Source of the DNA: Mesostigma viride
Lineage: Eukaryota > Streptophyta > Mesostigmatophyceae > Mesostigmatales > Mesostigmataceae
Length of the DNA stretch: 64,000 bases
Direction: 5' to 3'
NCBI GenBank assembly: GCA_009746045.1
Contig: RPFO01000138.1
Location: 453,259 to 517,258 of the forward strand
Positions 1 through 64,000 of this stretch are shown here, one piece after another. Position numbers and translations under genes: made by a program. The notes beneath the pieces are model-generated. The model was not told where the DNA came from. It ran no database searches and was given only the letters and a program-made list of their open reading frames with translations. How positions within the stretch are numbered: position 1 is the stretch's first letter; every line of letters starts with the position of its first letter.

Positions 1-878
1 ATACGTCGTACGCAGGAAATAGGAACCTTAACCTGTGGTCTGTTGGTACCGCAGGCTTAGTCCTGGACTTCTAGGTGCAGATGCAATAGTCACTGTGGAC
101 TGTGCTCTGTGGTCACTGTGCCTGTATGGCAGACCTACTGTATAGGAGTTGAGCGCTGTACAGGTAGTGAATACTGTACTGGGGGTGTTATTACTGAGCA
201 GGCCTCCTAGGCTGCTCAGGACTAGCAAGCACAGTGCACAAGTATATAAACAATAGGCCAGTGCCAATGGGCATCTCTTGCGAGCCCGCCTCACGTGTTG
301 TGCCTTGACTTGGCAAGCGCGTGTACAAGCCTCAAGTGTGTGAGCGCTGTAAACATTATCCGATTTAACAAAGCTCCGTTTCCAACCATATTCACACATT
401 GCTGCATTGCAACCATATCCTTCACATTGCGTGTGATAAGAACGTTAACTGCAGCAGCGACGCGACCTGTGGGGCCGGAGTAATTAATATGTACACAGTT
501 CGTTTTCGGCTAGGAGGCGTGGCCTTTGCATGACGGGCAAGAGGATTTCAGCCGTGGGCAACCAAGCACACATGTCGTCGGGCTAGTCCGACGAGTGCGC
601 ACGTGAACCGGCACTCCCGGTCACACACGACACCATAGAGATAGTCAGCTGCACCGCCTCATGTCGGCGAAACCCATAGTTCCATCGGAATCGTTTCAGC
701 GGCCGGCATTTCCTCTCCGCGTTTCCTCAACCTCGTTTTCAGGATCATACTCATCGTTCCTGCATTTTCCTCTTCCACGCAGGTTGTGGCTTGTTTGAAA
801 GCCACGAATGTACCCGGGGATGGGACGCTTCGGCTGCCTCAATGCCTACACATTCAATACGATGTCCCCCTCTCACCT
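1..878. other. No gene recognised
   Basis: Only short overlapping ORFs on both strands, none with a recognisable motif. At about 573-598 there is a small hairpin (CGTCGG ... CCGACG). Nothing else is supported here. Confidence 0.5.
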
Positions 879-3800
879 TGTCGCGTTTACGTGCCATTAT
901 ATCCTAGCCTATCACTTGGAAGGCATATCCATAGCAATAGAGTACTCTTGTGTGTGATCCACTATATCAAAATCCAGTGTGAGATGCAGGTCACGGACAT
1001 ACTTGGCCGCCGACCTCATGACAGGCAATTCCGTAGCCAGCCAGGTGTAGAATAAAACCATGATGCTTTATATATTTGGAAAGCAACCAAACCATTCACA
1101 TTTAATTTCAAAAGACATCGACAAGAATACAAGTGTTGTCTAGTCGTATAATGTCGTACTTGTGCGTCACTGTCCAAATAAGGCTAAGCGGTTCTTGATA
1201 ACCTAGCAGGCCTCGGGTGACGCCACACTGCTCCGCTTGGCTTACGGCTGGCAGTGTCCTTTAGCGCCCCCTATCCTGTCTACCTATCCCGCTTACCCCA
1301 GCTATGGCTCACTGGCCAACGACGACCGGGTTCCTTCCCGAGTCTCGCCCACAATACACACATCATCTTGACGAAACCAAACAGTTATCACTTCCGTCAA
1401 CCAATCTCATGACAATTACTCATTGCAACCACTCTCGGGGGCTGCTCCGGATTGTTCCACTATTAAACCCCTTGACGACAACACCAAGTTGTGAGGGAGA
1501 GTAACGAGCGAACAACGACCACCATGGCCGCTGCCGTGCTCCTAAATACCTCCAAAAATCCCGGCATCCATGCGCTGTCGCATTTGCCAGCAAGCCGCCT
1601 GACGTGCAGTTAGACTGCCAGCAAAATGCTTAGCAAGTCTGTTCGACAGCCACGTGCGAGCCAGCACACCGCACACTACGATCTGCGTATCTAACTTTGT
1701 CCGATGGACTGAACATCATTCCGTCTGGACAATACAAAAGATTCGTAACTGCCAAATGTCACGCACCGGAATATTGCGCAAGCCACCAAGGCTTTGCGCC
1801 CCAAAGTCTTGTGCCTGAACCTAAGTCAGGTCACCTAAGACTGTCACTCTAGAAATTCAGGCCTTTCCGGCGCGGCGCTCCACACCGGCCCAAGGAACAA
1901 AGCCTGCGGCCTACTGAATCGGAACCAACCAAACGTCGGTAACGATTCCGATTACGGCAACCGCGTAACTTCTTGAGTGCACGGACGTAAATGATCACGG
2001 ACGTGACAGCTGTCGCGTTTACGTGCCATTATATCCTAGCCTATCACTTGGAAGGCATATCCATAGCAATAGAGTACTCTTGTGTGTGATCCACTATATT
2101 CCCCCCCACTTTTTAGCTCGAAAAAATGAAGAGCCAAAAAGTCAAAAAGAGGATCACATAGGGAAAAAAAATTCCCACGACAGGACCACACATGCTTTTC
2201 AAATAGGCTAAGCAATAACCTCTTCAGTGCTTTTTCAAGGATAAGCATAATCCTCTTCATGGCTTTTTCAAGGATAAGCCTAATCCGCTTCATAGCTTTT
2301 TACAGGATAAGCTTAATCCTCTTCCAAGTGCTCGACCCTGCAAGCACCTTGGGTATACCTCCGGCTCGGGCTGGCCGAACTGAACCCGCCAAGGGTTGTT
2401 CGCTCGTTAAAATCCAGTGTGAGATGCAGGTCACGGACATACTTGGCCGCCGACCTCATGACAGGCAATTCCGTAGCCAGCCAGGTGTAGAATAAAACCA
2501 TGATGCTTTATATATTTGGAAAGCAACCAAACCATTCACATTTAATTTCAAAAGACATCGACAAGAATACAAGTGTTGTCTAGTCGTATAATGTCGTACT
2601 TGTGCGTCACTGTCCAAATAAGGCTAAGCGGTTCTTGATAACCTAGCAGGCCTCGGGTGACGCCACACTGCTCCGCTTGGCTTACGGCTGGCAGTGTCCT
2701 TTAGCGCCCCCTATCCTGTCTACCTATCCCGCTTACCCCAGCTATGGCTCACTGGCCAACGACGACCGGGTTCCTTCCCGAGTCTCGCCCACAATACACA
2801 CATCATCTTGACGAAACCAAACAGTTATCACTTCCGTCAACCAATCTCATGACAATTACTCATTGCAACCACTCTCGGGGGCTGCTCCGGATTGTTCCAC
2901 TATTAAACCCCTTGACGACAACACCAAGTTGTGAGGGAGAGTAACGAGCGAACAACGACCACCATGGCCGCTGCCGTGCTCCTAAATACCTCCAAAAATC
3001 CCGGCATCCATGCGCTGTCGCATTTGCCAGCAAGCCGCCTGACGTGCAGTTAGACTGCCAGCAAAATGCTTAGCAAGTCTGTTCGACAGCCACGTGCGAG
3101 CCAGCACACCGCACACTACGATCTGCGTATCTAACTTTGTCCGATGGACTGAACATCATTCCGTCTGGACAATACAAAAGATTCGTAACTGCCAAATGTC
3201 ACGCACCGGAATATTGCGCAAGCCACCAAGGCTTTGCGCCCCAAAGTCTTGTGCCTGAACCTAAGTCAGGTCACCTAAGACTGTCACTCTAGAAATTCAG
3301 GCCTTTCCGGCGCGGCGCTCCACACCGGCCCAAGGAACAAAGCCTGCGGCCTACTGAATCGGAACCAACCAAACGTCGGTAACGATTCCGATTACGGCAA
3401 CCGCGTAACTTCTTGAGTGCACGGACGTAAATGATCACGGACGTGACAGCTGTCGCGTTTACGTGCCATTATATCCTAGCCTATCACTTGGAAGGCATAT
3501 CCATAGCAATAGAGTACTCTTGTGTGTGATCCACTATATTCCCCCCCACTTTTTAGCTCGAAAAAATGAAGAGCCAAAAAGTCAAAAAGAGGATCACATA
3601 GGGAAAAAAAATTCCCACGACAGGACCACACATGCTTTTCAAATAGGCTAAGCAATAACCTCTTCAGTGCTTTTTCAAGGATAAGCATAATCCTCTTCAT
3701 GGCTTTTTCAAGGATAAGCCTAATCCGCTTCATAGCTTTTTACAGGATAAGCTTAATCCTCTTCCAAGTGCTCGACCCTGCAAGCACCTTGGGTATACCT

Positions 3801-4888
3801 CCGGCTCGGGCTGGCCGAACTGAACCCGCCAAGGGTTGTTCGCTCGTTAAAATCCAGTGTGAGATGCAGGTCACGGACATACTTGGCCGCCGACCTCATG
3901 ACAGGCAATTCCGTAGCCAGCCAGGTGTAGAATAAAACCATGATGCTTTATATATTTGGAAAGCAACCAAACCATTCACATTTAATTTCAAAAGACATCG
4001 ACAAGAATACAAGTGTTGTCTAGTCGTATAATGTCGTACTTGTGCGTCACTGTCCAAATAAGGCTAAGCGGTTCTTGATAACCTAGCAGGCCTCGGGTGA
4101 CGCCACACTGCTCCGCTTGGCTTACGGCTGGCAGTGTCCTTTAGCGCCCCCTATCCTGTCTACCTATCCCGCTTACCCCAGCTATGGCTCACTGGCCAAC
4201 GACGACCGGGTTCCTTCCCGAGTCTCGCCCACAATACACACATCATCTTGACGAAACCAAACAGTTATCACTTCCGTCAACCAATCTCATGACAATTACT
4301 CATTGCAACCACTCTCGGGGGCTGCTCCGGATTGTTCCACTATTAAACCCCTTGACGACAACACCAAGTTGTGAGGGAGAGTAACGAGCGAACAACGACC
4401 ACCATGGCCGCTGCCGTGCTCCTAAATACCTCCAAAAATCCCGGCATCCATGCGCTGTCGCATTTGCCAGCAAGCCGCCTGACGTGCAGTTAGACTGCCA
4501 GCAAAATGCTTAGCAAGTCTGTTCGACAGCCACGTGCGAGCCAGCACACCGCACACTACGATCTGCGTATCTAACTTTGTCCGATGGACTGAACATCATT
4601 CCGTCTGGACAATACAAAAGATTCGTAACTGCCAAATGTCACGCACCGGAATATTGCGCAAGCCACCAAGGCTTTGCGCCCCAAAGTCTTGTGCCTGAAC
4701 CTAAGTCAGGTCACCTAAGACTGTCACTCTAGAAATTCAGGCCTTTCCGGCGCGGCGCTCCACACCGGCCCAAGGAACAAAGCCTGCGGCCTACTGAATC
4801 GGAACCAACCAAACGTCGGTAACGATTCCGATTACGGCAACCGCGTAACTTCTTGAGTGCACGGACGTAAATGATCACGGACGTGACA
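879..4888. repeat. Tandem array of a 1440-bp unit (three copies)
   Basis: Copy A is 879-2010 (1132 bp), copy B 2011-3450 (1440 bp) and copy C 3451-4888 (1438 bp). B and C look identical base for base by eye. Copy A lacks about 308 bp that in B lie between roughly 2100 and 2408; that segment holds a three-fold ~34-bp repeat (about 2221-2330). The short ORFs that recur every 1440 bp match no known protein and I do not call them genes. The array stops about 540 bp before the Penelope-like ORF, so it may be a local satellite or part of a larger element. Confidence 0.93.
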
Positions 4889-5429
4889 ACCTTCCTCCAT
4901 CATTCCGCTCACATTGCACTACGTGTCTGTGTTTTGTTCTTTTTCTTGTTCTCGTTTGTTTTGCTGTTCTTGTCCTTTTTCTTTTACTTTTACTGAGGGA
5001 GCTAGGCTGGGCTGCGCGCTGTGTGTGCTACTCTCGTGTTTTTCTGTGGGCACTTGAGAGACTAACCAAGGATCGGGCCCCCCACACGGCAATATCAGCC
5101 TTTGCTTTTGTTTACCCTCCCATATCTCTTTACAAACGCCAAAAAAACACAAAGGCAGGAGCACGGTGACTCATCTGGAACATGAAGAAGGGAAATCTTT
5201 TCGTTACAGGAAAGAGGTGTCAAGTATGACAATTGGAAGGCCCCCCCACTGGGAATCCACATGTTCCGAGTCCATTCAGCTGTGTTGTTAGCCACATCCT
5301 GCCCCGGGGAGATGCATCATGGACCACCGCTATCGCGTAACGGGTGTTACGCAGTGAATATTGACTTACCTCAATATGCTCCGCTCTGGTTCTGTTTGAT
5401 GTCTTAGCTCTCAGTGCATCTGAATCATC
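4889..5429. other. Presumed 5' leader region of the Penelope-like element
   Basis: Unique in the window between the tandem array and the PLE start codon. A short GCGTAAC/GTTACGC hairpin lies at about 5335-5352. No 5' boundary or target duplication for the PLE could be fixed here. Ribozyme motifs known from PLE terminal regions were looked for by eye and not found. Confidence 0.4.
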
Positions 5430-8400
5430 ATGAAACACCTTATGACTTTCTGGCATGCTCTTACCCTCCACAGAATACGGCAATCCAGTGGCATTGATTA
5501 CCGGAAGTACACTGCTATTTCTCGGCAGTTCCCCTATCGTATCTCCTCACAGGCATGGCGGAAGCGTTGTCGCATCAACACGCGCCATAACCATCACTGC
5601 AAGGATGACCATACTCTACGTCGCCTCCGGCGCTTACAGCGCACGCATTTGTCGCTTACCAACTCCACTCGCCCACACCCCGTAAGCACCCATCGCGTCA
5701 TTTATGCCATTTACAACCGCAGGTACCCTCAGCGTATCTACGTTGGCCAGACGCAACGGGATGCCTGGACGCGTTTTCAGGAACATGTCCGAGCGGCACG
5801 CCGCCTTCATATTGGCCGCCCTGCCGCCAACGACGACACCCCCCTACATGGCGCCATGGCCCAATACGGGTGGTGGGATTGGCGAGTCGTCCCCTTGGAA
5901 CATGTCCCCGGCACCTTTACCGGCGCCGCTTTTCGCAAAGCCGCAGGGCATCGGGAAACGTTTTGGAAACGAATGTTACATGCATTTCTGCCCCACGGTT
6001 TTTGCATTGAAGGCAAGAGTTTCAAAGCTCGGTCTCGCCGCCGCCCGCCTCCCCTCCGTCCCCGCCCTCTTATGTTCATCCGTGCCTGGCGTCTGAAGCA
6101 CAATCTCCACCCATATCGCCCCTATCCCCCCAGCGTCACCCCGGCCCCTCCACCTTCCACACATGTGTCCACCGATCCTTCCCTTTACTCCACCAGTCTC
6201 CGCTGCTTACGTCACATGTCTCGGCTTATGCAACGCGGCAACTTTCATGCATCCTATCTCGAAGCCTGCAGCTTGAAGAAGCTTACCAGCTTACACATTG
6301 CCGTCGGGTCGTGCTCCCCAGCTGATCTGCAAGTCCCCCGCTCCCATGCCACTAGTCTGCGAGGCCTTCTCTCACGTATCATTCGGCACCGTGTCAATGG
6401 GAATGCAGATGCACTGCGTCCGCGCCGTTTGCTGATCTCACCTTTCATTCATGCTGCGATGGATGAGCTGTGTTTGCCACACATTCTGCATTTGCCGCAA
6501 GTGCAGGCTGCGATGCCGCTCGTGGTGCGCAACACTTTCGGCACTCCCATTGCCGCCTGGCATTACTCTCCCACCTTGGGACAAATGGTTTTCAGCAACG
6601 GGAAGGTCAGCCGCGATACAACGCCCACCGAGCTGGCCACCATCTTGGCAGGGCCCTGCCCCTGCCAACAACAACGGTATTTCAAGTACCTTGATCCCAC
6701 CTCACAGCACGTCATGACCGCTGACCTCAGCATCCTGCCGAGCCACACGCTTGTAGACCTTTTTGCCAAAGGCACCAAGTTTCGGCCGTGGGTCCAGCGC
6801 ACGTGTGCCAAAGAGGTGAATGCACTGCTCTCCACATCACTGCGCAAATTCTGCAATGCCATGAGCACGGACCTACAGCTTGCTCCCCTTGCCATGGAAC
6901 CGTGGTTTCGCGCCGTCATTCACGAATGCAATGCACGTCTCACCAGGCTTGATTACCGTCTCCAGCAGGTCCACCGCACCACCTGGCTCAACACCACAGA
7001 TAAAGCACTTCTTGACCACTTCAAGCAGGACTTTATCATCACGTGTGTTGACAAGAGTGCCAACAACTTTGCTTTCATATGCAAGAAGCACTACCTTGCT
7101 ACTTTGCAACACGAGTTGGCGTCCAGCCCTACCTATGTTCAGCGTGCACAGTCCACCGCCAGTATCACTGCTGCTCATCGGGCTTTTCTGCACAGCCAAA
7201 ACATTTTTGCTCGGGCATTCCTTAAGCGGCAGCGACGCGCCACCACCACTACGTTCCCATATCTGTATCTCACTCTTAAGCTGCACAAAACTCCTGTTGC
7301 TTTGCGCACCATTGCTGCGTCGCATTCAGCCCCACTGATGCCTCTCTCGAAACTCATCTGCCATGCTTTGAATGCTCTTCTCCCCGAAGCCAATGCATTA
7401 TGGGTGGAGGTGCTGTCGAATGCCGGGTATGAATGCGCTGGTAGTTGGATCGTCATAGACTCAGCCCAAGTACGCCTACGCCTTGCCGCCCTTAGCCGTT
7501 CTAAGACAGCAGCAGAGAAACGTATACCTATGCCCATAGCCACCTATGATTTCACCACTCTATATACCACACTAGATTTGCACGATTTGAAAGCTCGTTT
7601 AGATAGCCTCCTTACTCGTCTGTATGCACGTAGGCCTCACGGGCGCAACCACCTGCACGTGCGTGTTTCTCAGACCAAGCCCACGGCAACGTGGCTCTCA
7701 GGGATCGCGGCAGGTGCTATCGTGCGGGATGGTTATAATTATATTATCACGAAGGCTGACCTTGTCCATTGGATCTCTTATCTTGTTGATAACACCTTCA
7801 TCTGTTTTGCGGGCAATGTATACCAACAAGCTATCGGCATCCCTATGGGCACTAACTGTGCCGGGCTCCTTGCAAACCTCTATCTATACACTTATGAGCT
7901 TGCATTCATGGAGAATCTCATTGCCTCAAACGATGATGTTCTCATCAGGCGTTTTATCCATACATGTCGATACATTGATGATGTCATCGCTTTCGACAAC
8001 CCTGATTTCGCAACCCATTTGTATATCACCGCTGGTCTGCCTGGCATCTACCCGCAAGCGTCCCTCACATTAAAGCTCACGTCGGAGGATACTCATTGCA
8101 ATTACCTCGATCTTAACATTACCCATAACAAGAAGGGCTGGCGTACGGCTGTCTATGATAAGCGCAAGGATCCTAAATACCAGCAAATTCCTTTTATTCG
8201 TTACCCCGATATTCACAGTCTCCTTTCCCACACAGCAAAATATGGTGTTGTTCTTTCTCAGTTACATCGTTTTTCCCGTCTTTGTTCTTATCGTGTTGAT
8301 TTCATCACGACTCTTGTTGAACTCTTGCAGCGTTTATTGGTCAAAGACTATGACCGAGCCATTATGCTCCGTCAAGTCCGATGTTTTTTGCAACGTCACC

Positions 8401-8486
8401 CACATCTGTTCGGTGCTGCCCCTTGGCACAAGCTCTACAAACAGGTCGTGGACCGGCTGGATCGCATAGTATCTCCGCACATCTGA
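5430..8486 (+). CDS. Penelope-like element protein: N-terminal GIY-YIG endonuclease plus reverse transcriptase
   Basis: A 1018-aa protein without interruptions. Residues 90-95 (VIYAIY) and 103-107 (IYVGQ) form the two GIY-YIG strands; R115, H119 and E176 sit where the catalytic Arg, the following His and the metal-binding Glu are expected. The reverse transcriptase follows. It has a conserved DKS segment and a LKLHK segment upstream, a YDFTTLY motif with the first catalytic Asp at 707, a GIPMGTNCAG motif near residue 801, and YIDD at 848-851. After it come the Penelope-type YLDL motif and a basic tail. In classical Penelope proteins the endonuclease is C-terminal; the N-terminal position here is diagnostic of the permuted Chlamys/Naiad clade. 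The start at 5430 is the first ATG of the open frame. High confidence in family; activity is inferred only from the intact frame. Confidence 0.93.
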   Translation: MKHLMTFWHALTLHRIRQSSGIDYRKYTAISRQFPYRISSQAWRKRCRINTRHNHHCKDDHTLRRLRRLQRTHLSLTNSTRPHPVSTHRVIYAIYNRRYPQRIYVGQTQRDAWTRFQEHVRAARRLHIGRPAANDDTPLHGAMAQYGWWDWRVVPLEHVPGTFTGAAFRKAAGHRETFWKRMLHAFLPHGFCIEGKSFKARSRRRPPPLRPRPLMFIRAWRLKHNLHPYRPYPPSVTPAPPPSTHVSTDPSLYSTSLRCLRHMSRLMQRGNFHASYLEACSLKKLTSLHIAVGSCSPADLQVPRSHATSLRGLLSRIIRHRVNGNADALRPRRLLISPFIHAAMDELCLPHILHLPQVQAAMPLVVRNTFGTPIAAWHYSPTLGQMVFSNGKVSRDTTPTELATILAGPCPCQQQRYFKYLDPTSQHVMTADLSILPSHTLVDLFAKGTKFRPWVQRTCAKEVNALLSTSLRKFCNAMSTDLQLAPLAMEPWFRAVIHECNARLTRLDYRLQQVHRTTWLNTTDKALLDHFKQDFIITCVDKSANNFAFICKKHYLATLQHELASSPTYVQRAQSTASITAAHRAFLHSQNIFARAFLKRQRRATTTTFPYLYLTLKLHKTPVALRTIAASHSAPLMPLSKLICHALNALLPEANALWVEVLSNAGYECAGSWIVIDSAQVRLRLAALSRSKTAAEKRIPMPIATYDFTTLYTTLDLHDLKARLDSLLTRLYARRPHGRNHLHVRVSQTKPTATWLSGIAAGAIVRDGYNYIITKADLVHWISYLVDNTFICFAGNVYQQAIGIPMGTNCAGLLANLYLYTYELAFMENLIASNDDVLIRRFIHTCRYIDDVIAFDNPDFATHLYITAGLPGIYPQASLTLKLTSEDTHCNYLDLNITHNKKGWRTAVYDKRKDPKYQQIPFIRYPDIHSLLSHTAKYGVVLSQLHRFSRLCSYRVDFITTLVELLQRLLVKDYDRAIMLRQVRCFLQRHPHLFGAAPWHKLYKQVVDRLDRIVSPHI

Positions 8487-9042
8487 ACCCTGTGATGCCA
8501 GATCTCCTTTGCGGCCGTTCCGAGCTTGGCACTGGATTCGTTGTCCACATCGTCGCGTCGCTGCCGCAACACGATGTTTTCTGGCATCCGCGGGCTTTTG
8601 GTTCCCGCCGCACATTTGAAAGTGCTGTCCTCCGGCTTTTTGCCTTTGCACCGTGTGCAGTTCTTGGACGTTTGGAATCATGGCATGGCTAACGTGATGA
8701 CTGACTAGCTAGACCTTTTCAGTGGTTTTCCATTTGCGGGTATTTCCTCGTAAATGGTGGGAGAGCGATCGCAGCAATGGTGCTCACCACTAGACACTCC
8801 CGGCCAGTTAGGCTAGAAACACACGCCCTGATCAAGCATGCTGTTTCCGGCCCCACCGTCTAGGTCATCTAGTCGCTCCACACGTAAGCCAGCCATAATT
8901 TCAATGCACAAGGATACACATTTCCATCACCATTCATCTTCATCATCCTGAACGACTCGAAAACGCGGAAAAGATAACGGCAGGCTCGAGCTACCATGGT
9001 CCGGATTCTCCCGATTTCTGGCCTGCGCTGGTTGTCTCTTTG
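8487..9042 (+). other. 3' untranslated region of the Penelope-like element
   Basis: Shared, with no difference that I saw, with the minus-strand copy at 55819-56374. Its last ~100 bp recur as short fragments at 34062-34145, 39278-39316 and around 44950. This suggests that the 3' end is what the reverse transcriptase recognises and copies first. Confidence 0.8.
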
Positions 9043-9443
9043 ACATGTAGAATATGCTGTTAGTGGCTTACTCGATCATGCAGTCGACAGTCGGCGACTG
9101 CCCGGCGAGGCACCGACGCAAACTAGCTAAATGCCGATGCAGCTGTCCTGATGCCAGCATAGTGCACAGAATTGAATTCGCTTCTAATAAACTCCATGTA
9201 TGTCATCACTCATGTAGGCACACCACTGTGGATGCAAATGATTTACCAAGGGAGGTGTACCTTTCTCATTTGTTGGTCAAATTGCAATGTTGCGATGGGA
9301 GTCTTTGGAAAACCTTCTATCCAGTTTTTCATGAAAAAATAAACTTTCCAAGGTAAAATTGTGGATGCTGCCCGAAAACGGCACCAATACAACAAAAATA
9401 GCGAGCTAGCAATTAGATGGCGGGTTCGAAACTTCGAGGGATA

Positions 9444-9496
9444 AAAAAGCTGCCGAAAAGGTCAGCAAACTTTGCTGACCTTTTCTGCAGCTTTTT
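9444..9496. repeat. Near-perfect 26-bp inverted repeat (hairpin)
   Basis: Arms 9444-9469 and 9471-9496 are complementary with one mismatch and a one-base loop, beginning AAAAAGCTGCCG. It could form a cruciform or RNA hairpin, or be the remnant of a foldback element. No gene is associated. Confidence 0.85.
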
Positions 9497-9859
9497 GAGC
9501 AAACGGTTGAGTGACCATAACTTCACTTACTGCATATCATCGTCTGAAGCCAGCCATCTGAAATTTTCACTAACTGCATATAATCGTATAGCTCAAGGGG
9601 CAAGTCAACTGATTAACATCAAATGGTATTATCAAAAAATGCAACAAGCACGCGCTGTCCAACACATCGACGTGAAATCTTTGCGTAAAATCTCAATCCA
9701 TGTTCATGCCCCTGGCCAACATAGCAATCATGAGCAAAATGCAAAGAAACAATTTAACTTCCATCATACACAAAACCCCATGCATGGTCTGGAAGAGGGT
9801 CATCACTAGTGGCAGCAATGTGTAACATGATGAGCACAGCGCAGCAAACCCTTCCCTGA

Positions 9860-10617
9860 TGTCCTACCAGTGCCATCATGAACCTTTCAGCAGCATCTGC
9901 CTTGAAGTAGGAATAGGCGGAAGCATGCTGGTGATGGACAAATTAAAGAGTAGTCCATGTGTACAACCTTGGCCCTACCTCCTTCAATGCTTGTCCGGAT
10001 ACTCAACCAAAAACTGGTCGATTCTTTGGCACCTTTCTCAGGTTTAAAGTCTGTCACCTTAGCACGCACTCTCCTCCTCGTGTACCCCAGGCCAGTCACT
10101 ATGTTGCCCAATGTGGTGTCTGAGATGCCACACCCTTGCTCCTCAAACCATCACACCAAATCCGCATGACAATGTTGCCCGTTGCATGGACGATGCCCCT
10201 CACATATGTGCTTTTCTAGATCAACCAGCAGCCACACGTCGGTCCTCCGTGCTCGGCCCAGCCACGCCTCTGCCCTGGCCTCCCGACGCCACAATTTTCC
10301 CTTCGTTCTCCCATTCCCGAAGCAATTGGGCAGCCACAGTTTCATCAATCCTATATCAGGGGCCACCGTTCGTACACTGCGTTTCTAGACCAACCCAGAA
10401 TGAGCATCATGAGATAAAACGTCTTCAGGAAGATTACACACTCCTGGGAACGTTTTCGGACGACCACTGTTCTCGCAGCCTGGATATTTTCCCTCCAAAA
10501 TCTCTTTTGCTGCCGTGAACTCGGCTCTTTTAAGGCTAGGTTCAAGGTGTGCCTGCGTTGGTGCCGCCGTTGGGCCTTTTTCCGGCTTTGCTGACTACCG
10601 TTTTGCTTCTTTTTCAC
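9860..10617 (-). pseudogene. Decayed DDE-family transposase (Tc1/IS630-like), tentative
   Basis: Read on the minus strand, frames from 10617 down to about 9860 give a basic N-terminal stretch and a helix-turn-helix-like segment ending in GLGYTRRRVRAK. This is followed by VVHMDYS, which resembles the first catalytic Asp of DDE transposases (usual form: hydrophobic-H-x-DE). An in-frame TGA interrupts at about 10149-10151 and the frame shifts after MDYSLI. No intact ORF remains. The family is suggested by motif order only; a profile search would be needed to settle it. Confidence 0.35.
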
Positions 10618-10619
10618 AT

Positions 10620-12294
10620 TTTCTTGCCCAGATGTCCCTGCCCTGCCACTGTCTTTGTCCGCCCATCCTCATACAGTAGAACGTTCTTGCCGTCCTTTCA
10701 CCCACAGGAACGCAATAGAAGGCAAACACAAACTCACACAAAGCAGTTCTTGTACGCAATATTAAGAAAATCCCCTGAGTGGTCTACTGCGCGGTACATG
10801 AACAATGGCTACGCTGGCCTGGCCGAGCCACCGCACCTTTACAGTTGACAGAGTATAGACTATAGACCCCAGCGGACGTTGGGTAAAACGGGCCTCTCTG
10901 GACGCTGGCATGTTTGGTTTCCCGCAGAACAGTGCAGTGGAGATGAAGCCCAGCACACAAAGTACTGTAGTTCGGTGGGTTGCTACTGGAACGTTATAAT
11001 TATGCTGCCCTCAACCCACCCAGGATTGCCAAAAGGCGCGAGCCTGTTCGTCCATAATTATACAATATCTGTATAATGACGCATGCATCGTGAGTAGTGA
11101 CGCTCTGATGTCCCGTCACGATCGTTGTCGAAAAGAAAATTACTTGCATCCGTAGCAGCAATAGGTACTTTATGTAGACGTACGGCAGGCCGTGCTTAAC
11201 ATGTTGTCAGGAAGCGATACCAACAGCAACAACAAAACAGCAGTGAGCAGGGACACAATGCGGTATTAGTTTCGTATTTGGTAATAATTATGGAGTGTAG
11301 CTTGCAGCATTAGTACAAGATGAGTAACTATTTTAGCCGAACGCCTGTAGTCTACAAAAGCTATGGCGGAATTTGGGCTTCACGTGAGGAGTAATTGAGA
11401 TAACTGTTTAATTATATAGGTGTTTTTTTTGAAGACATCATGATAAGATATGCATCGTTCATAGTTCCTTGCTTTTCAGGCCTTTCGCGAGCACCAGCAT
11501 GGCTAGAATGCCGCGCAATTCATTAGCCCATGTCGCGCCCTACTCTAGTTTGTACGTAACTACATCGTCGTACCAGACTCGATTAATTAAATGAGCAAGG
11601 CAGCTCAGAACTGGTAGCCAATGGCCTCTTTACAACATTTACAAAGTAGGTGTGGTTAAGCCCACGTCAACCATGGATTCTTTGCCTGAGCGGTCTGCAT
11701 CGGTTCCGACGGATGGCAGACGAAATTTGGTGGGCCATCTCAGCCTACCAAACGCCGTCGTTTCCAGGTCAAGCAAACCGGTCTCTACTGGAGGGCGGAT
11801 TTCCGAACGTTCGCTCCCAAAGCTTAAAGGGTAAGTCAACGGCACTACGGTAGAGAGCTGAATAAGAATGCTCCCTGAACGTGATTCTTTATTATGAGTG
11901 AACCCCCCGGCATTTCCCCACGGTTAAGCGACTCCAGCCATCATCTGAATATGCCAGGGCGTTGTTTTCTAGCGCCATACTTCGCACGGCCAGTGGTGTG
12001 CAGTTTGCACGGCCTATGGCGCGTGAATGGTGTGCAGTTTGCACCTTCATATGCGTACGGGAAGGTCAGGCTCCTGTGTAGCTTGAAGAATGTCGGCTGT
12101 GCAGCGTGTGTTGCTTCCCGTTGGGATGAATGGAGCCAGCAGGCATAGCGCCACTTGTGTCAGTTCAGCATCTCACAGAGACTGCCACCCCGGGACGTAA
12201 GTCAAAAAATGCTTTGATCCATTGCAGGCCGGGCAGTCTGTCCCTAGTTTCTCAATTTTGACGGGCGTAACCACTTGCATGTGCTGGTGAAATT
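10620..12294. other. Intergenic region, no gene recognised
   Basis: Only short overlapping ORFs without motifs on either strand. It should contain the promoter and 5' untranslated region of the ODA10-like gene, but I see no element that can be assigned with confidence. Confidence 0.45.
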
Positions 12295-15200
12295 ATGCGT
12301 GGGGCTGCCTGCCTGTCTGGCAGGTCCCAGCCTGGCCCGACGGTGGTGGAAAGTGCGGTGCAGCGCCGCGCGGCGTCAGTGCTGGGCACTTCCGACTGTG
12401 AAGCGACCAAGCAGGCTAAACTCATCCAGGTAAGCGGCATGTGAGGCTACCAAGCAGGCCAAGCTCATGCACGTAAGTGCCATCCTGCGTGTGTGAAGGG
12501 ACCGAGCGGCCAAACTTATCCATGTGGGTGGCGCGCGCCAGCATTCAGACGATACACAGGGCGCACACTGCCCATACTGGCAGGTACATGCACTTGCGTG
12601 GCGGGATAAACCCTTCAGTGTTCCATAGAGCCGACCCCCATGATCCGCCCCTATGTCCAGAGGTCGCCACCCGGGGTCATGTGCATGCCCCTCATGCGGT
12701 CTGTTCCGTTGGTAACTGCGGCTACCGCCCACAGCTGCATAGTTACGATGTGGTTGCTGCTGTAAGGACCTGCAGGGCGCTGTCGGCTGTGTGCATCCTT
12801 CCTCGAGCTCTGATTGCTACTCATTCTGTGGGCTCCCACGGCAGCCACTGCAGTACCCTGGTGAGAAGTATGCACCTCGCCCATGTGGAGGATTGGCAGC
12901 GCAGTTATGTGGTTGGTGGGGACCAGGGTCAGCCAGCCTGGCCAGGTGTCCACAGGGTAACCCATGGGAGGAAATCTGCATGTGTACAACATCCATGTGC
13001 TTGTGGGCATGCACATGATTCCCCACCCTGCACCGTATCGTCCCTCCTGGGGCTGCCGTGTACTGCCATGCATGCGCTTGTGGCCATCATGCATTTGACC
13101 GCTTTCATCCTTGTCCCTGCCTCCTCACCAAGGTTGACAACCCCCCCACGCTTGCACTTGCTTGCCCATCACGCACGTGCTTGCCCACCCCTGCCAGCTG
13201 GAGAGCCGCAAAGGGCAGAACATGGAGGGGCAGTACAACCGGCTGCACACCGAGGCCGCACGCAAGGAGAGGGAGCTGCAGGTGAGGCACACACATGGGC
13301 GTTGTAAAGGGTACAGCGGGCCCATGTGCGTGAGTAGGTGCACGCCGGAGCGAGCGTTCAGGTATGGAGGGGATGCGAGCACGTTACGGGTAGTTCATGG
13401 GCAAGGGTCTGTGGCGTACCCCTACTCCTTTCCCCCCATACTGACCACGAGGCTGGCGACCCGGTGGCCTCCATCGGCGCACGCAGCAAACCCTCCTGGA
13501 ATGGTGGCGCTGCGTGGCATCCTGTGGCCGGCATTCCAGGTGTCAAGGAACCCCCCTTGTCCGCTGTCCGCTGTCCATTGCCCATGGCATCGTCCCTGGC
13601 CGCCGGCATGCATCTCATCCCAACCGTGTGCTTGCCTCCCCACTCACGCACGCACGTGGAACCCTGGTGGCACCCTGCTGCGCCCTGATGCCCCCTCCCC
13701 CCCCCCATCGCTCCAGAAACTGACGGAGCGACTGCGGGACATCTACCTGTCCATGGGCCTCAACCCCGAGGAGGAGATGGACCCCGCCAAGAAGGCGCTG
13801 CGCTGGCTGGCGCGCATGGAGGAGGAGGAGGTGCGCGTCAAGGCGGCGACGAGCAACAACCCGTTCCTGTCGGGCCCCGAGCCCTCGGATGGGGAGGAGG
13901 AGGCGGAGAGCGAGCGCCTGCCGTACGACAACACGGTGGTGCCAGACTACGTGCAGCTGGTGAGCGCTGGGTCATAAGCACTGCGCGTTGTGCATGGTGG
14001 CCGCGGGTGCTGTCCGCTGCCTTTCCCCGCGCACTTTTGCCACGATACGCACGAAAAATAAGCCGCCCACTCACCTGCCTGCTTGGATGCCAGGCTGCGT
14101 GGAATCACCGCCATCGTTTGCACAAGCCCCCCCCACCGTGTGTGGCCCCATGCCTCAAACTTGCTGTCAACCTTTGCCCCCATGCCTCAAACTTGCTGTC
14201 AACCTTAGCGCACGGACAGCCAACCTTAGCGCACGGACACCCTCTTGCGTCAACCTTAGCGCACGGACACCCTCTTGCGTCAGATTTAGCGCACGGACAC
14301 CCTCTTGCGTCAACCTTAGCGCACGGACACCCTCTTGCGTCAGATTTAGCGCACGGACATCCTCTTGCGTCAACCTTAGCGCACGGACACCCTCTTGCGT
14401 CAACCTTAGCGCACGGACACCCTCTTGCGTCAACCTTAGCGCACGGACACCCTCTTGCGTCAACCTTAGCGCACGGACACCCTCTTGCGTGGTCACGCAC
14501 TGCACTGCCCCTGGATGTTCTTTTGTCAACAGTTCTGCTTGCATCTGGCGTCATGACGACCTCAGGCGTCTGCTGTGGCCTGGCATGCGTCCACCACCCC
14601 CCTTGCTGCCATCCGCCACCACCTCCCTTGCTGCCATCCACCACCACCCCCCTTGCTGCCATCCGCCACCACCCCCTTGCTGCCATCCGCCGTCTTTCTG
14701 CCTTCAACCCCCCCCCCCCGATGGCAGGTTGAGAACGAAGCGCTGAACAGCGTGCGCGCCGCACACATGCAGCTGCACCTTCAGCTGGAGGAGGTGGGTG
14801 ACGGGTGCCTTTGTTGTGGGTGGCGCATGCCATTGTGGTGGGTGATGGGTGCCCGTGCCGCGCACAGGTCGCCCATGATGTCAGCGCGACCCGTGGTCTG
14901 CTGGCAACGTTTGGTTGCATACCGGAACAGCTGCGTGGCTGCAAGTCGGCGCCCCGCCCCGTGCATATAGCGGGTGGGAAGGCAGCAATCTCCCCGCTCG
15001 TCTGCTGGCACAGTGCATCCTATAATTGCCAGCGCTTGTTCATCCCGCCAGCACGTGCCACAACGACTGCAGTCCTTGTCCCGTTCACGCCAGCACTTGT
15101 CCCATGAACGCCATGGCCTGCCCCATCAATATCGGGGCAGCGTCTCTCTCCGTTACCCAACCCCAGTCATGTGATCCACTCATGGGGAGGCTGTACAAAC

Positions 15201-18200
15201 TTGTTGATAAGGGACTGAAATTGCTGCAGCTTGAGAATGCGCTGTGGTCACAAGCCCTCCCACGGACCCACTGGCAGCAGGCCGTGCGGCATGCTCTGCA
15301 TCCTTGTGGCATGATGATGATGCGCCAACCCACAGCACAGGTTGACAGCACTGACCCGCACGGAGCTGTCCTAGTGGGCACAGTGTCACACTGAGTCCTA
15401 GTGGCTACAGTGGGAGGCCACGGTGGGGTGCCCTGTGCCTCGCATGATCATGCTGGCATCCCATGGTATTGCTTGCCCCGCCTTGGTATTGCTGGCCCTC
15501 TCTTGACTTGTTTCGTTGGTGGGGTTGTATCTCCTTGCCCCGCCGGTCGCGATCTTGTCGGTCGCACGCGCAGGTGGTGGAGGACCTGACCGCGGCGCAA
15601 GTGCGCAGCATCGAGTATGAACAGATCTTCCACCGCATTTCCAACGAGGTGCGTTCCTCACCGTGTTGGTGGGGTCATGCCGGGGGAGGGTGGGGCCTAC
15701 AGCCATGGATAGGGGGGCCATCTCCAAGGTAAAGCAGGTGTGGACCTTGCAGCATTGATAGGGTCACGTGTGTGGGGGGGTGCCCCTAGAGCGTGAACAG
15801 GATGGATAGGGATGGGTCGCATATAGTAAGCTTGAGTGGCTATTGGCCTGCAAGTCAAAATCCGCGCTGATCGCTACATAAATCTATTCCGCCATGATGC
15901 TATACTGGGGCAGGGGACGGATCATGCCAGCTAGCTGCGCGCACGTGGCTGAGGGCCGGCGGGCTGCCAGGGGTTGCGCATTCCTGCCTCCTCGCAGCAG
16001 CAGATTGCGTGCACCTTATTTGCTTGCCACGCTGTCTCGATGGGCTTCCCACCATGACGTGGTGGGCGGCTCTGGGAAGCTTCACGTATGGCATCTGACC
16101 GATGGGTCAGGAGCAGCTGACATGCAGGGTAGAGAGCCGGTCTATGGTGCCCATGGCAAAGTTTCGTTTGGAAACATGGCTTGCGCAAGCGGCTGGAAAC
16201 GCATCTGTGTGCCTGGCCAACACAGTGGCTTGCCGGGCACCCCGTTGTGTGCTTGTCTGCCATGGCTCGTGCTTGCGGTCACTGCATGCCTGATGTGGTC
16301 TCTTTCATGCTTGGGTGGCAACCGTGGCTTTATTGGGTCATTTCCTGTACCGGGCGATTGTTGCACCATCTTCTTTTGCATTTGTCAGAAGAAGATGTCT
16401 CACGACATGCGCGCGGAGATGCATGAGCAGGTGTCAGCCATGGAGGAGCAGGTGAGCGATGCGCTGGCACTTGCACCCGTCACCCAGGTGAAACACCAAT
16501 GCATCCAGCTAATGAGCAAACAGTCAGCCTCCAGCATCAAGCACAAACGCGTCCACTATGACCCGTGTTACTGTTGTGTTGAGTCTCGATGCAGCCACGT
16601 GATCGGGCGTGTGACATGGCGATTGCACGTTACAGAAATTGCTGTGGTTAGAGATGGACCATCGGTGATAGCCGGGGCATGTCATCTGGTTAGAGATGGA
16701 CCATCGGTGATAGCCGGGGCATGTCATCTGGTTAGAGATGGACCATCGGTGATAGCCGGGGCATGTCATCTGGTTAGAGATGGACCATCGGTGATAGCCG
16801 GGGCATGTCATCTGGTTAGAGATGGGACATCGGTGATAACCGGGGCATGTCATCTGGTTAGAGATGGACCATCGGTGATAGCCGGGGCATGTCATCTGGT
16901 TAGAGATGGACCATCGGTGATAGCCGGGGCATGTCATCTGGTTAGAGATGGACCATCGGTGATAGCCGGGGCATGTCATCTGGTTAGAGATGGACCATCG
17001 GTGATAGCCGGGGCATGTCATCTGGTTAGAGATGGACCATCGGTGATAGCCGGGGCATGTCATCTGGTTAGAGACGGACCATCGGTGATAGCCGGGGCAT
17101 GTCATCTGGTTAGAGATGGACCATCGGTGATAGCCGGGGCATGTCATCTGGTTAGAGATGGACCATCGGTGATAGCCGGGGCATGTCATCTGGTTAGAGA
17201 TGGACCATCGGTGATAGCCGGGGCATGTCATCTGGTTAGAGATGGACCATCGGTGATAGCCGGGGCATGTCATCTGGTTAGAGATGGACCATTGGTGATA
17301 GCCGGGGCATGTCATCTGGTTAGAGATGGACCATCGGTGATAGCCGGGGCATGTCATCTGGTTAGAGATGGACCATCGGTGATAGCTGGGGCATGTCATC
17401 TGGTTAGAGATGGACCATCGGTGATAGCCGGGGCATGTCATCTGGTTAGAGATGGACCATCGGTGATAGCCGGGGCATGTCATCTGGTTAGAGACGGACC
17501 ATCGGTGATAGCCGGGGCATGTCATCTGGTTAGAGATGGACCATCGGTGATAGCCGGGGCATGTCATCTGGTTAGAGATGGACCATCGGTGATAGCCGGG
17601 GCATGTCATCTGGTTAGAGATGGACCATCGGTGATAGCCGGGGCATGTCATCTGGTTAGAGATGGACCATCGGTGATAGCTGGGGCATGTCATCTGGTTA
17701 GAGATGGACCATCGGTGATAGCCGGGGCATGTCATCTGGTTAGAGACGGACCATCGGTGATAGCCGGGGCATGTCATCGGGGATCACCCTGTTTTGTCGC
17801 CCTTGGAAACCGTCGAGGGCACTCTTCTGTCAGCTTCCATCCTCTTGCGCCCACTGGCCTGTGGCAGCATTTGCTTTACGTTGGGAAGCGATCGGTCTCT
17901 GGGCTCCAGTACTGACACTTGCAGGGGTAAGCGGGCACGTCTCCTCACCGCCACACCCACAGCACCCGCAGCACCCGCTGTCCAGAAGGGTAGAAGGCAG
18001 CTGGATGTGCATGCTTGTACATGTGGCGCGGGCTGGATGCCTCATGTGGGAGCTGAATGGGATGTCAGGTGATGGTGGGGTCAACGCCTTGAAGCAACCA
18101 AGGCCTTCCAGGCAGGAATTTCCTCCGCAGCTGTTAGGAGCTCTCGCTGCTGATTCACCAGTTGGTGCCCACCATACGGTGGGATGTGGTGTGGTCTGTG

Positions 18201-21200
18201 CCACGTTCGTGGAGTGGTGAATGCTGACAGTTAGGCTGGGGCTGGCTACTGCTGCTTCTGACACCGCACCTATCCTGCTGGCCTGCATGACCCCCGCATC
18301 CTTCCCCCTCCCCCCCCCTACACCTCATTCCATGTCCTGTGTGGTGGTTGCCAGATCAAGGAGCACCACCTGGAGAAGGAGCGAAACGAGGCCGAGCTCA
18401 GGGTGGGTGGCGCCTTGCTCGATGGATGGGGATGCTGGCGCGAGGTGGTTTCTTAATGCGAGTAGGGAAGGGCAACATGGGGTTGTTTGCGCACGTGGTG
18501 ATGCGATAGGCACAAGTCTCCGCTGCCGCCGCACCCACCACAGCCATTGCTCCCAGAATGCAGTCCACCAACCCCACGGCTTCGCCATGCTTCCAAACTA
18601 TATCCGTGTGGGCTGCTATCCAAACATCATAGTCCACAAACGTGTGGCTACGGCGAGCATGCAGAGTCGTGCTCCTGGATGAGTGGATGGATGGCATCAA
18701 CAGCATCGCATCATGGCTGCCCCTGGTATCGTTTGCCAGGTGCCTGGCTTGGCTGGCCCCCAGCGATCCCAGCCACCATCAACCATGCATGCGTCTCGTG
18801 GGCAGCCAGCTAGGTGGTGGCCAACACACGCTAGATATGCAATGGGAGCATCAGCAACTCGTGCTGCTTGGCAACCCTGGATGTATTTACCCGCACATGC
18901 CACTGTTCGCATCATGTGGTGCCTGTGCTTCGTGCATCGGTTCGTCCACCCACCGGGCGCCCAGCCCCTCAACCACCCACGAATGACGCACACACGAATG
19001 ACGCTCTTCTTTCTTTTTGCATCGTGAGGCCATGCTTGTTGGCGCTTCCCCAAAACAGATTGAATGAAATGTTCCCAATCTCATAGCCATGCCTCGCATT
19101 CCCCGCCCCCATGCCCCGCCCCCATGCCCCGCCCCCATGCCCCGCTTCCATGCCCCATCCCCATGACCTCACCCTCTTTTGCCGCGCCCCCCCCCCTTTC
19201 CAGCTGGTGGAGAATGCGACGGAGCACGCGTGGGGGGCGCTCGTCATGAAGCGCGCGCTGTGGGAGGCCAAGCGAGCGCTGCTGGTGGAGGCGCTGGGGT
19301 AAGAGGGAGCATGCAGGGGCATGGGGAGGCATGCAGGGGGGTGGGTGCGGTGGGGGGAAACATGCGGGCGCATGCCGGGGCATGGGGAGGGGCAGGCAGG
19401 CAGGGAGGGAGGGAGGGGCTCCAGTTTCTGGACACCTGGCATGTCCTTGTTGTCTTGTCATTTTTGTAGCGGGAATGAGTACCTTCACTCACGGCGGTGA
19501 TTGTCACGCTTATGTCTAATCTTTGTCACGCCGGATCCTTTGCATCGCCTGTCGCCATTCCTCCCCAGGTGTATGCGTGACTTGGTTTGTGCCCGCATGC
19601 CACTTGGTTTGTGGTGTGGCGGACCGTTGCGGATGCTCTCACATGGGCCCCTATTGACAACAAGTCAAGGCAGTTTTTTCGTGTGTCGCACTCATGTGCC
19701 CACCATGCGCAAACCCACCAACCGCTACCCATGTCCATGAATTCATCGCGGGCCGTGCAGGGACCCTGAGCAGCTGGAGGACGAGGTGTTTGACGCATTC
19801 CAGCAGCTGGAGGAGAGCTGGGAGGCAAAGAAGAGGATCCTTGGGATCGACGTGTGAGTTCGTGGGCATGAGTGCGGACGGAGTGGGTGGGGGGGTGGGG
19901 AGGGGGCGAGGGGTCAGGGAGCCTGGCATGAACTGCTCAGACATGCCTCATCCGTGCAAACGGACAAGCATGCTGGCGTTTGATTGCCTTTGGTGGCGGT
20001 AGGGCGGGCCAGATAGTAACAAGGGCAAGTGCACGCATCGGCTGCGCTGGTTGCGTAGAGACGTCGGTAGCGTATCTGTCCCGGCAGCACGGCATGGCTG
20101 CGTTGGATGCGTGATGCATGGGTGGGATTATTCTGCGCGCTGCAATCAACTCCATCAAAGCCCGTCGTGCATCCCTTGCCCTCAAGGCAGCACGTGCACA
20201 ACGCTTTACCCAGCCAGCCCTTATTTGTTTCTGTCTACCACATTAACATGGCATCCCCTGCCATGGCTGCACAGCAACCCCTAGTAAGTCTGTAGTGCCT
20301 CCTCGTCCTTGTTGGCCGATGTGGCGGCATGCGCACAGTTGAACGTTGGATAGGAGGTATTTTAACAAATTCAGTTGTGTCATCACCAACACATGGACTG
20401 GGCGTTGACTTCATGAGCCCTGGACACTGCTTTTGTTCCACCAGCGATGTTGCCGCCTTACTGCCATGTTCATGTCAGCCCCGCTGCAGCCTGTGCCACA
20501 CCCTGTGCCACCCATGCCGCATGCTTGGCCCCAAGCAGCCACCCCAAGGCAACGTGGAAGCTTCCCAATGCAAAGCAGCAACTGGAGGCGGATGCCAAGC
20601 GTGCTGTGCCGCTGCCCGTCCAGGGCCCGAATGGCCCCGTGGCCATCACACCCACCGTGACGGCCGCCACGCTCAAGCGGCTGAACACCACCACAAGGGG
20701 GGGGGAGCACACTGGCTCGCGCGGCAGCGAAGGCGCGATGCTTGCCACCTCGCCGCCAACAGCCAACAGCGCGCTGGCTAGTGGGGGGGCAGACGGGTGA
20801 GCGATGCGGGACGTGGTGTAGCCGGTGATGCAGCGTATGGCGCCTGTCTGTTATGTGCTGATTTGTGCCTATCGTGTACTTGTGTAGTTGACATTTATTG
20901 TATGGCCGCAATTGCCTTAGCGTCAACTGCATGGTCATTATGGTTTGCGTACGCGATGGCCGTCGTACTAGGACCCACATGCACTTATGCCATCATCCTT
21001 TACCACCTCCACTGAACTTGGCGTCATTGCCATGCCAGTTCCTACCAGTGGAGTCTCTGTCACGAGCTGTCTGCCTTTGATGCGTGGCACAAAGCGTAGC
21101 CACGACGTTGGCCACGTGCGTTCTTGTGTGACCGATCATGAAATGGCGTGGCGGTTCTGAAGGGTTGGGTATGCGCCCGCACTTGTGTGTGTGTGTGTGC

Positions 21201-24200
21201 GCACGTGTGTGTGTGTGTCTGTTTGTCTGTGCACGTGTGTGTCTGCATTCTTGTGTGCCGATCTGGATCTGTGCCCGTGTGCCGTATGACAGCGGCGCGC
21301 GGTCCCCCCTGGCCAACGGCGGGACGTCTTCGAGGGGGGAGAACGAAGGCGCGGACTCCCCTGTAAGCTTGTGCCGCATGAACAGAGCTTGTGCCGCATG
21401 AATAGAGCTTGTGCTGCATGTGCCACGTCATCATGGCTGTGTTGCCTGTACGCCATATCCTCTATTTACTATGATCCCCGGGAGATCCCCCCACTCACAG
21501 CAAACATTATGTGTACAGAGCCGTGCAGTGTCGCAACGCTATTCTGTGGGGACTTCGACCAATGGTAGTGCACCGACCCAGCGCATCCATGGAGTGCACG
21601 AACAGAAGATGACAGTCCACGCAAGTCGACCCGCCCACCTCCTGTGCCTGCAGGAGGGCGCGTGGCTGCGCAACGCGGCAGCGGCGGCGGAGAAGCGACG
21701 CGAGCAGCGGCTGGGCAAGTATGCGGCCAGCGTGCTGCACGGCGCGCAGATGCGGAACGCCACGCAGCTCAGCGGTGCGTGCGCAAGCGCAAGGGGGAGG
21801 AGGGGGAGTCTAGGGGCGTACTGGGGTGGGTTGGGGCTTCTGTTTCCAGCATTTCTGTGGTGATGTCAGCATGTTCATGAAAGGGGGTTATAGTGGGTGG
21901 ACTGGAACGGATAAATTTTTTTTCTGGCAGAAGAGAGGTTTTCCCGTGGTAACGTATAACAACATCAGTGTCAAAGCGGAGCAGTTTTTTGTGAAATGAA
22001 GGGTTGGGGTGAATGTATGTGTCCTCACTCGGACATGTGCTTGGCAACACTGTGCTGTATGGTGCTTCTAACGGTCAGAGCGTGACACGTCAGTGGTGAT
22101 AATGCAGTGCATCATGCAAAGCCTTAATTGAAACTGCCTCCTGGTCTCATGCGCTGATCCCACTGGACCCATGCATTATGTGTTTGCATGTGTTTGCGTG
22201 TATTACGTGTCGGTGTTGGTGTCAACTCCCTCCTTTATCTCGGCGTGCTCTGGCGCTCTCTCCCCCCGCCTCCCCCAGATGAGAAACTGCACAACCTGGC
22301 TCAGCTGTTTGAGACGTTGCAAGCGCGCGCGGGGCTGGGTAAGGGGCGCGCGATGGTTCAAAGGGGCGCACAGGAAGGCAAAGGAAGCAAAGGGGGGCAA
22401 AGGGGGGCAAAGGGGGGCAAAGGGGGGCAAAGGGGGGCAAAGGGGGGCATACGGGGGCAAAGGGGGGCAAAGGGGGTGAACGGGTGCAAAGGAAGACTAA
22501 AGATGGCGCTAAAGATGGCGGATGACGGTGCAGGGATGGGACGAAGGCTAAGGCAGCCGAGGGCTACAATCGGAATGACGGGGCCGAATGGATTATCCTA
22601 TGTGGCAAGCCGTGCCACCATTTTGATCGGTGTTCTTGCAGGTGGTAACCTCAAGCCATGAGCTACCTTGCGTGCTCATGGGTCCCTGGCCGTGCTCGTG
22701 CTTGCTTCTGACCTGGATGCTCACACGGGGCGCGACTGTGGGAAGTGCAAGTGTAACGAAGTGCCCAAGTGCTGCCGCATGGATAGGGAATAGCATGCAG
22801 GTGCTCTTTCCGTGCACGCAAGGATACAGGGAGAAAGTGCCGGAGACTAGCGAATTCGGCTCAACATCAGCCACACTACCGTAAACCGCAAAGCCATCCG
22901 TCGGCCAGGCATGCCAACCATTTCTCAAAGATTGCACTAACTATTTTGACTTGCCCCTGGCCGAAACTTGAGTGTCATGGACACCTGGAGGTGGTTCCTG
23001 ATAACTCTTGTGGGTTTGTTCACTGGGGTTGGGGGGGGGCTGTGTGCCATTGGCTCCATGCCCATTGCTGCCATCTTTGCTCACCCAGCATGTCCTAACG
23101 TGCAAGCCTTGCCCTGGAACTGCGACTCGTGAGTGTGTTTTTAATGTTGGGATGGCATGCCCTCGCCGCTGTGGGCCCACGCCTCTCCATCCACCCTGTG
23201 CGCGTATGCCAGACACGGACGACCCGCACAAGATACTTGCGTTAGTCACGGAGCGACTCTCGGCTGGGGACGCCCTCAAAGAGCTGGCCCGCACACGCAA
23301 GGTGAGGGTGCCGCGCTGCACTTGGCACACAATGGCGGGGGGGGAAAGGGGGGAAATGTGAGGGTTAGGGGGGCCCTTACGGTGACCAGCCCTGCACACT
23401 GCTTGGCTCTGCAGATATGTGCCACGCAGCAGCACGGCGCCGGACGCAAGCAGCCATCAAGGCAATGTGGAGGCCGCAGCACAACAAACAAGGAATCAAT
23501 GGCTGCATCTCCGGCCTCGTCCTTGCGCCCCCAAGGCCTAACTGTTTGTCCTGTGCTAAGGCATGCTGTCTGTCCCTCCCAACGTGGCGAGGTAGCCACA
23601 ATCAGACCCACGGTAGGGTGATCGTGGCAGCAGCAGCGAGGGACGCATGCGTGCCCGCTCACGCACACACGCACACAGAGGCAGCGATGCTTCTGTGGGC
23701 ATGAGCTGGGGTCCGGGAGAATCCTCATCAGCTAGCGCATGCTGTCGAGGGACAGGTGGCATGGCAGGATAGGTCGTAATGGCTACAGCGCGGCCTAACC
23801 ATTACTGTTAATGCACGCCCGCCGTCCCCCCCTGCTTACGTACCATCCCGCCCTTCACTTGCGCCACGTGAGATGTGCACACACGCAAATGCAAGCGCGC
23901 AAACAAAGACCCACTCCCCATCCCCCACTGCTGGCTTCTGCTTCCCCCACAACGCCCATGCGTGCAGGAGCGTGTACTTCAACTGCTGGGGGAGCTCAAC
24001 CGGCTCAGCCGCTCGATCGAGGACAACAGCACGGGGCCGGCCGAGATTGTCGGGGGGTCCGAGGTGGGTGTACCCATGCTGGTGGGTATTAGGTGGGTAC
24101 TTGGGGTGTGTATGCCTGTATTGGTAGGTGGGTGTACAATGCCCATGCGGATGGATATGCATACTCTTTTGAGGGTGCCCGTGTTAAGGCAAAGGCATGT

Positions 24201-27200
24201 ACGCTGGCATGTACGCTGGTGCCTGCACGCACCACAACCCGTCATTCCGGGCGAGGGAATCCGCGCACGGCCATCATGCCGAGCGTTTCTGCGGGGCGAT
24301 CGTAGGAACTTGTGTGCATGCACAAGAGCATGCCACGGCGACCGGAGTGGTATGCCGGGTCGTAGGTTTGATGCACACGAAGTTTACAAAAATGGATATA
24401 GATCATTGATGGTGGGCAGAAAATTGCTGGCACATTCCCATCCAGCGTGAATATATTACATTAGCGACAAATATATAATGTGACAATAATAATGCAATAG
24501 TGAGAAATATAGAATATATTACATTAGTGACAATTTGCGCAGCACGCGCATGTAGTCGCATGTAGCAAGTAAACCCCGTTTGTTTGGGTGGCACCCGGAG
24601 TGGTGGTCGCGTATGCCGCTGCGCATCCTCAGCTCGTCTATTGTCTGTGCATTGCACTGGCACTGGAAGGAGGGTCAAGCAGTGACGTCTGAGAAGCTGT
24701 GGTGGTCGGCATACTGCAGCATTTGTGAGACCCAGGGACCTCGCGCCTGACATCGATGCCGTGCGCATGCCTGTGACGCTGGCCCTTGAGCTCTTGCCTG
24801 CTGCCTCACGCACGACTAAGTGCACACGCCATTATGCGCACCACTGCTTGGGGTGTTCAACGTGCTTTGCTGCCTGCCACGTCCCAACGCCCACGTTCTG
24901 CCGCCTGCCTTGGCCACACACACACCTAATGCCACCCACCGCGGCCATCAGGGCGCGCGTATGCTGGAGCGCACGTTGGATGTGGCGGAGCGCCGCAGCT
25001 CGCGCGCAGAACACCGGCTGGACCAGCTGGCGCTGTTCGTGCAGAATGCCAGCATATGGGCGTCGTCGGTGCGCGACAAGCTGGCCGCGCTGTTCGAGCG
25101 GGGGCACATCGACATGGCCTCTCCACACTTCAAGGGGTTCAACGTGAGAGGTGAGGCGAGACAAGTGGGTTGATGGCGGAGGTGAGGCGCATCAAAGGGG
25201 TTGAACGCGAGAGGTGAGGCGATGGGACCAGGCGAGGTGGAGTAGGGATGTCGATGGATGTGCTGCTCTAATGTTCTTGAAGGAGGTATCGATGTGCGCA
25301 TGCTTGCATGCTGGTGAGCAGGGCGGGGCGACCAGCAATACAGCTGGGCAGTACAAGTGGAAAAGCGTGGGTGGGTGGGTGGGTGGGTGGGTGGGTGGGT
25401 GGGTGGGTTAATGGGGGGCCAGGGTCAGCCATGGGGGGGACGGCCCAGGGGAATGAGGGCACAGCGGGGGACATTAGGGGGGAAGGTCACCAGGGACCAA
25501 CTGCATGGAGCCTACAGCTGAGGCAGGGAGCATGGAAGCATTGGAGGGGAATGTGGGAGGTCCATTAGCTTGTTCTGCTTGTGGTTGGGGGAAAGTAGGG
25601 GATTACAACATCCGCTCCTGGATCCAGCACAACGTGTGGGCATCATGTGCATGGTTTGGGGAGGGGGGGAGGGGTATAGCCATATGTAGAATTGGGGATG
25701 CCAGTATTGCAATGCACCTGTCCCCTGCTTTGATGGCTGCTGGATCACAACTTGGCTGCTCCAGCCCGGGCTGTGTTCCTGTCCTTTTTAGTGATGCAGG
25801 GATGCCGGTTCCCTCAAGGGCATCATTGGCGATTCCAATCATTTGAGAAACATGCATGCCTTGGCGCAGCCTTTGCTGCATGACGCGCCCTCGCGTATCT
25901 GGGTGTGTGCCTTGTTCTGACGACCTCCCCGCTGCCCGCACCTTGTCTGCCATCCGCTGTTTATCTCCTTATCTGCACATGGCACCCACCACAAACTTCG
26001 CCCCCCCTCGCAGAGAAGCTGTTGATGCCATCAGCTGTGGACAAGAACGCGGCCGACAAGGTGCGCGCTGCTCTCGCGTGGATCGGCACGGTGCTTGAGT
26101 GCCTGCAGGAGGGGCTGCGATCCAATGGCCGCACACCCAGTGTCCCTGCGCAGGCCAGCAGGTTGGGAATGCCCGTCTCAAACAGCGACCAGTCCCCTGG
26201 CACTGGGGGGGTAAGTGCCATGCCAAAGCCGGCCCCGGTCCGAACACGGCAGAATTCTGCTGGCTCGCGCGGTGCGGTCGAACGCTCTACCCTGCGCAAC
26301 CAGGCGCGAGGCGGCAACAGCGCGGCGGGGGCGGAGGCGGAGCCGATGGAGTGGGGCGGGGGGAGCCCCAAGGTAACCCCCGGGGCCGGTCCAAGTGGTG
26401 GCCCGGGCGTGACCCGAGTCAGCACAGGAGAGGGTGGCGCCGTGTCATCCAATGGCGGCACCAAGCCTAACGCCACAGCCACCGTGCTTCAGTCCAGTGC
26501 CATCTTGTTGGGCAGTCCATTGTCTAGCTCACGACGCCAGTCGATGCCGGCGGAGGTGTGGCCGCCGCCCAAGCCTGCGCCCGCGCTGTCGCCAGGTGTC
26601 GACGTGTGGCAGGCGATCGCCGATGCCGATCTGGGCGCGGACGCGAATGTCACCGAAGGGGACGCGCTGGCGAGCATGGAGGCCCAGTTTTTGGAGATGC
26701 TGATCAAGAAGGCCAACCTGCGAACCATGGTGGGCGATGAAGAGGAGGCGAGGCTGCCACCGCCACCGCCCAAGTCCTCACACAAGCAGAAGAAGAAGCC
26801 CAAGGGGGGGGCGGGCCCTGGGAGCAAGGACGGCCGGTCCATGGGCGGCAAGAAAGGGCCGTCTTCGGGGAAGTATGGCAGCAGCGAGGAGAAGGGAGCG
26901 GATGCGGATCGGCGCTCGGCGCACACCGGGTCGAAAGGTGGTGACGCGTCCAGCCAAGTGTCCAGCGAGCACCTCGCGGCCGCAAGCCGCCGTACCAGCC
27001 ATAGGTGGGTCGGGCGCGAGAGTGTGGGCCGCCAGTGGAGTGTGGGTAAACGACGACTGTAGGTGTGGGTGTTGCGGTGTACCGTGTGCTGTTGGCTGCA
27101 TGCGCACGTGGCTGCATGGCCGTGCATGTGGCATACTGGCCCCTGGCCCCTGATTGCCGGCGACGCGTTGCAGGGACGGATGCGTGAGTGTCCCGGGCTA

Positions 27201-28787
27201 ATGGACATGCAGCATCGCAAGCACCTGCTTTGTCAGCGCTGGCCAGTGTGTGGTCCAGTCATGCTTTTGCTGGTTGTAAACCCTGCAGGTCTGTGCAACA
27301 AGAGGCCCACCGTGCAACAAGAGGCCCACCGTTCAACAAGAGGCCCACCGTGGTGGGATAAGGTCACGTTTCAGCGTGCGTTCCATGCGTGCTCTCATCC
27401 GTGTTTCCTCACTTGCCCGCTTGGGCTGGGCTGTCCCATGCAGCTGCCACACGGCACGCGCAGGGAAAACCTCGGGATGTTCCCCATGCACTTGCACCTG
27501 GTCTTTCTTGTCGGTAAAAAAAAACCTCGCTGCGGCTCTTCTCCCGTTGGTCCAAGGCTTCCCAAGGAATGTGTTGCGGGGACGGCCACTGGCTCGTGCG
27601 GCACATCTAGTGCGCATCAACAGCGCACCGTCTGCATATTGTGTGCGCGCCTGACTCTATGCCATGCCCCTCACCATGTGTCCGCATCTTTTGACGCCAC
27701 CTCGCGGGTGCGTGCAGCACAAACCAAGACGAGGAGGAGGGGGACAACGGAAGCAGCTTGTCCGTGCGTGACGTGGAGCACCACGAGGTCAACCTCAAGG
27801 ACCTCAAGCAGGCGCTGCTGTCGCCGCTGGGGAAGAAGATCCGCAAGAACATGAACCTCGCGCTGGCCGCCCCAGAGGTGAGCGGTCCGCCGTCCTTTTC
27901 TTTTCTGGATGACGAGTGATGGATGTGGCCGTTAGGGAGCGCGCCATCAGACGTCTCTTCATTGGGCTGTGCTCATGTTGGTATTTTGTTGTATGTTGTA
28001 TGCCAGCACTTGGTGTCACGTTGTCCATATGTTGGGAGCAGGAATACATGGTCTGTGGAACCAAACTTTCCGCGTCCTTGTCAAATATTTCAGGAGCCAG
28101 CGGAGAGTAGAAAAGGAAATGCCATGTGGTCCTGTGCTTTAGGTGTCTCATCATGGGAGTCACCTTGTGGCCAAATGAGGTGCCTGGATGATCGCCCCAC
28201 CACTTTTCATGAAGAATGGGGCCTGAGCGCGGGTGAGAGGGTGGGTGAGTGCGGCTGGGAGAAGGTGGGGGCGAGGCCTTGTCTGTGCAGGCCCGCAGTG
28301 GGCAAGTTGTGGACGGTGTTGCTGGTCTGCCGCGGGTGGTATCTGGTTACAAGGCACTTTTTAGCACACGGGCAGGGGTTCAAATAAAAAGCAGCAAGCC
28401 CTGGGCATCACTGACCAGTTGTTCATTTCAGCTTGCCTTTTCTCACTGCGTTACCAGTTTGCTCAAGTCCATGGGTGAGATGGAGAATGCAAGTGGGTTA
28501 TGAACTGCGTTTCAGGCACTTGAGGACTACTATGTCACCATGCTTGCTTACGGCCATAACCTGGGGAAGGAAGGACGCGAGATGTCTTCAAAAAAAACCT
28601 TCGGAGAGCCCACTCTATGCACATTTTGGTTCCAATGACTCTTCGTGCCATGCTTTTCCTGTTGCTTCATCAGGTGGTGGGCAGAGATCACTTGAAAGCA
28701 CGGACGTCTGAGGCCCTCGCAAAATTCAACCCCGACGATACGTCCCTCGTGGGCAAGCACATGGGCAATCAAAGCAAGCAACAGTAG
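12295..28787 (+). CDS. ODA10: ODA10/CCDC151-like outer dynein arm docking-complex coiled-coil protein (19 exons)
   Basis: Exons: 12295-12429, 13198-13281, 13717-13959, 14728-14793, 15574-15648, 16389-16451, 18355-18402, 19204-19298, 19761-19853, 20539-20796, 21293-21362, 21654-21774, 22279-22338, 23213-23301, 23968-24063, 24952-25150, 26014-27004, 27718-27877, 28674-28787. They sum to 3060 nt (1019 aa plus stop), with every intron GT-AG and every phase compatible. The protein is mostly heptad coiled coil: exons 1-3 join as KQAKLIQ-LESRKGQ…; exons 5-7 and 13-16 follow the order and spacing of ODAD3/CCDC151 as I recall it (including a DTDDPHKILALVTERL segment matching the family's 'FL-x-GDT' region). 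Exon 17 adds a long low-complexity Ser/Gly/Pro tail with a KQKKKPK basic patch. Family role: assembly of outer arm dynein on flagellar doublets. Least certain: the acceptor of exon 10, the start of exon 1 and the 3' end. Confidence 0.75.
12398..12530 (+). repeat. Three degenerate copies of an exon-end/splice-donor module
   Basis: The end of exon 1 with its donor (GTGAAGCGACCAAGCAGGCT… then GTAAGC) is followed by two similar copies starting at about 12441 and 12493. The second also carries GTAAGT; the third has GTGGGT. Only the first donor fits the phase of exon 2. Confidence 0.7.
14191..14490. repeat. 30-bp minisatellite in intron 3 of the ODA10-like gene
   Basis: Nine copies of a 30-bp unit (CAACCTTAGCGCACGGACAC plus ten more bases) cover 14221-14490 with a partial copy before them. 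Because 30 is a multiple of three, frames stay open on both strands and produce artefact ORFs. A few units carry CAGATTT in place of CAACCTT in a partly alternating pattern. Confidence 0.92.
14590..14700. repeat. Short CCACCACC/CTTGCTGCCATCC repeat in intron 3
   Basis: About five copies of a ~23-bp pyrimidine-rich unit lie just before the polypyrimidine tract and AG acceptor of exon 4 (14728). Confidence 0.7.
16647..17777. repeat. 42-bp minisatellite, ~27 copies, in intron 6 of the ODA10-like gene
   Basis: The unit begins GTTAGAGATGGACCATCGGT and repeats every 42 bp from 16647 to 17777, with a few single-base variants (for example GAGACGG or ATTGGTG). The length is a multiple of three. The plus strand therefore stays open and reads as repeats of RDGPSVIAGACHLV, and the minus strand is open too. 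The plus frame is continuous with exon 6 without a stop until 17915. Confidence 0.97.
21183..21245. repeat. (GT)n-rich simple repeat in intron 10
   Basis: A run of GTGTGT interrupted by GCGCACGT lies about 50 bp before the acceptor of exon 11. It is Z-DNA prone by composition. Confidence 0.85.
22376..22485. repeat. 10-bp G-rich repeat (GGGGGGCAAA) in intron 13
   Basis: About ten copies of a 10-bp unit with six consecutive G, shortly after the exon 13 donor (22339). The G runs could form G-quadruplexes in the transcript. Confidence 0.88.
25366..25410. repeat. (GGGT)n tetranucleotide repeat in intron 16
   Basis: About eleven tandem GGGT units on the sense strand of the ODA10-like gene; strong G-quadruplex potential. 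Confidence 0.92.
28515..28637 (+). other. Possible alternative terminal exon of the ODA10-like gene
   Basis: After a TTTCAG acceptor the phase-0 frame reads ALEDYYVTMLAYGHNLGKEG and remains open to a TGA at about 28635-28637. It is compatible with exon 18 (phase 0), but no good GT donor would join it to exon 19. It may be an alternative 3' exon or a chance ORF. Confidence 0.3.
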
Positions 28788-29076
28788 CAATGCCAATTGA
28801 CCGTGCTATGGTGACGGTAATCTGAGAAAGGAATGCTGCCAGACAGTGCTGCTTCCTGCTCTGCCTGTTGGTCTTACATAATGGGTTTACCTGAATGGGG
28901 TGTGCCTGCTAATAACGCACCCCAAGTTTTTACAGTATGTTATTTATATCGTTACTGGTGAGAAACGTCATTGCATATCAGCTGTGTATTTATCATAACA
29001 GAACTATTTATTGATCACCACGCAGTCTTATTTACTGTTTGCTGTTAAATTACGACACAGTTTACGCTTGGTTGAT

Positions 29077-29107
29077 ATAATTATTGGTTGTCTCTTTGAT
29101 AATTAGT
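29077..29107 (+). mobile_element. Candidate 13-bp Penelope-like 3'-end insertion with 9-bp duplication
   Basis: GGTTGTCTCTTTG (29086-29098) equals the last 13 bases of the PLE. It is flanked by ATAATTATT (29077-29085) and ATAATTAGT (29099-29107), eight of nine matching. So short a match could be chance; the flanking repeat and the shared TTG|ATA junction are why it is listed. Confidence 0.45.
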
Positions 29108-29142
29108 ACCGGCTATGCCCCCATCAGGTAGATACATTAGAT

Positions 29143-29420
29143 AGACTAGCTGGCACCAAGCCCGCCCAGCCTGGGCGATATGTCCTCACCTGGCATGCCC
29201 CCGGCTGCGCGCGGCAGGGCCGCCACCCGTGGACTTTTAGACCCGTGATAGACTCGGCATGGCCATGTGCTACACTAGACGTGACGGGCTCACCCCCGGG
29301 CAACCTCCTGGTTTGTCTGTAATATGGAGGCAGATGGTGCGCAAGGATAGATGGCAAGTAGTGATGAAAGAGACCACCCCCAAGCCTGTGGGGGCTCCGC
29401 GTGTGACCAAGTATGGCATT
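29143..29420 (+). pseudogene. LINE ORF2 C-terminal fragment, divergent family
   Basis: The plus frame reads QPGRYVLTW and, further on, WRQMVRKDRW…TPKPVG. This parallels the tail of the LINE family at 29.6-30.0 kb (QPGR-x-LTWPGP … KKRWK…TP-x-PVGKP). It is read in two segments that are not in one clean frame, so it is a remnant. Confidence 0.5.
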
Positions 29421-29547
29421 CATAGCGATTCGGGCCGCGGTGCCCACACCCCTGTAACTAGGACCTAGATAGCTTATACCATCCATTCCATCCCATGTTC
29501 CCCTCCCACTGAGGACTTATGCTCACGTGACGCAGTCACGTGTCTAT

Positions 29548-29566
29548 CAATTAATTAATTAATTAA
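29548..29566. repeat. (TTAA)n microsatellite
   Basis: A TTAATTAATTAATTAA run between the two LINE 3' ends. The same run recurs next to other LINE or hairpin fragments at 45.05, 45.64, 48.85, 49.13 and 57.10 kb. Confidence 0.8.
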
Positions 29567-29584
29567 TGCCCCCATCATAGGTCT

Positions 29585-30055
29585 TTAGAATCTTTGTACC
29601 AGGGTATGCCTCGCATTTCGGACGAGATTAGACAGCGTAGGATAGCATTCGTAGGACATCTTCAGTGATCGCACCAGTCAGGTAGACACCGCCGATCGGT
29701 CTGGCCTGCCCCCAGCGGCTTGGCCAGCCAGGGCAGCATGTCCTGGCCTGGCCTGGCCCCAAGGACATTCCTAAAAGGGTAGGTAAACATGTCACGACCT
29801 ACCCACAGCAGTTGTTGGCTGACCTAGTGGTCCCAGCCCCGGCCGTTTGAACATCGCATTCACTCCCGCTCTCTTGCTTGGACGCCTATGCAGAACAAGA
29901 AGAGGTGGAAGACGATTGTCCAGGCTCACACGCCAGCCCCTGTGGGCAAGCCCCCTCCCCCCACAAGGAAGGGGCGCTTTGCTGAGTAGAGTAGCTAGGG
30001 TTTTCTAGATGAGATTAGATTAGAGTTAGTTTGCAAGGTTACCAGCTATAGCATG
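29585..30055 (+). pseudogene. LINE ORF2 C-terminus and 3' untranslated region
   Basis: The frame reads MPRISDEI…RRIAFVGH, QPGQHVL, then NKKRWKTIVQAHTPAPVGKP, and ends at a TAG (29987-29989). It matches the minus-strand LINE fragments at 48.99-49.12, 58.25-58.46 and 61.93-62.16 kb. The segment after the stop (GGTTTTCTAGAT…AGAGTTAGT) is also shared with those copies, marking the 3' UTR. No reverse-transcriptase core is present, so the copy is 5'-truncated. Confidence 0.7.
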
Positions 30056-30099
30056 CCGGCCTCGGCCAGATACCCCTCACTCATGCACACAACCCCAGC

Positions 30100-31580
30100 T
30101 GGCCCTCATATTGGCGGCATCCCCTGTCCCTTGCGCACATGCCCTCACTTGCATTGTGGCTGATGTGTTACATTCTGCCGCATCCGGGCCAACTTTTTCG
30201 CGACCCATTCAACTGGTGTAGATCTTTCCAGGCCTCCTGGTGGGCCGGCAGTGGTGTTGTCGCATGTCGTTGTAGTTTTGTACCTTGTGTTGGCTTGATT
30301 CTTGCATGCCAGTGTCCGATAATTACTTTCTTTAGGGTTGTTCCAAAATTTCGGGGCTTTACTTATGTTGCATGCCACTCTCCCCTCCGAAATCTATCAT
30401 TATCAATGAATATAGATTAAAAAAAAAAAACAGGGCGTGCCTGAGATTACATGTTTACAAGATGCGTCTGTCTCACTTCGAAAAAGGAGCTGTTGCTGGC
30501 TTCTCTCCCCCCAAAAGAACAGACACATAGGTCCATAAATAGGGTTGCCCTTCCTGGCAACCCACATAGTCATATGTCTTTCCTCTCAGACAACTACCCT
30601 AGTCCTTCCACGGCGTTGGATCGCCATGCGTCCAGGAATAGTTGACTCACTTAATAGTCATATGAAGATTAATAGTCATATGTACACCTGTGTCCTCATG
30701 CTGTAAATGTTCTGTTTTCAGCATGCTACCGATAGCACAGCATCTGGGAAAAGCAGCCTGATATGGAGAATATTCACAACTTCAGCTTCCACTTGCACAG
30801 TGAAGCCAAGAAATAGCTGGCATTTTAAAGTCATGGGATATGTGACACAAAACTTCCCATCGAGACCGTGAAAGCTTTAAGTCTGTGTAGGCAGTGGCAC
30901 CCGACGGCCCAAAGAGGAATAGGATAGTTACAGCACCCTTGAAATCTCTTTGAACAGTTGGGGGTTGCGGCCAATGCGCGTCGCCTGACCTCACTTCATG
31001 GACTTCTTTGTACGAGGAAGCAGCTCCTGCAGACCCACGTAGCGCATCCCAGTACCCCCCACCCCCCCATGCATTTGTCCATTAGGAAGCCTTCCAAGCT
31101 AGGAATCTCGGACCATGATGGTTTGCACCCGCATTTACAAGCAACGCACTAGGGGATGCACGAATCCGGGCCCAAGCCTGCAGGTTCGTGTTTTCCAACC
31201 CACAGACACAGGAGGCGGCCGCACATACGTGGTTCAGTCATCGTTCCATGTGCTTACCCGCATGGATACTACCAGGCAGCCAATAATAGCCAACAGTAGA
31301 ATGTACAAGTCAACCCGAACCCAGGCCAGCAGGCATACATCACAGGAAGCGGTGGAACAGTGATGGGCATGGGAGAAATGGCTGGCGTTGGTTGGAGTGA
31401 TGCTATCGTCCGGCACTGTCAACCAACCCGCACAGCGCCTGTGTACGGAGTCGTTGCAGTCGCCACTGATGTTGACATCAGCCAGCCCGAAGGCAACCGC
31501 GTGGTATCCGCACACCGCCATGAGAGGTGGACATGCCGTGAGATGTAGCGTGCGCCTTTCCTTACACAAATGTGGCACAC
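30100..31580. other. Intergenic region between convergent genes
   Basis: No motif-bearing ORF on either strand; an A10 run is at about 30419-30430. The unassigned terminal exon of the BAH-PHD gene, if there is one, probably lies here or in 31.6-32.0 kb. Confidence 0.4.
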
Positions 31581-31894
31581 ACTACAATAGCATATAGACA
31601 TGTGTGCACCACCACCCCGACAAGTCTTTTGGGTGTAGCACCCAGCGCATGGGCCCACAGCACGCAGCAGCCAACAAAGGACAAGTGGGCCACTCCGCCA
31701 CCCCGCCCACAGAGCTGTGTAAATGCAAATGGCGAGGGGCAAAGGGCAAGGGGCGCGTGGTGCAAGGGACCTGCGTACGGAACAGGACGGCGGGTGGGAA
31801 ATCCTGGCCAAGCGCACGCGGTGCAAGAAATGTTCCTGCCGCGCACCACAGCCAGGGGCAAGCAAGCGTACCAGGACACGCCCCGTTCCCATTC

Positions 31895-32025
31895 CAGACG
31901 CATTCCCATGCACCCACACCCACAGGCACGCATTCCCATGCACCCACACCCACAGGCACACATTCCCATGCACCCACACCCACAGGCACACATTCCCATG
32001 CACCCACACCCACAGGCACACACTC
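31895..32025. repeat. 30-bp minisatellite, four copies
   Basis: Four copies of a unit containing CATTCCCATGCACCCACACC plus ten further bases. It lies just downstream of the last identified exon of the BAH-PHD gene. Read in that gene's frame it gives CVPVGVGAWE repeats. Confidence 0.9.
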
Positions 32026-32049
32026 AACGCAAGGGAGCGGCCAACTTAC

Positions 32050-35000
32050 GCTGCCAGGTTGCCTGTTCCCGTTGGCATTGCTTGCCGCTGCATCTGCCGC
32101 ACCCGGGGGCAAGCTCACGCAATCATGGCACTGCCATTTCCCCTTGGTCTTGATCTCTTCCACCTGTAGCCCGATGCATTGCGGGTGGTACCTGTCGGTT
32201 GCATGGCCAGGCATCGTCCACAAGGTGTCCAGGCGGGCTTGCGCTGTGAGTGCGTGGGCAAAGGTGGGCAGGCGGAGCCGGAAGCATCCCCAGCACATGC
32301 ATGCGGTAGGGAAGGCATGGATGGGGGTCGAAGAGGAGATTGAGCCGGGCGAGATACGTCGAGGTGCAGACCTAGCAGCATCCCAAACTCCGCTCACGTG
32401 ATGCCAAGGACCGTGGTGATGCCAAGGTCACGGCGCTGCTGTCCGCCGCACAGACTTGCCCAACTTGCAAGTGATGCGCAAACAGCCACCAGTTACACTG
32501 TATTGCGCAACAGACACCCACCCGGCCAGACAGGTGTTGCACGCACGCCCACACACCCCTCACACTTAGATGGTTGATTGCACTTCGGCTCAACCATGTG
32601 GCATGACTACACAACCCGCAGCTGCCAGGAGCCTGCATGCCATGCCGAGTACCAACTACCAGCACCGCAAGCAAAGGGGGACGGCGCTGCCATCAGAACC
32701 CCCATGAAGGCGGCACGGCATTCTACCCCGACCAAGCAGCCATAGCACAGGAGCCATGTCAAAGCAGCCATAACCAAGCAGCCAGGAGAGTACCCTGCAA
32801 ACATGGGTTCAACCCCAAGAATATCGCGTGCTGGTTGAGAGACCGGTGGCCACCTGAAATGCCTATCCTTGGCGTATGCCGCTCCTCCGAACAAGCCTGG
32901 ATGCCCGCTGCACGGCGCGGCACACTAGCATTTTAGTGAGACCTTGGGCGGCTTCTGCTACGTACATATCAAGGTAAATAACATGCGCGATAAACTATCT
33001 CAGGTAGCACCAGCCCAAACTGTGATGAGGGACTTACTGCCCACCAGGAGGGGACTCTGCAACCTGCCGTTTGGCCACTGCAACCTGCCCTTTGGGCCAC
33101 TGCAACCTGCCATCTAGGCCCCTGCAACCTGCCATCTAGGCCCTGCCACCTGCCCTTTGGGTACTGCCAACTGCCCTTGAGGCACTGCCACCTGCCCTCT
33201 AGGCACTGCCACCAGCCCTTTGGGCACTGCCACCTGCCCTTTCAGCACTGCCAGCTGCCCTATCAGCAATGCCCTTTCGGCACTGCCACCTGCTCTCTAG
33301 GCACTGCCACCTTCCCTTTCCGCACTGCCACCTGCCCTCTTTGCCGCAGGCAAGCGCAATGGATCACTGCGCCTGGGCCAAGCGCTGCGCATGAACCGTC
33401 TGCTGCCTGTTCCGATGAGAGCATGCCGCCTGGCCACGTACCACTCCTTGCACGTGTCGCACTCGATCATGAAGTGGTCGGGGTTGTACGGCATGTCGCA
33501 CGTGCAGTACCTGCATGAGGCAAGGGGGCATCCCGATGACTCATAAACAAAAAGACCATGCTGTGAGCGCCAGCGATGGGTGGCCCAAAATGGCCCAGAT
33601 GACCAGCCCATGACGACACGTATCCAGGCTCAGAACTTCGCAGCAAAGAGATAGAGGTTGGCCAACATCCCACGCGATTTACAATTCCTGGACCAACACC
33701 AGCGCTGGGCAGCCAGACCAACTGCCCAGTGCCACTCTTCTTACTCACAAGGCAAAGACGCACGCGGCATCTTGCGACATGAAAGGCCAGCTCAAAGCTT
33801 GGCTCCCCATCAACTCGAGGTAAGTTGGCTTTTGCTTACTAATTAACGACTCAGACATCATTTACCGTGCACACCACAGAGGTCAACGACTTTGTTTTCA
33901 ACAACAGCACTATTACTACACCCACCGACCTTCTTGCCATGTCCCCCACACCCCTGTTCCCCCCATGCATACAAACGACATCCTGCGGCGCCCAGTCCGC
34001 CCGCCGTCTTGACCTGAGCCCGAAAGCCCTTGAGCGCAGCATGGCTAGGATCCCACCCTATCAAAGCGACAACCAGCGCAGGCCAGAAATATGGAAGAAT
34101 CCGGAGCATGGAAGCTCGAGCCTGCTGTTATCTTATCCGCATTTGTCCACCAAATATCTGCACCATGGCCGCGGTGCTATAAAATATTCTGTTGAACGTC
34201 TTCTTGAAGCACGGCTTATTATACTCACTATCAACCAAACCTCAGGTCCCAGGATAGCATATGTTGATAGCATACCTCAATATCTGCAGTCGGTGCCATT
34301 TCAGAACTGCATTTTAAGGATGCCATCACCTCATTCGGGGCTCTGCAAGTACAACCTCAACCTTTTTTTGTTGTTGTAAAGCAAAGACGTGCCCTCAAGC
34401 TTTCCATACTTACTACTCACATATCACCCTCCCAAAACATCCTTTCCATGCAGCTTGGACGCTGCCGTGGGCCTTACACAACTGAGAAAGGAGTAAAAGC
34501 TAGGAGGGAATGATGAAGGAGAAATCACCTCAGGCGTGTCGAGCACCAACTCTTATTGCACGGTGAGTGCGAACCTCGACCGCAAGGAATACACCACCAA
34601 CCGAGCATCCCACAAAACATTTAACATGATGATGCAACCTGCGTGACTACTAACTACATTGCACAAGTATGCACACACTACACTTGAATGGTATGCCACC
34701 TAATTCCCTCTTACCATCTCACACACCTGCACATGGTTATGGCTAAAACATAACAAGGCTACTACGACAAGTAGCCGCCCAGTGATTTACTATTATACCA
34801 ATGAAGACCATACCCTATGCCATAACATATATAGGCGACCGAAGACATTTGGGCCTTGGCTAGGATAGCAAACCTCGAGAAAGGGGCACCTCAAAAAACG
34901 ATGTCTACGCCACTTCCCTGTCCTTCCCCACTGGCCCGCCCACACGCACACATTAGCAGCGGCAGCCTAGGCATGTGCTAGCAGTGAGCCAATTATAGAC

Positions 35001-37893
35001 GCATTCCTTTTGAACCTTGCATAATTGTGGGTCCTTGATGTCATCAAGATGCCGTGTTCTTGAAGTTCACCAGTATGCACGGAAGGCATCTGCCATGCTT
35101 GCTAGCACGGGGATGAGATGATGCTGAAAGGCTGCCAATCAAGAAGTCAATATCCCAGCTACTTGGTGTGCCAGCTCCGTGGGAGGGCTTGCGTGCCAGT
35201 CACCAAAGACAGGTGGCTGCCCAAGATAGGGCATGGATGCTGCAGCCTTGATGGCATCAGGACAGTGGGAAGACACCAGCCTGGAGTCGATGGCAAACAT
35301 GCCGATCAACATTGAGCATCCCTGTGCCACCTGCTGATGACACACTTCTGTAGAGGGACAAGATCCCTCATCTGGCCAAAGACTTGACATTCAACCGCTT
35401 TGCGCACAGATTGCGGCCATTTTTCGATGATTCTTGAAGCTAACCTAGCAGGGATGCCAGCAGGGCAACAACAACCTTGGTTGTGGTGCTGCCGCCAGCA
35501 TGAGAACAGCCTGCCTGTAAACGGCACCACTAGCACAAAAGTGCTCCATTAATTGATGCAGCCATGTTGGGATACTCTTGACGCCATACCCCACTAATAC
35601 AGTCTGTTAGAAAGACACCCATTATGTACTATCTATACAATAAATAATAACCCGGCCTATAGATGTGGGGTTGCGGTGCTATCAAGTGTGCCAGCACACA
35701 CCTTTACCCCATAATGAAGTACGCCCTACTGTGCGTTTATCATCAGAAGACGCATCTACACCATCAGGGACCTTTGTCCTTTCATTTAGACACCACCGGC
35801 CATGAAAACGCATACACCAGTGTGCTGCGACTGGGATTCCAGGCTCCAGCTATGCACTGCGTCTCTCATTCTAGTTGTTTTGGGGTAGCAGACATAGGCA
35901 TCGACACAAAAGCCATGGAGCACCATTGCTTACAACCGTTCCATTGCTTACAAAAAAAATGCCAGCCCTCTTCGCCAACCCAAATCGACAACTACACAGG
36001 AGCACAGAGTGTGCTGGGCATTGCTGTGGCGACAACTTGCTGCAGTCGAATTCGCACCTTCTAATTGATGATTACACACAGGAGATAGTGCTCATTAGTA
36101 GGCACACATTCATGGTAACATAATTCATGATAACATTGAGGAGAGTGTATTCACAACAGCCAATTGCTTGACCTTCTTCCATCGCGGTTCCACCAATATA
36201 TCAGGACAACGAATGACAAATACCAAGTTCCCAGAAAAGCAAACCGCATGTGACCGCAACCGCTGCATGGCTGGGACACCAATCTGGCTGAGATCGTCCT
36301 TTAGAAAAGGGCCGTGGTGGGGATCAGGAGATAGATACTAGTAAAGTGGCAGCAATTGTGTATTGATAATAATGCCTATGAGAGCTTTTCCTGCTTCTGT
36401 AGTAAAATAAATCCCCATCACTCTTGCAACAAGAAATACCTTCACGTTCTTTGTGTGTACTTTAGTTAGGATTACCTCCCCCTTCCGCCACTCCCACCCC
36501 CACCCCTGATGTGCCTCAAAACTGCACTGCATACAAGCACACATATCATGCTGATGGCATGCCATGCGTGACGTGCACCACATAAAAACCCATGTGCCAA
36601 ACGTAACTAGGTGGAAACTGCTCACTTTTTGTATAAACGGGTGCAGCTGCTAGCGACGGGAAAATGCATTTAATTAAGGGGATTGAGGGGGGATTCCAAA
36701 TCAATGCACTTTGTACCTGTTGTATACGGCGAGTGGCTGCATGTACTCAAAAAAGAGGGCTGCCAGTCGTATGCACCCAAAGCAACTTTATGCTGGGCAC
36801 GTAACCGACAGGATGCATGCAGGATCGAATGCATGCACAAAAACACATGCATCCTGGACAAGGCCCCACCCCCAGCCCATGTTAATTTTTTATTTCTTAC
36901 ACCAACACCGTCCTCCATCCTTAATTGACGCGAGCTACCTTGACGGCAAATGATTAGGAGATGGATAGTGACAGCAGCGCAGGCGGAGCACACAACAGCG
37001 GCCATAGATCAAGGCACTTACACAGGCACACGATCCGGCTTGACCTTCCCTGTCGTGGCTTTGTAGGTGAAGCGGCAGAAGTAATCGGTCTGCTTGACCT
37101 GCGTCAGCCGCGTGTAGTCCTTGAGGGAGTGCACGTCGCACACGCCATTGATGCTGGCCGCCGCCACCCAGTCCACGTGGTCGGAGAGGAACAGCTCGCG
37201 CTCGCCGTGGAAGCCCTTGCGGCCGCCCAGGGACTCCTCAGGCCGGTAGAACCAGTGGACGAGCACCTGCATGCCCTCGGCCGGGTCCGGGTGCGCGACA
37301 AACTTCTCGATCTTGGCGATGTACGGCAGCCGCTTGTCAGGGGGGAGCATAGTGACACACTCGTTGACTGCATGTGCACGCCGCAAGATGAGGCAAGCAG
37401 ACGTAGGGCAGTGCCATGCATACCAGCGTGAAATGGCGGGTTGAGCCCATGGCCCGCTATGCACGGCAAGCCAGTGCGTCCACTTCACGCATCCATGCAG
37501 CGGCCAGGCAGCAACTTGATCCACGTACATGCCTCCACGCTTTGCTTGTCCCAACTACCAAGACACAGTTAGAGACTGCGACGCCATCTAGTGGAGGCAG
37601 TGACCACGCTCCAATGCCCGCGAGGCACACCCAGAAGAGAGGATGGGACTAGCAATCGGGGGAATGAGAAGCGATGTGAATGCAAACTCCTCATCTTGCT
37701 CAATGGAAGTATACCGCAACAAAAAGGAAACAGGAAGTCATGGCAAATTTCTATGTGCTGCATTTATTGCAGATAGTAATAATAAGACAGGCACAGTTCC
37801 AATCCGCTGAAAACAGCTGCATGAGGTCATCAAACTGTGGTTAAGTTATCAGAAAAATACGAGAACCATTACACAGACCATGCAGCGCGCGCG

Positions 37894-37987
<94 letters not shown>

Positions 37988-40900
37988 CAGGGAGGGAGGG
38001 GGGAGGGAGGGAGGGAGGGAGGGAGGGAGGGAGGGAGGGAGGGAGGGAGGGAGGGAGGGAGGGAGGGAGGGAGGGAGGGAGGGAGGGAGGGAGGGAGGGA
38101 GGGAGGAGGAGGGAGGGAGGGAGGGAGGGAGGGAGGGAGGGAGGGAGGGAGGGAGGGAGGGAGGGAGGGAGGGAGAAACATATGCAGGGCAGGCATGGTG
38201 TGCTTATTATGTATGGCAACCAATGCTCGTCAGCGTTTTCGGAAAAGGCAAAAGGACTTGGTATCAAAAATAGGTAGGCGCAATTATACTGGTTGGGTAT
38301 ACCGACGGACACCACATACAACATCATGGAAAAGTACAGAGGCCTATTATGACATTATTATTGAATGATTTAGCAGTGTTACAGAAACTACTATAGATTG
38401 CTCAGTGCCACCGGATGGCTCAGTGCAACTGAAACTAGGTGATGACATGGATGGTACCAGGATGACATTCCAAGTAATAGTGGTAAAAAATGCAGTACAA
38501 GCAACACCTTGTTAAAAAAAAAAAAAGCCTTGCTTGCTGCATGGTCAAGCGACACACTGCACGATGCCGCACACGCGGTGGTAATGATGGCCATGCCGCA
38601 ATTTCCTGCATAATAAGTCAACATGAAGTAGATTGCTTGCCATAGCAGCCGTCTCAACACCGCGTATTCTCATGTTTGGTGACTTAAGCTTACAAAAGCA
38701 GGGTTGCGTTGTCTTATTATACAGCCCAAAGACACGTGCTACACTGCTCCCTGCTCCTTCACTGAGGACAAGCTGCTACCCACTAATATTTGGGTAAGTT
38801 CCTGATTAGTGATGACTGTACCATATGTATGGTGGCACTACCTCAGCACATTGCTACTGTCCTCCACTTTCTTGCCGGGCAGTAAAAAAGTAAGCAAAGC
38901 AACTGCACCGCTGTGTACACCGCTGCAGTGAAAAACTGACTATGTAGGGGACACCATCCCTACATGAGTTACCCATGTCCCAGAGTGGCTGTACTAATAA
39001 TAATAAAAGTCAAATCACGTTGAAGTGGCTAGAGCAGCAACCTCACAACCAGCCATCCCAAACTAACAAGCCACCGTGATGCTTTGGGCGTCAGGCCATC
39101 AACATACACAAGACCACAAGTTATTATAATAACCGAACAACACCCCCAGCGCCCACACATGGATTTACACAAACTAATAACATGCTATCGAGCTTTATAA
39201 ATCCAATGCAGCGATATAATAATTAAGGGTTCTCTAGAAAGGCATGCATGGATCGACATGTAGCGTCTCGCTAGTATCAAGGAGACAACCAGCGCAGGCC
39301 AGAAATCGGGAGAATCCGTCTTGCTAGTATGCATACTATCATGACCTGCATGTCGGACATGATGATAATACATGCAACACCCATCTGACATATATGTGTC
39401 CAACGCCGCTCGATCCTGTCACATATGGATCACCCAGGCACCCCACAAATAATATGTGCATGCTTCATGCTACTAGTAATACAGAGGATCTAATGCTCGT
39501 TTTAATTGTTGATATATCACAGTGACTTCCCACACAACATCATCACAATTCACAAATGCCCCACACCATCCTCACCACGTGCCCCGGGTACAGGCTCCTT
39601 TTACTTTGAGGAATAATAACAATTGTTGTGGATCGACACTCTTTCTTTGCTCTGATTACTTGTGGACGCATGCCGCAGAGACAGCACATGGACTGCCACT
39701 GTGGCTTGTCGTGCTTCTAACCACAACACATAGCATGTGCGCAATGACTGGACGCAGCCACTTATAATTATGCATCTAGTTACGCCTGTATACATCATAG
39801 GTTGGTGAATAATGTCAATAAAACCACCGACTATGAAATAAATGTATTATATCCCGACTCTGCAATGATTACATCTGACTCGCTCCGGTAAATCTAACCA
39901 AGCGAAAGGGGCTGTGTGAGCATGGAACCCATGCATCTCTTGGGCCTTGCACACACACATCTCTCAGGCCTTGCACATCTCGCCGGCTTTGCACAGCTAT
40001 CGGGCCTTGCACAGCCACGTCATCTGACTATTAAAAATACCTTCAAAAAATACTAATATGTTGACGAACCAAAGCATTGCATAATATAGCAGTGTATGAA
40101 CACGACTTTGTTGCTATCATACAGTTCTCTATGTGATGTGAGATATCCCTCCACTAGGAAAAATGAGCCGTTACGTAGTAGGAAAAACAAACATCTCCAT
40201 TCTATGTGGGATAATTACCCTTCACACGGAGCATTAGTCGTTGCATAGCATGGGCAGGAAGAAATGCACCATGCCTACTTATTTCACGCACACAACCATG
40301 CAGACGAGCTGATTAGCTAATGCTACAACGCACAAAGCAGAGCAAACTGAGTTCCAGGGAGCTGACAAGCTCCTTAGTTGCCGACTCTTTGACAACCTAG
40401 TTTATAATAACATGCAACAGCCTCGACGAAGAGCACCTACAGATATATTGCACTACCTCAACCGATAAATAATTCAATGATACATATTGCATTCGCACCG
40501 ACAGGCTGAGATTCCCGGCAGCAGCCACAACACAAGGGCAGCTGCAATCACAGTCAGCTTGCTGTCCTGTGTAACCGAGTTCTGCATGGTAGGGTTCAGT
40601 TGCAGGCGGGCCCCGCCCGCTGAAAACGTCATCGACGGGCAGAGTACTGTGGTGGAGGTTGTCATGACCGATAGGCTCATCATAATTAGGTCCGCATCTT
40701 TTCAAGCGAAAAAAGCTGCTGTAATATAACTAGTAGCTAGCTGCAATTGCCGGGCTGAAGTTCTTCATGAATCATAGAGCGTAAAACCGAGGAACAACAA
40801 CCTTTGGTTCACAAATAGGTCCATAGACATATATGGAACATGTATACGGGTCGAAGAACTTAGCGCCGGTACAAAAGCCGGGCTACGTACGACCGGCGAG

Positions 40901-41186
40901 TTAATTAAGACTTAGGTACCACGTTGTAAATACTAGAAAAAGAACTTTTTCGCGATGTCTTTGACATAAATTTGGACACCTAGCTAGATTACGGGGGGAA
41001 TGGTTGTAAGGACAGTCTATAAAGGACGCGGGCCGCGGCTGCGCGCAGCATGCGCATACCTTTAAACGTTCTGCCGCCAATCGTGTACGATGTCAGCGCC
41101 TTTCCAGTCAACAGGCCAGCAGGATCCTTTGCTGTGGAGCGTCCACCCTTCCGTGATTTTGACGAGGCCTTATTTGGTGGCTTCAT
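32050..41186 (-). CDS. BAH and PHD-finger chromatin reader, EBS/SHL-like (at least four exons)
   Basis: Exons on the minus strand: 41186-41060, 37367-37022, 33510-33442, 32191-32050 (127+346+69+142 = 684 nt, 228 codons). All junctions are GT-AG with phases 1, 2, 2 and 0. Exon 1 starts MKPPNK and ends SYTIGGRTFK. Exon 2 is a BAH domain (PYIAKIEKF, WFYRPEESLGG, ELFLSDH, DYFCRFTYK). Exons 3-4 form a C4HC3 PHD finger: YCTCDMPYNPDHFMIEC, CDTCKEW, YHPQC, WQCHDC, with the aromatic-cage Trp before the zinc-binding His. This layout and length match Arabidopsis EBS and SHL (about 230 aa), which read H3K27me3 through BAH and H3K4me3 through PHD. The 3' end is open: a GTAAGT donor follows 32050, but no terminal exon was found. 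Without splicing there, the frame runs into the minisatellite and stops at 31582. Confidence 0.85.
33055..33345. repeat. ~20-bp CTGCCACCTGCCCTTTGGGCA repeat in intron 3 of the BAH-PHD gene
   Basis: About fourteen degenerate copies of an 18-24-bp unit (ACTGCCACCTGCCCTTT plus a short variable part). They lie within the intron that separates the two halves of the PHD finger. Confidence 0.85.
34062..34145 (-). mobile_element. Penelope-like element 3' fragment in intron 2 of the BAH-PHD gene
   Basis: About 84 bp match the reverse complement of the PLE 3' end (CAAAGCGACAACCAGCGCAG…), with roughly 10% differences, so it is an older insertion. The flank again ends in TAT before CAA. No clear target duplication. 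Confidence 0.75.
34150..37020. other. Rest of intron 2 of the BAH-PHD gene, no recognised gene
   Basis: AT-richer intronic DNA. A minus-strand frame around 35.1-35.5 kb (for example IKAAASMPYLGQPP) has a protein-like composition, but it has no family I recognise and no support on its neighbours. Confidence 0.4.
37899..38175. repeat. (GA)n followed by (GGGA)n in intron 1 of the BAH-PHD gene
   Basis: A pure GA run from about 37899 to 37976 is followed by a short poly-G and then about 45 GGGA units with one interruption near 38104. On the sense (minus) strand it is a long polypyrimidine tract. Confidence 0.95.
38180..41059. other. Rest of intron 1 of the BAH-PHD gene
   Basis: No coding segment recognised. 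It contains the 39-bp PLE insertion at 39278-39316 and short A and TAA runs. Confidence 0.45.
39264..39330 (-). mobile_element. 39-bp Penelope-like 3'-end insertion with 14-bp target duplication
   Basis: Bases 39278-39316 (CAAGGAGACAACCAGCGCAG… to GAGAATC) match the last ~39 bases of the PLE in reverse orientation. They are flanked by CGTCTCGCTAGTAT (39264-39277) and CGTCTTGCTAGTAT (39317-39330), one mismatch in 14. This is the clearest of the very short copies. Confidence 0.82.
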
Positions 41187-41909
41187 CGGAGCAGTGTGCG
41201 GGTGAAAGCAGCTAGTAACAATATTCCGCGAACTGATCAAGCTATAATATAGACAAGAAATATATTATATATAATCAGCACCCAGCTGATATATACCCTT
41301 CAACTTGCGTGTAAAACCCCAACCCCTAGAGCCTGCAAAGAACCATGTATCCTTGCCTGCAACAGCGCACAGCTCAGAGTGTTGAGCTGAAAAATATTGG
41401 CGCGCAACCAGCTATAAGAAAGCCAGGCACGAACTAGCAATCCGCGTCAGCTTGCGAACGCAAATGAAAGCAAATCCTATCTTGCGCTACTCCTGACATC
41501 GCGCACACACGCTTCATCTTTTTGCATCAATAAACGATGCCTGTATATGTATCTCGCTGACCGGTGCCTTGAGTTTAAGAAAGGAAACGGCTAGAACCTT
41601 ACAAAAACATTTTAAAGACTCGATGATGTCGGAAATATCACATTGACGCGTCCCCTAGCCTAGTAAGCCTACACTCTACAGCAAGAAAAGCTTCATGCAT
41701 AAACGTTCCTTGAGAAGAGCGGGCATTTTTCTACAGTCCTGGGTCGCCACTCGCCACGGGGACGACCAAATTCTGCGCGATTGATGTGGCAAGCAACACA
41801 ACTCGAACGTCGCTAAGCCGTACTTAGAGGTCGCTTCAAACGGTCAGAATCCAAACCCGAATCGAGTCCAGTTCAGTTCAGTTCAGTTTATTCCCACGCC
41901 GGTTGTACG

Positions 41910-42198
41910 AAAGAGTTATTAATCTGGCGGAGCCAATTTTCGGAAGAACCGTTAGGTTCGCCAGAATTGGCGAAGCTTATAAGGCCGTACACGTGAGAAA
42001 ACATAGGAATAGGGGATGAAAATCCGTCAATCCATCCATCCATACATACATACATCCACCGAATTTGTCCCGAATTTGCAAGCATAAGGGTGAGGTTCTT
42101 CCGAAAATTGGCTCCGCCGTAGAGTTTCAACGGGCAAGTTGCAAACACGCACGTTACTTGATACCTGCAAGCGGAACCTCAGACAAAGAGTTATTAAT
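41910..42198. repeat. Small foldback element with 14-bp flanking direct repeats
   Basis: AAAGAGTTATTAAT occurs at about 41910-41923 and 42185-42198. Between them, GGCGGAGCCAATTTTCGGAA (plus five bases) near 41932 recurs inverted near 42095-42119. This is the layout of a small inverted-repeat element of ~260 bp. There is no coding capacity, and which repeats are its true ends is uncertain. Confidence 0.55.
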
Positions 42199-42835
42199 AC
42201 AGGATTACACCTAATGTGTAATACCTAGTGGAGCCACAGACTGGTCCTGCCTTATGGTAGCCACAGGAGGTGCGTCGACTTCTGGCGAGCCGTCGAGCGA
42301 CCGATTCATGCCGATCGTCAAGTGTCGAACAAAAACATAACCGCTGCAGCCAACCACCCCCTCGTTTTTTAGGTAGTTATCCAGTTGGATCCCACCGCTT
42401 TGTGAACGGACGGGGCCTTACTTAGTGGACGGACCAAAATAGACCGATGAGCAACCTCGTTCAGCACCCGATCCTCCACCTGGCCACCACCGGCTGGAAG
42501 AAGAAACGACCATCCGAGTAAAAAAGTTATAAGGGTGGAGTATGGAGCGTTGGATCCTGGATCCAACGGACAATGTCAGACGGATACGTTATCGTACGAA
42601 TCCTGCAGACAGTGTACGGCCGAACGGGTTTAGTGACTTTAGTCAGTCATTTGGATCCCACGCCGTTCATTGGCTCATACCTGGACAACTCAACGCCGGT
42701 CGTAGGCTCATACAGTAGCCCGAGGTTGGCTCTTGTCTGTTTGTGATGGCATGCTGTTCATGATTGTCCTGGCCCTCGGCCTTTCCAAATCTCTGCTGCC
42801 CCTGTGCTGCTGTTTCCGGGTCAATGGGTATTTTT

Positions 42836-43013
42836 TGCAGATTAGTAAAGTTGGGGCCCGGTAATTACAGATTAGTTTCACTAATTGCAGACAGGTGTTT
42901 TTTATTACAGATCAGTCGGGATTCTTAGTTCGATGCGTCAGACCATGGTCAGACAGCGATTTTTCCGATCGAAATCTGATTCGTTTGGTCAGATTCCTGT
43001 TTCCGTCACGCCC
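42836..43013 (+). repeat. Left terminal inverted repeat of the MULE
   Basis: Begins GCAGATTAGTAAAGTTGGGG. It pairs with 48220-48402 apart from a few substitutions and a small indel (CCATGG versus CCAATGATGG). Confidence 0.88.
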
Positions 43014-44910
43014 TTTACGGAACATGTGCGAAATTTTGGCGCGGACAAGACGTGAACGTCTGTGTAACGTCCGGGGAAAGCGATGCGCGCATTTTTTTTT
43101 TCCCTAGCATGGTGGGCATGGCGACGTGAATTCAGGCTGCTCGGCATGTCGGAGGACTAGGCCAATAATATGGCGGAAAATTTTCTGTTTCATGAGGTCA
43201 CTGCTTTGCTTTCATGTAATCGGCATGGGCGTTTTCATGTCATTAATCAGAGCGAATTTTCTGTCCTCTGGGATAATTAAGAAAAGGAATTCATGTTGGC
43301 GGCAGTGGCTGACAAGCTGTTTTGCGGACTAAACTTATCGTAGTCAAACCGTTAACGTTGCTAGAACTGGATTGAAAGCTTTGACAACCGGGGGTTGGCA
43401 CTTTTCCGGTTTGTCTCGGTAAGTAATTACATGATGCATGCGCGATCGAAGTAACGCTCATCCGCCTGCATGGGAGGCCGGCTTTTCTTGCGTCCCCTGG
43501 GCGAAAGATTTACAAGGGTTAGGTACAGTTTGTCGGGCGACGGTATCTGCTCTGTTTTTTGTGCTGTACGGGCTCATCGTTGTGAGCTTTTTGCGCCAAA
43601 CTTTGGAGTTTCGCCTGGTCGTTTGCCCCCTGCGCATGCTCGAGTATAGTTCAATATGTACCTGGCAATTTTAGATTGCTTTCGTTGGCAGGTACGCCAG
43701 ATTATGGTTCATAAGGACAGTAATAGAGCTTGGTTTTGAAACGGGCTTTTTGGGAGAATATTGCGCGTATTTCTTGTGCATGACGAGAGACCAAACCTTA
43801 GCAGCGGCATGAGCTAGTGCGCCTCGCTAGGAGCTGAAAATCTGCCTAACGCTTTACATTTTCACACGCAGGGAAGGAAGCGCGATAGTGATCACAGGTT
43901 TGACATGTTTTGTTAGAGTAAATGTATGTAGGTATCGGTTACCATGGGTTCATTTCAGTACTCACCCTTGAGGAGGAGACTTGCAGCCTAACATCATATG
44001 ACAAGGCAGCCAAGCTAGCCATGGCTGGCAATATGGTTTACAACGTCAAGCTATACCTTGCATACATGATTTATTGATTGCATTCCGTTATCCCTTTGTC
44101 TTTGGGCATGTTGGATAGCGTACTGAGGTCATTTTACAAGGTTTTGTTGCGTTCAGTATTTTCTTTTGTGGCACACAGCTTTCACTTAAATAACAGCTGG
44201 AATAAATATGGGAACCGCTAGATAGTTAGTCATGTGATGCATACAACATTATTGCTCTGCAGCCTTTTACAGCACGTCGTGCCATGCCCTAGGGAACGTG
44301 AGGGCATACGTTGCCCTGAGAGTCTTGCCACCCCTTTTCGTACACTGACTGAGTTGGCATGGTTGTGGGCGTATTCCATGATGCATGAAGTGTTCCTGTG
44401 TGCAAACACCGTCTGAAATGAATTAGCATCTGCCCAGATGGTAATCTAAACCAATCTAAACCAACTGCCCTTGTTTGTTCTACGTTAGGGTCTCCTCAAA
44501 CTTTCATCATGTCTAGTTTTTCACGCATTTCTTGGTAACTTGTTCATGCATTTCTTGGTAGCTTGCACACGTGCCTTTCTTGCAAAAGGAGATCCTAATG
44601 TGGCCACTGCATGGCCACGTAGAGTAACTAAATAAGCTAGGAATTCATCATGGATGTGAAAGAATTAAGTGGGGGTAATAGGTGATTGATTGACTAACTG
44701 GTTGTTCATTGTTGACTAGGTGATGGATGACTAACTTTACACATGCAATGCTGGCTTGCTGGCCCATACCACTAATTGCATGCACAATCATGAAACATCG
44801 TGAAGAGTCCATGATAGACACTTTACTAGGCACTTACATCGTTTGCTAGTTTATGGTTCAGGAGCTTATAACTGGAGAGGTTACGCCCTGCTATCAAGTG
44901 AGACAACTGC

Positions 44911-44983
44911 ATTCAATTGTCTCCTTGATATTCAATCACTATCGAATCGCTGGCCTGCGCTGGTTGTCTCCTTGATATTCAAT
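44911..44983 (+). mobile_element. Two successive ultra-short Penelope-like 3'-end insertions
   Basis: Bases 44937-44974 end in CTGGCCTGCGCTGGTTGTCT plus CCTTG, the PLE 3' end. They are flanked by ATATTCAAT at 44928-44936 and 44975-44983. Immediately upstream, TGTCTCCTTG (44918-44927) is again a PLE 3' end, flanked by ATTCAAT at 44911-44917 and within 44928-44936. The same site may have been hit twice. Confidence 0.6.
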
Positions 44984-45114
44984 ATCCCTGAGGACTAATG
45001 CTCACGTGACGTAGTTACGTTAAAAGAGTCAAGTATTCTTGGACGTGTAAATTAATTAATTAATTAACTAATGGTTATTCTCTTGAAATTTATACTTGTA
45101 CTATTTATCCATGA

Positions 45115-45230
45115 TACTTGTAGACACCGACCTCGGTCTGGCCGGCCCCCAGCGGCTTGGCCAGCCGGGGCGCTATATCCTGACCTGGCCTGGCCCCAAG
45201 GACAAACCCAGATGGGTCAAGTGGTAGACT
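45115..45230 (+). pseudogene. LINE ORF2 C-terminal fragment
   Basis: Frame [20 protein letters not shown]…LTWPGP, the same segment as at 29.68-29.77 kb (+) and 62.03-62.12 kb (-). It is truncated on both sides and lies inside the MULE. Confidence 0.65.
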
Positions 45231-45353
45231 TGCCATGAACTATACAAACCAGTTACCACGCTAGACAGGACCCCTAGGGTAGAGAGCTTAGAATGATAGA
45301 GTTGACTTGATTTTTGATGTTGTAGATAGATTCGACCGGTAGGATTGTGTGTC

Positions 45354-45632
45354 CCCATCCACCCATCCATCCATCCATCCATCCATCCATCCATCCATCC
45401 ATCCATCCATCCATCCATCCATCCATCCATCCATCCATCCATCCATCCATCCATCCATCCATCCATCCATCCATCCATCCACCCATCCATCCATCCATCC
45501 ATCCATCCATCCATCCATCCATCCATCCATCCATCCATCCATCCATCCATCCATCCATCCATCCATCCATCCATCCATCCATCCATCCATCCATCCATCC
45601 ATCCATATCCATCCATCCATCCATCCATCGGG
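45354..45632. repeat. (CCAT)n tetranucleotide array
   Basis: About 68 units with a rare ACCC or ATAT interruption. Its open frames in all phases (SIHP/WMDG) are artefacts of the 4-bp period. Confidence 0.97.
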
Positions 45633-45661
45633 GTCAATTAATTGATTAATTAATGAGACTC

Positions 45662-45730
45662 GTGCTCCCGTTGGGGAGTCACGGACCATCGGGGTCAATG
45701 CTCCATGATTCCCCAACGGGGGCACGAGTA
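45662..45730. repeat. Hairpin built from the CGTGCTCCCGTTGGGGA module
   Basis: CGTGCTCCCGTTGGGGA (about 45662-45678) pairs with TCCCCAACGGGGGCACG (about 45711-45727) with one mismatch. It sits between a TTAA-rich stretch and a (GTAA)n run. The same module heads the repeats at 49.16 and 57.12 kb. Confidence 0.8.
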
Positions 45731-46312
45731 AAGTAAGTAAGTAAGTAAACAAGTAAGTAAGTAAGTCATCAATTAATTAATTAGTTAAAGTGCACAGTTC
45801 AACTTTATCACTTTTTTCAAGATTGAGTTATGATATAACATTTATCTTTAGTGGGTCACGAGACTCAATAATTAAATGAATTAATCTTAAGTGGGAAGTC
45901 ATGGAGCATAGTGATAACTATCATTCTTCTTTGCAAAGGTAGGCCCCATTCAGATATGGGTGGGTGTTCATGGTGTACAAAGTTCTTGTATTCTTATTGC
46001 TAGAAGCCACAGCAGGAGCCATGCACGTTTGGCTCAAGTAGCCCTGGCATTGGTCAAGGCTGCAGTATCTGTTAGTTGTCGTACTTCGTATAACTTCACA
46101 GTTCACAAGCAGAATACTGCAAGTCACATGCATCCCGAGCTAACTTCTTGGTGGCCACTTCGACCATCTCACTCATGGCAAGGCGGCCTTGCACGTCTGC
46201 CTATTATGGCCATGTTGACGGCAGCGTCCGCACGTGACTGTGCGAAGTTACCTGTTTCCGAGTCAAGCCTTCCTCGCAAGCACTGAGGATGCGAGGGTTT
46301 TTCTTCGCACGC

Positions 46313-48080
46313 TTACACGGCCGGCCTCGTTGGGCAGTTGTCGCAGGGGGGCGGAGCCCGTCCGTCGCAAGTCCCACTGTCGACACGGGAGTGAGAGGTG
46401 CTGCCGCCGTGCACGCTGCGAGTATGGCTGCTGTAGTCAACACAGGCTCCACCATGCAGGGTAATGGGCTCGACGTGAAGGACGCGTGCCAGCCTGCATG
46501 CGTGCTTGCATGGCACCCCGTAGATCTGCCACTCCCGGAACGTGCATGTCCGTGCGTCAAGGTCAACAGCATGATACTTGCCCTGCGCTGGCTGGCGCTG
46601 CATGGCAACCTCTCCCTGCCTGTCATCATCGTTCTTGCGAAAGACGTGCAGTATTCCCCCCGCAGCGATGTTCTTGATTAGCTGCTCGGCAGGAGCTTCC
46701 TTTACGCTCCCAGCAGGCCGTGGAGGCAATCTGACCCCGTTGGCATGTTGTTGTTGGCACCATGCACGCCTGCTGGCGATGTTGTCAAGCTCTCGCGATG
46801 CGAGGCGTTGGCACATGTACAGGACGGGGTAGAAGCGGAGGTCAAGCTGCTTGACCGCGCCGTTGAAGGATTCTGCGATGGTGCTCGCCACCCGCCCAAA
46901 CCGGCATGGCAGGCGTCAATGCCAAAGAGATCTGCTCTTGGGACACCGGGTTTTGCATGCTGTGTGCCATGCAAAACATACTCACGCAACGCGTCAGCCT
47001 TGGCCGGCACACTACATTGGCGAACCATGTTGTCAAGTGCAGCTTCAAATCGTTCCTCGGTGGTCGCCTTGGCCACGGCCCAATACGCGTCTGCTGCTCT
47101 TTTCCCGTAATGGTGCTTGCTGATGTTCAGCGTCCGGTGCTTCGCACACACATGATTGTGCGCGTTGGGCAGTGCCTCCTTCACACTGGCACACAAACCC
47201 TGGTCAGACTGTAAACACTGGAAAATTGTCGGCGTTCAGTCCAGGGTAAACATCCTTGCAGTTATGCAGAAACCAGCTCCATTTCTCGTTGCTCTCTTCC
47301 CCTGGAACCCAGCCATACGCCAGTAGGTTTGTACATCCCCTGGCATCAGCTCCGGTGAGCGACAGCAATTAAGCACCCTTGGTGTGTAGAGAAACAAGCA
47401 GCGCCATCAACATTGCAAAGTTGGGGGTGGTATTGAAAACTACGGACGTGTGGTCCTAGCGCCACAAAACAGCGGTGGAAACGCTCGCCACTATCATCAT
47501 CGTCACCATTGGTCGTCTCGACGATGACGACGGTGTCCGGGTCAGCACGCTTCATTGCTTCCGCCCATGGGCGAAACTCTTGAAATGCCACCACAGGGTC
47601 GCCGAAGCATAACACCCTCGCCTTCTCTCTAGCCCGCCACACGGTGTCGTATTCGAAGTCTGGCTCGCCAGGCAAAAAACCTTTAGCTGCAGTTTGCAGC
47701 ACCTCTACATCCACGTCATAGTCTGACCTGACGAGCCCACAAATGAACATTACAGATATCAGTATAGATGTCCATGGGCAGGACTTCACCCTAGCTTCTT
47801 TCTCGCCAGGAGGGCAAGTGTGGCTGAGGTTAAGAACGTTCCCCACTACCCATTCGCCATCCGCGTTGCCATCTACAGCAGCTGCCACGTAAAAATTGCA
47901 CACGCCCGGGTCCTTGCAAATAGTTTCAACCTTCCTTAAGTTGTTCGTCTTGAACTTGAAATTCCTGCCTGCTACAGAGCACAAAGACTTAACCTGGTAG
48001 GTAAAGTTATCTTTGCTAGGGAACCTACTGCCGCCCACTAACAATGCACGGTAGGCCGGCCTAGCTGCCATGTCCCGCAA
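46313..48080 (-). pseudogene. MuDR-type transposase, frameshifted
   Basis: From 48080 down, the first frame (to 47346) holds the MuDR N-terminal zinc-binding region (FKTNNLRKVETICKDPGVCNF) and the start of the transposase core (FHRCFVALGPHVRSFQ). A second segment (LAYGWVPGEES…KWSWFLHNC) is in another frame. SDQGLCASVKEALPNAHNHV marks the second catalytic region, reached by a frameshift near 47210. A SWIM zinc finger follows (CTFREWQIYGVPCKHA, about 46430-46475). A complete MuDR transposase would be ~650-750 aa. At least two frame changes and no plausible introns make this copy non-functional, unless the shifts are assembly errors. Confidence 0.85.
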
Positions 48081-48219
48081 TCACTTTCGGCTTTTCCAAG
48101 TTCTCCACTAAAAGAGTTCATGGTACAAATTCAAATACCACGCAACGCGATTTAAATTACTACCTACGCACGTGGCAGCTGAGCTCGCGCGCAGTCGGCG
48201 CTCTGGCCAGATCTAGGCG

Positions 48220-48402
48220 GGGCGTGACGGAAACAGGAATCTGACCAAACGAATCAGATTTCGATCGGAAAAACCGCTGTCTGACCATCATTGGTCTGAC
48301 GCATCGAACTAAGAATCCCGACTGATCTGTAATAAAAAACACCTGTCTGCAATTAGTGAAACTAATCTGTAATTACCGGGCCCCAACTTTACTAATATGC
48401 AA
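48220..48402 (-). repeat. Right terminal inverted repeat of the MULE
   Basis: Reverse complement of 42836-43013. It overlaps a short ORF that is only the inverted repeat read as protein. Confidence 0.88.
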
Positions 48403-48467
48403 TTTTTTCATTTTTTTATTAGGCCCGGGCCATCGACGCTGACGCGTCGAATTATATTCCAGCTTGT

Positions 48468-48610
48468 ATATCAAGTAACGTGCGTGTTTGCAACTTGCCC
48501 GTTCAAACTCTACGGCGGAGCCAATTTTCGGAAGAACCTCACCCTTATGCTTGCAAATTAGGGACAAATTCGGTGGATGGATGGATGGATGGATGGATGG
48601 ATGGATTAAA
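48468..48610. repeat. Inverted copy of the 42.05-42.17 kb repeat, ending in (GGAT)n
   Basis: About 105 bp containing GGCGGAGCCAATTTTCGGAA are the reverse complement of 42056-42165, with only a few differences, followed by eight GGAT units. With its partner it brackets the MULE. Confidence 0.85.
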
Positions 48611-48992
48611 AATTAAATTAAATTATAACATGCCTCGGTGCAAGCTATGCGTCAGCCTACCTATGGTATTGCACTGGTTGTATTGCACCCACAGTGTTGC
48701 GCCCCGGCACCATGCCGTGGAGAGAGCGCTCTGTGGCCTGCCCACCTGCGGCAGTGAGAGAAGCTAGGGCGCCCTCCCTCCTTCTCACTGTGTATATAGG
48801 GTTGAAGGTTCCTTTACTCTGTATTGGCACCCACGTGACGCAGTCACGTGCTTATTAATTAATTAATTAATGCCTCGGTGGCGGGGAGGTCATGTACATA
48901 GCACATATTCCATGATGGATGGGGTGGAGGAAGCCGCGTGATCGAACTATACTAACTCTAATAAGCTATCTAGAAAATCCTAACTAGTAACA

Positions 48993-49120
48993 CTACTCAT
49001 CAAAACGCCTCCTCCGCTTGGGGGGAGGTGGCTTGCCCACAGGGTCGGGCGTGTGCGCCTTGACAATCTTCTTCCACCGCGTCTTGTCCTGCATGACAGT
49101 CCAAAGACGGGAGAGAGAGT
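48993..49120 (-). pseudogene. LINE ORF2 C-terminus
   Basis: Minus-strand frame MQDKTRWKKIVKAHTPDPVG…RRRRFDE, ending at TAG (48995-48993), with the family's 3' UTR to about 48940. Same family as 29.9 kb (+) and 58.3 kb (-). Confidence 0.72.
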
Positions 49121-49445
49121 GGATTAATTAATTAATTAATTAATTAATTAATTAAACTCGTGCTCCCGTTGGGGAGTCACGGAGCACCGAAGTGCTTTTA
49201 ATCCCTGTGTGTGCACAACAGGAGAAAGGGCAGAGACCCCCAGTCTCGATCCTTCATGCCAAAGGCATGCCACAGCTGCATTCGGGCGCGCTAGCTAAAA
49301 GACATGCTAACGATCCGGCAAACTGTGGGTGCAATAAGACCCATGTGAGCATATCATAGCAAGGAGCGTGGGCAAGTAATCTGATCGAGGCTATGACGTA
49401 GCATGGCTGTACAAAGACTAAGCTAAGGCTGTGGCTGGTTGTGTA
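49120..49445. repeat. Dispersed (TTAA)n-hairpin repeat module, copy 1
   Basis: A TTAATTAA run is followed by GTGCTCCCGTTGGGGAGTCA and about 260 bp that recur at 57100-57395 in the same order and orientation, with roughly 10% differences. No coding potential is shared by the two copies. Confidence 0.85.
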
Positions 49446-49564
49446 CCGTGCGTGAGCGGTGCACGTGACTACGTATGGTGGCACAGCTAGGCATGCAAAC
49501 ATTCTAAGCATGGCTGCCATGGCAACAGTGACTACCAATGAAGTCAAGCTAGGGCTATTCTAGT

Positions 49565-49940
49565 CTAGCCCGCTGGGGGCGTCCACATCTTGTGGTTGAT
49601 CATCAGGTCCCCGCCCCGCCAGTACACCTTGGGCTTCTGGGGGTCCTGCTTGTGGCGGAGGTATTCAGGCCACAGGTCACGTCGCTGCTGCTGCTGAGCG
49701 GGGGTCAGGTCGTCGTCCAGCGTCCAGGTGAGGTCGTGCAACCGCTTGCGACGAGAGAGGAACCGCTGCTTGTCCTCACGGGAGGGGAAGGTGAGAAGGA
49801 CTGGTGGGGGAGCCGCCTTGTCCCGTGAGTGGGGAAGGCGGTGGCACCCACGCAGTTCTACCTCACCTACCAGGCCCATGAGGGTAAGGAGCTGGTCCTT
49901 AAGCTCGTCGGCAAGGGAGGTTGACGTCTCACCTGGCTTC
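49565..49940 (-). pseudogene. LINE ORF1, C-terminal part (RNA-binding and C-terminal domains)
   Basis: Frame KPGETSTSLADELKDQLL … HRLPHSR … PVLLTFPSREDKQRFL … LTPAQQQQRRDLWPE, stopping at 49565. The order fits an L1-type ORF1 protein: RRM end, then a C-terminal domain with a conserved Arg-rich helix. It is the downstream part of the ORF1 that starts at 61890, separated from it by the CACTA element. Confidence 0.8.
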
Positions 49941-49942
49941 TG

Positions 49943-49999
49943 CACTATACTTTTCGTCCGAGGGTAGTAAAAAGGATCCGAGGCGTAAATTACGAGGTG
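49943..49999 (+). repeat. Left terminal inverted repeat of the CACTA element
   Basis: 39 bases identical to the right end, then after a 2-3-bp difference a further shared GGCGTAAATTACGAGGT. Confidence 0.93.
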
Positions 50000-50087
50000 G
50001 TAATTTACGGCACAGACTACTCTTACCGTTTGTATAAGAGTTCGGATCTTTCTCGTAAGCTACGAGTTAGATCCGAGGTAAGATCCG

Positions 50088-50275
50088 ACGTCGTAATTTA
50101 CGAGGTAGTAATTTACGAGGTAGTAATTTACGAGGTAGTAATGTACGAGGTAGTAATGTACGAGGTAGTAATGTACGAGGTAGTAATGTACGAGGTAGTA
50201 ATTTACGAGGTAGTAAGGTACGAGGTAGTAATTTGCGAGGTAGTAATTTACGAGTTGGTAATTTACGATCCCGGT
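50088..50275. repeat. Subterminal 15-bp repeats of the CACTA element
   Basis: About twelve tandem copies of a 15-bp unit (TACGAGGTAGTAATT, variants with ATG, AGG or TGC). CACTA elements typically carry subterminal motifs bound by their own DNA-binding protein; that role is inferred here. Confidence 0.9.
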
Positions 50276-50566
50276 ACTCGGTCCCGTAGGTTACGACGTC
50301 GTATGCTTCTCGCGTACACTACCGGTACTACAATCATGTCGCTATGTCGTTCTGAATTGCAGTACGCATGTCACTTATCAGAATTTCACTTTGATTTCAC
50401 TTATCATTTCGGTCAACCTAACCCCTAACACCCATTTACCCGGGGGAAAAAAATGAATGGCATTTGCAGCAAGGCTCATGCAAGACGAGTTCCTATTTCA
50501 TAAAAAATTTCATTATTAAATGCAGGATTACATGTCATGCACAAAAATCCAACGCCTTCACAGAAA

Positions 50567-50844
50567 ATAGCATATCAAGTCTTCTGACGACAATATCAAG
50601 TCAATATCAAATTCGTGGCTTCTCTTCGTGGCTTGAAATACTGTTTCCATGCGGTGCTTAGGACAGCTCCGGGGATGTCGGCACCGCACAGAAGCTCCAT
50701 CCGGGAGCAAGTGCGCCGGGGGAAGATGTTGTACATCCAGAGCTCGATATGTGCGGGAAGCCGTCGTGTTGGAAACCGAGGTGTCTGCACATAATTCCGC
50801 GCGCAGGCAGCTTGTGCCTTTACGGGGGAAGACCTGCGACACAA
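50567..50844 (-). other. Possible coding exon inside the CACTA element
   Basis: After a TTTTTGTGTCGCAG acceptor (minus strand), one frame reads PAHIELWMYNIFPRRTCSR and IPGAVLSTAWKQYFKPRREA before its stop. Another frame is also open. The composition is protein-like but no family is recognised. Confidence 0.25.
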
Positions 50845-50984
50845 AAACCGTGTCCGGACAATGCAATACGGAGAAATGGCAACGGCAGATGGAGTCGGCT
50901 AAGGCCGCTTGTAAGGAAAGTGATTTTTAATGCACGAATAAATGTATAATGCATGCTACATCGCCATCGCTTGGGCGGTGAAAA

Positions 50985-51210
50985 GACAAGGACCAACCAC
51001 ATGCCCCCACCTACCCTTCGTGCATCCCGCCCTTGACGAGGCACAACCATGTGCCCCCACCTACCCTTTGTGCGTCCCTCCCTTGACAAGAAACAAGCAC
51101 GTGCACCTATCTAACCTTTGTGCATCCCTTCCTTGGCAAGGAACAAGCACACCCACCCACCTACTCCACATGCATCCCTCCCTTGACAAGGAACAAGCAC
51201 GATCACCCAG
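50985..51210. repeat. ~45-bp minisatellite
   Basis: Five degenerate copies of a unit with CACCTACCCTTTGTGCATCC…CCTTGACAAGGAACAAGCAC (split here). Confidence 0.85.
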
Positions 51211-51459
51211 CTACCCACTAGCACGGCAGCAAGGCAGACCTTACAATGGCAAGTGATGTTTATCGGTAGAAACTGTTAGACAACTAGCAAACGAGCCAGC
51301 CGGTGAAGAGCAAGGCACGCATGCAAGGAATTTGTCGTTGCCTATGTCTACGCTTGTGTTTGTCACTGCAGTTGAAATCTGCATTTGCATCAGCAGGCCC
51401 GATCGAACCCCATGTCGCCACCCGCATTTCCACTTATACTTCACGGCCCCTTATTCTTC

Positions 51460-51850
51460 TCTTGTGCCTGCCTTTGCCCTAACTGTTACCCTAGCATCTG
51501 CCCTTGCCCCTATCCTTTGATCCCCAGTGTTTGCCGTTGCCCTCATCCTTTCCCTAGTGCCTGCCCTTGTCTTCATCTTTTCCCTTGTGCCTGCCCTTGC
51601 CCTTGTCCGTTCCCTCGTGCTTGACTTGTCCTAATCTCTTTCCCTTGCGCCTGCCCTTGCCCTTATCCGCTTCCCTTGTGCCTGCCCCTGCCCTTGCCCT
51701 TGTCATTTCCCTTGAGCCTGCCCTTTTGGCAAGCACAAGTGCCTTTGTCCTTTCCTTGGCCTTGTGCTTGCTCTTCCAGTTTCCCTTTCCTTTGCTCGTG
51801 CGGTTGCCTTTGCTCTTACCCGGGTGCTTGCCCTTGCCGTTTGCAAGCTG
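51460..51850. repeat. Pyrimidine-rich CTTGTGCCTGCCCTTGCC repeat
   Basis: About eighteen degenerate copies of a 18-24-bp unit. The open frames across it are low-complexity artefacts. Confidence 0.8.
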
Positions 51851-52571
51851 CATTATTGTCTTAGCAAGCTAGCAAGTGCAAACTGGCACTGAGCCAGAAA
51901 TGCAAGCAAAGCAGCCAGTGTAAATAAGGATGGACGGGAACAGTAGAAAGCTAGGGGTGGCAACGGTGCTAGAGCTCATGGCAACAAGGTGGTCCCATTC
52001 TTGCTGCATTGGGTGCGTTGCGTGGGTGGGATATTGCGAGAGGGGGACATTCTTGCCTTGGTTGTGTTTTCACATGCACCCGGTGCTTGAATTTATGCGT
52101 GCAAGGGTGGCTGGTATCCCAACCAACAGCCTAAGAGGAAAAAGAGTGCTTAGAAAGCAAGAATGACTTAATGTTGGTAATAGCAGTGGCGGCGGCAGCA
52201 AAAACTGTTGTTATAGATGCAAGCTACAACACTGCGGATGGTTTCTCACACTAATGTGGATAATGATAATGCATGCCACTTAACGGGACCATATAAACCA
52301 CAACAAGAATAAATCGTGAGAGCAAAAGAAAGGGGAGTACAAAATGGCCGGCTTACCTAGCTACAGCAAAAAAATTACATGAAAAACAAGATAACTCACC
52401 TTTGTCGCAGCAGTGACCATATCAGACAGCTCACAAAAACTTGTTGATCCTTGAAACTTCCTGCTTGAAGGCAGCCACCAACGGTCTGGAGTTTTCACCC
52501 CAGTCCTTCTCAACAGCCAAGGAAAAGGGAAAGAGAGAGGAGGGGTGCGGGAGGGACAAGAGAGCGGGGGT

Positions 52572-52673
<102 letters not shown>

Positions 52674-53674
52674 GAGAAGTGCGGGTGGGGGTGGGAGAGG
52701 TGGGATGGAAGATTCACTACGTTAGCAGGCGACTAAACTGCTACAATGACACAAAACCACGGAGCTAGGCCCTTCACTCCATCAGATCAGAGTGAAAACC
52801 CATGTTGAAACTGGGACAAATGCCATTAGAATGTTACTATGACCGTGGCTAGTAAACGTGAATTGACACCCAGGTTGTGACTTCAACGATTGGAGGCAAC
52901 CTTGCCAAGTCTCCCAAATGCAGTCGGCTAGACAAGCTTCACAAAAAACGCAGCAAACATGTTAACGTTGCTAATATTCCAACGACGCGCATCCGCAGTC
53001 CGGCTGCCAATGAAGTCTTCTTGGTCGCCAGCTGTGCACAGAGGAGTAACCGCTAGAGACGCCAATTTGCGAACAACTCATTACAATTACAAAGCGCAGG
53101 AAGCAGATGGCTATGCATCAACAATTACTTCCGCTCGCCCTCGTATTTAGCCAGGTCTATCTGCCCAAACTGGGTAAATGTTTTGCGATCGGTGAAATTG
53201 GCACTCTAGAGACTTACTTTCCCAGAAAGTGTCCATTCACACGACAACCGACTCACGCTCACACGTCGTGAGGAGTTGCCGATAGGATAAAGAAGCCGAA
53301 CGATGAATTGCTGTACATAAATGCCACGCTAACGGCGTCGTGAACTGACTTCTTGCAATCACGATTAAAGTGCCCGGCCCAACAACAAATTGGCGACACA
53401 CGACCCCGCAACTGGAAAAGAATTCTGGCCACATTGATATACATCGGTTTGATAAAGTAAAACCTCGCATTCGGTTCTGGCTAGCCTCAAACGCATGCGC
53501 CTTGAAACCTTTATCCTCCTGGCGGCCACAGTTTCTCGGTTCTCTTGTTCCGTTGGTCGTGCCGCTAGCGTGCCAGCCGCTCCAGTCCCTAAAATTCAAA
53601 TTCGTGTTGTTCGAGAAAACGTTGTCGGGTCGGCGACGGCACGATGCCGGGCCGGGCTGCATGGGCCATGGAGG

Positions 53675-54120
53675 GTGGTGGTACACAAATACCGTACAGG
53701 TGGTACCATACACAACTGCAGCCAGGACAACAGCCGGGCGCTGCGTACCTGCCGTGGGAAGGAGGGGGGTGGTACACAAAACCGTACAGGTGGTACACAA
53801 CTGCAGCCAGCACAACAGCGAGTCGCTGCGTACCTGCCGTGGGAAGGAGGGAGGTGGTACACAAAAACCGTACAGGTGGTACACAACTGCAGCCAGCACA
53901 ACAGCGAGTCGCTGCGTACCTGCCGTGGGAAGGAGGGGGGTGGTACACAAATACCGTACAGGTGGTACACAACTGCAGCCAGCACAACAGCGAGTCGCTG
54001 CGTACCTGCCGTGGGAAGGAGGGAGGTGGTACACAAAAACCGTACAGGTGGTACACAACTGCAGCCAGCACAACAGCGAGTCGCTGCGTACCTGCCGTGG
54101 GAAGGAGGGGGGTGCTACAC
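53675..54120. repeat. 86-bp minisatellite, five copies
   Basis: Units start 85-86 bp apart (AACTGCAGCCAG at about 53714, 53799, 53885, 53971 and 54057). The period is not a multiple of three, yet all frames stay open through it, so long ORFs of both strands here are repeats rather than genes. Confidence 0.95.
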
Positions 54121-54129
54121 AAATATCCG

Positions 54130-54850
54130 ACCTATATATTAGCGATAGCCGCCGCCTATTAAACAGGTCCTATTCATCACGAGCGTCAACGCCCCGTCAT
54201 CGCCCCGTCATCGCCCGGCCGAGGGCCTTAACCTGTTAACTGTTTATTCGGAGTGATAGTCAACGACCTATACTACCAATAGCTGCCGCATATCAAACAT
54301 CGGTTTTTCATCGGGCCCGTCGAGGGCGATGACGGTGACGGTCGTCACCGTCATCGCCCTCGACGGGCCAACATCTAAACTCTTCTCTTAATCAACAATC
54401 TATATTACCAATAGCCGCCGCCTATCAAACAGATCCTATTCATCACGCGCGTCAACGCCCCGTCATCGCCCCGTCATCGCCCCGTGATCGCCATGCCGAG
54501 CCAGCCGAGGGCCAACCTCTTAACTCTTTACATTTGTATTCGGAGTAGTAGTCAACGACCTATATTACCAATAGCCGCCGCATATCAAAAAGGTCGTATT
54601 CATGACGCCCGTCGAGGGCGATGACGGTGACGCCGTCACCGTCATCGCCCACGGGCCAACATCTAAACTCTTCTCTTAATCAACAATCTATATTACCAAT
54701 AGCCGCCGCCTGTCAAACAGATCCTATTCATCACGCGCGTCAACGCCCCGTCATCGCCCCGTCATCGCCCCGTCATCGCTCCGTGATCGCCATGCCGACT
54801 GCCGAGGGCCAACCTCTTAACTCTTTATTCGGAGTAATAGTTAACTGCCG
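54130..54850. repeat. ~288-bp tandem repeat with internal palindromes
   Basis: About two and a half units, recognised by CAACAATCTATATTACCAAT at about 54394 and 54681, each with a CGTCATCGCCC run. One unit holds a perfect 27-bp inverted repeat (54314-54340 and 54343-54369); the next holds a shorter one (54616-54632 and 54634-54650). Confidence 0.88.
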
Positions 54851-54859
54851 GCATTGCCA

Positions 54860-55805
54860 TACAAGAAGAAGCTCTCGATCCTAGGTATAGACTACCTCGG
54901 GTATCATCATCGTAATTGCTAGCATCGAGATCATTCATACCTACCGACGATGGCCAGCTGCAAAAGAAAAATGTCGACCAACAGACAGGACCTATCGCCG
55001 GGAACCCTCAAGGCAATAAGGGCGAGACAGGCTTTCACCGTTAAGTAAAGTTGTCCACATCGTGCTAAGGAATTTGTGCTAATCTATGAGTACCTGTATG
55101 GACACTTTGTCGCATTTTTTACATGGCAAATAAGCGATGTATGTGTCATGTAGGCTGCCATTGGTGCATGCATGCATGGGCCAGCAATGATGGTCAGAGG
55201 TACATTGTGCCTATGAGATAACCATCGATTTGTTGATCAGCAAGTGATTCATTACGTGAGACAACAATATGTTTGGGGGCTAAGCTTCTTACATTGGTCA
55301 CATGGCCCGCCATAATTGTTTTCTTATGTGTTTAAGGTTAGGGCTCTGTTCATGACTGAACGTCATGAACGCGCTCTATTCATGACATTGATTAATTGAT
55401 TTTAATTAGTCTCATGTCCATGTTGGGGGACCGGGATCTCTGAATTCCCCAAAGAAGATATAGTGGAAGTCACCCCAAGACGTCAATATCCGTCAAGACG
55501 TCAATAACAACATGTATGTCCACAGCTCAGCTAGTAGTCTAAAATATGGGCCTCGAGCTAATCTTGCACGCAAGCAATGCCTATCATCAAGGATTAATTA
55601 ATGCCTATCAACAAGGAGACAATCATGCTTGTTAAATTTCCTAGGACCCACAACTGGGGGGTCGTAGTCTTTGACAATGTCCGCCTGGGCAACGCTACTA
55701 ATCCTACACATCCGAGGTCCCATGTCTGAATAAGAGGGGTTGAGCGGATGACGCCAACAGTGTCTGTGCTCTGCATGTCAGCTAAAATCATATCGCGGAG
55801 ACAAA
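54860..55805. other. CACTA-internal DNA, nothing recognised
   Basis: No motif-bearing ORF. TTAATTAATT stretches lie near 55.39 and 55.59 kb. Confidence 0.4.
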
Positions 55806-56890
55806 CATATGGCGGTATCAAAGAGACAACCAGCGCAGGCCAGAAATCGGGAGAATCCGGACCATGGTAGCTCGAGCCTGCCGTTATCTTTTCCGCGTTT
55901 TCGAGTCGTTCAGGATGATGAAGATGAATGGTGATGGAAATGTGTATCCTTGTGCATTGAAATTATGGCTGGCTTACGTGTGGAGCGACTAGATGACCTA
56001 GACGGTGGGGCCGGAAACAGCATGCTTGATCAGGGCGTGTGTTTCTAGCCTAACTGGCCGGGAGTGTCTAGTGGTGAGCACCATTGCTGCGATCGCTCTC
56101 CCACCATTTACGAGGAAATACCCGCAAATGGAAAACCACTGAAAAGGTCTAGCTAGTCAGTCATCACGTTAGCCATGCCATGATTCCAAACGTCCAAGAA
56201 CTGCACACGGTGCAAAGGCAAAAAGCCGGAGGACAGCACTTTCAAATGTGCGGCGGGAACCAAAAGCCCGCGGATGCCAGAAAACATCGTGTTGCGGCAG
56301 CGACGCGACGATGTGGACAACGAATCCAGTGCCAAGCTCGGAACGGCCGCAAAGGAGATCTGGCATCACAGGGTTCAGATGTGCGGAGATACTATGCGAT
56401 CCAGCCGGTCCACGACCTGTTTGTAGAGCTTGTGCCAAGGGGCAGCACCGAACAGATGTGGGTGACGTTGCAAAAAACATCGGACTTGACGGAGCATAAT
56501 GGCTCGGTCATAGTCTTTGACCAATAAACGCTGCAAGAGTTCAACAAGAGTCGTGATGAAATCAACACGATAAGAACAAAGACGGGAAAAACGATGTAAC
56601 TGAGAAAGAACAACACCATATTTTGCTGTGTGGGAAAGGAGACTGTGAATATCGGGGTAACGAATAAAAGGAATTTGTTGGTATTTAGGATCCTTGCGCT
56701 TATCATAGATAGCCGTACGCCAGCCCTTCTTGTTATGGGTAATGTTAAGATCGAGGTAATTGCAATGAGTATCCTCCGACGTGAGCTTTAATGTGAGGGA
56801 CGCTTGCGGGTAGATGCCAGGCAGACCAGCGGTGATATACAAATGGGTTGCGAAATCAGGGTTGTCGAAAGCGATGACATATGGCGGTAT
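55806..56890 (-). mobile_element. 5'-truncated Penelope-like element with 13-bp target duplication
   Basis: Bases 55819-56880 match 7979-9042 in reverse orientation; I found only two substitutions (GTC to ATC and CAG to CAA in the ORF). CATATGGCGGTAT flanks it at 55806-55818 and 56878-56890; CAT at the truncation point is shared by element and target. A fresh 5'-truncated insertion. Confidence 0.93.
56375..56880 (-). pseudogene. C-terminal part of the Penelope-like protein
   Basis: Encodes the last ~167 residues (from VIAFDNP, just after the YIDD motif) with a single amino-acid change relative to the long copy. It has no endonuclease or catalytic reverse-transcriptase core. Confidence 0.92.
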
Positions 56891-57099
56891 GTCCAATGCT
56901 GGCCACTGCGTCGCCTAACAGGTTCTTACATGGTCGGCAAGGGCCTGACCATGTAAGAAGATATCTCCCTGGCTGGCCAGTCCACAAGGAACCAGCACAG
57001 ACCTCATCTGAATCAACCTGATTAATTAACTAACTACTTAATTCATTTATTAAACTCATGCCCCCATTAGGGAGTCAAGGAGCATTAGCTAACCCCGAT

Positions 57100-57395
57100 T
57101 AATTAATTAATTAATTAATTAAACACGTGCTCCTGTTGGGGAGTCACGGAGCACCGAAGTGCTTTTAATCCCTGTGTGTGCACAACAGGAGAAAGGGCAG
57201 AGACCCCCAGTCTCCTTCATGCCTGAGGCATGCCACAGCTGCATTCGGGAACGCTAGCTAAACGGACACGCCAACGATCCGGCAATCTGTGGGTGCAATA
57301 AGACCCATGTGAGCATGGCATAACACTAGGAGCGTGGGCAAGTAATCTCATCATAGCCAGGACGTAGCATGGCTGTACTAGGACTATACCCCGAT
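57100..57395. repeat. Dispersed (TTAA)n-hairpin repeat module, copy 2
   Basis: Same module as 49120-49445, here leading directly into the GGAT array. A partial third copy of its first 45 bp (CATGCCCCCATTAGGGAGTC) lies just before it at about 57057. Confidence 0.85.
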
Positions 57396-57397
57396 CA

Positions 57398-58012
57398 ATG
57401 GATGGATGGATGGATGGATGGATGGATGGATGGATGGATGGATGGATGGATGGATGGATGGATGGATGGATGGATGGATGGATGGATGGATGGATGGATG
57501 GATGGATGGATGGATGGATGGATGGATGGATGGATGGATGGATGGATGGATGGATGGATGGATGGATGGATGGATGGATGGATGGATGGATGGATGGATG
57601 GATGGATGGATGGATGGATGGATGGATGGATGGATGGATGGATGGATGGATGGATGGATGGATGGATGGATGGATGGATGGATGGATGGATGGATGGATG
57701 GATGGATGGATGGATGGATGGATGGATGGATGGATGGATGGATGGATGGATGGATGGATGGATGGATGGATGGATGGATGGATGGATGGATGGATGGATG
57801 GATGGATGGATGGATGGATGGATGGATGGATGGATGGATGGATGGATGGATGGATGGATGGATGGATGGATGGATGGATGGATGGATGGATGGATGGATG
57901 GATGGATGGATGGATGGATGGATGGATGGATGGATGGATGGATGGATGGATGGATGGATGGATGGATGGATGGATGGATGGATGGATGGATGGATGGATG
58001 GATGGATGGATG
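57398..58012. repeat. (GGAT)n tetranucleotide array, ~153 units
   Basis: Pure over 615 bp. The open frames (GWMD/SIHP) on both strands are artefacts of the 4-bp period. Confidence 0.99.
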
Positions 58013-58247
58013 TCAGGCTTGTCTTACATGATGCAGTGGAACTTTGGTGCTGGAGGGTTAATTGTGGCCCGGTCTGGTTTAGCTTCAGTGCTCTCATGGC
58101 GGCCTTCATTTGTAATTATTTGAATGCATGCCCATTGGGCCATGCATAGTGTATATTTTTTACGCATGCACGCCCATTATGTATCGCTGGGTCCATCCCA
58201 TCAATGCTTGTTTATTGCCAGGTCTGGTGTAAGTAAGTTAGTGCTAT

Positions 58248-58465
58248 CTAGTCTACAAAATCCTCACTACACTTCTCCCCAAAGCGCCCCTTCCGCTTTG
58301 GGGTAGGGGGCTTACCCACATGGGCTGGCGTGTGAGCCGGGACATTGGTCTTCCACCTCTTCTTGTTCTGCATAGGAACAGAGAGCGAAGAAATGCGGTG
58401 TGGGGACCCCTTCTCGTGGTAATGCGTTACATGTACTCCCCACCGGGCTTTGCTCTTCATGGGTT
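58248..58465 (-). pseudogene. LINE ORF2 C-terminus
   Basis: Minus-strand frame NKKRWKTNVPAHTPAHVGKP … KRKGRFGE, continuing to a stop at 58248; same family as 29.9 and 49.0 kb. It is 5'-truncated. Confidence 0.72.
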
Positions 58466-59408
58466 CATAAAGACAACAATTATTCAGTAAGAATTTAATA
58501 AATTAGGAACATATATCCGTTGGGAGTCACTGTTACACATATACCTGAAAAGGGGCATATGATTTTAAATACATTCTGAGCTACAACCTGCACGTGCATG
58601 GGTTTAGTTAACTGGCACCTATACTAGAGGCCTGACATGGGGTGGAGCTTCAGTGCTTCCCCGCCTTCTCCTTCTCCCACACTGGGTGCTCCGCGTCCTT
58701 CTTCTCCGGCCCTGCCCATGGGTGCACCGGCCCCGCCTCCTCCTTCTCCTCTCGGGACGATTCGCGCTCCACGCATGGCTGCAGCATCAGTTAGCACGGG
58801 CAAGACATAGCAGTAACCGCGCTATTGCTGTTCTAGCACCAGCCTAGCAGACTGCCATGATCACTCAGCAAACCCACGACAGCTAAACCCTTGGCTGTCA
58901 CAACCAGTCCATGCATCATTAAGTATGGGTACAGGGAAAGCTTCCCGCATATCCATGGCCATATGGATGGCAGCAACACAACGACTTGCCCCCTAGCCCC
59001 CCGTGCACACACAAAAACGTGGGTCGTGGCTTCCACGCCCCATCCGCCATGCATGACAGCGCGTACCTTACTCGCATTCACACCGGGCTGCATCCCAGCG
59101 CCGTTGCTGTCCCCATGTGACACGTCGGCTGATTAAGCAGACACACAGCAGAGTCTGATGTAAACCGCTAAACCCCAAACCCATGCAGACCACAGTCAAG
59201 GACGCGTGCATGTCAAGCCATGCCAATTGTGAACCGTACAGCAATTTACTTTTCAAGCCTGAAGAGGTGGATAGCAGATACTAGCCTGGAAGAGGTTACA
59301 GGGGCACATGTCCATTAGCGAGCGGAACAACACAGCATACACCCTACAAGCGTACCGCACAATGTCCTCCTGCAATTGTCTGCAGATCTCCCAATGCCGC
59401 AGACATCT

Positions 59409-59490
59409 CCACTGCTCTCATGGCGATTGCAAATGCTTCATGCCGCTGACATCTCCACTGCTCTCATGGCGATTGCAAATGCTTGATGCC
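59409..59490. repeat. 46-bp tandem duplication
   Basis: CTCCACTGCTCTCATGGCGA plus following bases occurs twice, about 46 bp apart. Confidence 0.8.
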
Positions 59491-59563
59491 GCACCTCTGC
59501 TTACAGCAGAAAAGCTTCCTCCGGGCGAGGCACCTGACTGGAACCAACACCCATTCCTTGGCT

Positions 59564-60674
59564 TCACAACGTGGCCATGACAGCATCGTGAATCTGCTTC
59601 GCCAACGCCCACACTTCAGGACCCGCGCCCTGCACCGCCATGGCCACAGGCTGCACCGCTGCAATCGATGCAGCATTCACTGCCTGCGCCGCACCATGTA
59701 CTGCATGCACGAAAGCCAATCCTGGCTCGGTTATCATGGTCTTGCCCGATTCCTGCTGCTTCTTCTTCTTCGATGCGGTCATGCGCACTTTATACCCCTT
59801 CCTCTCCAAGCACGCCTTCAGCACCTGGCTCGTGCGGTGCTGAATATGCTTCTGAAGGCGCGCCTTCTAAACACGAAATGTTGGCAATGTATGATTCCCA
59901 AACGGCATGATAGGCACATAATCAGTCCCATTAATTGCTTTGCGGCAGTCAATGCACCAGAACACCTGTTGAAAAAAGAAGGTTATGCGCGCTAGCGATT
60001 ACCCGCGGCAAGAAGCAATCAACACGCCTCGCTAACAACTGCAACCACAATGTAATTCATGACGGGCCACTCACCGCTACCCTGCTCTCCTGATTCAATG
60101 TCTCCCCATTCTCAAGGCCTCCATTGTAAACCTCTCCGTCTTCACCATCGTCATCGTCTTCCTCTTCCTCCACTCCGACGTATCCGTGTTTCCTTTTCCT
60201 AAGATACCTAGGGTTGTTCAAGTCGTATGTGCGGCGTTGGCACACTTCCAACAAAATTTTGGCCGCCTCTACCCATTACCATTTATTCGTACTATCATAA
60301 CATATCCAGGCGTTTGAAAAATCATTCCCTCGTTCGAACTTCTACCCCTGGGCGTCCATGACGAGGCAGTCACGACGGGACGCAGATGCACAAAAATAAA
60401 ACAAGGCGACATCCCTTCAATCATTGACCAAAAAACAGAATACGCGCAGAACTTGGATTTCAACACCACGCACCCATTACCAGCGAGCACGGCTGGCCTG
60501 CAACCGCCATCATTTCATAACCAGAAGCCAGGGCCCACACTCCATCCCGTTACCTCATCTTCCACGCACGGCTTCCGCTGCTTCCCTCTGCTCTTTCGCA
60601 TTCTCCGCCAGCAACCTCGCCTTCTCCTCGTCCAACAATCCACTAAGAATAAAATCCCCTCTATTGGACGCCAT
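59564..60674 (-). CDS. Candidate four-exon gene carried by the CACTA element, function unknown
   Basis: Minus-strand exons 60674-60570, 60266-60075, 59965-59918 and 59866-59564 (105+192+48+303 = 648 nt, 215 aa plus stop). All junctions are GT-AG and phase 0; the intron between exons 3 and 4 is only 51 nt. The protein starts MASNRGDFILSG and has a charged helix (DEEKARLLAENAKEQREAAEA). It then has a basic patch (RKRKHG), a very acidic EEEEDDDDGEDGE stretch, one CIDC motif (WCIDCRKAI), a KKKK basic segment and an Ala/Val-rich C-terminus. No family is recognised. Its place beside the right terminus suits an element-encoded DNA-binding protein (TnpA-like role), but a captured host gene is equally possible. 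The splice sites are my own prediction. Confidence 0.45.
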
Positions 60675-60944
60675 TCAGACGAACTTTGCTAGCGTCTTTT
60701 CACCGGCCCCAGCACACATAATCTATAGCCGCTTACTGACAACGGCCGACAACGACAACTGCTGAATAGGCGAAAAAGGCTGATAACTACATTTTTATAT
60801 TTCGCTGCATTTGCTAATAGACACGCACGTTCTCCCACTTCTCCATTACAATATAATTATCCATCTGGCCGTGTACAGGCAAAGATCCCCGAAGTAACTT
60901 ACTGAAACGTATCTTACAGCATCGGATCACTGGCACCTAATCTA

Positions 60945-61183
60945 CAGGTGGTAGATTACCAACCAAGACCCGTCGCGGTAATTTACTCTGTCGGTAATGT
61001 ACTACCAAAGATGTGCAGTCGTAACGTTACTCTTACTTACGGCTAGTAAAATTACTACGTAGGATGATAGGTAGTAATGATTACGGCGTTGGATCTCACG
61101 CCTCGTATCTAGGTAGTAAGATAAGACCTCGTAATTTACGCCCGTCGGATCCTTTTTACTACCCTCGGACGAAAAGTATAGTG
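60945..61183. repeat. Right subterminal region and terminal inverted repeat of the CACTA element
   Basis: Dispersed GTAATTTAC/GTAGTAA motifs related to the left 15-mers, then the 39-bp terminal inverted repeat 61145-61183 ending TAGTG. Confidence 0.88.
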
Positions 61184-61890
61184 TGGGGGAAGCGACGCAG
61201 CACCACCCGGCAGTCGCGGCGGGCGCGGTCGGTGGCCTCCCGTTGTTGAGCCTGGCGGAGGTCTTCAAGCTCCTGGAGCTTCGTAGCGATGGCGTCGGTG
61301 GTGGATGCGGTCGCTGTCCGCAGCAGGTCCGCATAGGAGAGGGGCGGGAGGTCACCAGCTTCCAGCCGGGGTGGCTGGGATGCGATGGTGGCCGTCTGCT
61401 CCGCTATCTTGGGGACCTGTGAGGCCAGGGCCTCGGTGTGGGCGGTGATGGCTTCAAGCTTCTTCATGAGCACGCCGCACTTGCCCTCCACCTGGTTAAG
61501 GCGAGAGACAAGTGCAGCGTGCGTTTCCGATGCCTGTGCCGCGGTGTGCAGCGTCGTGAACTGGGGCTGGAGCTTGTGGACGACCTTGGTTTCCACATTG
61601 GAGACCCGGGCCTCCACCGTGTTGAGCGTCGTGTTCAGCGAGGTCAGCTTCTCGGCCAACGGCCAGGTCACGTGCTCCTCCAGCACTGCTCGGATGTCAT
61701 CCTTGCAGAGGGAGGAAGCCGATGTGGCTGTCGGCCGCGCAGGCTGGGCTGGGGTGCGGAGCTTGGCGGCGATTCTGTCGAGAGGTAGCTGGAAGAAGCT
61801 GCACAGGATGCCGAGGCGGAGGTCGTATTCTGGCAGGGCGAGGAACCTCTCCACGTTCTCGATCGGCGTGGATGGGCCCACCGGGCCCAT
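61184..61890 (-). pseudogene. LINE ORF1, N-terminal part (coiled coil)
   Basis: Starts MGPVGPSTPIENVERFLALP. Heptad-like sequence runs from about residue 70 to 190 (EKLTSLNTTLNTVEARVSNV …), then YADLLRTATAS and a basic segment ending CRVVLRRFP, the first strand of an RRM. The reading frame is cut by the CACTA terminus and continues at 49940. The whole ORF1 would be 360 aa, a usual size for L1-type ORF1 proteins, which bind LINE RNA as coiled-coil trimers. Confidence 0.8.
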
Positions 61891-61924
61891 GGAGCTTGCG
61901 TTCCTGTGCCAAGAAACGCACTAT

Positions 61925-62797
61925 TTATAGAGAGTGGATGCGGTGCTCAAACTGGGCTGGGACCACTAGGTCGTCCAGCAACATCTGAACGTAGTTCGTG
62001 ACAGGTTTCCCTACCCGTTTGGGAATGTCCGCGGGGCCAGGCCAGGTCAGAATGTGCCGCCCTGGCTGGCCAAGCCGCTGGGGGCCGGCCAGACCGAGGG
62101 TGGTGTCGACCTGGCTGGTGCGGGCAAGGTGTCCTATACAAATGCTATCCTACGCTGCCTAATAATCTCGTCCGAAACACGAGGCATGCCATGATACAAA
62201 GACTCAGATGACGGACGCTAGGAAAAACCTACGTTAAGGACCTGTTGGAGCATCCTGTAAACCGTGCCGTCTAGCCTAACTGCCAGTTTGGGTGGGAGGG
62301 TCCACGCCTCGGCGCCATACGTGAGCACCGTGAGGTTCGAGGACCTTGAAGAGCATGCGCTTGCGGTGCCCGCCCAGGCCCTTCGAGCACCAGTATAGGG
62401 TGTGAGCGAACGGAGCTTGGCCCAGGCAAGGCCGATGCGGGTGTCCACATCGTCGCGGCGGTGTCAGGAAGCCAGCTCCCCAACAGCTTGAAGCGGTCGC
62501 GGAACGGGACCTCCGTCCCGTCGAGCAGGCGCGGCAGCGGTGGTTTACTGGAGGCCCCAATCACCATCGCCTCAGTTTTGACACTAACCCCACCACCCGC
62601 GCCTCCAGGCCCAGGCAGTCCAGCCAGGTCTGAATGTGCTCGGGGCTCTCGATGAGGGTGGTATCATCCGCATAAATCAGGTCGGCAATTAAGGGGACGT
62701 GGCGCGCCGAATATTTTCCGCGCCAAAAAATTCGCGGTACCGTCCGTACGGTGTATAATGTGTGCCCGGACCGCTCAACCCTCGCGGAGGTGGCCAT
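61925..62797 (-). pseudogene. LINE ORF2 fragment: reverse-transcriptase palm to C-terminus, decayed
   Basis: Minus-strand segments in order: ADLIYADDTTLIESPEHI (YADD catalytic motif, about 62670), then DGTEVPFRDRFKLLGSWLPD, then LTYGAEAWTLPPKLAVRLDG (thumb region). The C-terminal QPGR-x-ILTWPGP and HRIHSL follow, ending in a stop near 61933. At least three frameshifts separate these, and the upstream reverse transcriptase and endonuclease are absent. ORF1 of another copy begins 40 bp further on. Confidence 0.72.
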
Positions 62798-62799
62798 GG

Positions 62800-64000
62800 C
62801 GGCATGCCTTTATGCAATATTAATCGATATGGCACGTAAACAGCTAGAAAAAATGCTTGAATTTCGCAGAAGATTAGTTGATGACCTCATGTCATGGCGG
62901 AAAGTTTACGGTTTGCAATATCGCTAATTTCTCGAACGGCTACGGGCGCGGGGGTCCAGGATATAATTTCTCTTGCGGATCATGAAATTTAATGCAGGTT
63001 TACGGCAGCTATTGTGAGGCAACGTAGGCTCTAAAGAGCGATTATGAAGCTAACTTAATGGTGTTGTCGAGTTTGTGCCGAAGCTTCCCGGTTTCTTTTA
63101 CATTTCCGGCATTCAAGGTAAGAACCTACGCAGGCCTGCGCATGTCGCCTTCGACGTATTCACGGAAGGCGCACCTTCCTTGTTCGCCTGATCAATGGAT
63201 GATGTCTTTTATTGTTCGAGCTTGCGTGCCAGTTTATGCATGAAACATTTCCACGCAGGCAGGTGCAATAACGTCGGCCTTTCGCCTTTTTTTCGGGCAG
63301 TTTCCCTGCAGGAAGCGCTCCATTCCTTTCGGTTGCATCGTCAGATTCCTAGCAATTTCGTACAATTTCGTGTAGTTTGTGGCTGGCATGCTTAAGGCGC
63401 CGAGGTCAAGTTGTTGGTAATGTGTTGACATTTGTTTTCCATAATCCTTTGGACATGAGCTTGCTCAGACGCTTTGTTATGTGCCGGATCTGACACGCCT
63501 GTTTTAGTAAAGACATCCGGCATGTGCCTAGAGGCTAACAAGCTGGCATCAGCTTCTTAGCAAATTGCCGTATTGGAAAGGAAGGTGAGAGTGGTTCTTT
63601 TGCTGGCCATACTGCATGAGTGGCATTGCATTAGATAGGTGTTTCCATTGCTTTCCTTGAGCTATAACCATTAAGACTTCCCTGCTATGTGTGCAGCAAG
63701 GCAAGCTGGATAGGATGTGAATGCATGGCAGACAACATGTATGATTTGCTGCCAAGTTTGCAGGCTGCAGTTGCCTCTATTGCTTGGGCAGTCTTTGTAA
63801 GGTTTTTACACGTATACTTGCTGAGTTCTTGGCATAAATTTACATGGTAACCTTGGGCTGAGCATAGTGTATGCTCTCTTGGTGCGTGTATGCCTAGCGA
63901 TGGTGTTGCTATGCGCACGCTGGCAAGGCTGGCCATGCTGAGGGCAGGGGAGGGCAGATGAGGTGCCTAGCCTTTTCTTATGTTGTGTGATCGAGTTGGG
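62800..64000. other. No gene recognised
   Basis: Only short ORFs without motifs. Near 62.70-62.75 kb the sequence GGCGCGCCGAATATTTTCCG marks the point where similarity to LINE ORF2 ends; it may be the edge of another element. Confidence 0.4.

What the first reader, a model, noticed from the sequence alone, without database searches (positions are those of the whole stretch)
49941..61185. An 11.2-kb CACTA-type transposon split a LINE ORF1, and the break can be read to the base
Both ends share a perfect 39-bp inverted repeat starting CACTA, flanked by TG on each side. The LINE pieces 61890-61184 (707 nt) and 49940-49565 (376 nt) sum to 1083 nt and join in frame as RRFP-QKPGE once one TG is removed. 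The empty site is therefore predicted exactly. A 2-bp duplication is unusual, since plant CACTA elements normally make 3 bp, so this may be a distinct algal lineage.
Basis: partly seen in the sequence, partly recalled or inferred. Interest (0 to 1): 0.85.

Follow-up and report, generated by a model that had tools for sequence, protein, structure and literature searches.

The report
Algal CACTA-type transposon inside retroposon ORF1
An 11-kb jumping gene cut a second mobile element's gene cleanly in two in a green alga, and it turns out to be a dependent copy of a much larger transposon family that carries its own protein-kinase gene.

Summary
The element is 49943-61183 (11,241 bp), with perfect 39-bp CACTA termini and TG on each side. 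Removing it and one TG restores a 1083-nt frame. All 40 scored copies of the target (of 1642 candidates) run through the predicted junction. The 2-bp duplication is a family trait: 30 of 33 independent pairs.

(1) This copy is non-autonomous: 9 of 34 listed terminus pairs, 16-47 kb long, carry the transposase, and 8 of those also a kinase and a PhyH-like dioxygenase, whole or in pieces. (2) The transposase shows the D..D..CxxC..HxxxH..E pattern of CACTA/Plavaka-type enzymes but stays below Pfam's Plavaka cut-off. (3) A 50%-identical kinase lies within 40 kb of 30 of 32 transposases of a second family, convergent in 29 of 30, so the kinase is a conserved transposon gene. A 2-bp duplication alone is not unusual: animal and fungal relatives have it. 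The interrupted unit has no ORF2 behind ORF1.

The parts
49943..61183 (+). CACTA-type transposon copy, 11,241 bp, non-autonomous
   Evidence: only repeat-driven Pfam matches in six frames at E up to 1 and no tblastn match to the family's transposase
49943..49981 (+). left terminal inverted repeat, 39 bp
61145..61183 (-). right terminal inverted repeat, 39 bp, perfect
49941..49942 (.). target site duplication TG, left copy
61184..61185 (.). target site duplication TG, right copy
50093..50268 (+). left subterminal array of a 15-bp unit (GTAATTTACGAGGTA), 11.7 copies; likely transposase-binding region (inferred)
54923..55036 (+). remnant of the kinase gene's 5' end (38 aa, 95% identical), inverted relative to the 25-kb copy
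55805..56890 (.). younger nested insertion: 1,058 bp (55819-56876) between two copies of a 14-bp repeat ACATATGGCGGTAT; empty in the four sister copies inspected there
61186..61890 (-). 5' part of the interrupted ORF1 (ATG at 61890)
49565..49942 (-). 3' part of the interrupted ORF1, with stop (counting one TG)
49137..49564 (-). 3' region of the interrupted retroposon; tail of ATTA units at 49123-49155
48646..48765 (+). exact empty-site paralogue (120/120) of another family member's insertion (C25:417708-431871), one CC only; 200 bp on each side do not match without gaps
   Evidence: also read

Best explanation
The feature is a non-autonomous member of a young, high-copy family of large cut-and-paste DNA transposons of the CACTA/CMC type in a green alga. 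It inserted into an ORF1-bearing retroposon, duplicating 2 bp (TG). Shown: paired perfect termini, 2-bp duplications across the family, empty sites, no recognisable transposase in this copy, and transposase, kinase and dioxygenase genes in larger copies with the same ends. Inferred: the transposase made by the 16-47 kb copies binds the 39-bp ends and the 15-bp subterminal array, cuts the element out, and joins it to a target cut with a 2-nt stagger that is filled in to give the duplication; the 11-kb copies move in trans. Inferred with less certainty: the kinase phosphorylates the transposase or a host silencing or repair factor, and the dioxygenase plays an anti-silencing part like that proposed for TET/JBP in fungal transposons.
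For: Termini and duplication. Genome counts 286/288. Each of the 34 close pairs in the list carries exactly one of two markers: the 11-kb-type marker in 25 and the transposase in 9. Genome-wide the transposase 30-mer occurs 47 times and the 11-kb-type 30-mer 268 times, up to 2 mismatches. Empty site 40 of 40 scored and a second one, 120 of 120 bases, inside the window. Ten other full copies (nine sites) all have 2-bp duplications; median divergence of the last 2.9 kb is 0.3%. Transposase motifs: the two D motifs in three of four sequences, CxxC, FH, HxxxH and FE in four of four; weak Plavaka matches 20.0 and 24.1 bits against a cut-off of 26.3. The 149-aa transposase query is met at 100% identity in 40 of 87 places.
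Against: Three of 33 pairs have no matching dinucleotide, among them the site of the 25-kb reference copy C183, so that copy may be recombined. No transposase model reaches a curated cut-off; L099 scores 11.5 bits for Plavaka and two pieces of L101 nothing. Splice sites of the transposase gene were chosen by eye. Only 40 of 1642 candidate target copies were scored. The dioxygenase call is weak (23.1 bits, cut-off 22; no PDB match below E 0.2, no NCBIfam match above its cut-off). No RNA, protein or movement data.
Confidence: 0.93

Rival explanations
1. The 11-kb copy is itself autonomous, with a transposase too divergent or too split by introns to be seen.
For: It is the most frequent size class (21 of 34 listed pairs are 10.3-14.2 kb) and it is large for a defective element.
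Against: Six-frame Pfam scans at E up to 1 show only repeat-driven matches. The family transposase from the 25-kb copy gives no tblastn match in the window copy or in ten sister copies. The transposase-bearing class has the same termini. The 11-kb class keeps a 38-aa stub of the kinase.
Confidence: 0.04
2. The kinase and dioxygenase are host genes captured by chance (passenger cargo), not parts of the transposition machinery.
For: The 16.2-kb copy has the transposase but neither gene. In the eight other transposase-bearing pairs only four have both genes whole over the query; in the rest one is split or partial. The dioxygenase is limited to family 1 (33 of 49 transposases; 0 of 32 in family 2) and has many other relatives at about 28-39% in the genome.
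Against: A kinase of about 50% identity accompanies 30 of 32 family-2 transposases, convergent in 29 of 30, and the family-1 kinase accompanies 30 of 49 family-1 transposases, convergent in 30 of 30; about 0.2 family-2 pairs are expected by random placement. Lysine, HxD and DxG motifs are kept, and NG86 over 376 codons gives dN 0.67, dS 2.9 (saturated).
Confidence: 0.3
3. The interrupted ORF belongs to a host multigene family, not to a retroposon.
For: No ORF2, no Pfam match above cut-off, no fold match.
Against: 1642 candidates, 40 of 40 scored copies at 98-100% identity; the C2133 copy is 5'-truncated at window 61795 and ends in the same ATTA tail, beside a different transposon's gene.
Confidence: 0.05
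4. The termini are a chance or recombinational pairing of two unrelated insertions.
For: Three of 33 pairs lack a duplication.
Against: Mismatched partners agree at the dinucleotide in 106 of 1056 combinations (10%), true partners in 30 of 33; binomial P about 3e-33 against 1/16. The flanks of this copy are continuous in 40 of 40 scored target copies.
Confidence: 0.01

Closest known systems
EnSpm/CACTA (CMC superfamily), Transposase_21 type
   Same: CACTA termini, subterminal repeats at the left end, large size, autonomous/non-autonomous pairs, D..D..E with CxxC and HxxxH motifs
   Different: 2-bp rather than the 3-bp duplication usual in plants (the 3 bp recalled and as in the finding); transposase not recognised by Transposase_21 although a protein of that family exists in the same genome; kinase and dioxygenase genes
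Plavaka (PF18759; fungi, also named as EnSpm-Plavaka in the green alga Auxenochlorella, PMC12633428, one passage)
   Same: Nearest Pfam model of the transposase, C-terminal part of the model only; PlavakaA makes 2 bp and PlavakaB 2 or 3 bp (PMC12730594, passages); some fungal Plavaka carry a TET/JBP dioxygenase
   Different: Below the curated cut-off; termini CACTA, not TGT..ACA or CATCA..TGATG; the dioxygenase here matches PhyH weakly, not TET/JBP; kinase
SmTRC1 and animal TRC elements (PMC1636069, passages)
   Same: CACTA superfamily with a 2-bp duplication, found in 7 of 14 copies and supported by empty sites in repeats
   Different: Animal hosts; no kinase mentioned in the passages seen
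HAL1-like ORF1-only LINE derivatives (recalled)
   Same: ORF1-like protein, 5' truncation, 3' repeat tail, no ORF2
   Different: Algal; the fold is not shown

Membership tests
CACTA/EnSpm (CMC) | CACTA..TAGTG terminal inverted repeats | tested here: met
   39 bp perfect; 286/288 copies of the first 25 bp
CACTA/EnSpm (CMC) | 3-bp target site duplication (plant members) | tested here: not met
   0 of 36 rows with 3 bp; 30 of 33 independent pairs with 2 bp
CACTA/EnSpm (CMC) | 2-5 bp duplication and CA..TG ends of the wider CMCT clade | tested here: met
   2 bp, CA..TG; clade description from PMC12730594 passages
CACTA/EnSpm (CMC) | Repeats concentrated below the ends | tested here: met
   GGTAGTAA forward 11/2/0 in first 450/last 450/interior of the window copy; strong at the left end, weak at the right
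CACTA/EnSpm (CMC) | Transposase with D, D, CxxC, H(3-4)H, E | tested here: met
   Two D motifs in C183, L099 and L101 (the L100 frame starts behind them); CxxC, HxxxH and FE in four of four; catalytic roles inferred from position
CACTA/EnSpm (CMC) | Transposase_21 (PF02992) match | tested here: not met
   No match in ten C183 ORFs at E up to 10 nor in the spliced model at E up to 1; another protein of the same genome matches at 7.1e-28
Plavaka | PF18759 above the curated cut-off | tested here: inconclusive
   20.0 bits (C183), 24.1 (L100), 11.5 (L099), none for two L101 pieces, against 26.3
Plavaka | TGT..ACA or CATCA..TGATG termini | tested here: not met
   Termini are CACTA..TAGTG
KDZ (Zisupton type) | 8-bp duplication | tested here: not met
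   2 bp; 8 bp for Zisupton from PMC12730594 passages
LINE (L1/HAL1-like) for the interrupted unit | ORF1 followed by ORF2 with reverse transcriptase | tested here: not met
   ORF1 is followed by about 430 nt and an ATTA tail in the window and in C2133; no reverse transcriptase model in the minus-strand frames of 46000-49564
LINE (L1/HAL1-like) for the interrupted unit | 5' truncation and a 3' simple-repeat tail | tested here: met
   One copy (C2133) compared
LINE (L1/HAL1-like) for the interrupted unit | ORF1p fold (coiled coil, RRM, C-terminal domain) | tested here: inconclusive
   Only weak coiled-coil-type Pfam matches below cut-off; best PDB sequence match E 0.012; model of the 3' piece pLDDT 63, 0 PDB fold matches at E 0.001 or below

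The most novel reading that the evidence does not exclude
A green-algal lineage of CMC transposons has adopted a protein kinase as a conserved second gene, placed convergently to the transposase in two families that have diverged to 33% transposase identity, and the kinase acts in transposition control or in countering host silencing. Family 1 has added a 2-oxoglutarate dioxygenase, parallel to the TET/JBP genes of fungal transposons. This would be the first cut-and-paste transposon lineage known to me that encodes its own protein kinase. In the held open-access library, (six phrases) found 0 papers, one search found 1 and one search found 51 with 20 listed; I opened none of the papers of those three listings for this question.
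Probability: 0.55. Interest if true: 0.8.

Novelty: new variant of a known kind. Interest (0 to 1): 0.62.

Why it matters
The insertion is a clean, base-exact example of a young transposon burst in a green alga, with empty sites at hand. More important is what the long copies carry: a kinase gene that has stayed with the transposase across two diverged families. If it is needed for movement or for escape from silencing, it would link transposition to cell signalling in a way I did not find in the papers I could search, and it can be tested because dozens of near-identical copies exist.

Tried and rejected
Tried without result: terminus, ORF1 3' part and transposase profile in IMG/VR viral contigs and the left end in phage records: no relatives. 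PF18759 over the own genome gave nothing, but it rang in no control genome either, so it says nothing. The right flank beyond about 62689 is a high-copy repeat, so an allelic empty site could not be sought there. The model of the ORF1 3' piece matched nothing convincing. The ORF at 56375-56914 has no PDB sequence match at E up to 10 (none at E up to 1). Transposase_21 over the own genome did not complete. PMC2884549 and PMC8969392 were looked through by passages and gave no duplication length.

Considered and rejected: the 2-bp duplication as a new feature; the 11-kb copy as autonomous. The absence of 3-bp duplications is no independent evidence, since a 2-bp match that is also a 3-bp match needs a homopolymer.

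Rows dropped: 83 of 87 rows were entered (four second fragments left out), of which 49 counted as family 1, 32 as family 2 and two as neither, 97 of 150 rows (64 + 33), 60 of 125 rows (38 + 22); the rest are second fragments or weaker relatives. In the duplication count three of the 36 rows were dropped (two allelic duplicates, one pair 261 kb apart). One search uses the places listed; the lists are capped at 100 places.
Full report
1. The observation. The 39-bp perfect inverted repeat, the TG on each side and the split frame are as described. The element proper is 49943-61183, 11,241 bp. The two flanks joined with one TG give 1083 nt from ATG to a single terminal stop. A 300-bp query made of the joined flanks matched 40 of 40 scored places in the window's own assembly (440 Mb, 2243 contigs) through the junction, at 98-100% identity, three of them 100% over 300/300; 1642 candidates existed and only 40 were scored. 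The empty site is therefore shown from paralogous copies of the target, not only predicted. An allelic empty site was not found; the one flank tried is a repeat.

2. The family. The first 25 bp of the terminus occur 286 times forward and 288 times reverse with up to three mismatches, none in the reversed control. The 100 listed places give 34 inward-facing pairs under 60 kb (10.3-47.1 kb) and one exception in orientation; 32 listed places have no such partner in the list. In 36 rows of paired flanks, 32 share a dinucleotide and none a trinucleotide; after removing two allelic duplicates and one pair 261 kb apart, 30 of 33 share it, against 106 of 1056 (10%) for mismatched partners. The dinucleotides vary (TA 7, AA 5, AG 5, TG 4, CT 4, others 7 of the 32), so there is no fixed target. 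A second exact empty site lies in the window itself at 48646-48765: it equals, over 120 of 120 bases, the joined flanks of the copy at C25:417708-431871 with one CC; 200 bp on either side no longer match without gaps. Ten other full copies, two of them alleles of one site, were compared with the window copy: the main blocks are 92-100% identical, much of it 99-100%, and the copies differ mainly in tandem arrays and insertions. Median divergence in the last 2.9 kb is 0.3%; the largest value, 9.3%, involves the C113 copy, which carries an insertion near that end. The family is young.

3. The window copy is non-autonomous. Six-frame Pfam scans of the 11.2 kb at E up to 1 find only repeat-driven matches such as PT and pentapeptide repeats. 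A 25,213-bp copy with the same termini (C183, L051-L053) shares the left 325 bp (93%) and the right 3 kb (97%) with the window copy, besides tandem arrays, and contains large ORFs. Of ten ORFs scanned, one matches Plavaka weakly (20.0 bits, cut-off 26.3), one BAH weakly (18.5, cut-off 30.8), one PhyH (23.1 bits, cut-off 22) and one protein kinase (33.0 bits, cut-off 31.7). tblastn with the transposase finds nothing in the window copy or in the ten sister copies; a 38-aa stub of the kinase remains, in inverted orientation. A transposase 30-mer occurs 47 times and an 11-kb-type 30-mer 268 times. Each of the 34 close pairs holds exactly one of the two markers: 25 the 11-kb type, nine the transposase, and eight of these nine also kinase and dioxygenase sequence; in four of the eight both are whole over the query, in the others one is split or partial. 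The exception is the 16.2-kb copy at C446:3097306, which has the transposase without either.

4. The transposase. Protein from one exon (149 aa) is found at 87 places, 40 of them 100% identical. Relatives with 46% and 33% identity (L100, L099) were aligned and a fourth (L101) compared by tblastn. W-x-D-x-F and D-S-x-A-R are shared by C183, L099 and L101; the L100 frame starts behind them. G-C-x-x-C, I-F-H, N-x-H-x-x-x-H and F-E are shared by four of four. [quoted passage not shown] The assignment of the catalytic residues is mine. Transposase_21 does not detect these proteins but detects another protein of the same genome at 7.1e-28. I therefore call it CMC-type, nearest to Plavaka, without filing it under either family.

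5. The kinase. Family-1-type kinases lie within 40 kb of 30 of 49 family-1 transposases, convergent in 30 of 30. A kinase about 50% identical lies within 40 kb of 30 of 32 family-2 transposases (31-34% identical), convergent in 29 of 30, median distance 4.1 kb; about 0.2 such pairs are expected by random placement (from the lists after dropping fragments). Kinase types do not cross over: 0 of 32 and 0 of 49. The family-1 kinase has 59 PDB matches at E up to 0.01, the best (MAPKAPK2) at 8.1e-5; a family-2 kinase (L102) scores 37.9 bits against the Pfam kinase model. Both keep a glycine-rich loop, the VVK lysine, HND with its Asn, and DLG; over 376 aligned codons (38% identity) NG86 gives dN 0.67 and dS 2.9, the latter saturated. 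The kinase is thus an old partner of this transposase and probably active as an enzyme; its task is unknown, and my proposal (control of transposase or of host factors) is inference. The dioxygenase accompanies 33 of 49 family-1 and none of 32 family-2 transposases and has many diverged relatives in the genome; it has no PDB match below E 0.2 and no NCBIfam match above its cut-off.

6. The target. The interrupted unit is a high-copy sequence with a 3' tail of ATTA units (49123-49155). The C2133 copy is truncated at the 5' side (window 61795), ends at the same tail and lies beside the transposase gene of a Transposase_21 element. No ORF2 follows ORF1. I read it as an ORF1-only retroposon; the L1 ORF1 fold could not be shown.

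7. Host. rbcL from the same assembly matches best, at 1053 bits, 1gk8_A, ahead of land-plant chains at about 1026 bits and below (organism names recalled). I take the host to be a green alga; the species is not known.

8. Novelty. CACTA elements with 2-bp duplications were reported in animals in 2006 and elsewhere, and EnSpm-Plavaka elements are named in a green alga in a 2025 preprint. What I did not find in print is a kinase gene as a standing part of such a transposon; the searches were made, in an open-access library only, and I opened none of what those three listed.

Noticed in passing
window 55805-56890: Nested insertion of 1,058 bp flanked by a 14-bp repeat, absent from the four sister copies inspected; its ORF (56375-56914, -) looks by eye like the C-terminus of a Penelope-like reverse transcriptase. 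Two other copies (L043/L044, L037/L038) carry an inverted 566-bp piece of it at the same ACATATG site.
   Followed up: partly
window 57104-57386: A diverged (89%) 3' piece of the same retroposon lies inside the transposon.
   Followed up: no
L098:2669-5761: A Transposase_21 protein (7.1e-28) lies next to an intact-junction copy of the same ORF1 retroposon.
   Followed up: partly
window 62689-64000: Start of another very high-copy repeat (2118 first-look candidates; 40 scored, the window itself among them, at 99-100%) that covers at least 62689-63400.
   Followed up: no
window 62271-62663: Minus-strand ORF that looks by eye like a LINE reverse transcriptase C-terminus; no Pfam match.
   Followed up: no
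window 46204-48080: Minus-strand ORFs in a stretch with a weak SWIM zinc finger match (E 0.0026), perhaps a MULE-type transposase remnant.
   Followed up: no
G000, for example C1661:17368-20551 and C1746:688862-692046: A second dioxygenase type (about 36-39% identical) sits divergently, median 2.7 kb, near family-1-type kinases in 18 of 64 kinase places and near no family-1 transposase (0 of 22): perhaps a further cargo variant.
   Followed up: partly
G000:C183:10109-35321 and C113:180545-204182: Apparently allelic copies of one insertion (same flanks) without a matching dinucleotide at their ends (CA against CC).
   Followed up: no
window 54314-54369: A 27-bp perfect inverted repeat with a 2-base loop inside a 288-bp tandem unit; the 11-bp unit CGTCATCGCCC recurs nearby.
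   Followed up: no
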